Shown here: piece by piece, positions 1 through 41,560 of the stretch
Position numbering within the stretch: position 1 is the stretch's first letter
Layout of the letters: every line of letters starts with the position of its first letter
NCBI GenBank assembly: GCA_017647025.1
Contig: JAGCLL010000104.1
Location: forward strand, 1 to 41,560
DNA from: Alistipes sp.
Lineage (GTDB): Bacteria > Bacteroidota > Bacteroidia > Bacteroidales > Rikenellaceae
Direction of reading: 5' to 3'
DNA: 41,560 nucleotides
Translations under genes and position numbers: made by a program
Notes under the pieces: model-generated
The model's database searches: none
Told to the model about the DNA's origin: nothing
Seen by the model: the letters and a program-made list of their open reading frames with translations, nothing else

Positions 1-2055
1 CAAGAGCATCAACTTCTCGAAAATCTGCTTTGTAGCGGTCATAGTCGCTGCATCGCAAGGCGAACCGTATGCAGGCTTAATCATCTCCAAGTACCAGCCA
101 CTAAAATCATCCCAGAACAACTTGTAAGCCACCATCAACGCCTCCGAAATGCGGTAGTTGTTGAAGTTCTCCTCAATCTCTGCCAATGCTGCGTTGAAGC
201 GGTTTGTAAACCAAGCGACAGCCTGCTTCGAGCAGTCGCTCTGTGCCAAGTTTTCGTCTACCTGCCAGCCGTTGATAAGGCGGTATGCGTTCCAAATTTT
301 ATTACCGAAGTTACGACCTTGCTCACAGAGAGCATTGTCGAACATCAAGTCGTTACCAGCCGATGAGCAGAGCATCATAGCCACACGCACACCGTCAGCA
401 CCATACTCGGCAATCAAATCGAGTGGGTCAGGCGAGTTGCCCAACTGCTTCGACATCTTGCGACCAATTTTATCACGCACGATACCTGTGAAGTATACAT
501 TTCCGAATGGCTTTTCGCCACGATACTCATAGCCCGCCATAATCATACGAGCCACCCAGAAGAAGATAATATCCGGACCGGTTACGAGATCGTTAGTCGG
601 ATAGTAGTACTTAATCTGCTCATTATCAGGATTGCGGATACCATCGAATACCGAAATTGGCCACAACCACGACGAGAACCAAGTGTCGAGTACATCCTCA
701 TCTTGACGCAAATCTGCCAAGGTCAATGTTGCATCGCCCGTCTTCTCCTTTGCCAACGCCAACGCCTTCTCGGCTGTCTCGGCTACGACATAACCACCCT
801 TTGGAATGTAGTATGCAGGGATGCGCTGTCCCCACCACAACTGACGCGAGATACACCAATCCTTGATATTCTCCATCCAGTGGCGGTAAGTATTCTTATA
901 CTTCTCTGGTACAAAGCGGACAATATCCTCCAAAACCGCCTTGGTTGCAGGCTCCGAAATCTCCTTCATTGCCATAAACCACTGCATCGACAACTTTGGC
1001 TCGATAGCCACGCCCGTACGCTCCGAATAGCCCACATTGTTGGTGTAAGCCTCGGTCTTTTCGAGCAAATCAGCATCAGCCAAATCCTTCTCAATCTGCT
1101 TGCGGCAGTCGAAGCGATCCATACCGACATACATACCAACCTTATCGTTGATTGTACCGTTGTCGTTGAATATATCGATTGTTTCGAGTCCATATTTCTC
1201 GCCGAGCATATAGTCGTTGACATCGTGTGCAGGGGTAACCTTCAACGCACCTGTTCCAAACTCGATGTCCACATACTCATCACGAATAATCGGAATTGAG
1301 CGACCTACCAACGGTACGATTACGCGCGCTCCCTCTGGCACATCTGCATAGCGTGGGTCGTTCGGGTTAAGGCAGACTGCCGTATCGCCCAAGATTGTTT
1401 CAGGGCGGGTTGTAGCAACGATGATGTTGCGGTCAGTACCCTCCAACTTGTAGCGCAAGTAGTAGAGTTTACCCTGCGACTCCTTGTAGATTACCTCCTC
1501 GTCAGACAATGCAGTCTTTGCCGATGGGTCCCAGTTGACCATACGGACACCACGATAGATTTTACCCTTGCGGTAGAGGTCGCAGAATACCGAGATAACG
1601 CTCTCGGTACGCTCTGGATCCATTGTGAAGCAAGTACGATTCCAATCGCACGATGCGCCCAACTTGCGCAACTGCTTCAAGATGATACCACCGTGCTTCT
1701 CCTTCCACTCCCAAGCGTGAGCGAGGAACTCCTCACGGGTGAGGGTTGCCTTGTCGATACCCTCAGCCTTCAACTTCGCAACCACCTTCGCCTCGGTAGC
1801 GATAGATGCGTGGTCGGTACCAGGTACCCAGCAAGCATTCTTGCCTAGCATACGGGCACGACGCACCAACACATCTTGCAAGGTGTTGTTGAGCATATGG
1901 CCCATATGCAACATACCCGTTACATTTGGTGGCGGGATAACGATAGTGTAAGGCTCACGAGCATCAGGCTCCGAGTGGAAAAGATTTTTTTCAATCCAGT
2001 AGTCGTACCACTTCGACTCAATCTCTTGTGGTAAATACTTGTCTGCAATAGCCAT
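1..2055 (-). CDS. valS: Valine--tRNA ligase (ValS), 3' end outside window
   Basis: Class I aminoacyl-tRNA synthetase that charges tRNA-Val in the cytoplasm. The 685 codons visible run off the left edge of the window; full-length ValS is about 880 residues, so the anticodon-binding and C-terminal coiled-coil parts are missing here. The HIGH-type motif is HMGH at residues 50-53 within [13 protein letters not shown], and the KMSKS-type motif is KMSKQ at 533-537, followed by LGNSPDPLD. The editing domain lies between them, with a TTRPET sequence. The start is ATG at 2055-2053 ([10 protein letters not shown]), about 40 nt below a -7-like box. The lysine-serine-lysine part of KMSKS is intact, and KMSKQ is a common ValS variant. 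Identity is secure. Confidence 0.96.
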
Positions 2056-2094
2056 AATATATAGTGTTTTTATCGTTCCTATACTTTCAACTTG

Positions 2095-2102
2095 CAAAGA
2101 TA
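2095..2102 (-). promoter_or_regulatory. Likely -7 element of valS
   Basis: On the minus strand this reads TATCTTTG, a perfect match to the Bacteroidetes -7 consensus TAnnTTTG, about 40 nt upstream of the valS ATG. No clear TTTG -33 box is seen at the usual 19-21 bp spacing, so only the -7 element is supported. Confidence 0.5.
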
Positions 2103-2150
2103 AGAAAAAAAATGTAAAGCGAGAAACAGATAACAGAAAACGACTTTAAT

Positions 2151-2181
2151 TTTTAATTTCTAATTAAAAGTTGTACTTTTG
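2151..2181 (+). promoter_or_regulatory. Candidate feoB promoter (TTTT-N19-TACTTTTG)
   Basis: TACTTTTG at 2174-2181 matches TAnnTTTG exactly. TTTT at 2151-2154 sits 19 bp upstream and matches three of four bases of the -33 TTTG. Transcription would start at about 2186-2188, so the feoB message would have almost no leader. This argues against the TTG codon at 2171 as the feoB start. Confidence 0.55.
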
Positions 2182-2185
2182 CCGT

Positions 2186-4246
2186 GTGGAAGGCAACAAG
2201 CACATAAATGTAACCATTGTCGGCAATCCAAATTGCGGTAAGACCTCGCTCTACAACAAAATTACGGGCGAGCACGAGCGTGTTGGCAATTATAGTGGCG
2301 TCACCGTAGATGCCACAAGCGCAGTATGCCATCACCGAGGCTACCAACTTCACATCACCGACCTCCCCGGCACAAACTCCCTCTCGGAGAGTAGCCCAGA
2401 GTCGTTGCGAATACTACATCATCTGGTCAATCATACTCCCGATGTGGTACTAAATGTGCTTTGTGTATCGAATATCGAACGCAACCTCTACCTCACAACC
2501 GAACTCATCGATATGAGTCCCAAGATGGTTGTGGCATTGAGTATGTACGACGAACTCAAACGCAACCACGCCACACTCGACCACGATCTACTCGGCAAGA
2601 TGATGGGTGTGCCGATGTTACCCGTAGAGGGGCATAGTGGCAAGGGTGTAGAGGAGTTGCTCGATACGATAGTTGCCGTCTATGAGGGGCAAGATGAGCG
2701 TGTCCGCCACATCCACATCAACCAAGGCATCATCGAGGAGAGCGTAATGGCTCTCAACAGAGATATGAAGGAGCACCGTGCGGAACTCCCGAAGTGTTTT
2801 CCGCCTCGCTACTTTGCGATAAAGATGTTGGAGGGCGATACGGAGATATGCAACCTACTTGCGAAGCACTCCCCCCGCTACACCGAGTGGCAACGCATCT
2901 GCGAGAAGGAGCGTGAGCATCTCCGCTACGACCTCGGAGCCGATGAGGATATTCACACCACAATGGCAAATCAGCGACACGGATTTATCTCTGGTGCTCT
3001 GCGTGAAACATATATCAAGGGTGATGCCAAACTCGAAAATATCTCGAATGCCATAGATGCCATTGTAACCCATCGTTTTTGGGGCTACCCTATCTTCTTG
3101 GGCGTTATGTGGCTGATGTTCTACTGCACCTTCCGCCTTGGAGCCTATCCACAGGGGTGGATTGAGCGTCTTGTCGCAGGTTTAGGCTCACTACTCGAAA
3201 GGTGGCTACCCGATGGCATACTCAAAGATATGCTCTGCGACGGCGTAATCGGAGGCGTTGGAAGCCTTATTGTCTTCCTGCCAAACATTATGATTTTGTA
3301 CCTCTTCATCTCCTTTATGGAGGACTCCGGATACTTGGCTCGTGCAGCCTTTGTGATGGACAGAGTTATGCACAAAGCGGGACTTCACGGCAAGTCGTTT
3401 ATTCCGCTCGTAATGGGCTTTGGTTGTAATGTTCCAGCGGTACTCTCTACTCGCATCATCGAGAGCAGAAGTAGCCGCCTTATCACTACCTTTATCATAC
3501 CATTTATGTCGTGCAGCGCACGCTTGCCTATATACATAATCCTCATAGGCACATTCTTCGCAGCGCACTCCTCGTGGGTTATGCTCGGCTTGTACCTGCT
3601 CGGCATTGTGGTGGCTATGGCGACCTCACTACTACTCCGCAAGGCGATGTTCAAACGGGAGGAGACGCCATTCGTAATGGAACTTCCGCCATACCGTATA
3701 CCAACATTGAAGGCTACACTGTCGCATATGTGGCAACGCTGTGCGCAGTATCTTCGCAACATCGGCGGAATGATACTCGTAGCATCGATTGTGGTGTGGT
3801 TACTCGGTTACTTCCCTCGCCAGCAGGAGAATGAGAGTGTAGTTGAACACTACGAAAACTCCTACATCGGTCGCATAGGTCGTCTTTGCGAGCCTGCATT
3901 TGAGCCTATGGGACTCAATTGGAAATCGAGCGTATCGCTCCTTTCGGGCGTGGCTGGCAAAGAACTTATGGTTAGCACCCTGGGTGTACTTTATAGCAAC
4001 AATGATGACACTACCGATAGCCCAGCGCAGTTGAAGGAGAACTTGGCAAAGAGTGGCGATTTCACCACCCCTTCGGCTCTCGCATTGTTGGTATTCACGC
4101 TGCTCTACCTCCCTTGCATAGCCACCATTTCGGCAATAGGCTCGGAGAGTGGCTGGAAGTGGGCGATAGGCTCGGCTCTATATAGTACGGTGGTGGCGTG
4201 GTTATGCGCTTTTGCCATCTACCATATTGCACAACTATTTATGTAA
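2186..4246 (+). CDS. feoB: Ferrous iron transporter FeoB
   Basis: Inner-membrane Fe(II) uptake protein with an N-terminal G domain and a C-terminal permease with two Gate repeats. G1 is GNPNCGKTS at residues 13-20, G2 lies in NYSGVTVD and G3 is DLPGTNSL. The permease core shows the conserved GFGCNVPA and SCSARLPIY segments. G4 is normally NxxD but reads S119-M-Y-D122 here, an Asn-to-Ser change. No FeoA domain is fused at the N-terminus, although Bacteroidetes often have a FeoA-FeoB fusion. I chose GTG at 2186 (about 686 aa) because the TTG at 2171 overlaps the -7 box; the start remains uncertain. The Cys-rich partner gene follows 7 nt after the stop. Confidence 0.93.
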   Translation: MEGNKHINVTIVGNPNCGKTSLYNKITGEHERVGNYSGVTVDATSAVCHHRGYQLHITDLPGTNSLSESSPESLRILHHLVNHTPDVVLNVLCVSNIERNLYLTTELIDMSPKMVVALSMYDELKRNHATLDHDLLGKMMGVPMLPVEGHSGKGVEELLDTIVAVYEGQDERVRHIHINQGIIEESVMALNRDMKEHRAELPKCFPPRYFAIKMLEGDTEICNLLAKHSPRYTEWQRICEKEREHLRYDLGADEDIHTTMANQRHGFISGALRETYIKGDAKLENISNAIDAIVTHRFWGYPIFLGVMWLMFYCTFRLGAYPQGWIERLVAGLGSLLERWLPDGILKDMLCDGVIGGVGSLIVFLPNIMILYLFISFMEDSGYLARAAFVMDRVMHKAGLHGKSFIPLVMGFGCNVPAVLSTRIIESRSSRLITTFIIPFMSCSARLPIYIILIGTFFAAHSSWVMLGLYLLGIVVAMATSLLLRKAMFKREETPFVMELPPYRIPTLKATLSHMWQRCAQYLRNIGGMILVASIVVWLLGYFPRQQENESVVEHYENSYIGRIGRLCEPAFEPMGLNWKSSVSLLSGVAGKELMVSTLGVLYSNNDDTTDSPAQLKENLAKSGDFTTPSALALLVFTLLYLPCIATISAIGSESGWKWAIGSALYSTVVAWLCAFAIYHIAQLFM

Positions 4247-4253
4247 CAAGGAT

Positions 4254-4397
4254 ATGGTGTGGCACGAACTATTGGCTTGGATAATCATCGCAGTAGCGGT
4301 TACAGTGGCTGTGATATGGCTTATAAGGAGCATATTTTGCCCCAAATCAGCCTGTGCAAACTGTAATAAGGAGTGTATTCTGAAACGAAAAAACTAA
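4254..4397 (+). CDS. FeoB-associated Cys-rich membrane protein
   Basis: A 47-residue protein with one N-terminal transmembrane helix (LLAWIIIAVAVTVAVIWLI) and a short cytoplasmic tail with four cysteines (CPKSACANCNKEC). This matches the small FeoB-associated Cys-rich proteins found after feoB in many anaerobes, thought to help Feo function. The start is ATG 4254, preceded by AAGGA at 4248-4252 and only 7 nt from the feoB stop, so the two are probably cotranscribed and translationally linked. A longer in-frame start at 4212 would overlap feoB and is not needed. The detailed role, for example iron sensing or an FeoC-like function, is not established from sequence. Confidence 0.85.
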   Translation: MVWHELLAWIIIAVAVTVAVIWLIRSIFCPKSACANCNKECILKRKN

Positions 4398-4415
4398 ACT
4401 TTGACTTTTTATATT

Positions 4416-5738
4416 ATGAGACGGCTTTTATCAATTTTAGTGGCTCTGCTTTTCGTTCTTACAGCAGTTGCACAAACCTCTGTTCGCAAGGATATTGACG
4501 AACACCCAGAGTTGGCGGTAACATCACTATCTCCTTATGGTGCGCCATACTTCTTCAAACCTATTGCAGAGGCGCCCAAGGGTTACAAGCCCTTCTACAT
4601 CTCACACTATGGCCGTCACGGCTCACGCCACGAGGCACACAAAAAGAATGTTATGCCCGTAGTTGACCTATTCGACCGTGCCGACAATATGGGACTCCTC
4701 ACAGCCAAAGGCAAGGAGATGAAGGCCTATCTTCACAAGATGGCAGATGCTCACGAAAATCGCTATGGCGAACTTACACGCCTCGGCTTCGAGCAACACA
4801 AGGGCATTGCACGCCGAATGTACAATCGCTTCACGCCGGTATTCTATCGTGGTGCAATAGTAGAGTCCCGTTCCTCGATATATGGCCGTTGCGCCCTCTC
4901 GATGGCTGCCTTCAACGAGTCGCTAAAAGAGTGCGAGCCTATGCTCGAAACCCGAATGAGTGCATCCGATGCCGACAAAGATAAGGTTCGCCCATCTATG
5001 GCTTTCTTGAAGGACCCACGCTATCAGGGCGTCTATATCGATAGCGAGGAGTACTGGGCAAAACAACTCAATAAATGGCTCGAAAAGCAGGATTTCAGCC
5101 ACAGTATAAACTCACTCTTCACCAACATTGAGCCTATGCTCGGCAATTATAACGGTAGTTCTGCCTACCTTATGATTGACCTATATAAGCGTCTTGGAGC
5201 GATGCAGAACCTCGGTTGGTACGACCGCACTCTCGTCGACTCAATCTTCTCGGCAGATGAGCGCTACATCGTCTACCTCTACGAAAACTACCGTTGGTAC
5301 TGTCGTTATGCAACTACAAGTGTCGAGAATGGTTACAAGCGTTTCGACCGAATAAAGGGCGTTGTCAACGATATTATATCACACGCTAATGAGGCTATCG
5401 AGGGTAAGAATAGCGCAGTTGCCAACCTCCGTTTTGGCCACGACTACTACCTACTGGCACTCCTTGCAATACTCAACTGCAACGAGCATCCAAGCGACCT
5501 CGACATCTCCGATGTAGAGAAGTTGACAGAGAAGTGGAACGCCTACAAGGTTGTAACAATGGCTTCAAATGTGCAGTTCGTATTCTACCGCAGCAAGAAG
5601 GAGGCGGATATTTTGGTGCGCATACTCGAAAACGAGAACGACATAACACTCCCTATCGGTAGCGCCACTGCGCCATTTTACAAGTGGAGCGATGTCTGCG
5701 ACTATCTCCAAAAGCGAGTATCTCTGATTAGCGAATAG
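4416..5738 (+). CDS. Secreted histidine-type (acid) phosphatase, MINPP/phytase-like
   Basis: A 440-residue histidine phosphatase superfamily (branch 2) protein that would use a phospho-histidine intermediate to remove phosphate from inositol phosphates or other phosphomonoesters. A signal peptide (MRRLLSILVALLFVLTAVAQ) places it in the periplasm or outer membrane. The catalytic RHG motif is in YGRHGSRHE (R67-H68-G69, R71). The proton-donor motif is HD at H342-D343 (FGHDYY), which replaces the HAE of true MINPP enzymes. The start is ATG 4416; an upstream TTG at 4401 would only add residues before the signal peptide. It follows the Feo genes at 18 nt and may share their transcript. The substrate is not determined by the sequence. 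Confidence 0.85.
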   Translation: MRRLLSILVALLFVLTAVAQTSVRKDIDEHPELAVTSLSPYGAPYFFKPIAEAPKGYKPFYISHYGRHGSRHEAHKKNVMPVVDLFDRADNMGLLTAKGKEMKAYLHKMADAHENRYGELTRLGFEQHKGIARRMYNRFTPVFYRGAIVESRSSIYGRCALSMAAFNESLKECEPMLETRMSASDADKDKVRPSMAFLKDPRYQGVYIDSEEYWAKQLNKWLEKQDFSHSINSLFTNIEPMLGNYNGSSAYLMIDLYKRLGAMQNLGWYDRTLVDSIFSADERYIVYLYENYRWYCRYATTSVENGYKRFDRIKGVVNDIISHANEAIEGKNSAVANLRFGHDYYLLALLAILNCNEHPSDLDISDVEKLTEKWNAYKVVTMASNVQFVFYRSKKEADILVRILENENDITLPIGSATAPFYKWSDVCDYLQKRVSLISE

Positions 5739-5767
5739 AACGCATCGAACAGAACTTCTCTATAATA

Positions 5768-5793
5768 AAACGCCACCTGTATGGGTGGCGTTT
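5768..5793 (+). terminator. Hairpin terminator after the phosphatase gene
   Basis: A perfect 10-bp stem, AAACGCCACC at 5768-5777 with GGTGGCGTTT at 5784-5793, and a 6-nt loop, about 30 nt past the stop codon. A tail TTTGTTGCTT follows. A close relative of this hairpin recurs at 6106-6130, so it also belongs to the local repeat family. Confidence 0.7.
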
Positions 5794-5810
5794 GTTGCTT
5801 AATAGTGATA

Positions 5811-5980
5811 TTGACGAGGCTTGGCTGCGAGAGGGGAACGAGGCTTGGCTGCCGCTGCGCTCTGCCTTGCCTCGTGGCGCTATGAGAATAATATGAAGAC
5901 AAATGGTGCAAAGCACTGCGTTTGTTGTTTATATATTGGCTTGCAAACAAGTTTGAGCCATATAGAGTATTGACGAGGCT
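5811..5980. repeat. Degenerate copy of the tRNA-linked palindromic repeat
   Basis: TTGACGAGGCTTGG at 5811 and TGACGAGGCTTGG at 5971 resemble the 3' end of the neighbouring tRNA-Thr gene read on the plus strand (6155-6167). Between them, 5869-5965 carries GCCTCGT, then ATGAAGACAAAT, then GTTTGTTGTTTATAT, then CAAACAAGTTTGAGCC, in the same order as the intact element at 6003-6164, but with the right arm largely missing. No gene is seen in 5739-6149. Confidence 0.7.
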
Positions 5981-6002
5981 TGGCTCGCTAAAGCTTCGCC
6001 TT

Positions 6003-6149
6003 GCCTCGTCCAGCTATGACAAAAGATGAAGACAAATAGCGTTAAACGCTGTGTTTGTTGTTTATATGTCGGCTTTCAAACAAGTTTGAGCCACATATAA
6101 ACAACAAACGCCACCCATTGGGTGGCATTTGTCTTCATCTTTTGTTCAG

Positions 6150-6164
<15 letters not shown>
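6003..6164. repeat. Large branched palindrome ending in the tRNA-Thr 3' end
   Basis: A 162-bp inverted repeat. The outer arms are GCCTCGTC+CAGCT (6003-6015) and AGCTG+TT+GACGAGGC (6150-6164). The second stem is 19 bp and perfect (6019-6037 with 6127-6145), and the third is 17 bp and perfect (6053-6069 with 6093-6109). The apex is GGCT..CAAACaaGTTTG.AGCC. Each arm also carries its own small side hairpin: AGCGTTAAACGCT at 6038-6050, and the GCCACCC/GGGTGGC stem at 6110-6126. The outer right arm lies inside the tRNA gene. Together these form a multi-branched, cruciform-like structure. Confidence 0.85.
6106..6130. terminator. Hairpin in the tRNA-Thr downstream region
   Basis: AAACGCCACC at 6106-6115 pairs with GGTGGCATTT at 6121-6130 with one mismatch. 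It lies about 20 nt downstream of the tRNA-Thr 3' end on the minus strand and may end that transcript, but it is also one side branch of the larger palindrome, so a terminator role is only a guess. Confidence 0.4.
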
Positions 6165-6221
<57 letters not shown>

Positions 6222-6241
6222 ATTTTGCTCTTAAAGCGAGG

Positions 6242-6272
6242 CAAAAGTAGTGATTTTTTTCGTATCTGCAAA
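6242..6272 (-). promoter_or_regulatory. tRNA-Thr promoter (TTTG-N19-TACTTTTG)
   Basis: On the minus strand TTTG (6272-6269) is followed after exactly 19 bp by TACTTTTG (6249-6242), a perfect match to the Bacteroidetes primary-sigma promoter. The expected start at about 6236 is 15 nt before the mature tRNA 5' end at 6221. Confidence 0.85.
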
Positions 6273-6374
6273 CTTTTTAGCGAACAAATTATATTTTACG
6301 CACCAGAAACATTATGTTACAAGTGCATATCGGTATATTTTTTGACACCTTCCAGTCATATCAACACATCAATT

Positions 6375-7286
6375 ATGGCCTTATCAAAGAGTATATCAGC
6401 GCACATATCGCTACTCCTATGCAACATTGTATGGGCGTGCGACTACCCCTTCTACGCCCTCGTACTTGGTCATTACATCTCGCCTTTGGCTATGGTGTCG
6501 GCATCCTTGGGCGTAGCCGCCATATGGTCATTTATACCTCTACTATGGGAAAAGCACGAGAAAATAGAGGCCGAGGACCGCATCAAAATTTTCGGTGCGG
6601 CACTCCTTATCGGCATTTCACGCAAACTGTGTATGATGTTTGGACTATCGCAAACCTCACCCATTGACGGCTCGATAATCAGCACTACAACCCCACTACT
6701 CGTACTACTCCTCTCTGTATTCATAGGATTAGAGCGCTTTACAAAGACAAAATTAATAGGCCTAATGCTCGGTATGGCGGGAGCAATTGCCATTATAATT
6801 TCGAGCAGCACAACCCACTACCACTCTGGTTTGACGGGAAACCTTCTCATCTTCGCCTCATCGTGCATATCGGCTCTCTATATGGTCTACTTCAAGAAGT
6901 TGGTATCCAAATATCGCATCACAACTCTGCTCCGATGGATATATTGCATCTCGGCACTCATAATGCTACCCATAGGTGCGCACGAAATTATCGAAACAAA
7001 GTTCGATACGATGAACAGCAAGATAATTTTCGCATCGCTCTTTGTGCTTATTGTGCCTACCTATCTTCCCAACCTCTTCTTGAACTACTCGCTACGCTTT
7101 GTTGCACCAACCGTTACGAGTATCTACGCCTACATTCAACCCATAGTAGCAATTACACTCGCTATAATTATGGGGTTGGATAGCCTACATCTCGACACCC
7201 TACTCTTTGCATTGGTGATATTCGTGGGTGTGGGATTGGTTGTTGGGGCATACAACAAAAGAGGTGATCAAACGACCACCTCTTAA
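6375..7286 (+). CDS. EamA/DMT-superfamily transporter
   Basis: A 303-residue polytopic membrane protein of the drug/metabolite transporter superfamily, with two EamA repeats and about ten hydrophobic helices. The repeats are visible as an N-terminal half to about residue 140 and a C-terminal half from TGNLLIFASSCISALYMVYF on. It probably exports a small metabolite or amino acid; the substrate is unknown. The start is ATG 6375 (MALSKSISAHISLLLCNIVW), which begins just before the first helix. Upstream in-frame codons to 6225 overlap the tRNA promoter and are unlikely to be translated. The C-terminal codons form part of a hairpin with the region of convergent transcription. Confidence 0.88.
   Translation: MALSKSISAHISLLLCNIVWACDYPFYALVLGHYISPLAMVSASLGVAAIWSFIPLLWEKHEKIEAEDRIKIFGAALLIGISRKLCMMFGLSQTSPIDGSIISTTTPLLVLLLSVFIGLERFTKTKLIGLMLGMAGAIAIIISSSTTHYHSGLTGNLLIFASSCISALYMVYFKKLVSKYRITTLLRWIYCISALIMLPIGAHEIIETKFDTMNSKIIFASLFVLIVPTYLPNLFLNYSLRFVAPTVTSIYAYIQPIVAITLAIIMGLDSLHLDTLLFALVIFVGVGLVVGAYNKRGDQTTTS
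7259..7284. terminator. Bidirectional hairpin terminator between convergent genes
   Basis: AAGAGGTG (7259-7266) pairs with CACCTCTT (7277-7284), an 8-bp stem overlapping the last codons of the EamA gene and lying 22 nt past the stop of the convergent lipoprotein gene. The position suits termination from both sides. Confidence 0.6.
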
Positions 7287-7306
7287 ACAAAAGCACCTAT
7301 AATAAG

Positions 7307-7768
7307 TTACTCTTTCTTCTGCTCAATCCACTCTGGAAGCGAATCACGAACATAGACTGTTACAAGTTCCTCGTCGTCTACTGCAACCCACACCATACTA
7401 TCCTCGGTGAGGTTACGAATATAGTAACGATGCTCCCAGTCGCTCACACCAAGACCGAAGTCATAATCTCCGAAGATAATGGCTGCACCATCGGTTATGA
7501 TGCCGTATTTGCCACTTCTGGTATATTGCCCCATACTTCCGAGGTTATCATACGACACAAATGTGCGCTCGGCACGGTCAAATACGATATAGTAGTAGGT
7601 ACCCTCGGCGAGTTCAACACCATTATCGTAACTCTGCATACGCCACACACCCTTGATGTTGTTAGCCGTAACATCGAGGTATGGATTTGGGTGCAACTCT
7701 GGCTCGGCACAACTAAAAGTCATTGCCATTGCAACTACAACCGTCAAAAATTTTACTACTCTCTTCAT
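7307..7768 (-). CDS. Lipocalin-like lipoprotein
   Basis: A 153-residue lipoprotein. The signal peptide MKRVVKFLTVVVAMAMTFSC ends in a lipobox with Cys20, followed by AEPE, which gives acidic residues close to the Cys as seen in Bacteroidetes surface lipoproteins. The rest is beta-rich, with an NNIKGVWRMQSYDNG-like opening strand and a GTYYYIVFD strand typical of Bacteroidetes lipocalin-like domains. No catalytic motif is seen. It is the last gene of the minus-strand run, 19 nt after the DUF1573 gene, and may share its transcript. Function unknown. Confidence 0.7.
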   Translation of the reverse strand: MKRVVKFLTVVVAMAMTFSCAEPELHPNPYLDVTANNIKGVWRMQSYDNGVELAEGTYYYIVFDRAERTFVSYDNLGSMGQYTRSGKYGIITDGAAIIFGDYDFGLGVSDWEHRYYIRNLTEDSMVWVAVDDEELVTVYVRDSLPEWIEQKKE

Positions 7769-7787
7769 AGTTCTATATTTTTCTCAT

Positions 7788-8555
7788 TTATCTCTTCAAA
7801 ACCACATCTATTGCACTCTGGCGAGGTGGCAAATTCAACCCTTTGATATATATCTTACCCAAGTTCGCAGGTATCGACTCGGTTGTGGGATTATACTCTA
7901 CAACTACAAAGCCCTGCCCCTTTGGGGAGATTTTACTTGGCTCAAATCGCACCTTAACTCCCTTCGGCAAGAGGTTTTCATCTGCCGATAGTGCCAACTC
8001 CGTAGAGCCACCATTCATAATGGCTATGCGCAGCACCTCTCGCTCGCCCGACAAGCGAATTGTATCTTGTCGCAGGCGTAACACGCCACGAGTGTATGGA
8101 TAGTCGTCGCTTCTATCCTCCGCCGCAGTTACCAAGCCTGTCAAAGTCAGCACTGCCGAAGGTTGCTCGGTCGACCTATTCGTATATACCAGAACTCTCT
8201 GTTTTACTCGTCCTGCGTGGCCACGAGGATAGTACTTCAACGCCACTGCAACCTCCTCATTTGGGGCTACCACACGCTTCGCACTCTCTGCTCTCAAACA
8301 GCCACAAGTTGTCTTTATCTGTGTTACAACAAGCGTATCTGCGCCCATATTGCGAAGCCTTGCTCTGCCCTGCCACACTCCCGACATCTCGTCTATTGTG
8401 CCGAAATTGGCACCATTGGGGGTAAATTGCAGCGTGTTAACTATCGGCTCTATCTCGGCCGCCTTACGCACTACATCCTGCGGAATAATGCGTATCTGCG
8501 CAAGCAACAACTGTGCAACACAGAGAGCAACGACCAAAGCACAAGCCCTACGCAT
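7788..8555 (-). CDS. DUF1573 domain protein
   Basis: A 255-residue exported protein with signal peptide MRRACALVVALCVAQLLLA. The DUF1573 (ASH/MSP-like immunoglobulin fold) hallmark is the segment FGTIDEMSG...VTQIKTTCGCL, with the paired cysteines of TTCGC, followed by a second beta-rich half that ends FVVVEYNPTTESIP. The start is ATG 8555; a TTG at 8582 would overlap the upstream peptidase gene by 10 nt. DUF1573 proteins are common in Bacteroidetes surface loci; their role is not known. It lies 17 nt after the subtilisin gene, so cotranscription is likely. Confidence 0.82.
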   Translation of the reverse strand: MRRACALVVALCVAQLLLAQIRIIPQDVVRKAAEIEPIVNTLQFTPNGANFGTIDEMSGVWQGRARLRNMGADTLVVTQIKTTCGCLRAESAKRVVAPNEEVAVALKYYPRGHAGRVKQRVLVYTNRSTEQPSAVLTLTGLVTAAEDRSDDYPYTRGVLRLRQDTIRLSGEREVLRIAIMNGGSTELALSADENLLPKGVKVRFEPSKISPKGQGFVVVEYNPTTESIPANLGKIYIKGLNLPPRQSAIDVVLKR

Positions 8556-8572
8556 AAGTCGCTTCTCGTTTT

Positions 8573-10654
8573 TTACATCCAACCGTCTGCCTTACGCACG
8601 GTGATGTTGAACGAATGGTTTTCGCCGTTACTTGCCTTGATTACAGCCGTTGTAGTACCACTCTGCAAGCCAGAGAAGACAATTTTACCATCCTTCGACT
8701 CGCAGGTCGCAACCGACATATCCGCAATCTCCACAGTGTAGGTCAACTCCTCACCGCCTACAAAGTACATTGCAGGAGCAAATGCTGCCGCACCACCAAC
8801 CTTAACCACAACATTTGGGAAGTGCATTGCAACACCGCTACCCTCGATTGCTGCCAGGAATTTCGTAGCATTCACCTGACCTGCGCCCATCTGTCCCTTG
8901 AACGGAGCGAGCGACAATGTATTAGGTTGAATAGCACTCACATCGGCGACATAACGGCAGAAATACTTCGTACCCTTCATATAGTCATCGATTGGGGTTA
9001 CATTCTCCTTGGCATACAACATCTCTCTAATCTCCTCTGCCTTAAAGTGCTTGCGCAACTTCGCAGCATACGACAAACCAAGAGCCACAACAGCCGACAC
9101 ATGAGGACACGCCATAGAGGTTCCCTCCATATAGCCATAGCCTGTCTTACTGATGTGATAAGGCAAAGTCGAAAGGATACAACCTGCCTCGCCTAACTTC
9201 TTCGACCCCTCAATGAGATAGTCGTAGTAGTAGTCCTGGTCGCCACCAGGAGCCGAGATTGTAGTACCTGGACCATAGTTGGTATATACAGCAGGAGTAA
9301 AGTCTGCCGCAGTAGCCGCAACCGAAACGCAATACTCCGCAGCACCTGGATAACCAGCCTGTGGAGCGTACTCGTTACCCGCAGCAAAGACTGCGATACC
9401 GCCCTCAACGACACCATTTGGTGAGCCTGCATTGTTGATAAAGTAGTCGAGCGCCTCCTTCTCGATTGGAGAGCCTGCAATCCACGCCTCCTCCGAAGCG
9501 AAGCCAGCCTCACCCCACTCATACTGGTTGGCAGCACCCGAAACATAGCCCCAACTACACTGCAAAACCACAGCGCCATTGTCCGCAGCATACTTCATTG
9601 CTCGAACAACATTGTAAAGACCAGTCGAAACATTACCCGCAAAAATTTGGCAAACCATAATCTTTACGCCACTATCCTTCGAGCCATCACCACCTGCGAT
9701 TGAACTCACACCAATAGAGTTGTTATTTACCGCAGCAATAGTTCCGGCAACATGAGTTCCGTGTCCCGAATCGTAGTAGCCATTCCAGGTGATTTTGCCG
9801 GTATCCTTCACAAAGTTATAGCCATACTTATCGCCCTTGTAGCCATTTTTATCCTTGTCCTCGTTAAGGTCATCCTCGTTTGCAGCATTAACCCAGATAT
9901 TATCCTGCAAATCTGGATGCTCAACATAGATACCCTCATCGAGTACTGCAACGATTACAGAACTATCACCTGTACTCTTCTTCCAAGCCTCTACGACCTG
10001 AACATCAGCACCTGCTACGCTCTTAATCTTCTTACTATTCTCATCGCCATTCTCGTGATCTACCTTATGAGTAAGTTCTGTTCCAAGAAACATTGTGCCA
10101 TCGTTTGCCAAGTTCCACTGCTGCGAATACAACTCATCGTTTAGAGGGTTCTCCGAAGCACGAGTTGCACGCACCATCTTCGCCATTGCCTCCTCCGATA
10201 GTGGTTGAGCCTGACGAGTGTTAGCACGCTTAACTGTACGGTTCAAGTCTACCTTCTGTACCTCACCGAGTTGCGAGAAGCGACGAGAAACCTCCTCTGC
10301 CGAGTAGTCGTTGCTATAACGAACAATATACCACAAATTCAAGCCATCACGCACGGTGCGCTCCTCGTGGCGAGAATCACGAGGGAAGACTCTCGAAATC
10401 TCAAATCCGCCAACCAAATCGAGCACTGCATCAACGCTGCTCACGCCACTACGAGTAACCGCAGAGCGCACAACGCCCGCCTCTTCGAGTATTCCAGCCA
10501 CCTCTGGGGTAAACTTTACAAATACCTCTCCTGCGCTATAAGCCTCGTCCTGCGAAGGAATCTTAACATCCTCCATCATTGGCTCGTTCACACACGATGT
10601 GAGAGCAAACAACACACAGAACAAAAATGCTATAATTCTACTATACATATTCAT
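8573..10654 (-). CDS. Surface lipoprotein subtilisin-like serine protease (S8)
   Basis: A 693-residue lipoprotein (MNMYSRIIAFLFCVLFALTSC, Cys then VNEPMMED) with an inhibitory-type N-terminal prodomain (EVFVKFTPEVAG onward) and an S8 subtilase domain. The catalytic triad is Asp239 in VLDEGIYVEH, His298 in GHGTHVAG and Ser513 in GTSMACPH; the oxyanion Asn is in FAAGNEY. Asp is followed by Glu-Gly rather than the usual Thr/Ser-Gly. A C-terminal Ig-like/BIG2-type domain (about 590-693) follows. AAGGAG ends 6 nt before ATG 10654; ATG 10660 is an alternative. It likely degrades proteins at the cell surface and sits in a SusCD-linked lipoprotein cluster, which suggests it feeds peptides to the transporter (inference). 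Confidence 0.9.
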   Translation of the reverse strand: MNMYSRIIAFLFCVLFALTSCVNEPMMEDVKIPSQDEAYSAGEVFVKFTPEVAGILEEAGVVRSAVTRSGVSSVDAVLDLVGGFEISRVFPRDSRHEERTVRDGLNLWYIVRYSNDYSAEEVSRRFSQLGEVQKVDLNRTVKRANTRQAQPLSEEAMAKMVRATRASENPLNDELYSQQWNLANDGTMFLGTELTHKVDHENGDENSKKIKSVAGADVQVVEAWKKSTGDSSVIVAVLDEGIYVEHPDLQDNIWVNAANEDDLNEDKDKNGYKGDKYGYNFVKDTGKITWNGYYDSGHGTHVAGTIAAVNNNSIGVSSIAGGDGSKDSGVKIMVCQIFAGNVSTGLYNVVRAMKYAADNGAVVLQCSWGYVSGAANQYEWGEAGFASEEAWIAGSPIEKEALDYFINNAGSPNGVVEGGIAVFAAGNEYAPQAGYPGAAEYCVSVAATAADFTPAVYTNYGPGTTISAPGGDQDYYYDYLIEGSKKLGEAGCILSTLPYHISKTGYGYMEGTSMACPHVSAVVALGLSYAAKLRKHFKAEEIREMLYAKENVTPIDDYMKGTKYFCRYVADVSAIQPNTLSLAPFKGQMGAGQVNATKFLAAIEGSGVAMHFPNVVVKVGGAAAFAPAMYFVGGEELTYTVEIADMSVATCESKDGKIVFSGLQSGTTTAVIKASNGENHSFNITVRKADGWM

Positions 10655-10665
10655 CTTCATCTCCT

Positions 10666-12423
10666 TTACTTCGTTATAGTTCCATCCTCCTCGGTCGAAG
10701 TGTCCTCCTCGATAGAGTCTGCCAACTTCTTGTTTGGATACCACTTGGTGTAGTACTCCACAAGGCTTGGTGGCTCATTCGTAAAGCCAGCCTTTGTTCC
10801 GTCAGAGAATCGTCCCTCCTGTGGGAAAATCAAACTAAATGGTACCCACCAGTCGAGTGCTGGGTGCATCATCAACCACTTTGGAGCCTCACCCGACAAA
10901 CGGTTGTGGTTTATACGGAAGGTCTTTGTTGTAGGCAAAACTTTCGGTACACCTATCAACTCTCGTGGCAATGTGTCGGCAGCAACAACCTCCGCCTCGC
11001 TCCAAGTTGGCACATCTGCTCTACCCTCAAACGAAGGCAATGCTCCGTGCAAGTAGTTTACGCTAAGTACCAAGGTATCCAAGCACTTTCCACTCTCCGA
11101 CTCCCACAAGAGCAATCGCTCTGGGAAACTTGGCTCCTCAATAAGACCGCCTAACGCCTCGGTAGTGTATACCGTATTGCTCAAATCCGATACGGCGTGA
11201 CGCTGCTGCGCATTCAATACCAAAGCGTGCAAACGAGGGAAGTTCTCTGGATTAATAGCCTCTGGCACCTTCTGGAAGTTGTTTGAGCCGAGGTCGAGGA
11301 ACTCCAAATTAGCCATCGAAACATTATCTGCAATCGTAAACTTCGATACACCAAATGCGGCTACGGTCAAACGCTTCAAGTTGTCAAGTTTGAGTGGATC
11401 CTCACTTGTAAACTTCTCAAAGAGGTCGATATTCTTCAACATCGAGTTCTCATTAGAGAAGATATAAATCTCATCTGCTGCGGTAAGGTATTTCACCTCG
11501 TAAGGCAAACCCTCGAAAGCATTGCAGAGGAAAATCTCCACACGCTTAACACGACCTACCCACTCCTTCTTGCAGCCCTTCATACGCTCGTTCCACAAAG
11601 TGATGCCACTCCACGAATCCATCGCCACCGAAGTGTCGTATTGATTCCAACACTGCATTGTCTGCGCAATGTTCAACAACGCAAGCGAATCACCCTTACG
11701 AGTATCTGGAACAATCGGCTCGGCTGCCTCCTGCTCAACATGCAACACATCGCTATATGCCGCTACGACCTCGCTACTGGTTGGTACAAACTTAATATCA
11801 GCCAAGCGAACATCTGCCGAATTATTGATATTCCAATTGAAACGCACCTTCACCTCACGAGGGCGAACGCCTCGGTTCAAATCAAGTTTGTAGGATTTAG
11901 GCAACTTTGTTATTGACTCCTCACGAGAAATCCAAGACTTTGCACTCTCTGGCACAACAACCTTGAAAGCAAAGTTTGTCTTCACCGTAACATCGAAGTA
12001 TCGTTTGCCATACTCGGCATACTTCTTCACATCAACATTTGTTCTATCAACCTCCAAAGCGTACTCATATCCCGACTGGTCAATTGTAATTTTACGCTCC
12101 TCACCGCTATCAAGGTGCTTGATTGTAACCACACCTTGACGGCTGTTTATGGTCAATGCCGAATCGATAATGAAGTCGCAGGTAACCGAGCCTCGACCAT
12201 TTGCAGGCGAGATAGTAACCCAAGGCATATTCGAGCCGAGTGAAGCAACCCAGTTGCCACTTGCCTCGATTTTCACCTTCTCAACACCACCCGAAGCACC
12301 GACTGCAATCTCCTTGCGATTTACATCAACATTCACATCAGAAGCCGATGTCGGATCGTTTGTACAAGCCATAGCCGCCATAGCAACCACAGCCAAAATC
12401 AATATATTGTTCTTCATCTTCAT
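10666..12423 (-). CDS. BACON-domain, leucine-rich-repeat-like lipoprotein
   Basis: A 585-residue lipoprotein (MKMKNNILILAVVAMAAMAC). Residues about 28-117 form a BACON domain (ASGNWVASL...WVTISP...GRGSV). A second BACON-like unit follows at about 119-232. From about 260 on there are leucine-rich-repeat-like segments (LKRLTVAAFGVSKFTI, LEFLDLGSNNFQKVPEAI, LHALVLNAQ). BACON domains in Bacteroidetes bind glycans or mucin-like material, and LRRs usually bind proteins, so this is probably a surface ligand-binding protein. The start follows a GGAGGAG-like sequence. It lies 19 nt after the DUF4458 gene and 5-11 nt before the protease gene. No enzymatic motif is seen. Confidence 0.8.
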   Translation of the reverse strand: MKMKNNILILAVVAMAAMACTNDPTSASDVNVDVNRKEIAVGASGGVEKVKIEASGNWVASLGSNMPWVTISPANGRGSVTCDFIIDSALTINSRQGVVTIKHLDSGEERKITIDQSGYEYALEVDRTNVDVKKYAEYGKRYFDVTVKTNFAFKVVVPESAKSWISREESITKLPKSYKLDLNRGVRPREVKVRFNWNINNSADVRLADIKFVPTSSEVVAAYSDVLHVEQEAAEPIVPDTRKGDSLALLNIAQTMQCWNQYDTSVAMDSWSGITLWNERMKGCKKEWVGRVKRVEIFLCNAFEGLPYEVKYLTAADEIYIFSNENSMLKNIDLFEKFTSEDPLKLDNLKRLTVAAFGVSKFTIADNVSMANLEFLDLGSNNFQKVPEAINPENFPRLHALVLNAQQRHAVSDLSNTVYTTEALGGLIEEPSFPERLLLWESESGKCLDTLVLSVNYLHGALPSFEGRADVPTWSEAEVVAADTLPRELIGVPKVLPTTKTFRINHNRLSGEAPKWLMMHPALDWWVPFSLIFPQEGRFSDGTKAGFTNEPPSLVEYYTKWYPNKKLADSIEEDTSTEEDGTITK

Positions 12424-12442
12424 ACTTCTTTCTCCTCCGCTT

Positions 12443-15154
12443 TTACTCCAACATCATATCGCAATTGAGAATCTTCTGCGTCTTATCGTAGAAGAGAATA
12501 TATGCGCCTACCTGCCAAGCATAGCAGATATCCGAAGCGTCGAACACAATGTTCGGATTATCGCTAATATCGAGGTAGTAACACAATGTCGAGATTGTAT
12601 CATCAACCTTTGTAATATCGTTAGAGCCGAGGTACAAACCTCGCAAACCGACATGCTGATAGATACCCTGTGGCCACTCGTGCAAGCAACGATAGCCCTC
12701 TGCATCTCGCTGACTACGCACAGCCAATACGGTCAAGCCCGCAACATCGAGTGGGTTGAATGGGAACTCCGAGAATCGGTTGAACGAAAGATCCACACCA
12801 TAGAGATATGGCATATTTCCTGCGTGGAACTCCTTTGGCAACTTCGACAAGTAGTTGTACGAAAGGTCAAACGACATATGGTTGATAGCGTTCTTGTGCG
12901 AGAACGAACCTGCCGGAATAGTCTCCATCTGGCAAGCACTTGCGATGATATACTCGAACAACGAGTTCGAATCAGCCAACGCCTTCGGATACCTCTTCAA
13001 TGGGTTCATCGACAAGGTGAAGGTCTTACACTTAATACCCTTGTATGAACCACTCTTCTCACCCTCGCAAATCTCATCGGCAGTACCAATCTGGTTGCCC
13101 GCAAAACTTACGGCATTCATTGCGTAGGTACTATTTGCGTTGAAGATGTTTGGAATCTTGGTCAACTTGTTGTAGTTCACCGAGAAGGTCTCCACATCGT
13201 CATAACCGCAGTAGTAGCCGTTACTATCGTGAGGGATATACTCAATCTGGTTATTGTCGAGGTAGAGCTGTGTAAATGCCACCTCCTTACCGAGAGGTTC
13301 GAGTTCCGAGATTTTGTTGAATGCCAAATCCAGCAAGCCGATAGCCTCGAAGCCACCCTCACCGAACCAGCTCTTTGGCAACTTTGTCAAGTTGTTCTGA
13401 CGAGCATAGAAAATCTCTATTAACTTGCGTGAAGCACCCTTCGCCAACGCCTCAAAGCCCTTGGCAATCTCCTCGCTCGACCACTGCTTGTTGTTCGAGA
13501 TATTCACCGAGCGCAAGGCAGGTAACTCGCCAATCGCAACTGGGAAAGTAACCATATTCGGACAGTTGTAAATCTCGATAGACGAGAGAGCCTCCAACTG
13601 ACCAATCTCCGCAGGCAACTCCACAATCGGGCTGTTTGCGATATTGAGAGTTTCGAGTTTTTTAAGGTTACCTATCTCGGCTGGCAACTTTGTCAAGCCA
13701 TTAATAAGCACACCGTGATTCATATCGTACTTGTGAATGGTCTGCTTACCACTCTTCTTGTCGATAATCTCCGCCTCGCTATACTTCTCGTAGAGAGCCA
13801 TTGCTGGCGAGTAGAGTCCCTTCTCGATAAGAGCACGGGCACAAGGCTCCGACATCTGCACCGCAGGGTGAATTGTGTGCAAATATGCACGCTGGTCGTC
13901 AAACATATTGCGCTGACGCTCTGCGTGTGAACGCTTCATATCGAGCGATGGATCGTAGATGATATTTGTATCGTTGTGAGTACCGAGGTACAACTCTATC
14001 AACTCGGTAAGTTGGCCAATTGCAGGCGACATCTCACCCTTGAAGCCAAAGTTGCTCAAATCGATACGAGCAATACGACCATTCGAGTGTACCTGCACAC
14101 CCGGCTGCTCACACCACAAATCGACATCTTTATTGAAGTCCCAGTTTGCACCACGCTGGTACGACTCTCCATCGTAGCACCAATTTGGGCCATCGAGCGA
14201 CTCCCAAATAGCCTTCAAAGCGTAATTATCCTTGATATATTCGTCTGCCTCGTGCAATTTAACACGCACATCGGCATTTGTAGTCTTGTTATCCTCGATT
14301 ACAATATCGTACTCTGGTTTTGCTTGGCTATTGCAAACTTCGAGAGGTACAACATCTCTTACCGAGGCATAAGTGGTATACGACACAACACGGTATCGTC
14401 CTGCTTCGAGCGAGAGGAGTGTGTCGCACTTGATAGACGAGGTTTTGTATCCGTGCTTGTCGCTCTGCATATTTTCCTCGTCGAAGTGCTGCGAGAACTT
14501 GCCAGGCAACTTTTCAAATGTGTACTTTCTGTCCAACACACCACCATCACTCTTCACCTTCTGCAAAGTGATATCTACTGCCTTAATCTCGTCAAATGTA
14601 TATTGGCGATTAGCCTCGCTGCGAACAGCAGGCATATTATTAAAATCGGAAAAGTCCTTCACAAGGCGGAACTTCACGTGACCTCGCTCCACAACATCAA
14701 TCAAAACATCGTGTACGGTCAAGCCTCCTACACATACCGAGAACTCTCCACCGGTATATACCATTTTGTTATATATCTCATTGTCGAGAGCATCAAAAAG
14801 CTTTATCTGTTTCAAGGTATAATTACCCGATACGAGTTTCAACTTATCGCTACGCACGCCAAATTCGGCTGCATCATTATCTGATGCAGATAATACAAGC
14901 GTCTGACGCAATTTGCTACCATTGTTGTCAACGATATTAATCTCTACCTTGCAGGCTTCTGCCAAATAGTCGAGTATATCATCATCCGCACGCGTAGATT
15001 TGGTTGCCGGCTCATACGAAGCCCTTTTGTATAGTTTGAATTGAACATATCCGTAATCTTTCTCGCGGAGATCAATTATATTGTCATTGGCACAACTCTG
15101 CACCAACAACATTGCCACCGCCGTTGCGAATATGTATAGTTTTCTAAGTTTCAT
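12443..15154 (-). CDS. DUF4458 / leucine-rich-repeat lipoprotein
   Basis: A 903-residue lipoprotein (MKLRKLYIFATAVAMLLVQSC). The N-terminal half starts with a DUF4458-type domain (YGYVQFKLYKRASYE..., then the repeated VKFRLVKDF unit), typical of Bacteroidetes surface proteins. Residues about 340-880 contain many LRRs: LTELIELYLGTHND, LKKLETLNIANSPIVELP, FTQLYLDNNQIEYIP, LYGVDLSFNRFSEFP and LRGLYLGSNDITKV. It probably binds a large ligand at the cell surface. ATG 15154 is preferred to TTG 15160. It begins about 70 nt below the terminator at 15222-15262; no clear promoter lies between, so it may depend on read-through from the SusCD operon. Confidence 0.82.
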   Translation of the reverse strand: MKLRKLYIFATAVAMLLVQSCANDNIIDLREKDYGYVQFKLYKRASYEPATKSTRADDDILDYLAEACKVEINIVDNNGSKLRQTLVLSASDNDAAEFGVRSDKLKLVSGNYTLKQIKLFDALDNEIYNKMVYTGGEFSVCVGGLTVHDVLIDVVERGHVKFRLVKDFSDFNNMPAVRSEANRQYTFDEIKAVDITLQKVKSDGGVLDRKYTFEKLPGKFSQHFDEENMQSDKHGYKTSSIKCDTLLSLEAGRYRVVSYTTYASVRDVVPLEVCNSQAKPEYDIVIEDNKTTNADVRVKLHEADEYIKDNYALKAIWESLDGPNWCYDGESYQRGANWDFNKDVDLWCEQPGVQVHSNGRIARIDLSNFGFKGEMSPAIGQLTELIELYLGTHNDTNIIYDPSLDMKRSHAERQRNMFDDQRAYLHTIHPAVQMSEPCARALIEKGLYSPAMALYEKYSEAEIIDKKSGKQTIHKYDMNHGVLINGLTKLPAEIGNLKKLETLNIANSPIVELPAEIGQLEALSSIEIYNCPNMVTFPVAIGELPALRSVNISNNKQWSSEEIAKGFEALAKGASRKLIEIFYARQNNLTKLPKSWFGEGGFEAIGLLDLAFNKISELEPLGKEVAFTQLYLDNNQIEYIPHDSNGYYCGYDDVETFSVNYNKLTKIPNIFNANSTYAMNAVSFAGNQIGTADEICEGEKSGSYKGIKCKTFTLSMNPLKRYPKALADSNSLFEYIIASACQMETIPAGSFSHKNAINHMSFDLSYNYLSKLPKEFHAGNMPYLYGVDLSFNRFSEFPFNPLDVAGLTVLAVRSQRDAEGYRCLHEWPQGIYQHVGLRGLYLGSNDITKVDDTISTLCYYLDISDNPNIVFDASDICYAWQVGAYILFYDKTQKILNCDMMLE

Positions 15155-15221
15155 TATCAAAAAACTGTCTTTTTTTCTTCTATTTATAGTCTAACTTTTT
15201 TTGGAAAAAGTCTTAAAAAAG

Positions 15222-15262
15222 CGATACTCCGCCCCGCCCTTTTATTTTGAGGCGGAGTATCG
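15222..15262 (-). terminator. Strong intrinsic terminator of the SusCD operon
   Basis: A perfect 12-bp stem, CGATACTCCGCC at 15222-15233 with GGCGGAGTATCG at 15251-15262. On the minus strand it is followed by a T-run (CTTTTTTAAGACTTTTTCC). It lies 6 nt past the stop of the BACON lipoprotein gene and separates that operon from the LRR/protease genes. Confidence 0.9.
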
Positions 15263-15268
15263 AAAGAA

Positions 15269-16429
15269 TTATTCAACAAAATCAATATTTACAATCAATT
15301 TATAAGTTGTCATATAACCATCAGCGTAAATATCAAAGTTGTACTCACCATCAGCGATACTTTCAATAGATGCACCCTCTGCCAATGTAACATAATATGC
15401 GTTCAAATCGGCATCGTATGCCAAATCGAGAGTACCCTCTTGATAACAGTAGTGCATTGTATAGTTAGGCACAGTAAATGCTACATACATACGCATACCA
15501 CCACTTGTAAGATAAGTATTATCATAGAAAGTCACTGCATAGCTATTATCTCCATTATCTACCCAATTCAAAATACCTGGATTCAAAAGAGCCAAACCAG
15601 AGGTTGCACCACCAGTCTGACCTGGATTGTATGTCGAAGTACAGAAGATAGATACCAATACATTACCCTCTGCATCCTCGAAGTTTACATACGACTCGTA
15701 CTGTGGATCAAACCAAGACCACTGTGCAGACTCCTTCGAGAGATCCATAGCAACCATAAAACCATTGCCATTCTCGCCCAAACCATTAGTAATAGTCAAC
15801 CAAGAATCCTCTCGTGTTGTAAATTCAACAGGATCTGAAGCACCTTCAGTGTATGCATAAGTCTTAATCGAGTAGTCAGTATCCAAACCGCAATCCAAGC
15901 GAATACCCTCAATAACCCACTGGCTTGCATAGTTCATATGATAAGTGTGCTGTGCGTTTTTGAATGGGCTCCAACTTGGATGTCCTCCCTCTTCAAAAGT
16001 AACATCTGGATCAGGATAAGGAAGTGAAATTGCAGCTGGACGCTCAATCTGCTTAACTGTGATGGTTGCTAAAGTCTGAGTTGTAGATCCCATCTTGATA
16101 TATACAGGGAATACTACATCTGCATCATAGTTCTTAATCACTTCGTTCATGATAACTCGAACTGTGATACCCTCACCAGCGACACCCGAAACCTCAGTAT
16201 CAAAAACAGTTCCTTCGCCATTGTTGTAAGAAAGCTGTGCGTAGTAATCGTTCTCCAACGACACTGTCCATGTAGTGTTAGCATCGAAAACCAATCGTTG
16301 CACATCGCCAGCCAAAAGCTCAAAAGACTGCGACTCTGGGAAGATTGGCGTTACGCCCTCTTCTCCGCCTGGTGTACATGCAGCGAACAACATTGTTGCG
16401 CCACACAAGATTGCTAAAATCTTTTTCAT
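15269..16429 (-). CDS. BACON-type surface lipoprotein
   Basis: A 386-residue lipoprotein (MKKILAILCGATMLFAAC, then TPGGEEG). Residues about 33-130 look like a BACON-type beta-sandwich (FELLAGDVQRLVFDANTTWTVSL ... VKQIE). The rest is aromatic- and Asp-rich, beta-strand-like, and may resemble DUF5003-type proteins, but I cannot confirm that family without a search. It is the fourth gene of the SusC/SusD operon, in the slot usually held by surface ligand-binding lipoproteins. A gap of 88 nt separates it from the DUF4984 gene. No catalytic motif is visible. Confidence 0.72.
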   Translation of the reverse strand: MKKILAILCGATMLFAACTPGGEEGVTPIFPESQSFELLAGDVQRLVFDANTTWTVSLENDYYAQLSYNNGEGTVFDTEVSGVAGEGITVRVIMNEVIKNYDADVVFPVYIKMGSTTQTLATITVKQIERPAAISLPYPDPDVTFEEGGHPSWSPFKNAQHTYHMNYASQWVIEGIRLDCGLDTDYSIKTYAYTEGASDPVEFTTREDSWLTITNGLGENGNGFMVAMDLSKESAQWSWFDPQYESYVNFEDAEGNVLVSIFCTSTYNPGQTGGATSGLALLNPGILNWVDNGDNSYAVTFYDNTYLTSGGMRMYVAFTVPNYTMHYCYQEGTLDLAYDADLNAYYVTLAEGASIESIADGEYNFDIYADGYMTTYKLIVNIDFVE

Positions 16430-16517
16430 AAACCTAAATTTTTTAAATTAAACTATAAATAAAAGGGATTTATAAATATATCTTTCCTCTTCTCTGTCTC
16501 TTTTATTACTACCGTAA

Positions 16518-17450
16518 TTATACGCCCTCACGCATCATCTCCTCGGCCTCTTCCTTCGACACCCATTCGAGGATGTTGTAGAAGTCGCCAATATAACCTA
16601 CAAGTTCTGTGTAGTTCTTTACATATACACGCACATAGAGTTGTGCGAACTTCTGACAAGCATTGTAAGACGATACATAGGTTCCCGTAGGGCTCGACTG
16701 CGCAAGTATCTTACCGTCGCCGTGCTCAATTCCCAACACCGAAAACTCATCGCCGATAATCTGATCTGGTGCAACCACCAAAGTTGGCTCCGAAGGGTTC
16801 TCGGTATTGAAAGTCAACTCCACATCGTAGCCATCGTGGAAGAGTCCAGCCATAACTACGGTGTTGCTCTTATTCTTGTGTTTGTAGCACTTAACCAAAC
16901 GACTATACGATGTGTTCTGACCAGGATAGTTGTAGAGCAACAACGAGGTGAGCAAGCAGTAGCGAGGATCCTCAATGGTACCTCCCCACTCGTTGATGTC
17001 GAATGGGCACGCCTTGAACATTGTAACCTTGGTACGATTGTGCTTTGGGTACAAGTTCCACTTCAACTCATCGGGCATAACCAACTGCAAGGTAAAACCG
17101 AGCGAATCGGTAGGCTCGATATTCTCATAGTTACCATACACCTCAACATCGGTAGACAACTCACCTGCTGGGATGGTGAAGGTGTTCGACTTCAAGCGGT
17201 AGTGCACACCCTCAATGGCGGTGCTACCCTTATCAACAACCTCAACTGCATAGGTACGGTCGTAACTACGAGCCACAGTCGACGACACCGCAATTTTGAA
17301 TGGTGTTCCATCTGCCACAACTGCATTTGTCGAGAGAGTATCCGAGAAAATCAAATACTCCGCATCGTCGTAGGTGATATAGTGCTCCTTGCACGACACC
17401 ACGCCTGCAATAATGGCAACTGCCATAAATATATTAAGTATCTTCTTCAT
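16518..17450 (-). CDS. DUF4984 surface lipoprotein
   Basis: A 310-residue lipoprotein (MKKILNIFMAVAIIAGVVSC, then KEHYITYDD). The central part matches DUF4984 as found next to SusD genes: an ATG-rich opening, DTLSTNAVVADGTPF, RTYAVEVVDKGSTAIEGVHY and EPTDSLGFTLQLVMPDELKW. The N-terminal part has a Calx-beta-like look (AIEGVHYR...TIPAGE...). GGAG ends 6 nt before ATG 17450; ATG 17456 is immediately after it and less likely. It lies 18 nt after the SusD stop. Role presumed to be binding the same substrate as SusC/SusD. Confidence 0.82.
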   Translation of the reverse strand: MKKILNIFMAVAIIAGVVSCKEHYITYDDAEYLIFSDTLSTNAVVADGTPFKIAVSSTVARSYDRTYAVEVVDKGSTAIEGVHYRLKSNTFTIPAGELSTDVEVYGNYENIEPTDSLGFTLQLVMPDELKWNLYPKHNRTKVTMFKACPFDINEWGGTIEDPRYCLLTSLLLYNYPGQNTSYSRLVKCYKHKNKSNTVVMAGLFHDGYDVELTFNTENPSEPTLVVAPDQIIGDEFSVLGIEHGDGKILAQSSPTGTYVSSYNACQKFAQLYVRVYVKNYTELVGYIGDFYNILEWVSKEEAEEMMREGV

Positions 17451-17468
17451 AATCATCTCCTCCTTCGT

Positions 17469-18998
17469 TTAGTAGCCCGCATTCTGTTTAACATTCGAGC
17501 CCGGAGCCTCAACCTCGTGACGAGGAATTGGCCATACGAACATATAGTCGTCGATGCTCTTCTCCAATGTGCTACCCTCAACTAACGAGTTTGTCTGCGG
17601 AGTACGCTTAAAGCCCTTACCCTCGTTGTACTCACTGCCCCAACGCTTCAAATCCTGCAAGCGGTGGCCCTCCATATACAACTCACGCACACGCTCATCG
17701 GCGATATTCTGCAACCAGTTCGCAGCAGTTACTGTCATTAGTCCCTTACCCGACTGGAAACGACTCTCACGCAACTTTGTCAAATCTTCCGACGCCTTCG
17801 AGTACTGTCCCTGACGGCAAAGTGCCTCGGCACGGATAAGATACTGCTCTGCCAAACGGAATGGCTTTGGCATAGACACCTCGTAGAGGTAGTAACTACT
17901 AATAAAACTCTGATTTCCAGCGTACTTCAAGAGCAACGGCCAAGCAAGTCCGTGCGGATGAGCAGTCTGCGCCATTGCAAAGTATGCGTTATAGCGAAGG
18001 TCGCTCGAATCGTAGAGATTCAACACCCACTGCGCTGGAACATAGTCTGGATAGTAGTTCACACCATCGGTATTTCGGCCCAAGAATGGCGAGCCGAGCA
18101 TACCTCCATACGACTCAGGAGTGAGGTAGATACGCCAAATAATCTCGTATCCATCATCATTTGTCCAGAGGTACTGGAAGTGGTTGCCATTTGCTATCGA
18201 CTGATTTACAGACGAGAGTGCAAAGTTTTTATTATCAATCAAACGAGTTGAATAATCAACTGCATCCTTCCAATTCTGCATATAGAGTGCTACACGAGCG
18301 TGCAACGCCTCTGCCTTAGCCTTTGTAGCGTAGATATTGCCATAAACATCGTTCTCGTTGTCGAGAATCTCCTCCGCCTTTGCCAAGTCCGACAACACAA
18401 ACTGATACGAGTCGTACAACGACGCACGCTCCGCCTTCTCTGGTTGCGAGTAGTGCTTACGCAACACTACACCCAACTGCGATTTTGCAGTTGCAGGGTT
18501 GTAGGCCTCGCAATACAACTTGATAAGTTCCGAATAGCACAACGCACGCACGGTATAAATCTCACCTGTAAGCACATCGAGTTCAGAGAGTTTTGCATCA
18601 TCCACAGTATTAGCCTTCACTGTATCCACATTTTCGAGGAAGAAGTTACAGTTCGAAATCACATTGTAGAGTCCTGCATAAACAGCCTCCGACTCCGAAG
18701 TGGTCGAACGAATCTGCCACAACCAGAACGAACCCAACTGGTTACTATATCCCTCAACCGCATAGACAAAGTCTGCCTGAACATCTGGCAAATAGGTGAG
18801 GTAGCCTGTATAGAGTGAAGAACTCTTCAACAAGGCGTAGATACCTGTGTTAATTTGCAAGGCGTCATCATAAGTCTTCATCGACTTCTCTGTCTGTATC
18901 GCCGAGCCTGGATACTTCTCCAAGCACGAGGTTGCTGCCACTGCAACAGCCACTGCCACGATACACACCTTTATATTATATATTATACTCTTCATCAT
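17469..18998 (-). CDS. SusD/RagB-family nutrient-binding lipoprotein
   Basis: A 509-residue lipoprotein (MMKSIIYNIKVCIVAVAVAVAATSC) of the SusD/RagB family. It forms a lid on the SusC barrel and hands substrates to it. N-terminal SusD signatures are LEKYPGS and YDDALQINTGIYALL; the TPR-like core includes ETTSESEAVYAGLYNVI and GEIYTVRALCYSELI; the C-terminus has FRLAEQYLIRAEALCRQGQYSKASEDL and ends VWPIPRHEVEAPGSNVKQNAGY. Length fits the family. It lies 5 nt after susC, so the pair is cotranscribed. SusD type cannot be matched to a given sugar or peptide from sequence alone. Confidence 0.95.
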   Translation of the reverse strand: MMKSIIYNIKVCIVAVAVAVAATSCLEKYPGSAIQTEKSMKTYDDALQINTGIYALLKSSSLYTGYLTYLPDVQADFVYAVEGYSNQLGSFWLWQIRSTTSESEAVYAGLYNVISNCNFFLENVDTVKANTVDDAKLSELDVLTGEIYTVRALCYSELIKLYCEAYNPATAKSQLGVVLRKHYSQPEKAERASLYDSYQFVLSDLAKAEEILDNENDVYGNIYATKAKAEALHARVALYMQNWKDAVDYSTRLIDNKNFALSSVNQSIANGNHFQYLWTNDDGYEIIWRIYLTPESYGGMLGSPFLGRNTDGVNYYPDYVPAQWVLNLYDSSDLRYNAYFAMAQTAHPHGLAWPLLLKYAGNQSFISSYYLYEVSMPKPFRLAEQYLIRAEALCRQGQYSKASEDLTKLRESRFQSGKGLMTVTAANWLQNIADERVRELYMEGHRLQDLKRWGSEYNEGKGFKRTPQTNSLVEGSTLEKSIDDYMFVWPIPRHEVEAPGSNVKQNAGY

Positions 18999-19003
18999 AG
19001 CCG

Positions 19004-21961
19004 TTAGAATGTTATATCAAGACCAAATGTATATTGACGAGCCATAGGATACTGCGCTGCATAGATGTTCGAAGTACCCTCTGGATCCAAGCCAGAGAAC
19101 TTGGTAAAGGTGAATGGGTTTTGAATCTGTGCATATAGACGCATACCCTGGAACACCTTACTCTTACGCATCCACTGCTGTGGGAATGAGTACGAAAGCA
19201 TCACATTCTTCAAGCGCAAGAAGGATGCATCCTCCAACAAGCGGCTATCGAACTCGGTGTAAACACCGTGACGAGGAATATCGGTAATATCACCCGGCTT
19301 CTTCCAGCGATCGAGCAAGCGAGCCGACTGGTTGTACGACATAAAGCGACCATTCGACTCATCGAAGTAGCGGTCGTTGTTAATCATCCAGCGGTCAGCA
19401 ACCCACGCAAACTGTGCGCTGAGCGAGAGTCCCTTCCACGACAAAGCAGTACCGAAACCACCCTGCCAAGGAGCAAAGTAACTCTTTCCTACGAGTACCT
19501 TATCCTCATCACGCATCTCGTTGGTCAATTTACCATCCGCAGTGTACCACAAAGCATCTCCATTTGCAGGGTTAACGCCCGCAAAGCGGTTGATGTAGAA
19601 CTCGCCAAGAGGATGACCTACAACGAGTTTTGTATTTGTATTTGCCATCTCGTACTCGGTTACGCCGTTATACAACTCTGTAATACGGTTGTGGTTGTAC
19701 GAGAAGTTTGCATTTACTGTCCACGAGAAATCCTTTACTTGGAGAAGTGTGCCCTGCAAGTTCACCTCGACACCCTTATTCACCATTGCACCAACATTAT
19801 CCCACTTGTAACCAAAGCCCGAAGTCGAGTATGGAAGTGGTACCTGCATCAACATATCGGTTGTACGCTTGTAGTACAACTCAACATCAACGGTCAAGCG
19901 ATGCCAGAAGCCGAAGTGCAATGCCAAGTTCGAAGTCCAAGGCTTCTCCCACGAGAGCGACTCATTACCAGGCTGCGCCAACGCCATACCTGCATCACCT
20001 CCGTAGTCCAAACCTCCTCCTACGAGAGCCAAGTGCTCGTAGTTAGGAATTGACGAGTTACCCGAAGTACCTGTCGAGAGCGAAACCTGAGCGTGAGTCA
20101 ACCAACGGCGTGCAGACTCCATAAAAGGCTCATCACGCAGACTCCACATAAAGCCCAACGACCAGAAGGCTGCCCAACGATTATTCTTACCAAAACGGGA
20201 AGAACCATCGGCACGCACTGCTGCCTCGAAGAAGTAGCGCTCGTCGTAGTTATACTCACCACGGCCAAAGAACGACAAGAAACCATAATCCGAGTCGGTA
20301 GTGTCGCTCCACGATGTTACTCGTGTAGCCGAGGAGATATTTGTCAACATATCGTTATTCTGTCCCTGAGCCAACAAACTGAACGCCTCGTAGTGGTAAG
20401 AGATACCCTCCTGACCAGCCAAGAAGTTAAAGTTGTGCTTATAACCCTTCGAGAAACGGTAGTTGATGGTATTCGTTACTGTAAGCGAGCCACCATCAGT
20501 CGACGAGCGTGAAGCCGAACCCTGTCCCTGATTTGGCAAGTAACTTGGATAGGACTGACCAAAACCAGTAGTGTGCGAGTAGTCAACCGCCAACTGCGAG
20601 CGCAAGGTCAAGCCCTGAATAGGTGTAGCCTCGGCATAGAATGTCGAGAGCAACTTGTACTTCTTGAAGTTTACAGGGTTATTCTTAATCCATTCGAGTG
20701 GATTCTCCTTGATACCCTTCCACGAGCCATCATTAACCGATGCCAACGAGCCATCAGCCTTGTATGGCGAGTAGTATGGCAACATAAAACGAGCCGCTGA
20801 GATTGGGGTAACCAAGGTATAACTTCTCTCCTCTGCCTGCTGTATCTGCTGATAGTTGAGCATTGTGTTTGTACCAATCTTCAGCCATCGTGCAGCCTTA
20901 CGATCCAAGTTTGCACGGAACGAGTAACGAGCAAAGCCCGATCCAAGCGCTGTACCCTGCTGGTTGTAGTAACCACCCGATACATAGTACGAAGTCTTAT
21001 CGTCAGCACCCGAAATCGAAATCTCGTAGTTCTGCAACAACGCAGCGTTATTGTAGACCTCATCGAGCCAACGGACATTGGTCTTGCGCAACAAGTCGTA
21101 GTCCTTGCCTTCGGTCAAACCAACCTCCTTCTCGTACTGAATACGCTCTGCGGTATTCATCAAATCCCAGTTATCACCCGCAATCTGCGAGAAACCGAGT
21201 TGCATACGATAGTCGATGCGTGGGCGGTCAGCCTTTGCACCTCGCTTGGTCGTAATAACGATAACACCATTCGCAGCACGAGCACCGTAGATTGAGGTCG
21301 AAGCCGCATCCTTCAATACCGACATCGACTCAATATCGGCAGGATTGATAGTGTTGAAGTCGCTACTCTCGATAGGCACACCGTCCAAGATATACAAAGG
21401 CGCTGTACCAGAGTTGATAGAGTTCACTCCTCGAATCATCAACTGCGCCGAAGCACTTGGCTCTCCCGATGGGGACATAACCGAAAGACCTGCAACCTGA
21501 CCCTGCAACGCTTGGTCGAAGGCAGCAGTTGGGGTGTCTGTAATGCTCTCCATCTCGACAGCGGCAACCGAACCTGCCACAGTACCCTTCTTACGAACAC
21601 CATAAGCGATTACAACGACATCGTCGATAGCCTCTGTATCGCTCTGCATCACAAGGTTATAGGTAACCTCCGACTTGCCAGCCGGCACTGTCCACTCTAC
21701 CGAGCGGTAGCCCAAATAAGTAAATGAAAGTTTTGTACCTGCCTCTGCCTTGATGGTGTAGGTTCCGTCAAGCATTGTCGTAACACCTTGCATCTTCTCG
21801 GTAACGACAGCAACTCCTATCAGTGGCAACTTATCCTCCGCCGAGGTTACAACACCACTCACCATTACGACAGAGCCACCCTGCGCAGACGCAGAGTTCG
21901 ACACCATCGCAAATGCGAGGAGTAGACAGGTTAGTAATGAATTAAAATGTCTCTTTAACAT
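19004..21961 (-). CDS. SusC/RagA-family TonB-linked outer-membrane transporter
   Basis: A 985-residue TonB-dependent importer. It has a signal peptide (residues 1-26, ending ASAQ), a CarboxypepD-regulatory-like beta-domain (about 30-110; VVTSAEDKLPLIGVAV...GYRSVEW), a TonB-box-like VVVIAYG segment, a plug (ALQGQVAGLSVMSPSGEPS, IRGVNSIN, PLYILDGVPI) and a C-terminal beta-barrel ending with Phe (YTFGLDITF). No STN domain is present, so no direct sigma/anti-sigma signalling is implied. ATG 21961 lies only 8 nt below a consensus -7 box. First gene of the SusC-SusD-DUF4984-BACON operon. The absence of adjacent glycosidases and the linked protease point to peptides as possible cargo (inference). 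Confidence 0.96.
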   Translation of the reverse strand: MLKRHFNSLLTCLLLAFAMVSNSASAQGGSVVMVSGVVTSAEDKLPLIGVAVVTEKMQGVTTMLDGTYTIKAEAGTKLSFTYLGYRSVEWTVPAGKSEVTYNLVMQSDTEAIDDVVVIAYGVRKKGTVAGSVAAVEMESITDTPTAAFDQALQGQVAGLSVMSPSGEPSASAQLMIRGVNSINSGTAPLYILDGVPIESSDFNTINPADIESMSVLKDAASTSIYGARAANGVIVITTKRGAKADRPRIDYRMQLGFSQIAGDNWDLMNTAERIQYEKEVGLTEGKDYDLLRKTNVRWLDEVYNNAALLQNYEISISGADDKTSYYVSGGYYNQQGTALGSGFARYSFRANLDRKAARWLKIGTNTMLNYQQIQQAEERSYTLVTPISAARFMLPYYSPYKADGSLASVNDGSWKGIKENPLEWIKNNPVNFKKYKLLSTFYAEATPIQGLTLRSQLAVDYSHTTGFGQSYPSYLPNQGQGSASRSSTDGGSLTVTNTINYRFSKGYKHNFNFLAGQEGISYHYEAFSLLAQGQNNDMLTNISSATRVTSWSDTTDSDYGFLSFFGRGEYNYDERYFFEAAVRADGSSRFGKNNRWAAFWSLGFMWSLRDEPFMESARRWLTHAQVSLSTGTSGNSSIPNYEHLALVGGGLDYGGDAGMALAQPGNESLSWEKPWTSNLALHFGFWHRLTVDVELYYKRTTDMLMQVPLPYSTSGFGYKWDNVGAMVNKGVEVNLQGTLLQVKDFSWTVNANFSYNHNRITELYNGVTEYEMANTNTKLVVGHPLGEFYINRFAGVNPANGDALWYTADGKLTNEMRDEDKVLVGKSYFAPWQGGFGTALSWKGLSLSAQFAWVADRWMINNDRYFDESNGRFMSYNQSARLLDRWKKPGDITDIPRHGVYTEFDSRLLEDASFLRLKNVMLSYSFPQQWMRKSKVFQGMRLYAQIQNPFTFTKFSGLDPEGTSNIYAAQYPMARQYTFGLDITF

Positions 21962-21969
21962 AGCGAGGG

Positions 21970-22001
21970 CAAAGGTACTATTTTACTATGTAAAAAGCAA
22001 C
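21970..22001 (-). promoter_or_regulatory. Promoter of the susC operon (GTTG-N20-TACCTTTG)
   Basis: On the minus strand TACCTTTG (21977-21970) is a perfect -7 match and GTTG (22001-21998) is a 3-of-4 match to TTTG with 20-bp spacing. The start codon at 21961 is 8 nt from the -7 box, so the mRNA would have nearly no leader. 22002-22120 contains nothing else that I can support. Confidence 0.65.
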
Positions 22002-22120
22002 AGCATTAATGAAATTTTTTTATTAATTCATTTAACATATTTATGCAATTATAGCATATTCTATTATGCAACCCCGCCCATACTAACACACAGCGCCATT
22101 TTTGCCATATAGATAAAAAC

Positions 22121-22152
22121 AGCAAGTCGAGCAAAAAAATGCTCGACTTGCT
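22121..22152 (-). terminator. Intrinsic terminator of typA
   Basis: A 12-bp perfect stem, AGCAAGTCGAGC at 22121-22132 with GCTCGACTTGCT at 22141-22152. On the minus strand it is followed by GTTTTTATC. It lies 22 nt past the typA stop. Confidence 0.85.
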
Positions 22153-22174
22153 TAATTTTTCGACTTTTAAGCGA

Positions 22175-23974
22175 CTATTTCGAAGCCCTCTTACGGTCTA
22201 CCTCGTTCAAAAGTATCTTGCGAAGACGCATAGATTTTGGAGTAACCTCAACATATTCATCCTCTTTGATATACTCCAAAGCCTCCTCCAACGAGAAGAT
22301 TTTTGGAGGCACAATAACCGCCTTATCATCAGAGCCCGAAGCACGCATATTAGTCAATTGCTTAGACTTGCAGACATTCACCGTAATGTCGTTGCTACGG
22401 GTATGCTCGCCGATAACCTGTCCCATATATACCTCCTCCATTGGAGAGATGAAGAAGCGACCTCTATCTTGCAGTTTATCAATCGAATAGGCATACGCCA
22501 TACCTGTTTCGGAAGCGATAATCGAGCCATTGGTACGCATATCAATATCGCCAACATAAGGCTCAAAAGCACGCAAGCGGTGCGACATAATCGCCTCGCC
22601 CGCAGTAGCAGTAAGCATATTCGAGCGCAAGCCGATAATTCCTCGTGAAGGAATATCGAACTCCAAGCGAGTACGACCATTCGACGACTCCATATTTGTA
22701 AGCGTACCCTTGCGACGAGTTGTCAACTCGATTACTGTACCTGCATACTCCTCTGGACAATCTACGGTCATCTCCTCGATAGGCTCACACTTTACACCAT
22801 CAATCTCCTTAATGATAACCTTCGGCTGTCCCACCTGCAACTCATAGCCCTCTCTACGCATAGTCTCCACCAATACCGAAAGGTGCAATACTCCACGACC
22901 AAACACGAGGAATGAATCGGCATTCTGACCCTGCTGAACACGAAGAGCCAAATTGCGCTCCAACTCGCTATCCAAGCGATCCTTCAAGTGGCGAGAAGTT
23001 ACAAACTTACCCTCACGACCAAAGAATAGCGAGTTGTTGATAGTGAACAACATAGACATCGTAGGCTCGTCAATCTTGATTGGTGGCAGTGGCTCTGGAT
23101 TTTCTGCGTCGCAGATTGTATCACCAATCTCAAAACCCTCAATTCCGACCAAGGCGCAAATCTCGCCGCACTCCACCTTATCGACCTTCTTCTTGCCGAG
23201 TCCATCAAAGACCATCAAGTCCTTGATTTTGGTCTTTATCATAGTCGTACCATCACGCTTTGCAAGGGTTACATTCTGACCATTTACAAGCGTACCACGA
23301 GTGAGTTTTCCCACAGCGATACGACCAATATAGGAGGAGTATTCGAGCGAAGTAACCAACAACTGCGGAGTACCCTCGGTGGTTGCTGGCTCTGGAATTT
23401 CGTCAATAATAGCATCGAGCAATGGCACAATGCTATCGGTCTTTTCGTTCCACTTATGCGACATCCAGCCCTGCTTAGCCGAGCCATAAATTGTCTTATA
23501 ATCAAGTTGTTCCTCGGTTGCATCGAGCGTAAACATCAAATCGAACACCTGCTCATTCACAACCTCTGGGCGGCAGTTTGGTTTATCCACCTTGTTGATT
23601 ACAACGATAGGCTTTTTGCCGAGCGAAAGCGCCTTCTGCAACACGAAGCGAGTCTGTGGCATAGTACCCTCGAAAGCATCGACCAAAAGTAGCACTCCGT
23701 CGCACATATTCAACACACGCTCCACCTCTCCACCAAAGTCGGCGTGACCTGGGGTGTCGATGATATTGATTTTGTAATCTTTGTAGACTACCGACACATT
23801 CTTCGAGAGAATGGTGATACCTCTCTCTCGCTCCAAGTCGTTATTATCAAGTACGAGGTCGCCCGTTTTCGACGGCTCACGAAGCAGATTTCCCGCCAAG
23901 ATCATCTTATCCACCAATGTGGTCTTTCCGTGATCCACATGGGCAATGATGGCGATATTGCGCAATTTTTGCAT
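22175..23974 (-). CDS. typA: Translational GTPase TypA/BipA
   Basis: A 599-residue ribosome-associated GTPase of the EF-G/LepA class, linked to stress adaptation and 50S assembly. The G domain shows IIAHVDHGKTTLVDKM (residues 7-22), an RERGITI G2 segment, DTPGHADFGGEV (G3) and NKVDKPNCRP (G4). The C-terminal TypA-specific part is present with EEYAGTVIELTTRRKG and the RGIIGLRS region. Length is normal for the family (about 600). It starts at ATG 23974, 33 nt below a -7 box, and is divergent from aroB. Confidence 0.97.
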   Translation of the reverse strand: MQKLRNIAIIAHVDHGKTTLVDKMILAGNLLREPSKTGDLVLDNNDLERERGITILSKNVSVVYKDYKINIIDTPGHADFGGEVERVLNMCDGVLLLVDAFEGTMPQTRFVLQKALSLGKKPIVVINKVDKPNCRPEVVNEQVFDLMFTLDATEEQLDYKTIYGSAKQGWMSHKWNEKTDSIVPLLDAIIDEIPEPATTEGTPQLLVTSLEYSSYIGRIAVGKLTRGTLVNGQNVTLAKRDGTTMIKTKIKDLMVFDGLGKKKVDKVECGEICALVGIEGFEIGDTICDAENPEPLPPIKIDEPTMSMLFTINNSLFFGREGKFVTSRHLKDRLDSELERNLALRVQQGQNADSFLVFGRGVLHLSVLVETMRREGYELQVGQPKVIIKEIDGVKCEPIEEMTVDCPEEYAGTVIELTTRRKGTLTNMESSNGRTRLEFDIPSRGIIGLRSNMLTATAGEAIMSHRLRAFEPYVGDIDMRTNGSIIASETGMAYAYSIDKLQDRGRFFISPMEEVYMGQVIGEHTRSNDITVNVCKSKQLTNMRASGSDDKAVIVPPKIFSLEEALEYIKEDEYVEVTPKSMRLRKILLNEVDRKRASK

Positions 23975-24006
23975 AATTTTTTCTCTGATTTTATCTAAAT
24001 AATGGG

Positions 24007-24014
24007 CAAAATTA
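24007..24014 (-). promoter_or_regulatory. -7 element of typA
   Basis: TAATTTTG on the minus strand matches TAnnTTTG, 33 nt upstream of the typA ATG. No clear -33 box at the expected spacing. Confidence 0.5.
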
Positions 24015-24036
24015 AGAATTTTTATCGAAAATTTGT

Positions 24037-24044
24037 TACTTTTG
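24037..24044 (+). promoter_or_regulatory. -7 element of aroB
   Basis: TACTTTTG matches TAnnTTTG, 21 nt upstream of the aroB ATG at 24066. The -33 region is weak. The typA and aroB -7 boxes lie about 22 bp apart on opposite strands, so the divergent promoters overlap and may compete. Confidence 0.5.
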
Positions 24045-24065
24045 CGTAACTAATATATATAATGT

Positions 24066-25088
24066 ATGGCAAAATCGATAGAAGTAACGAGCAATAGCAC
24101 TATCTATATGGGTAGTGTGGAGGTGTTGTTGCCACAACTTCTACCCAACCGCCGCACTATTGTCATATCCGATAGCAATATCGACCGCACCCACCACAAC
24201 CTCATTAACTCCTACGAGCATATACTCATAGGACAGGGCGAGCAGGCGAAGAGCCTCACCACATTGGAGGAGGTGTATCGTCGCCTTATAGAGATGGGAG
24301 CCGACCGCACCACATTCATTCTTGGCATTGGCGGTGGCATCGTTACCGATATTGCAGGATTTATCGCATCGACATATATGCGTGGTTTGGAGTTCGGTTT
24401 TGTCACCACCACCCTACTTGGAGCCGTAGATGCCTCGGTAGGCGGAAAGAACGGAGTTAATGTTGGTGGCTTCAAGAATATGGTTGGCACATTCTCGCAG
24501 CCAAAGTTTGTAATATGCGATGTCGCACTGCTGCACTCTCTGCCCGAAAGGGAGTTCCGTGCAGGTTTGGCAGAGGTTATCAAGACCGCTATTTTGGGCG
24601 ATAGCGAACTATTTGAGATATTGGAGCATACATCGTGTAAGGAGTTGCGCAAGAACGACAATCTGCTCGAAGAGATAATTCTTCGCTCGATGAAGGTTAA
24701 AGCCTCTGTCGTAGCCGAAGATGAGCGTGAAGGGGGGCGTCGTAGAGTGCTGAATCTCGGTCATACATTGGCTCACGCCATCGAGAAGTGCAGCCACGAC
24801 TACTCGCACGGCGAGGCTGTGGCAATAGGTCTACACCGCATTACACTCTCGGCATTGGAGCAAAAAACCATCTCGGAGAGCGAGGGTAAACGCATTCTAT
24901 CGCTCATTGAAAAGTATGGTTTCAAAACAGCCATCTCCACCGAGCGAAAGTTATTGTTGCGAGCCATAGAGGGCGACAAGAAGCGCAAGGGTAACTCGAT
25001 ACACATAATCCTACCAACCCACATAGGTGAGGTGGAGGATAGAGAGGTGCGCCTAAGCAACATAGGAGATATTTTCAAGACAATTTAA
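24066..25088 (+). CDS. aroB: 3-dehydroquinate synthase
   Basis: A 340-residue NAD- and zinc-dependent enzyme that converts DAHP to 3-dehydroquinate in the shikimate pathway. NAD-binding glycines are in GIGGGIVTDIAGFIAS; the conserved DASVGGKNGVN segment is present. Zinc ligands are expected in AEVIK (Glu), GHTLAHAIE (His) and YSHGEAVAIG (His). Length is normal. The start is ATG 24066. The DUF4954 gene follows at 15 nt, probably in the same transcript. Identity is secure. Confidence 0.96.
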   Translation: MAKSIEVTSNSTIYMGSVEVLLPQLLPNRRTIVISDSNIDRTHHNLINSYEHILIGQGEQAKSLTTLEEVYRRLIEMGADRTTFILGIGGGIVTDIAGFIASTYMRGLEFGFVTTTLLGAVDASVGGKNGVNVGGFKNMVGTFSQPKFVICDVALLHSLPEREFRAGLAEVIKTAILGDSELFEILEHTSCKELRKNDNLLEEIILRSMKVKASVVAEDEREGGRRRVLNLGHTLAHAIEKCSHDYSHGEAVAIGLHRITLSALEQKTISESEGKRILSLIEKYGFKTAISTERKLLLRAIEGDKKRKGNSIHIILPTHIGEVEDREVRLSNIGDIFKTI

Positions 25089-25103
25089 CTATTTACCTAA
25101 TAT

Positions 25104-27092
25104 ATGAATTACAGAGTTTTAACCCAAGCCGAAATTGAGACTTTACAGGCACAACAGTGTCGAGCAGAGGATTGGGCAACCATCAAAGTTCACCCCGATT
25201 TTTCTACTGACCACATTCACAATGTTCGCTTTTCGGGCAACATCACCCTCGGCTTTTTTGCCGAGTCATTCACGCGTATAGGAGGCATAAATATGCACTC
25301 AGGCATTCGCAATGCCGCACTCCACAATGTAGAGGTGGGCAACAACTGCCTGATTGAAAATATCAACAACTACATCGCAAACTACACCATAGGAGAGAAC
25401 TCCATTATTGAGAATTGCGACCTGATTGTCGTAGATGGCAAATCGAGTTTCGGTAATGGTGTCGAAGTGTCGGTATTGAACGAGACAGGAGGTCGTGAGG
25501 TGGTTATCACCGACAAACTCTCGGCACACACCGCCTATATTATGGCACTCTACCGCCACCGACCACAACTCACCAAGTGCTTGCGAGATATTGCTATAAG
25601 TTATAGCGAGGAGCACTCTTCCGAGATGGGTACAATTGGTGCAAATGTCGAAATTTCCAACTCTGGTATCATCAAAAATATCCGTATTGGCGATTACTGT
25701 CGTATTGATGGTGTAAACCACCTCACAAACGGAAGTTTGAATAGTTGCAAGGAGGCTCCAATCTATATCGGACACGGCGTTATCTGCAACGACTTTATTG
25801 TTTCGAGTGGTTCTACGATTGATAGTGGTGCAACATTGAGCCGTTGTTTCGTAGGTCAGGCCTGCACACTCGGCCATAACTACTCCGCTTCGGACTCACT
25901 CTTTTTCAGCAACTGTCAGGGCGAGAATGGTGAGGCTTGTGCAATTTTTGCAGGTCCTTACACCGTAACCCACCACAAATCGACACTCCTCATCGCAGGA
26001 ATGTTCTCGTTTATGAATGCCGGCTCTGGCTCTAATCAGAGCAACCATATGTATAAACTTGGCCCTATCCACCAAGGAACTTTGGAGCGAGGAGCAAAGA
26101 CTACATCCAACTCATACATCCTGTGGCCTTCTCGTGTGGGAGCATTCTCATTGGTTATGGGACGCCATGTCAGCAACTCCGACACTACCAACTTGCCATT
26201 CTCGTACCTTATCGAGCAGAACAACACTACACACCTTGTTCCAGGCGTAAACCTCCGCTCGGTAGGTACTATCCGTGATGTGCAGAAGTGGCCAAAGCGT
26301 GATCGCCGTACAGATCCAAACCGCCTCGACCTTATCAACTACAACCACCTCAGCCCTTACACCGTGCAGAAGATGTTGAAGGGTAAGGCGATACTCAAAG
26401 GTTTACAGCAGGCGAGTGGCGAGTTGTCGGACATATACTCGTTCCACAGCACCAAAATCAAGAACTCTTCCCTTCGCAAGGGCATAAAGTTCTACGATGT
26501 GGCTATCCACAAGTTTATGGGCAACTCTATCATCAATAGGTTGGAGAATTTGCAATTCACCTCTGACGAGGATATTCGCAAGCGCCTCCGCCCCGACACA
26601 GAGATTGGCGTTGGCGAGTGGGCGGACATCTCTGGTTTAATTGCTCCAAAGAGCGAAATCGAGCACTTAATAAATGCTATCGAGAGTGGCAAAACCACCC
26701 AACTATCAGAGATAAATAGAGCCTGGGAGCAGATGCACGCCAACTACTACACCTACGAGTGGACTTGGGTTTACAACAAAATCGAGGAGTTCTATGGCAT
26801 TGCACCAGAGAATCTTACAGCCAAGGATATAACCAAAATCGTAGAGCAGTGGCGAGATGCAGTAGTATGGCTCGATAAGATGATTTACGAGGATGCACGC
26901 AAGGAGTTCTCGTTGGCTTCACGCACTGGCTTTGGCGCAGATGGCTCACGCCAAGAGAAGGATAGCGACTTCGAGCAGGTGCGAGGCGACTTCGAGAGCA
27001 ATACTTTTGTATGCACAGTGCTCAAACACATCGAGGCCAAATCGGCACTCGGTCAGGAGTTGATTGACAGATTAGCGCATCTGACTAACTAG
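25104..27092 (+). CDS. DUF4954 left-handed beta-helix protein
   Basis: A 662-residue protein with DUF4954 features, known in Bacteroidetes. The first ~360 residues are rich in hexapeptide-type repeats of a left-handed beta-helix (NVEVGNNCLIENI, YTIGENSIIENCDLI, NIRIGDYCRIDGVNHL, ATLSRCFVGQACTLGH). The rest is alpha-rich (ELIDRLAHLTN at the C-terminus). This fold is shared with sugar acyltransferases and nucleotidyltransferases, but no clear catalytic motif marks a substrate. No signal peptide is seen, so it is cytoplasmic. It follows aroB at 15 nt and ends before a strong terminator. Function unknown. Confidence 0.82.
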   Translation: MNYRVLTQAEIETLQAQQCRAEDWATIKVHPDFSTDHIHNVRFSGNITLGFFAESFTRIGGINMHSGIRNAALHNVEVGNNCLIENINNYIANYTIGENSIIENCDLIVVDGKSSFGNGVEVSVLNETGGREVVITDKLSAHTAYIMALYRHRPQLTKCLRDIAISYSEEHSSEMGTIGANVEISNSGIIKNIRIGDYCRIDGVNHLTNGSLNSCKEAPIYIGHGVICNDFIVSSGSTIDSGATLSRCFVGQACTLGHNYSASDSLFFSNCQGENGEACAIFAGPYTVTHHKSTLLIAGMFSFMNAGSGSNQSNHMYKLGPIHQGTLERGAKTTSNSYILWPSRVGAFSLVMGRHVSNSDTTNLPFSYLIEQNNTTHLVPGVNLRSVGTIRDVQKWPKRDRRTDPNRLDLINYNHLSPYTVQKMLKGKAILKGLQQASGELSDIYSFHSTKIKNSSLRKGIKFYDVAIHKFMGNSIINRLENLQFTSDEDIRKRLRPDTEIGVGEWADISGLIAPKSEIEHLINAIESGKTTQLSEINRAWEQMHANYYTYEWTWVYNKIEEFYGIAPENLTAKDITKIVEQWRDAVVWLDKMIYEDARKEFSLASRTGFGADGSRQEKDSDFEQVRGDFESNTFVCTVLKHIEAKSALGQELIDRLAHLTN

Positions 27093-27106
27093 TACAGTTT
27101 GCAGAC

Positions 27107-27140
27107 AAAAACCGGGATGTTTGTTACATCCCGGTTTTTT
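27107..27140 (+). terminator. Strong intrinsic terminator after the DUF4954 gene
   Basis: A 14-bp perfect stem, AAAAACCGGGATGT at 27107-27120 with ACATCCCGGTTTTT at 27126-27139, 5-nt loop, then a T. It is the clearest terminator in the window and closes the aroB-DUF4954 operon. Confidence 0.93.
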
Positions 27141-27153
27141 GTTATATCTTACT

Positions 27154-27276
27154 AAAATCGTCAATGATGAGATTATTTTTGTGCGAAGTAAGGCGATGAA
27201 AGCGCAGCATAGTAAGCCTATGTGAGCATTTCAGCGTCCGAAGATTCGTGCAAAAAGAACTCATCAGAACGATTTT
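27154..27276 (+). repeat. Hairpin repeat element, copy 1
   Basis: A 123-bp imperfect palindrome between the convergent DUF4954 and folA genes. Outer arms: AAAATCGT (27154-27161) and GATGAG pair with CTCATC and the folA 3' end. Second stem: TTTTTGTGCGAA (27176-27187) with TTCGTGCAAAAA (27245-27256), 12 bp with two G-U-type pairs. Core: GGCG, TGAAA/TTTCA (27197-27201/27229-27233) and CATAG/CTATG (27208-27212/27218-27222) with a 5-nt TAAGC loop. The last outer bases overlap the folA stop. The core recurs at 41171-41272 with compensatory changes. Strand is given by the wobble pairs. Confidence 0.85.
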
Positions 27277-27749
27277 CTCACTAGATCAATGAAGGTAAAC
27301 CCTCCATCATACTCTTCACCTTGAGCGAACTCCTCACGGGCAACCTCCTGCCACTCGGAATAGTTGATTTCAGGGAAGAATGTATCGCCCTCGTAGTTGC
27401 GATGAACGATGGTCAGATACAACTTGTCAGCCAACGGCAATGCCTGCTTATAAATCTGCGCTCCACCGATGATAAATACCTCCTCATCGGACGGGAACAT
27501 CTTAACTGCCTCCTCGATAGAGTGTGCAACCAAGCAACCCTCGAATTCGCTTTCGCCACGAGTAATGACTACATTTGTGCGCTTTGGCAGTGGGCGACCA
27601 ATAGACTCGAAGGTCTTACGCCCCATAATAACGGGGTGTCCCGTAGTGGTAGTACGGAAACGACGCATATCCTCTTTGATATTCCACAATAAGGCGTTCT
27701 TATCGCCTATAACGCCATTTTCTGCAATGGCTACAATAATTGAAATCAT
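27264..27749 (-). CDS. folA: Dihydrofolate reductase
   Basis: A 161-residue enzyme that reduces dihydrofolate with NADPH and closes the folate cycle that thymidylate synthase drives. Motifs: MISIIVAIAENGVIGDKNALLW at the N-terminus (LLW in place of the usual LPW), the acidic substrate-binding Asp in IKEDM, GHPVIMGRKTFESIGRPLPKR and FIIGGAQIY. Length is normal. The C-terminal codons overlap the outer right arm of the hairpin element (27154-27276). It lies 57 nt after a FISUMP-like gene, at the end of the minus-strand run that begins with DUF4290. No clear own promoter is seen. Confidence 0.95.
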   Translation of the reverse strand: MISIIVAIAENGVIGDKNALLWNIKEDMRRFRTTTTGHPVIMGRKTFESIGRPLPKRTNVVITRGESEFEGCLVAHSIEEAVKMFPSDEEVFIIGGAQIYKQALPLADKLYLTIVHRNYEGDTFFPEINYSEWQEVAREEFAQGEEYDGGFTFIDLVRKSF

Positions 27750-27806
27750 TATTTAGATGTTATAAATCAACTTTACATTACATATACAACATAGGGCTTT
27801 CTGTCA

Positions 27807-28763
27807 CTATCTTTCCACCACTTTTTGGGGGCGTATAGAGAATGCCGAGGCGTTGTAATACTGTGAAATAAGCCCTATTCCTCGTTCCCAGATGTAGAAG
27901 TCGTTCGAACTACTCCTACGACCGGGCGTAAGTTTTGATGTCCAATACCAACCCGCCTTGCCCAGCCACTTTTGACCACTGGGGTCGAGGTCATACCATA
28001 TAGCGCCAGCCTTAACAAACCCATCCTTGATACCCTGCGCCTTGATGAGGAGAATATCCTCATAAACGGGTACGCAATAGCCCGGAGGGCAGGGATCGAA
28101 CATCGTTTTGCGTCCCTCCTTGCACCACGATTCGGCCGGTTCGACATCCATCCATCGGCTATTGCGAGAGAGGAATGTCATTGGGTTGGCAACCGCAAAT
28201 TCATAGTTCTGTTTCTTGTTGTAGCAGACCGTCATTCCCTTCATAGAGGCGGGTATAGGCTCTTTGCGCCCCCACTGCCAAAAACAACCATTTTCGCCCG
28301 ATGCACCCAATGTTGTTGAGTACGCTCCAAGGTTGCGATCGAGAAATACGATACCCCCAATTTGACAATCCACAGCATCGGTCAACCATATATGCCACGA
28401 CCATATACACTTACCTTCGCTACAAGCCTCATCGGAGTAGATACCTATAAGCGCATTACCCTTCGTTGCACCTTTTTTGGTCGAAAAGAGAATCTTGCTA
28501 CCCGATAACTTCACACTCTCGTCAATAACGAAATCGCTATCCTCCCATACAACCTTTATACCCTTTATCTGCTTGGTGTCGATATGGGTTGAGTAGCCGA
28601 GTGTAGCCACGCCGTTACCTTTGACATTGGCCAGGAAAGAGTAGTTCTCGCCACCGCAAACCATATAGCAGTTAGCGCTCTCCAAGGCCGATAGATCCCT
28701 TCGGGCCGCCATAGTCAGGCCGACAATCATCACTGCCAACACCGTGAAAATCAATCTCTTCAT
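27807..28763 (-). CDS. Secreted FISUMP-like surface protein
   Basis: A 318-residue exported protein with signal peptide MKRLIFTVLAVMIVGLTMA. The C-terminal half has the pattern of Bacteroidetes FISUMP-type (Fibrobacter major paralogous) surface domains: VFLDRNLGAYS, CFWQWGRKEP, FDPCPPGYCVP and a C-terminal FYIWERGIGLI..FSIRP. The N-terminal half is beta-rich and unassigned. ATG 28763 is 2 nt from the stop of the beta-helix gene, so the two genes are a pair. Such domains are often found in surface and fimbrial-type proteins; the role here is unknown. It separates thyA from folA. Confidence 0.65.
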   Translation of the reverse strand: MKRLIFTVLAVMIVGLTMAARRDLSALESANCYMVCGGENYSFLANVKGNGVATLGYSTHIDTKQIKGIKVVWEDSDFVIDESVKLSGSKILFSTKKGATKGNALIGIYSDEACSEGKCIWSWHIWLTDAVDCQIGGIVFLDRNLGAYSTTLGASGENGCFWQWGRKEPIPASMKGMTVCYNKKQNYEFAVANPMTFLSRNSRWMDVEPAESWCKEGRKTMFDPCPPGYCVPVYEDILLIKAQGIKDGFVKAGAIWYDLDPSGQKWLGKAGWYWTSKLTPGRRSSSNDFYIWERGIGLISQYYNASAFSIRPQKVVER

Positions 28764-28765
28764 AA

Positions 28766-29977
28766 CTAATCTACTCTCTTTCCATTTGCATCGACCCACG
28801 CCTCACCATTATATATAACAAGTTTACCCAAGTCGGTATCATAGTATGTCTGTATGTAGGTTGGTATATAACTCAATCGCTCAGCTGTCGTACCAGCCAT
28901 TGCGTGAGCCGAATTACGGGTCTTGAAGCGATGACCACTACCCTTCTCCCAGAATTGTACATCCACGGCATTACCCTTACTCAATGAGTGTTTATTTGCT
29001 GCAAAGACGATATTGCCGCACCAAGTTCCCGGGATAACTTCTCGTGCCGGGAGAACAGGTTTGAGCGTAGGATTTTCGTTTTCGCGAAACTCCATTGTAT
29101 GAGATATCATATCCACACACTGCAAACCCGGATTATTCGGATCGCGCATCTCACCACAACGATTGAACAGTGGTAACGCTGCACATAACTCCTCGCTACA
29201 ATTTATGAGTGTAATCGGGTGCTCCCAAACGCCCCACTCCACGGTCTCATAATTGCCAAAGGTATAGCCATAATAACTTTTATAGCCAAGCAAGCCTACA
29301 CATACGGTGTGCTCGCCTCCAATCTGAAACGCCTCGTAGAAACCAATACTATAGATATCTTTCCAATACTGGCCAATACCGTTCGTATTGACATTTTGAC
29401 CACGAATACCAACCGAGCCTTCAACAGGAATCACTCCGGCACCTGCGCCTGCGGCATTCATTCGCAAATTCTCCAATACTGCACCACCCGTACGGAAGAG
29501 GTTAAGGCATATGACCTTATGCTTGGTATCGGGCAACATAATCTGGAAGTTGCGTAACTTGACATTATTCGTATTTCTGCCCATATTGTCGGAGAAGAGC
29601 ATAACGCACACTTGCTCGTTTGGGTCGAGACCCTCATACGCCTCGGGGCGCACCTTAAACTCGACATTCACACCTACACGGGGAATAATATCGCTCTTAC
29701 CTTCGAAACGAAGGCTTGCCATTTGCGGAAATTTAATTGCAGTGCGGTGCGTAGCATCACCATAGAGGTGGAAGCCGTCTATATTATATACTCCATCAGC
29801 AAGGTATATCTCGCATGTTTCAGAGGTATTTCCATCGAACCTATCCAACACCTGTTGAATGGTGACCTCATCGTGTACACCACTGCAAACCACATCCGCC
29901 GCAGCCTTATCTGCCGCCGAGGAGTTAAAAGCCGCAATGTTAATGATAGTCATTAACGAGGTCAACAACTTTATCAT
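28766..29977 (-). CDS. Right-handed beta-helix protein with phage-fibre-like C-terminal motif
   Basis: A 403-residue protein with a short hydrophobic N-terminus (MIKLLTSLMTIINIAAFNSSA), probably exported. The sequence ADVVCSGVHDEVTIQQVLDR is of the type that opens pectate-lyase-like parallel beta-helices; the middle is rich in short strands (NNVKLRNFQIMLPDT, AVLENLRMNAAG). The C-terminus TYYDTDLGKLVIYNGEAWVD resembles motifs at the ends of tail-fibre and surface proteins in Bacteroidetes. No catalytic residues can be assigned. The start is 11 nt from the thyA stop and its end is 2 nt from the FISUMP-like gene. Function unknown. Confidence 0.6.
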   Translation of the reverse strand: MIKLLTSLMTIINIAAFNSSAADKAAADVVCSGVHDEVTIQQVLDRFDGNTSETCEIYLADGVYNIDGFHLYGDATHRTAIKFPQMASLRFEGKSDIIPRVGVNVEFKVRPEAYEGLDPNEQVCVMLFSDNMGRNTNNVKLRNFQIMLPDTKHKVICLNLFRTGGAVLENLRMNAAGAGAGVIPVEGSVGIRGQNVNTNGIGQYWKDIYSIGFYEAFQIGGEHTVCVGLLGYKSYYGYTFGNYETVEWGVWEHPITLINCSEELCAALPLFNRCGEMRDPNNPGLQCVDMISHTMEFRENENPTLKPVLPAREVIPGTWCGNIVFAANKHSLSKGNAVDVQFWEKGSGHRFKTRNSAHAMAGTTAERLSYIPTYIQTYYDTDLGKLVIYNGEAWVDANGKRVD

Positions 29978-29988
29978 AATCCGCTGTT

Positions 29989-30888
29989 TTAGAACGACAT
30001 TGGAGCCTTAATAGTTGGATACGGGTCGTAACCCTCTAATGTAAAGTCCTCGTACTTAAAGTCGAAAATTGACTTTACATCGGGATTTAGTCGCATTGTA
30101 GGCAATGCTCTCGGAGTGCGAGAGAGTTGCTCATCTACCTGTTCCAAGTGGTTGAGATAGAGGTGTGTATCGCCCAAAGTGTGAACAAACTCGCCCGCCT
30201 CCAAACCGCAAACTTGCGCCATCATCATCGTAAGCAGAGCATACGATGCGATATTGAACGGCACGCCGAGGAATGTATCGGCACTACGCTGATAGAGCAT
30301 ACACGAGAGTTTGCCATCAGCCACATAGAACTGGAACAATGTATGGCACGGTGGCAGAGCCATCTTCTCCACATCGGCAACATTCCACGCCGATACGATA
30401 ATACGGCGAGAGTCTGGATTGTTTTTAATCAACTCTACCGCCTGTTGAATTTGGTCGATTGCCTCGCCATTTGGTCGTGGCCACGAACGCCACTGATAGC
30501 CATAGACATGGTTCAAATCGCCAAACTTATAGCCCGTAATCGGCGACTCGACACCCTCCTGCGCTGCTCGCAAGAACTCCTCCATCGAAACTGGAAGCAC
30601 ACCCTCCTTAACGCACAACTCGTTGTAATAGCGGTAGGCATCATTATCCCAGATATGCACGCCATTATCGACAAGGTACTTAATGTTTGTATCACCATTC
30701 AAAAACCACAATAATTCGTGGATAATACCCTTCAAAAAGACCTTCTTGGTGGTCAACAAAGGGAAACCCTGCGAAAGGTCAAAGCGCATCTGATGACCAA
30801 ACACAGACTTTGTACCTGTACCTGTGCGGTCGGTCTTAACTGCACCTTCGGTCTTGATGCGAGTAAGTAAATCGAGATATTGTTTCAT
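29989..30888 (-). CDS. thyA: Thymidylate synthase
   Basis: A 299-residue enzyme that methylates dUMP to dTMP with methylene-tetrahydrofolate, releasing dihydrofolate for FolA. The active-site Cys is C181 in [12 protein letters not shown], preceded by RRIIVSAWN. The dUMP-binding [17 protein letters not shown] and the C-terminal IKAPMSF-type end are present. A 30-odd residue insertion (about 90-130) relative to the 264-residue E. coli protein is of the Lactobacillus type. The start is ATG 30888. It follows lpxH at 24 nt. Identity is secure. Confidence 0.97.
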
Positions 30889-30912
30889 ATTTTTTTAGCA
30901 ATTAGCCATTGG

Positions 30913-31641
30913 CTATTTATAATGTTTTAATTCTATTCTACCATTGTTGTCGAGCGCAATATAGTTCGGTTGGGTATGCCAATCGCCCATAAAGAGGGTA
31001 TGTTGCTCACTTGTAATATCGGCTGCATAGTGCATATGACCAAAGATAAAGTGGTCTATATGTTGCTCTCTACCAAACTCCGTAGCAAAGTCGATAAGTG
31101 GCTGTAACACATTGATACTTTGCGTTGTTGAGTGCGACTTGCGAGAACGACTGCTCCACCACTTGCCAAAGCGGACAAAGTGATTTGGATGAATAAGCCA
31201 CGACGCACATTTGCGCAACCTCTTCGAACGGAACATACTATTCATCAAACGCAAGATAGGATTGCCCTTAATGTTCATATTATCGCCGTGCGCCACAAAG
31301 AGTTCTTTGCCAGCAACATTAAACCTTTGCGGAGAGGTGTAGAGTTCGATACCGCACTCCTCGGTTAGGTAGTCGCCCACCCACATATCGTGATTGCCTG
31401 TGAGCATCACTATACGCACGCCTTTATCGCTCAACTCCGCCAAGCGACCAAGCACACGCACAAAGCCCTTCGGCACAACCTCCTTATACTCAAACCAGAA
31501 GTCGAAGATGTCGCCCACCAAAAAGAGCGACTCGGCATCCGCCTCAATCTTCGAGAGGAAGTCAAGAAATAGGCTCTCCACACGGCGTTGTTCAGCCTTA
31601 TTCCCAGAGCCAAGATGTACATCCGATACGAAATAGTGCAT
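30913..31641 (-). CDS. lpxH: UDP-2,3-diacylglucosamine diphosphatase (LpxH-like)
   Basis: A 242-residue calcineurin-like phosphoesterase that hydrolyses UDP-2,3-diacylglucosamine to lipid X in lipid A synthesis. Metal-binding motifs are in order: SDVHLG (residues 6-11), GDIFDFWFEY, GNHDMW, HGD and GHMH. Length fits LpxH. The start is ATG 31641; it lies 3 nt after the TlpA-like gene stop, suggesting translational coupling. The lipid A role is inferred from family membership; LpxH paralogues with other roles exist. Confidence 0.88.
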   Translation of the reverse strand: MHYFVSDVHLGSGNKAEQRRVESLFLDFLSKIEADAESLFLVGDIFDFWFEYKEVVPKGFVRVLGRLAELSDKGVRIVMLTGNHDMWVGDYLTEECGIELYTSPQRFNVAGKELFVAHGDNMNIKGNPILRLMNSMFRSKRLRKCASWLIHPNHFVRFGKWWSSRSRKSHSTTQSINVLQPLIDFATEFGREQHIDHFIFGHMHYAADITSEQHTLFMGDWHTQPNYIALDNNGRIELKHYK

Positions 31642-31644
31642 ACT

Positions 31645-32784
31645 CTAATCCTCGAAAATTTTAGCCAATCGTGCTGCCAAAGCGCTACTATAAAGATCCT
31701 TGGCAATGATATTGCCCTGTTTGTCTATTAAGAAATTTGAAGGGAGTTTGCGCACATTGTAAGCACGCAACATAGGCGAAGCCTCGCCCATAAAGTCGCA
31801 CACCGAAATCCAAGGCAACGCCTGCTCCTGAACAGCCGTAATCCACGCCACCTTCGAGGTGTCAGCAGACACCTGATAGACACGGAAGCCCTCATCTTTA
31901 TACTCATCGTATATCTCCTTCAACTCGGCATTCAAGGCGTTGCTATTGCCCGCCTCGGCAGCCCAGAAATCTACCAATATAACATTTCCGTCCAACGAAG
32001 AGAGCGACACCTCATTGCCGTACATATCCTTACCTTTAAGTTCGGGATATGTGCGTGTCTCGATAGAGTTAAGGAGCGAAATTCTCGCCTCCATTCTGGC
32101 AATATCGTTGCTCAACTTTACCAAATATGGCGATGTAGGATAGCGCTTTGACACGCTCTCCGACACAATACGGTAGTATATCAAATCACTCTCCGCACCC
32201 GACAAATGCTGCTCACCTGTAAGGCGCTGATAGAGCGCATAGACACTCGCCAAGTACTCCTTATTCTCTACAATAAACGAAATCTGATTGCGTTTAACCT
32301 TGCGATAGAGGTCATTATAACGCTCTGCCAACTCCTGCTTATTCTCATTATCGGCTTTGCCATAATCCAGGAGTAGACGGTTGAGCGCCAACTGACCATC
32401 AAGAAACTCTTTATTGAACTTTCGCAACAACTCCGACTCCTTGGAGCCTGTAACCGTATAGTTCGCCAAGACACTACCCAATGCAGACAGTTCGATGCGC
32501 TCACCCCTCGAAACGAGCAATGGCACACGGTCGCCGCCATACATAACATTGTAAAGCGACGGTGTTGGTGCCACATCCGTAATTGTAAAGTGGTAGATAC
32601 CCTTATCGTCAAGTGCTATCGAATCTACAATGCTCTGTCCCGATGCAGACATCTCTTCCAAGTAGACCATCTTGGAGTTCAATCCAACAAATCGTCCCGA
32701 TATGCGAACATCGTTTTTACGGCAACCTACTATTGCCACCACAATGCTTGCTACAACCAATATCTTAACTGCAAATCTCTTCAT
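31645..32784 (-). CDS. TlpA/thioredoxin-fold lipoprotein without CXXC
   Basis: A 379-residue lipoprotein (MKRFAVKILVVASIVVAIVGC). Residues about 25-115 look like the DUF4369 beta-domain (ISGRFVGLNSKMVYLEEM), followed by an alpha-helical segment (about 115-245) and a C-terminal thioredoxin-fold domain. The redox motif that is normally WCGPC reads E277-A278-G279-N280-S281, so both cysteines are gone (A278, S281). The cis-Pro region survives as RKLPSNFLIDKQG. It therefore cannot act as a classic disulfide reductase and may be a non-catalytic binding protein. It follows the DUF4290 gene at 42 nt and is 3 nt before lpxH. Confidence 0.82.
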   Translation of the reverse strand: MKRFAVKILVVASIVVAIVGCRKNDVRISGRFVGLNSKMVYLEEMSASGQSIVDSIALDDKGIYHFTITDVAPTPSLYNVMYGGDRVPLLVSRGERIELSALGSVLANYTVTGSKESELLRKFNKEFLDGQLALNRLLLDYGKADNENKQELAERYNDLYRKVKRNQISFIVENKEYLASVYALYQRLTGEQHLSGAESDLIYYRIVSESVSKRYPTSPYLVKLSNDIARMEARISLLNSIETRTYPELKGKDMYGNEVSLSSLDGNVILVDFWAAEAGNSNALNAELKEIYDEYKDEGFRVYQVSADTSKVAWITAVQEQALPWISVCDFMGEASPMLRAYNVRKLPSNFLIDKQGNIIAKDLYSSALAARLAKIFED

Positions 32785-32826
32785 ATATTCCTTCTCTTTT
32801 TACTCTTCAACAATAACGAACTTCAC

Positions 32827-33486
32827 TTATTGCATATTGTGTCGCTGTCCGCCCTTACGACCACCCTTTTGCTGCTTGGATTGCTGTTTTGATGGGCGTT
32901 GCTGGCGCTTATTCTTTTGGTTAGAATGGGCAACTTTACACTCCGTATCGTTCTTTTTGAGCCACTCTTCATCGAGGATTATAGCACCTTCGGACAAAAT
33001 CATTAGGTCATTTAGTATCTCCTCATTATTCGGATAATCCTGATTATACTCGGCACTCTTGTTACGCATATAGAGAATTGCGTTACGCAAGGTGTCGCCC
33101 GCAGTAGAGATACGCTCTGCACCTATACTCTTGATGATTTTAGCGATATTCTTGCCATAGTGCTTGTGCGAGATAAATCCCTGCGGGTATGCCAATCGCT
33201 CTGGCTTCACCATCAAATCCTCTCGTGTAGGGAGCGGATAGGGGCTATCCACATCGAGGCGGAAGTCCGACATAATGAACAGGTGATCCCACAACTTGTG
33301 GGTAAAATCGGCCGTATCTCGCAACAATGGATTGAGATTTCCCATAACCGCAATTACGGCTTTTGCCTGGCGGGTACGCTCATCTCTATCCTCAATTTCG
33401 AGCAGAGAGTCGACCATCTCCTGAATATGGCGACCATACTCCGGAATCATCAAACGACGGCGTAAATAGTTGTAGTTCTTATTCAT
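32827..33486 (-). CDS. DUF4290 protein
   Basis: A 219-residue protein matching DUF4290 (Bacteroidetes only): RRRLMIPEYGRHIQEMV, ERTRQAKAVIAVMGNLNP and FTHKLWDHLFIMSDF. The last ~40 residues are a low-complexity tail rich in Gln, Lys, Arg and Gly (KRQQRPSKQQSKQQKGGRKG), probably nucleic-acid- or ribosome-binding; that is an inference. The start is ATG 33486. It is the first gene of a minus-strand run through folA. A perfect promoter at 33702-33732 would give a leader of about 210 nt. Confidence 0.82.
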   Translation of the reverse strand: MNKNYNYLRRRLMIPEYGRHIQEMVDSLLEIEDRDERTRQAKAVIAVMGNLNPLLRDTADFTHKLWDHLFIMSDFRLDVDSPYPLPTREDLMVKPERLAYPQGFISHKHYGKNIAKIIKSIGAERISTAGDTLRNAILYMRNKSAEYNQDYPNNEEILNDLMILSEGAIILDEEWLKKNDTECKVAHSNQKNKRQQRPSKQQSKQQKGGRKGGQRHNMQ

Positions 33487-33489
33487 AAA

Positions 33490-33515
33490 CTGAAAACGGA
33501 AAGCGGAAAACGGAA
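33490..33515. repeat. Tandem heptamers GAAARCG upstream of DUF4290
   Basis: Four near-identical 7-mers (GAAAACG, GAAAGCG, GAAAACG, GAAAACT) lie just before the DUF4290 start codon, within the leader. The minus-strand sense reads TTTTCCG repeats. A related TTTTCCG pair occurs upstream of panC at 39846-39877. Confidence 0.6.
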
Positions 33516-33677
33516 AACTAAAATATCCGAAAAACACACTTCGCCCTAAATTAAATCCTCAATGAATCAAAGTGTCAAAATCACACTCTAAAAGGTCAAA
33601 TCAAATGTTCTATTCAGACTTTATACTCCCCTATCACTCTACCACTTGCGATATTATGCAGTGTCGGACAAAAGAGA

Positions 33678-33685
33678 TACCTTTG
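33678..33685 (+). promoter_or_regulatory. Possible -7 element of the sigma-54 activator-like gene
   Basis: TACCTTTG matches TAnnTTTG about 48 nt upstream of ATG 33733. No -33 box at normal spacing, so this is tentative. Confidence 0.35.
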
Positions 33686-33701
33686 GTGCACTATCTGAAT
33701 G

Positions 33702-33732
33702 CAAAAATAGTACTTTTTTAGAGAATAGCAAA
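33702..33732 (-). promoter_or_regulatory. Promoter of the DUF4290 operon (TTTG-N19-TATTTTTG)
   Basis: On the minus strand TTTG (33732-33729) and TATTTTTG (33709-33702) have exact 19-bp spacing. The -33 box abuts the start codon (33733) of the divergent response regulator gene, so the two genes must share this region. The leader to 33486 is about 210 nt with no known RNA motif. Confidence 0.75.
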
Positions 33733-34872
33733 ATGGCAAAAGTTTTAATTTTAGAACAATCAAAAAGCGTGCGCAACAATCTGCGTGAAAGGTTGGAGTT
33801 TGAGGGCTTCTCGACCGAGGGTGCCGAGAGTGTTGCTCTCGCCAAAAAAATGTGCGAGAAAATCTCATTCGACATCATTATCTCGGACAGAACAGACGGA
33901 CTTACCGACACTCAAATCCCATTTATAGTACTCTCACACGGGGGCGATATGGAGTCGGCAGTCGAGGCGCTACGATGTGGTGCGGTAGATTTCATCACCA
34001 AGCCTATCGATATGAATAGACTCCTGCAATCACTGCGCAAAGTTGTTACTCCGCCCATTGCAAATGCCCCCACACCGCCTCGAACAAAGGCGACCAGAGG
34101 GGTTAATGATGCGGGATGTCAAACCATTGAGCCCATCGTAGGCAAATCCGATGCTATCGTGCGTGTGCGCAAGTTAATAGATAAAGTAGCAGAGAGCGAA
34201 GCCAGAGTGCTTATAACTGGCGAGAATGGCACAGGCAAGGAGTTGGTGGCAAGATGGCTACACTGCAAGAGTCGCCGTGCCGAAGCACCATTTGTGGAGG
34301 TTAATTGTGCCGCTATACCCTCCGAACTCATCGAGAGCGAACTTTTTGGACACGAGCGAGGAGCCTTCACCTCGGCGGTAAAGCAGCGAAAAGGCAAGTT
34401 CGAGCAGGCGGATGGAGGTACACTCTTTATGGATGAGATTGGCGATATGTCGTTATCGGCACAGGCCAAAGTGTTGCGAGCCTTGCAGGAGCGAAAAATA
34501 TCCCGTGTAGGTAGCGACCGAGATATAGAGGTGGATGTGCGAGTTATTGCCGCCACAAATAAGAATCTTGAAGAGGAGATAAAGCGGGGCAACTTCCGTG
34601 AAGATTTATACCACCGCATAGGGGTTATATTAATAAAAGTACCCCCTTTGCGAGAGCGAAAGGGGGATGTAGCAATACTTATAGAGTACTTTTTGGAGAG
34701 CATCTGCCAAGAGTATCATATCCCGACCAAGGCGATTGACAAGGCGGCCATATCGCAACTCTCCGAGCGCTATTGGAGTGGCAACATACGAGAACTACGC
34801 AATGTAATCGAGCGACTGATTGTTCTCGGTGGCGACACTATCACCCACAGCGATATCGAGGAGTATTGTTAG
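33733..34872 (+). CDS. Sigma-54 activator-like response regulator lacking HTH
   Basis: A 379-residue NtrC-family protein. The receiver-like domain (1-105) keeps the phospho-acceptor D52 (IISD), S68 and K90 (ITKP), but the usual N-terminal acidic pair is E8-Q9 and the D52-S68 spacing is about 12 residues shorter than normal, losing the alpha3 helix. The AAA+ domain has Walker A GENGTGKE (163-170), Walker B GGTLFMDEIGD and the arginine-finger end NIRELRNVIERL. The sigma-54 contact loop is GAFTSA (210-215) instead of GAFTGA. It stops right after the AAA+ domain, with no Fis-type HTH. No histidine kinase is adjacent. The stop overlaps the convergent RibH-like gene by 4 nt. Confidence 0.88.
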   Translation: MAKVLILEQSKSVRNNLRERLEFEGFSTEGAESVALAKKMCEKISFDIIISDRTDGLTDTQIPFIVLSHGGDMESAVEALRCGAVDFITKPIDMNRLLQSLRKVVTPPIANAPTPPRTKATRGVNDAGCQTIEPIVGKSDAIVRVRKLIDKVAESEARVLITGENGTGKELVARWLHCKSRRAEAPFVEVNCAAIPSELIESELFGHERGAFTSAVKQRKGKFEQADGGTLFMDEIGDMSLSAQAKVLRALQERKISRVGSDRDIEVDVRVIAATNKNLEEEIKRGNFREDLYHRIGVILIKVPPLRERKGDVAILIEYFLESICQEYHIPTKAIDKAAISQLSERYWSGNIRELRNVIERLIVLGGDTITHSDIEEYC

Positions 34873-35261
34873 TTAGGACGGAAGTTTGGTATTGAGCGCT
34901 GAGCCATCTCGGCAGCAGCAACCATCTCACTCTGTGTCTGTACCATACGGAGCATATCGCCAATGTCGTCGAAACCTCGCAACGAGGTACCTATCGGCAT
35001 ACGGCACTGTAACTCCAACTCGGCAAGGCGCTCACGCACCTCCTCCAACCCTTCGGGGATAGCGATATAGACGCAATCGACCTCGGTATACTCGGCAAAG
35101 AAGAGTGTCATCAATGCCGCCTTCTGTGCCGAAGGCACATAGCGCACTTCGATATTATCACGCATAACACCGCACATAGCGAGTCCTTGCAACGCCTCGA
35201 ACTCGCTTTTCGAGTCTTCCAGCGCAACTACGCCAACCTTTATATCTGAAATTGCAATCAT
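34869..35261 (-). CDS. RibH-like protein lacking the active-site segment
   Basis: A 130-residue protein. It can be aligned by eye to 6,7-dimethyl-8-ribityllumazine synthase: IKVGVVALEDSK (N-terminal strand), EVRYVPSAQKAALMTLFFA (matches the VPGAFEIPxAA region), VDCVYIAI (strand), RMPIGTS (GVPVIFG region) and MVAAAEMAQ (AIEMA helix). About 12 residues that hold the RGxTxHxD active-site loop in RibH are absent. It lies next to a TPR gene, the place where ribH sits in some Bacteroidales. So it is probably a diverged, non-catalytic paralogue. ATG 35261 is preferred over an upstream GTG at 35297. Function unknown. Confidence 0.6.
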   Translation of the reverse strand: MIAISDIKVGVVALEDSKSEFEALQGLAMCGVMRDNIEVRYVPSAQKAALMTLFFAEYTEVDCVYIAIPEGLEEVRERLAELELQCRMPIGTSLRGFDDIGDMLRMVQTQSEMVAAAEMAQRSIPNFRPN

Positions 35262-35282
35262 AAGTAAAAATAAGACGAAAGA

Positions 35283-35318
35283 GTTAAAATTCCTCACTCC
35301 TAACTCCTAACTACTCAC
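35283..35318. repeat. Short GTTAGGAG-type repeat
   Basis: On the minus strand this contains TTAGGAG twice, then TGAGGAATTTT. A related cluster (TTAGAGGCG, TTAGGGGCG, TTAGAGGAA, then TTTT) occurs after panD at 41113-41143. Both sit in intergenic DNA. Confidence 0.5.
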
Positions 35319-35322
35319 TATC

Positions 35323-35346
35323 AAAAAAGGCAGCCCAACGACTGCC
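35323..35346 (-). terminator. Intrinsic terminator after the TPR gene
   Basis: GGCAG (35329-35333) pairs with CTGCC (35342-35346). On the minus strand the stem is followed by TTTTTT (35328-35323). The stem is short (5 bp), so efficiency is uncertain. Confidence 0.6.
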
Positions 35347-35371
35347 CTTATATTACCCAATTAGGCATTTT

Positions 35372-36049
35372 TTAGTAGAGCAACTTCTCAGCCTCACGAG
35401 CCTCTGCCGAGTTTGGATACTTCTCGGCAACAGCCTTGTAGCAAGCCTTTGCAGCCTCAACATCGCCCTCAGCAGCAAGTGCAAGTCCCTGCTTGTAGAG
35501 GTAGAGAGGTGCAGTATAGTTATTCTCCGATGCAGCAACAGCCTTCTTGAAGAACTTTACAGCCTTTGCATAGTCGCCCTGCTCTACGGCTACATCACCC
35601 TGCAAACCGAGGTTCTGTGCATTTACAACCTCTGCTGCAAGACCACGAACCGCCTTATACTTTGCGAGATACTTTGCTGCATTCTCCAAATCTCCGAGGT
35701 GGAGGTAGCAGATACCAGCGCAGTGCTTTGCGATATTACCAGCCTTGGTTGAACCATACTCATCTGCTACGGCAAGGAAACCTGCTCCCGACTCGTCGCC
35801 ATTGAGTGCGAGGTCGTAGTTTGGAGTCTCACTTGCGAAGTGTTCCTGTGCAGCAACGATAAGTTCTGCTGCGGCAGCCTCGTTCTTATCCATTACCAAA
35901 TACTTGTAGGCGTAGCCACCTGCAACGAGAAGCAAAAGAGCAACAAGTGCAATAACAATCTTCTTGCCATTCTCCTCAAAAAATTTCTCGGTCTTGCTCA
36001 CCGCCTCGGCAACAACAACCTCTTCCTGATTTTGAACTTTCTTTGACAT
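35372..36049 (-). CDS. Membrane-anchored TPR protein
   Basis: A 225-residue protein with a cytoplasmic N-terminus, one transmembrane helix (about residues 30-52, KIVIALVALLLLVAGGYAYKYLV) and a periplasmic TPR-like domain (repeats around YLHLGDLENAAKYLAKYKAV, VAVEQGDYAKAVKFFKKAV and LAAEGDVEAAKACYKAVAEKYP). The architecture is like YfgM-type proteins. It may help protein folding or complex assembly at the inner membrane; the partner is unknown. It is upstream of the RibH-like gene with a weak terminator between, and is divergent from recF. Confidence 0.8.
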   Translation of the reverse strand: MSKKVQNQEEVVVAEAVSKTEKFFEENGKKIVIALVALLLLVAGGYAYKYLVMDKNEAAAAELIVAAQEHFASETPNYDLALNGDESGAGFLAVADEYGSTKAGNIAKHCAGICYLHLGDLENAAKYLAKYKAVRGLAAEVVNAQNLGLQGDVAVEQGDYAKAVKFFKKAVAASENNYTAPLYLYKQGLALAAEGDVEAAKACYKAVAEKYPNSAEAREAEKLLY

Positions 36050-36115
36050 AAATTATACTCTTATTTTTTTAGTTTATATTTCGTTCAATATGGACACAAT
36101 GCCCTTTACAACCGA

Positions 36116-36123
36116 CAAAAATA
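36116..36123 (-). promoter_or_regulatory. -7 element of the TPR gene
   Basis: TATTTTTG on the minus strand, about 66 nt upstream of the TPR start codon. A TTG lies about 21-22 bp further up. Divergent to the recF promoter. Confidence 0.5.
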
Positions 36124-36162
36124 CACTTTTTTTATAGAATAAACACAATTTTCAAGATTTTT

Positions 36163-36193
36163 TTTGTCTTACCACCAATTATTAGTACCTTCG
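36163..36193 (+). promoter_or_regulatory. Promoter of recF (TTTG-N19-TACCTTCG)
   Basis: TTTG at 36163-36166 and TACCTTCG at 36186-36193 with 19-bp spacing; the -7 box has one mismatch (C for T) to TAnnTTTG. The start codon is 22 nt below. Confidence 0.65.
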
Positions 36194-36214
36194 CAGTAGA
36201 AAAATAGAGCACAG

Positions 36215-37306
36215 ATGTACCTTTCACGACTTTCGTTACTTAACTTCAAGAATCTTGCGCAGGAGGAGTTGTTGCTCGACAAGGGCTTCAACTGTTTCGT
36301 GGGCGATAATGGCACCTGCAAGACAAATATCATCGATGCAGTATACTATCTCTCGATGTGTAAGTCGGCACTTGCTATGACCGACTCGCAGTGTGTGCGT
36401 CACGGTGAAAAATTCTTCGTTTTGGAGGGTGACTACCGCACCGACAATGACCGCCACGAAAAGGTTGTTTGCACCTATCAGCGTGGAGCAGCGAAGGTCG
36501 TAAAGCGCAATGACAAGGTCTACGAGCGATTGGCAGATCATATCGGCTTGGTGCCGGTGGTTATCGTCTCGCCTGCCGACTCCTCGCTTATCAGCGACTC
36601 GGCAGACGAGCGTCGCCGCTACATCAACTCCTTCATCTCGCAGTTAGACAAGAGTTACCTCGATGCTGCGGTGCGCTACAACACCGCCCTCGCTAACCGC
36701 AACAGTTACCTCAAAATGGGCTCTGACGAGGAGATGCTCCGCATCTATGATGCGCAGATGGCACCCGTAGCCGAAAAAATACATAAGGCTCGCTTGGAGA
36801 TTACCGAATTGCTCTACCCTCTCGTTTGCGAATACTACCGAGCCTTATCTGACGACCACGAAGAGGTGGAGTTGGAGTATCGCTCGGAGTTGAACAACGC
36901 CTCTCTCGAAGAACTTTTGCAAGGCTCACGAGAGAAGGATAGGGTTATGGGATTTACCAACTGCGGAGTGCATCGTGATGATTTACGCTTCTCGATTGGC
37001 GGATATGCCCTTCGTAAATATGGCTCGCAAGGACAGCAGAAATCCTTCCTCATTGCTCTCAAACTCGCCCAGTACCGCATTATTGCGCAGGCTTGTGGCG
37101 AGAAGCCGATATTATTGCTCGACGATTTGTTCGACAAACTCGACGAGAGCCGAGTTTCTCGCCTTATCGAGTTGGTCAAGGGCGAGGAGTTTGGTCAGGT
37201 GATTATCACCGACTGCAATGGCGAGCGAATGGGCAACATCCTCCACAAGGCAGAGTGCAGTTATAAGTTGTTTAATGTAACCTACGGCGAGGTCATAAAG
37301 GAGTAA
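36215..37306 (+). CDS. recF: DNA replication/repair protein RecF
   Basis: A 363-residue ABC-type ATPase that binds ssDNA-dsDNA junctions and loads RecA with RecO and RecR. The C-terminal signature is YGSQGQQKSFLIALKLAQ (from about residue 269) and Walker B is PILLLDDLFDKLDESR (about 296-311). Walker A reads G30-D-N-G-T-C35-K36-T37, with Cys replacing the glycine before the Lys-Thr that is nearly invariant in P-loops (usually GxNGxGKT). That is a single base (TGC vs GGC). The rest of the protein is intact and normal in length. The start is ATG 36215. The DUF721 gene follows at 11 nt. Confidence 0.95.
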   Translation: MYLSRLSLLNFKNLAQEELLLDKGFNCFVGDNGTCKTNIIDAVYYLSMCKSALAMTDSQCVRHGEKFFVLEGDYRTDNDRHEKVVCTYQRGAAKVVKRNDKVYERLADHIGLVPVVIVSPADSSLISDSADERRRYINSFISQLDKSYLDAAVRYNTALANRNSYLKMGSDEEMLRIYDAQMAPVAEKIHKARLEITELLYPLVCEYYRALSDDHEEVELEYRSELNNASLEELLQGSREKDRVMGFTNCGVHRDDLRFSIGGYALRKYGSQGQQKSFLIALKLAQYRIIAQACGEKPILLLDDLFDKLDESRVSRLIELVKGEEFGQVIITDCNGERMGNILHKAECSYKLFNVTYGEVIKE

Positions 37307-37317
37307 TTATATTAGGT

Positions 37318-37608
37318 ATGAAACGCACCAAAGCACAACCCATAGGCGCACTGCTCGACAACCTCTTCAAGAGTCCTGATGTAGCACGCAAAATTGCCGA
37401 AGGCTCACTTCCGCACATATGGCGTGAGGTTACGGGCGAGGTGGTTGCAGCCAACACCCGTCAGGTGCGCTTTGTGCGAGGCACGCTCTATGTCCATATC
37501 GCATCGAGCATTCTGCGAAGCGAATTGATGATGCAGAGAGAGGCTCTTGTGCGCTCAATAAACAAACATCTTGGCACAGACCTTGTGCAGAGTGTCGTGG
37601 TTCAATAA
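37318..37608 (+). CDS. DUF721/DciA-like protein
   Basis: A 96-residue small protein with DUF721 features: LDNLFKSPDVARKIAEGSLPHIWREVTGEVVA, then TRQVRFVRGTLYVHIASS and LRSELMMQREALVRSIN. DUF721 proteins include DciA, a loader of the replicative helicase in bacteria without DnaC. Its place after recF is common in Bacteroidetes. The start is ATG 37318. DciA role is inferred from the family. Confidence 0.82.
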   Translation: MKRTKAQPIGALLDNLFKSPDVARKIAEGSLPHIWREVTGEVVAANTRQVRFVRGTLYVHIASSILRSELMMQREALVRSINKHLGTDLVQSVVVQ

Positions 37609-37651
37609 GAGCAACATTTGACCATTTCCGATTTTTATTAAAAAATTTTAT

Positions 37652-37659
37652 TATCTTTG
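37652..37659 (+). promoter_or_regulatory. -7 element of the radical SAM gene
   Basis: TATCTTTG, 22 nt upstream of ATG 37682. No clear -33 box. Confidence 0.45.
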
Positions 37660-37681
37660 CAGTGCAAAGGGTGCAAGATTA

Positions 37682-38449
37682 ATGCTATTTACAGACATCA
37701 TATATGGTCCTATTCGTTCACGCCGCTTGGGCATCTCGCTTGGCGTGAATTTGTTGCCTCTTCACTCGAAGTTGTGCAACTTTGACTGTATATATTGCGA
37801 GTGTGGATGGAACGACGACAATCGTAGCGAAAGACCTCGATTTAACTCACGAGAGGATATTCGCACCGCTCTCGAATGTACCCTCACAAAGATGCAAAGC
37901 GATGGGCAACTCCCCGATGTAATAACCTTTGCTGGCAATGGTGAGCCGACTATTCACCCCGAATTCGAGGGTATCATCGACGACACCATAGCCCTTCGTG
38001 ATAGACTTGCACCAATGGCGAAAGTGTCGGTTTTGAGCAATGCCACACAACTCCACCGTGAGGATGTGCGAAATGCCCTCCATAAAGTGGATAATCCGAT
38101 ACTAAAACTCGACTCGGCAATAGATGCTACGGCACATATCATTAACAAACCTTGCGGCAACTACTCGGTGGAAAATATCGTCAAGCAACTTGAAGAATTT
38201 GGCAGAGAGTTTGTGCTGCAAACGATGTTTCTGCGAGGCGAGTACAATGGTGAATATATCGACAACACGACCGAGCGAGAGTTCCTGGCTTGGGCAGCAG
38301 TAGTTGAGCATCTCCGACCGAGAAAAGTGATGGTCTATTCGATAGACCGTGCAACCCCTTGCAAAACATTGCAAAAGGTTGAGCGTGAAGAACTTGAAAA
38401 AATCGCCAACAAGATAATAGACCTTGGTATTGAGTGTTCTGCGGTTTAG
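37682..38449 (+). CDS. Radical SAM protein (COG0731-like)
   Basis: A 255-residue radical SAM enzyme. The [4Fe-4S] cluster ligands are in LCNFDCIYCECGW (CX3CX2C). The N-terminal IIYGPIRSRRLGISLGVNLLP and the FAGNGEPTIHP motif fit the COG0731-type (wyosine-synthetase-related) family. It may modify RNA or another substrate; no partner is visible. It overlaps no other gene; the transporter starts at 38509, 59 nt downstream. The start is ATG 37682. Confidence 0.82.
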   Translation: MLFTDIIYGPIRSRRLGISLGVNLLPLHSKLCNFDCIYCECGWNDDNRSERPRFNSREDIRTALECTLTKMQSDGQLPDVITFAGNGEPTIHPEFEGIIDDTIALRDRLAPMAKVSVLSNATQLHREDVRNALHKVDNPILKLDSAIDATAHIINKPCGNYSVENIVKQLEEFGREFVLQTMFLRGEYNGEYIDNTTEREFLAWAAVVEHLRPRKVMVYSIDRATPCKTLQKVEREELEKIANKIIDLGIECSAV

Positions 38450-38508
38450 TCTTTTTTTGTGAATTAGACACCATGAGCAGACCGAGGTGTTTAACACAAA
38501 AAGGACAA

Positions 38509-39819
38509 ATGTACAATATAGAACTACATCTTTTAATTCCATTCGTGGTAATGTTGCTGTCGATAGCACTTATGCCACTCATCGCTCCACGACTTTGGGG
38601 TAAAAACATCAACAAACTAATTTTCGTGCTTCTGATTGCTCTGCCTACGGCAATAATGCTTACCAGAGCAGGCTTGGGCGAGAAGTTACAGGAGCAAATG
38701 CTCTACGACTACATCCCGTTCATTGCCCTTTTGGCTGCACTATATGTGGTTACTGGCGGTATTCACATCCACTACTCCACCACTCCAACGCCTATCGTTA
38801 ACGCTGCTATTATGTTCATCGGCTACGGATTGGCATCGGTTGTAGGTACTACGGGTGCGGCGATGTTGCTCATTCGCCCTCTGCTGGAAATCAATCGTGA
38901 CCGAGAGTATAAAATTCACACCATCCTCTTCTTTATCGCAATGGTGGCAAATTGCGGCGGAGTACTCACCCCGCTGGGTGATCCACCTTTGTTTCTGCTC
39001 TATTTGCGAGGTGCGGAGTTTTCGTGGTTTCAGACACTCTTTCCGCAGTGGGTTTTCGTAGGCTCAATTTTACTCTTTGTTTATGTAGCAATTGACACTT
39101 ACATCTGGAAGCACAAGGAGGTTATTGGAGTGCGCCCTCGCTCCGAAAACGAGGGAGATGAGCCGATAAAAATCTCATTTTCAGGCGCAATAAACCTCTT
39201 CTATCTATCGGCAATTTTGCTCGCAGTGGCATTTATAAACCCTGCGGAAATTCCAGCAATAGCAGAAGAAGGCGCTCCTTGGTATATGCGTTTTTTGCGA
39301 GAGATTGTGCTGATTATGGTGCTACTATTCTCGATTGCAACAACACACGAGAATGTGCGTAAACTAAACCACTTCTCGTGGGAACCAATCGCCGAAGTGG
39401 CAATACTCTTCATCGGTATCTTCGTAACGATGACACCCGCCCTGCTCTATCTGAATGAAAACGCCTCACTGCTCGGCATCACCAAACCTATTCAGTTCTT
39501 CTTTGCATCGGGAACGCTCAGTTCATTCCTCGACAACGCCCCTACGGCAGTGGCATTCCATACCGTAGCCGGAGGTTTGCCAATATCGGAGGGCGCTCCT
39601 CTAATGGCAGGCGTACCCGAAGATATGCTTACGGCGATAGCACTCGGCTCGGTGTTGTTTGGTGCGATGACCTACATCGGAAATGGCCCCAATTTTATGG
39701 TTAAGGCTGTGGCTGAAAACGACGGCGTGCGTATGCCTTCCTTCTTTGGATACATCTTCAAATTCTCGATTATCTTCCTGCTTCCGACCTACATTTTGTT
39801 GGCATTGTTATTCTTTTAG
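38509..39819 (+). CDS. Sodium:proton antiporter / citrate-type ion transporter
   Basis: A 436-residue integral membrane protein with about 11-12 hydrophobic helices, of the IT (ion transporter) superfamily, close to the CitMHS_2/NhaD-like sodium:proton antiporters of Bacteroidetes. Conserved parts are MVANCGGVLTPLGDPPLFL and SSFLDNAPTAVAFH, each with polar residues in discontinuous helices that form the ion site. The start is ATG 38509 with AAGGA at 38501-38505; the longer start at 38434 overlaps the radical SAM gene and lacks a good RBS. Substrate (Na+ or a dicarboxylate) is not certain. Confidence 0.82.
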   Translation: MYNIELHLLIPFVVMLLSIALMPLIAPRLWGKNINKLIFVLLIALPTAIMLTRAGLGEKLQEQMLYDYIPFIALLAALYVVTGGIHIHYSTTPTPIVNAAIMFIGYGLASVVGTTGAAMLLIRPLLEINRDREYKIHTILFFIAMVANCGGVLTPLGDPPLFLLYLRGAEFSWFQTLFPQWVFVGSILLFVYVAIDTYIWKHKEVIGVRPRSENEGDEPIKISFSGAINLFYLSAILLAVAFINPAEIPAIAEEGAPWYMRFLREIVLIMVLLFSIATTHENVRKLNHFSWEPIAEVAILFIGIFVTMTPALLYLNENASLLGITKPIQFFFASGTLSSFLDNAPTAVAFHTVAGGLPISEGAPLMAGVPEDMLTAIALGSVLFGAMTYIGNGPNFMVKAVAENDGVRMPSFFGYIFKFSIIFLLPTYILLALLFF

Positions 39820-39830
39820 GGCTGAATACC

Positions 39831-39857
39831 AAAACAGAAAACAAAGTTTTCCGTTTT
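39831..39857 (+). terminator. AT-rich hairpin after the transporter gene
   Basis: AAAACAGAAAAC (39831-39842) pairs with GTTTTCCGTTTT (39846-39857) with one mismatch, followed by AGACTTTTTG. A weak terminator or a member of the TTTTCCG repeat family. Confidence 0.5.
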
Positions 39858-39863
39858 AGACTT

Positions 39864-39892
39864 TTTGTTTTCCGTTTGTTTTGCTATCTTTG
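39864..39892 (+). promoter_or_regulatory. Promoter of panC-panD
   Basis: TATCTTTG at 39885-39892 matches TAnnTTTG; TTTG at 39864-39867 lies 17 bp upstream, slightly short of the usual 19. ATG 39917 is 24 nt below. Confidence 0.6.
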
Positions 39893-39916
39893 CGCCCACA
39901 AGTATATACCCAACAG

Positions 39917-40753
39917 ATGAAAGCAGTTTCAACAGTTAAGGCGTTGCGAGAAGAACTCGCTCAACACCAAGGTAAAAAGATAGGCTTCGTTCCCACTATG
40001 GGGGCGTTGCACGAAGGGCACATCTCGCTCATAGAGCGTGCTCACAAGGAGTGCGACATTGTAGTATCGAGTGTATTTGTAAACCCAACACAATTCAACG
40101 ACAAAAACGACTTGCGCAACTACCCTCGTACCCCTGAGGCTGATGCTGCAATGCTCGAAGCCGCAGGCGTAGACTTCGTTCTCTTCCCTTCGGTGGAGGA
40201 GATATATCCAGAGCCCGATACTCGTCAGTTCGACTTCGGTCAGATTGACAAAGTAATGGAGGGTGCAACCCGCCCCGGACACTTCAATGGTGTGGCACAG
40301 GTTGTAAGCCGTTTGTTCGACATTGTTGAGCCTACTCACGCCTACTTCGGCGAGAAGGATTTTCAACAGATTGCCGTAATTCGTGCTATGATCAAGCAAC
40401 TCGACTACAATATCGAGATTATCGACTGCCCTATCATTCGTGACTTCGATGGCTTGGCTCGTTCATCACGCAACCTTCTTCTCACCCCTGCACATCGTGC
40501 CGCAGCACCACACATCTACGAGGTGTTGAGCGCAGCGGTAGCAAAGGTTGGCGAACTCTCGCCAGCAGAACTCACCGCTTGGGTAGTCGAGGAGGTGGAG
40601 AAGAACGAACTCTTGAAAGTTATTTATTTCGCCGCCGTAGATGCACTCTCTTTGCAGACTATTAACGAGTGGAGCGATTCGGAGCGTGTGCAGGGTTGCA
40701 TCGCTGTTCAGGCTGGCGGAATCAGATTAATTGACAACATTAAACTTAAATAA
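39917..40753 (+). CDS. panC: Pantothenate synthetase
   Basis: A 278-residue enzyme that joins pantoate and beta-alanine with ATP to form pantothenate. Motifs: [14 protein letters not shown] (HxGH type, residues 27-40), [17 protein letters not shown] and the [10 protein letters not shown] segment in the C-terminal half. The start is ATG 39917; an upstream start at 39881 overlaps the promoter. It is followed by panD at 4 nt, and PanD makes its beta-alanine substrate. Confidence 0.97.
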
Positions 40754-40757
40754 GACG

Positions 40758-41111
40758 ATGTATATTGAGGTAATGAAGTCGAAGATTCACCGTGTGACGG
40801 TGACTCAGGCGAATGTCGACTATGTCGGCAGTATTACTATTGACTCGGAGTTATTAAAGGCTGCGAACATCATTCGTGGCGAGAAGGTACAGGTGGTAAA
40901 TGTTACTAATGGCGAGCGACTCGAAACCTACGCTATCCCTGGCGAGGCAGGTAGTGGCGTAATCTGTCTGAATGGCGCTGCGGCACATAAGGCAAGCGTT
41001 GGCGACATCGTAATTATCATCTCCTACGCTTCGATGGATTTCGAGGAGGCAAAATCGTTTGAACCAAATGTGATTTTCCCCGACACAGCGACCAATAAGT
41101 TGGTGAGATAA
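40758..41111 (+). CDS. panD: Aspartate 1-decarboxylase proenzyme
   Basis: A 117-residue pyruvoyl enzyme that turns aspartate into beta-alanine for PanC. The self-cleavage site is G24-S25 in [14 protein letters not shown], which gives the pyruvoyl-bearing alpha chain; the Lys in MKSKIHR and the catalytic Tyr in the ETYAIPG segment are present. Length is normal. The start is ATG 40758 (4 nt from panC); ATG 40773 (MKSKIHR) is an alternative. Followed by a hairpin repeat element at 41171. Confidence 0.96.
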
Positions 41112-41170
41112 TTAGAGGCGTTAGGGGCGTTAGAGGAATTTTTAGTTCTATTAACACAGAAAATTAGAGG

Positions 41171-41272
41171 TAATTGAGGAAATTTTGCGCCAAGCAAGGC
41201 GATAAACCCGCAGCATAGTAAGCCTATGTGAGGAGTTTAGCGACCGAAGATTGGTGTAAAATTTACCAATTA
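41171..41272 (+). repeat. Hairpin repeat element, copy 2
   Basis: The second copy of the element at 27154-27276, between panD and the DUF456 gene. Outer stem: TAATTG (41171-41176)/CAATTA (41267-41272). Second stem: 41180-41193 with 41251-41264, 14 bp with two G-U-type pairs. Core: GGCG, TAAAC/GTTTA (41203-41207/41235-41239), CC/GG (41208-41209/41232-41233) and CATAG/CTATG (41214-41218/41224-41228) with the same TAAGC loop and the same bulged A. The TAAAC/GTTTA and CC/GG pairs differ from copy 1 but still pair. Confidence 0.85.
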
Positions 41273-41286
41273 GAATAATTTTATTT

Positions 41287-41560
41287 ATGGATACTTTGTT
41301 ATCAATTCTTGCCGTTATATTCGGTGTAGTGGGTTGTGTGGGTTGCATCGTACCCGTATTGCCTGGTGTGGCGTTGGCGTATGCAGGTTATGTCTGCTTG
41401 TACTTCTGCTCATACGCCGATATTTCGGTGGCTTGGTTGGTGGTATTCGGTGTGCTGACCGCTATTGTTTCGGTGCTCGACTATGTGTTGCCATCGTATA
41501 TGACCAAGAAGTTCGGTGGCTCGAAGGCTGGTGAGCGAGGTGCTATGGCGGGAGTTCTCG
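41287..41560 (+). CDS. DUF456 membrane protein, 3' end outside window
   Basis: The first 91 codons of a DUF456-type inner-membrane protein. It starts with MDTLLSILAVIFGVVGCVGC and contains LPGVALAYAGY, two transmembrane segments, then the family pattern SVLDYVLPSYMTKKFGGSKAG just before the edge. About 160 residues is usual for the family. Function unknown. The start codon lies 15 nt after hairpin element copy 2. Confidence 0.8.
   Translation, partial: MDTLLSILAVIFGVVGCVGCIVPVLPGVALAYAGYVCLYFCSYADISVAWLVVFGVLTAIVSVLDYVLPSYMTKKFGGSKAGERGAMAGVL

Follow-up and report, generated by a model that had tools for sequence, protein, structure and literature searches.

Two hairpins in the window

The window, by which we mean the whole analysed stretch of 41,560 nt from Alistipes sp. 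(contig JAGCLL010000104.1), carries two hairpins with a common core, one overlapping the end of a DHFR gene and the other lying directly before a DUF456 gene. Both are delimited here by R1, a covariance model built from 24 full copies of the element in the same genome; copies 1 and 2 are part of its training alignment, and these 24 copies match by construction. The features discussed in the text are the following.

27106..27141, plus strand: terminator-like hairpin with T-run, left of copy 1 and after the plus-strand gene 25104-27092 (read by eye)
27153..27277, plus strand: copy 1, whole ERIC-like hairpin (R1 136.2 bits, E 1.1e-29 for the whole genome; fold and covariation)
27190..27194, plus strand: copy 1, 5' strand of the outer conserved internal loop, AAGGC (ARGGC is near-invariant in 23 Bacteroidales copies)
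27204..27226, plus strand: copy 1, conserved core with the GCAG strand of the internal loop, the apical hairpin (6 bp, 5-nt loop) and the TGAG strand (core pattern matched exactly)
27239..27244, plus strand: copy 1, 3' strand of the outer conserved internal loop, CGAAGA (alignments of own and Bacteroidales copies)
27264..27749, minus strand: DHFR gene; its final codons and TGA stop fall within the right end of copy 1 (called from the ORF list and by the gene caller; Pfam DHFR_1, E 2.5e-62)
41159..41283, plus strand: copy 2, ERIC-like element (R1 130.4 bits, E 3.1e-28)
41210..41232, plus strand: copy 2, conserved core (core pattern matched exactly)
41287..41560, plus strand: DUF456 gene, beginning 3 nt past copy 2 and running off the window (gene caller; Pfam DUF456, E 2.1e-15)

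Given this arrangement, copy 2 would sit in the leader of the DUF456 gene. A preliminary description had located both hairpins correctly but drawn them slightly too short, at 27154-27276 and 41171-41272. The three compensatory changes that it listed between the copies were confirmed by re-reading (27198/27232, G-C against A-T at 41204/41238; 27201/27229, A-T against C-G at 41207/41235; and 27202/27227, G-C against C-G at 41208/41233), and the bulged A is indeed present at 27228 and 41234. The TAAGC loop had also been called conserved, which does not hold beyond the loop length and, mostly, the first T; five of the six apical pairs are invariant across the 24 own-genome copies. The AAGGC strand is present also in most enterobacterial ERICs of our ERIC alignment, and the strand opposite ARGGC, CGAAGA in copy 1, reads AACGNAGA in most Bacteroidales copies. 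Scanning the window with Rfam 15 gave nothing above the gathering threshold except a tRNA.

Copies across the Alistipes sp. genome

In the 2.04-Mb, 87% complete genome, R1 finds at least 79 matches at E <= 0.001 (150 of 728 candidates scored), two of them in the window. Should contigs C57 and C59 end in one and the same repeat (identical over 110 bases), one copy enters this count twice. The same element copy does lie near both of these contig ends (L010 and L011), and the repeat therefore probably breaks the assembly. Allowing up to three mismatches, the 23-nt core occurs at 32 genomic places, against none for the reversed control, and the core that the preliminary description saw shared by the two hairpins is accordingly non-random. 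The element is a 125-nt imperfect palindrome dispersed between genes, and none of the 70 copies placed against called genes overlaps a gene by more than 60 nt. Head-to-tail tandem copies occur, as do copies that are hybrid or truncated and whose pairing is broken (for example at L018:1501, L022:1501 and L028:1632).

A second short dispersed repeat of this genome, about TTTCTTGTCAGAAGTCGTGAGATGTGGTGCATCGCA, is found whole or in part within 60 nt to the left of several copies (L172, L271, L285, L287 and L294).

Conserved fold and folded strand

From the outside in, the element consists of a long outer stem, an ARGGC internal loop, an inner stem, a GNAG/TGAG internal loop and a 6-bp apical hairpin. 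The outer stem varies in sequence from copy to copy and keeps its pairing, and the ends read AAAATCG..CGATTTT or variants of it. Counted over the 24 aligned full own copies, the structure comprises 40 pairs, and 94.7% of the pair cells pair, as against 79.9% in shuffles and 34-46% in slid alignments. Double changes are seen in 26 pairs and amount to 122 cells, compared with 33.7 in shuffles (none of 500 as high); in 23 Bacteroidales copies, which were aligned without structure, there are 133 such cells against 43.6. Copies with broken pairing, which had been named as a possible objection, do exist in hybrid and truncated form, but the full copies keep their pairs to the extent just given.

A G.U pair closes the apical hairpin in all 24 own copies, in 22 of 23 Bacteroidales copies and in 10 of 11 enterobacterial ERIC sequences. 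Since G.U cells outnumber A.C cells (72:8 in the own, 52:3 in the Bacteroidales and 37:9 in the ERIC alignment, the cells not being independent), we take the plus strand to be the strand that folds. The earlier reading as a plus-sense structured RNA was thus right about the structure and the strand, but a G.T bias is equally expected from single-stranded DNA; the folded plus strand is RNA or single-stranded DNA, and the bias does not distinguish the two.

Some 12-16 nt to the left of the hairpin are C-rich and G-poor, with a G fraction of 0.07-0.12 in own copies and 0.10-0.16 in other Rikenellaceae copies, compared with about 0.16-0.26 further out. On the other side, an A comes next after the right T-run in 41 of the 70 own copies and in 46 of the 92 from other Rikenellaceae; these counts bear on the question of a TA duplication and come from occupied sites only.

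Occurrence in other taxa

We scanned contigs with a core pattern of 16 fixed bases, for which about 120 chance matches are expected by estimate, and claim kinship only where hits fold or score with a model. The matches listed include many Rikenellaceae and scattered members of other phyla, and most of the 20 pattern loci that were folded form this long hairpin too. L090 and L093 were excluded as relatives, having the core alone, no long hairpin and an R1 E of about 1. Besides its matches in the own genome, the covariance-model search was positive in further Rikenellaceae and in other taxa, namely Desulfobulbaceae (E 1.2e-10 and 1.5e-10), Balneolales (8.6e-10), a MAG labelled Clostridia (label as given; 3.3e-7) and Rickettsiella (3e-5). 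An order-wide search matched in 16 of 198 genomes (17 candidates scored per genome) and a phylum-wide search in 48 of 395 (8 candidates scored in each), the own genome being included in both counts. One family accounts for 41 of the 48 matching genomes in the phylum, and we read it as green sulfur bacteria because the FMO protein is present in all 13 of its genomes that were tested; it was found in none of four others.

A second covariance model, R2, was built from 23 Bacteroidales copies only, 21 of them from order-search loci and two from L094. It recovers the own copies L005 (E 5.6e-7) and L006 (E 7e-7) and is positive in 10 of 12 further genomes, with at most 150 candidates scored in each. 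The counts are at least 122 in a Desulfocapsa MAG, at least 71 in one Balneolales MAG and 18 in a second Balneolales genome, 14 in Fodinibius, 22 and 26 in Desulfobulbaceae, 17 in a Bacteroidales, 10 in the MAG labelled Clostridia, 7 in Rickettsiella and 2 in Rheinheimera. Two deltaproteobacterial MAGs (G203 and G204) gave no R2 match, and the long hairpins seen there (L044 and L080) remain unbacked. R2 leaves out the loci L182, L191, L197, L204 and L207 (genomes G070 and G174), which hold divergent hairpins with GCAAGGC and AACGAAGC loop strands and a different core, such as TTGCATATTGCTTATATGG; this group is perhaps a sub-branch, perhaps a look-alike.

The core pattern also matched seven viral contigs, and a viral repeat was rejected as an explanation because just one of the seven folds as the element. 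That one, at L428:1742 in a viral-labelled IMG/VR contig of 4558 bases, is a copy that folds well and has the strands AAGGCGCG and AACGCAG. Weak matches of miRNA models at other loci were taken as generic hairpins.

Position relative to genes

The copies have a marked polarity towards their neighbours. We used a symmetric test that scored an open frame of at least 120 codons whenever the right end of the element lay between -25 and +10 nt from the stop of the antisense ORF. Among the own copies, 43 of 70 end on the right at an antisense stop, against 5 in the mirror arrangement (binomial 1.4e-8), and among 92 copies from other Rikenellaceae the figures are 69 and 3 (binomial 2.6e-17). These 92 are a subset of 115 R1 hits, the 23 omitted being partial, at an edge, clustered or weak; the omitted hits give 9 against 0, and all 115 together 78 against 3. 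For 83 copies from other non-enterobacterial genomes the counts of 14 and 5 are not significant (P 0.06). Ten annotated enterobacterial ERIC loci, judged by eye, show the polarity twice (L146 and L149) and its mirror twice (L410, and L412 at a distance of about 10 nt), so that the preference is not reproduced in enterobacterial ERIC. In Yersinia, one orientation of ERIC is favoured beside stop codons. Rikenellaceae copies that are not at a stop codon often have their right end shortly before a start codon.

To the right of the own copies (70 of the 79 matches), the neighbouring gene lies on the other strand in 47 cases and on the same strand in 21, with none seen in 2. In these 47 cases the plus strand would run antisense to the gene in contact with it. 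Of the mobile or regulatory RNA family first proposed, the mobile-like dispersal is the part that we retain.

The strong preference for one orientation at stop codons, together with the conserved fold, could also be expected of a cis-regulatory RNA or terminator that is held by selection at gene ends and does not move. What was found at the DHFR gene argues against such a fixed element: copy 1 supplies the last codons and the stop, and R1 detects no element at any of 22 fetched DHFR loci from the same genus (24 other same-genus genomes searched). On this comparison copy 1 is a species-specific insertion at this gene. Tandem and hybrid copies, the location of some copies away from stop codons and the patchy spread over the order, with the 16 matching genomes among 198 given above, point the same way, and we regard a fixed cis-acting RNA as very improbable.

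Probable kinship with ERIC repeats

Contrary to the initial impression that the hairpins match no known family, they are built like the ERIC repeats (also IRU or RU-1; 127 bp, Enterobacteriaceae and Vibrionaceae), and covariance models connect the two by way of intermediates. ERIC repeats, which gave ERIC-PCR its name, were described in 1990-91 according to PMC2229807, and a 2024 review places them in Enterobacteriaceae and Vibrionaceae (PMC10969869). Size, imperfect palindromy and intergenic dispersal are alike; the ERIC core, GGAG-hairpin-TGAC, is close to the GCAG-hairpin-TGAG of the element, and AAGGC and AACGCAG internal-loop strands as well as a hardly varying G.U pair at the base of the apical hairpin occur in both. 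Comparing an E. coli core, GGAGCTTACTAAAGTAAGTGA (L149), with a Bacteroidales one, GGAGCTTACTGATGTAAGTGA (L192), shows 2 differences in 21 bases. The element is unlike ERIC in its outer arms, which vary freely with compensation, in its hosts, which belong to other phyla, in its stop-codon polarity, which in Rikenellaceae is much stronger than in the ten enterobacterial loci, and in its ends, from which the TATA-bearing terminal repeats of ERIC are absent.

The covariance models were applied in both directions. With its filters switched off, R2 returned 13 matches at E <= 10 over 13 gammaproteobacterial loci (46 kb). It matched 11 of 12 enterobacterial loci at the ERIC and on the right strand only, and ranks 1-10 were all ERICs, with a best E of 7.5e-4 and a tenth of 0.35; at L414 the core alone was found (E 1.8), and L416 and the Rheinheimera locus L036 were missed among the 13 loci. 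The 12 loci were taken from 14 fetched, L148 and L150 being omitted as the same site as L147. Because several of the loci are near-identical, and L146 and L415 wholly so, the 11 matches do not amount to 11 independent tests. The reverse model, R3, was built from enterobacterial ERICs only and run on 26 loci. It detects Rheinheimera L036 (E 3.9e-14), Balneolales L209 (2.4e-4) and, among Bacteroidales, L186 (2.5e-4), L194 (3.7e-4), L190 (8.7e-4), L188 (8.9e-4) and L184 (3.8e-3), the others being weaker. On the own genome it is weak, matching 5 of 8 loci at the element with E 0.28-1.1, and of the 26 loci L007, L008, L024, L218, L066 and L211 have no match at the element. R1 in turn gave no match on four E. 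coli ERIC loci. Since R3 is weak on the own copies and R1 misses the E. coli ERICs, the link between own copies and ERIC runs through intermediates.

These scores have to be weighed against the possibility that MITE-like palindromes of separate origin arrived at a similar hairpin by convergence, in which case the family in Bacteroidota would be mobile and unrelated to ERIC. Such convergence would agree with the weak direct scores, with the different ends and with the capacity of long palindromes to score by shape alone: R3 also hits a palindrome at L035:5132-5213 on both strands (21-23 bits, E 0.002-0.005) and L208:1726 (18.6 bits, E 0.028), and since these off-targets equal many true matches, long hairpins alone can reach such R3 scores. 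It would not lead one to expect the element and ERIC to share both internal loops, an apical hairpin closed by G.U and the strand, or the reciprocal model matches to fall on the element and on the right strand. In addition, ERIC cores score above nearly all pairing-matched decoys: when 1e6 random hairpins of identical pairing were run against the Bacteroidales core profile, 7-178 of them equalled each of five ERIC cores and 1933 equalled the sixth (L410). We therefore consider convergence unlikely, and the element is likely related to ERIC in sequence and structure by way of the Bacteroidales intermediates. It is an ERIC-like variant outside Gammaproteobacteria and not ERIC proper, because its terminal repeats differ and the direct match between own copies and ERIC is weak.

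The palindrome at L035:5132-5213, in the Desulfocapsa MAG, is near-perfect, differs from the element and overlaps a weak miRNA-model match; it is a useful decoy. Searching 274 gammaproteobacterial genomes with an exact ERIC pattern gave no match; this pattern is strict, and enterobacteria are perhaps hardly sampled in that set.

Candidate mobilisers

A mobiliser has been found neither for ERIC nor for the element, and to our knowledge nobody knows what moves ERIC repeats. Among known systems, REP/RAYT repeats (GTAG-tagged) are likewise palindromic, dispersed and tagged at the hairpin foot, and the GNAG at the foot of our hairpin recalls REP tags. The element might accordingly be a REP of large size that a Y1 transposase mobilises, and Y1_Tnp (PF01797) is present in 19 of 24 element-bearing genomes, the own genome being among the 24. 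It has, however, no match in the own genome or in G207, G208, G209 and G202; the element is much longer than a REP, and no Y1 gene is attached to it: at 20 Y1 loci (one or two per genome, among the Y1 matches listed) R1 found the element in none, and R2 gave two 18-bit matches only, both around the RAYT at L254 with its other repeats. Y1 was thus rejected as the mobiliser for want of association in 24 genomes and 20 loci, and we give hardly any credence to a RAYT origin. L254 was likewise rejected as an element-flanked RAYT, its flanking repeats belonging to another family. The locus (L254:1-1400, genome G070) holds a RAYT-type Y1 gene flanked on both sides by REP-like repeats of its own (TGCAGATAAATCTGCA and GCCTACATTGTGTAGG), which look unrelated to the element.

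IS630/Tc1-mariner MITEs are similar in being small, in needing no ORF and in often having TA near their ends; they are unlike the element, which has variable arms and no constant terminal repeats. DDE_3 exceeded the cut-off in 3 of 19 bearing genomes, with no match in the own genome, G199, G201 and G209. RVT_1 did so in 12 of 19, with two genes in the own genome and no match in G201 and G209. Because they have no match in several high-copy genomes, neither DDE_3 nor RVT_1 appears to be a general mobiliser; the absence of a gene from the own genome is in itself weak evidence, since this genome is 87% complete.

Proposed mobility and relation to known systems

We consider it probable that the two hairpins of the window are copies of a 125-nt dispersed element which is likely ERIC-like, non-autonomous and mobile, the enzyme predicted to move it being encoded elsewhere. 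In the mechanism that we propose, a predicted protein or complex would recognise the plus strand in its folded form, be it RNA or single-stranded DNA, through its loops and not through the sequence of its stems, and this predicted mobiliser would then insert a copy of the element beside genes. An element placed at a stop codon would become a hairpin in the 3' UTR of its neighbour, where it could alter mRNA decay by analogy with ERIC in Yersinia. For the latter, an effect on the upstream mRNA via RNase E is described in PMC2229807 and PMC10969869; PMC2759123 describes the addition of RU-1 to the 3' ends of genes, and PMC10969869 the insertion of ERIC at gene 3' ends.

More tentatively, and with rather more doubt than confidence, ERIC may be a twig of an old, phylum-spanning mobile class that is characterised by a folded strand recognised by two loops, by polar insertion at stop codons and perhaps by RNA-copying machinery. 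An RNA primed from the cut coding strand would then have its 3' end at the right end of the element and its 5' leader in the C-rich, G-poor stretch on the left. If ERIC is a branch of a class that occurs also in green sulfur bacteria, Balneolales, Desulfobulbales and gut Bacteroidota, with up to at least 122 copies per genome, then a comparison of hosts can narrow down the mobiliser, the conserved loops show which features it has to bind, and the polarity at stop codons becomes a testable rule of insertion.

Our literature search, which covered titles and the beginnings of abstracts of open-licence papers and is no proof of absence, found no report of such elements outside Gammaproteobacteria. 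The term "ERIC-like" does occur in the literature, including in the typing of Bacillus by ERIC-PCR. Among Rfam families, RF02818 (V_AS5, Vibrio RNA AS5) is like ERIC in having a consensus with an AUAG..CUAUGuGA core. The Rheinheimera ERIC at L036 (424-548) matches this family over its full length with 24.6 bits (E 0.0028 in 221 nt), which is far below the gathering score of 96, and the window holds no RF02818 match at gathering level, so that the similarity is a lead only. To us, V_AS5 looks like an ERIC that was entered as an antisense RNA gene.
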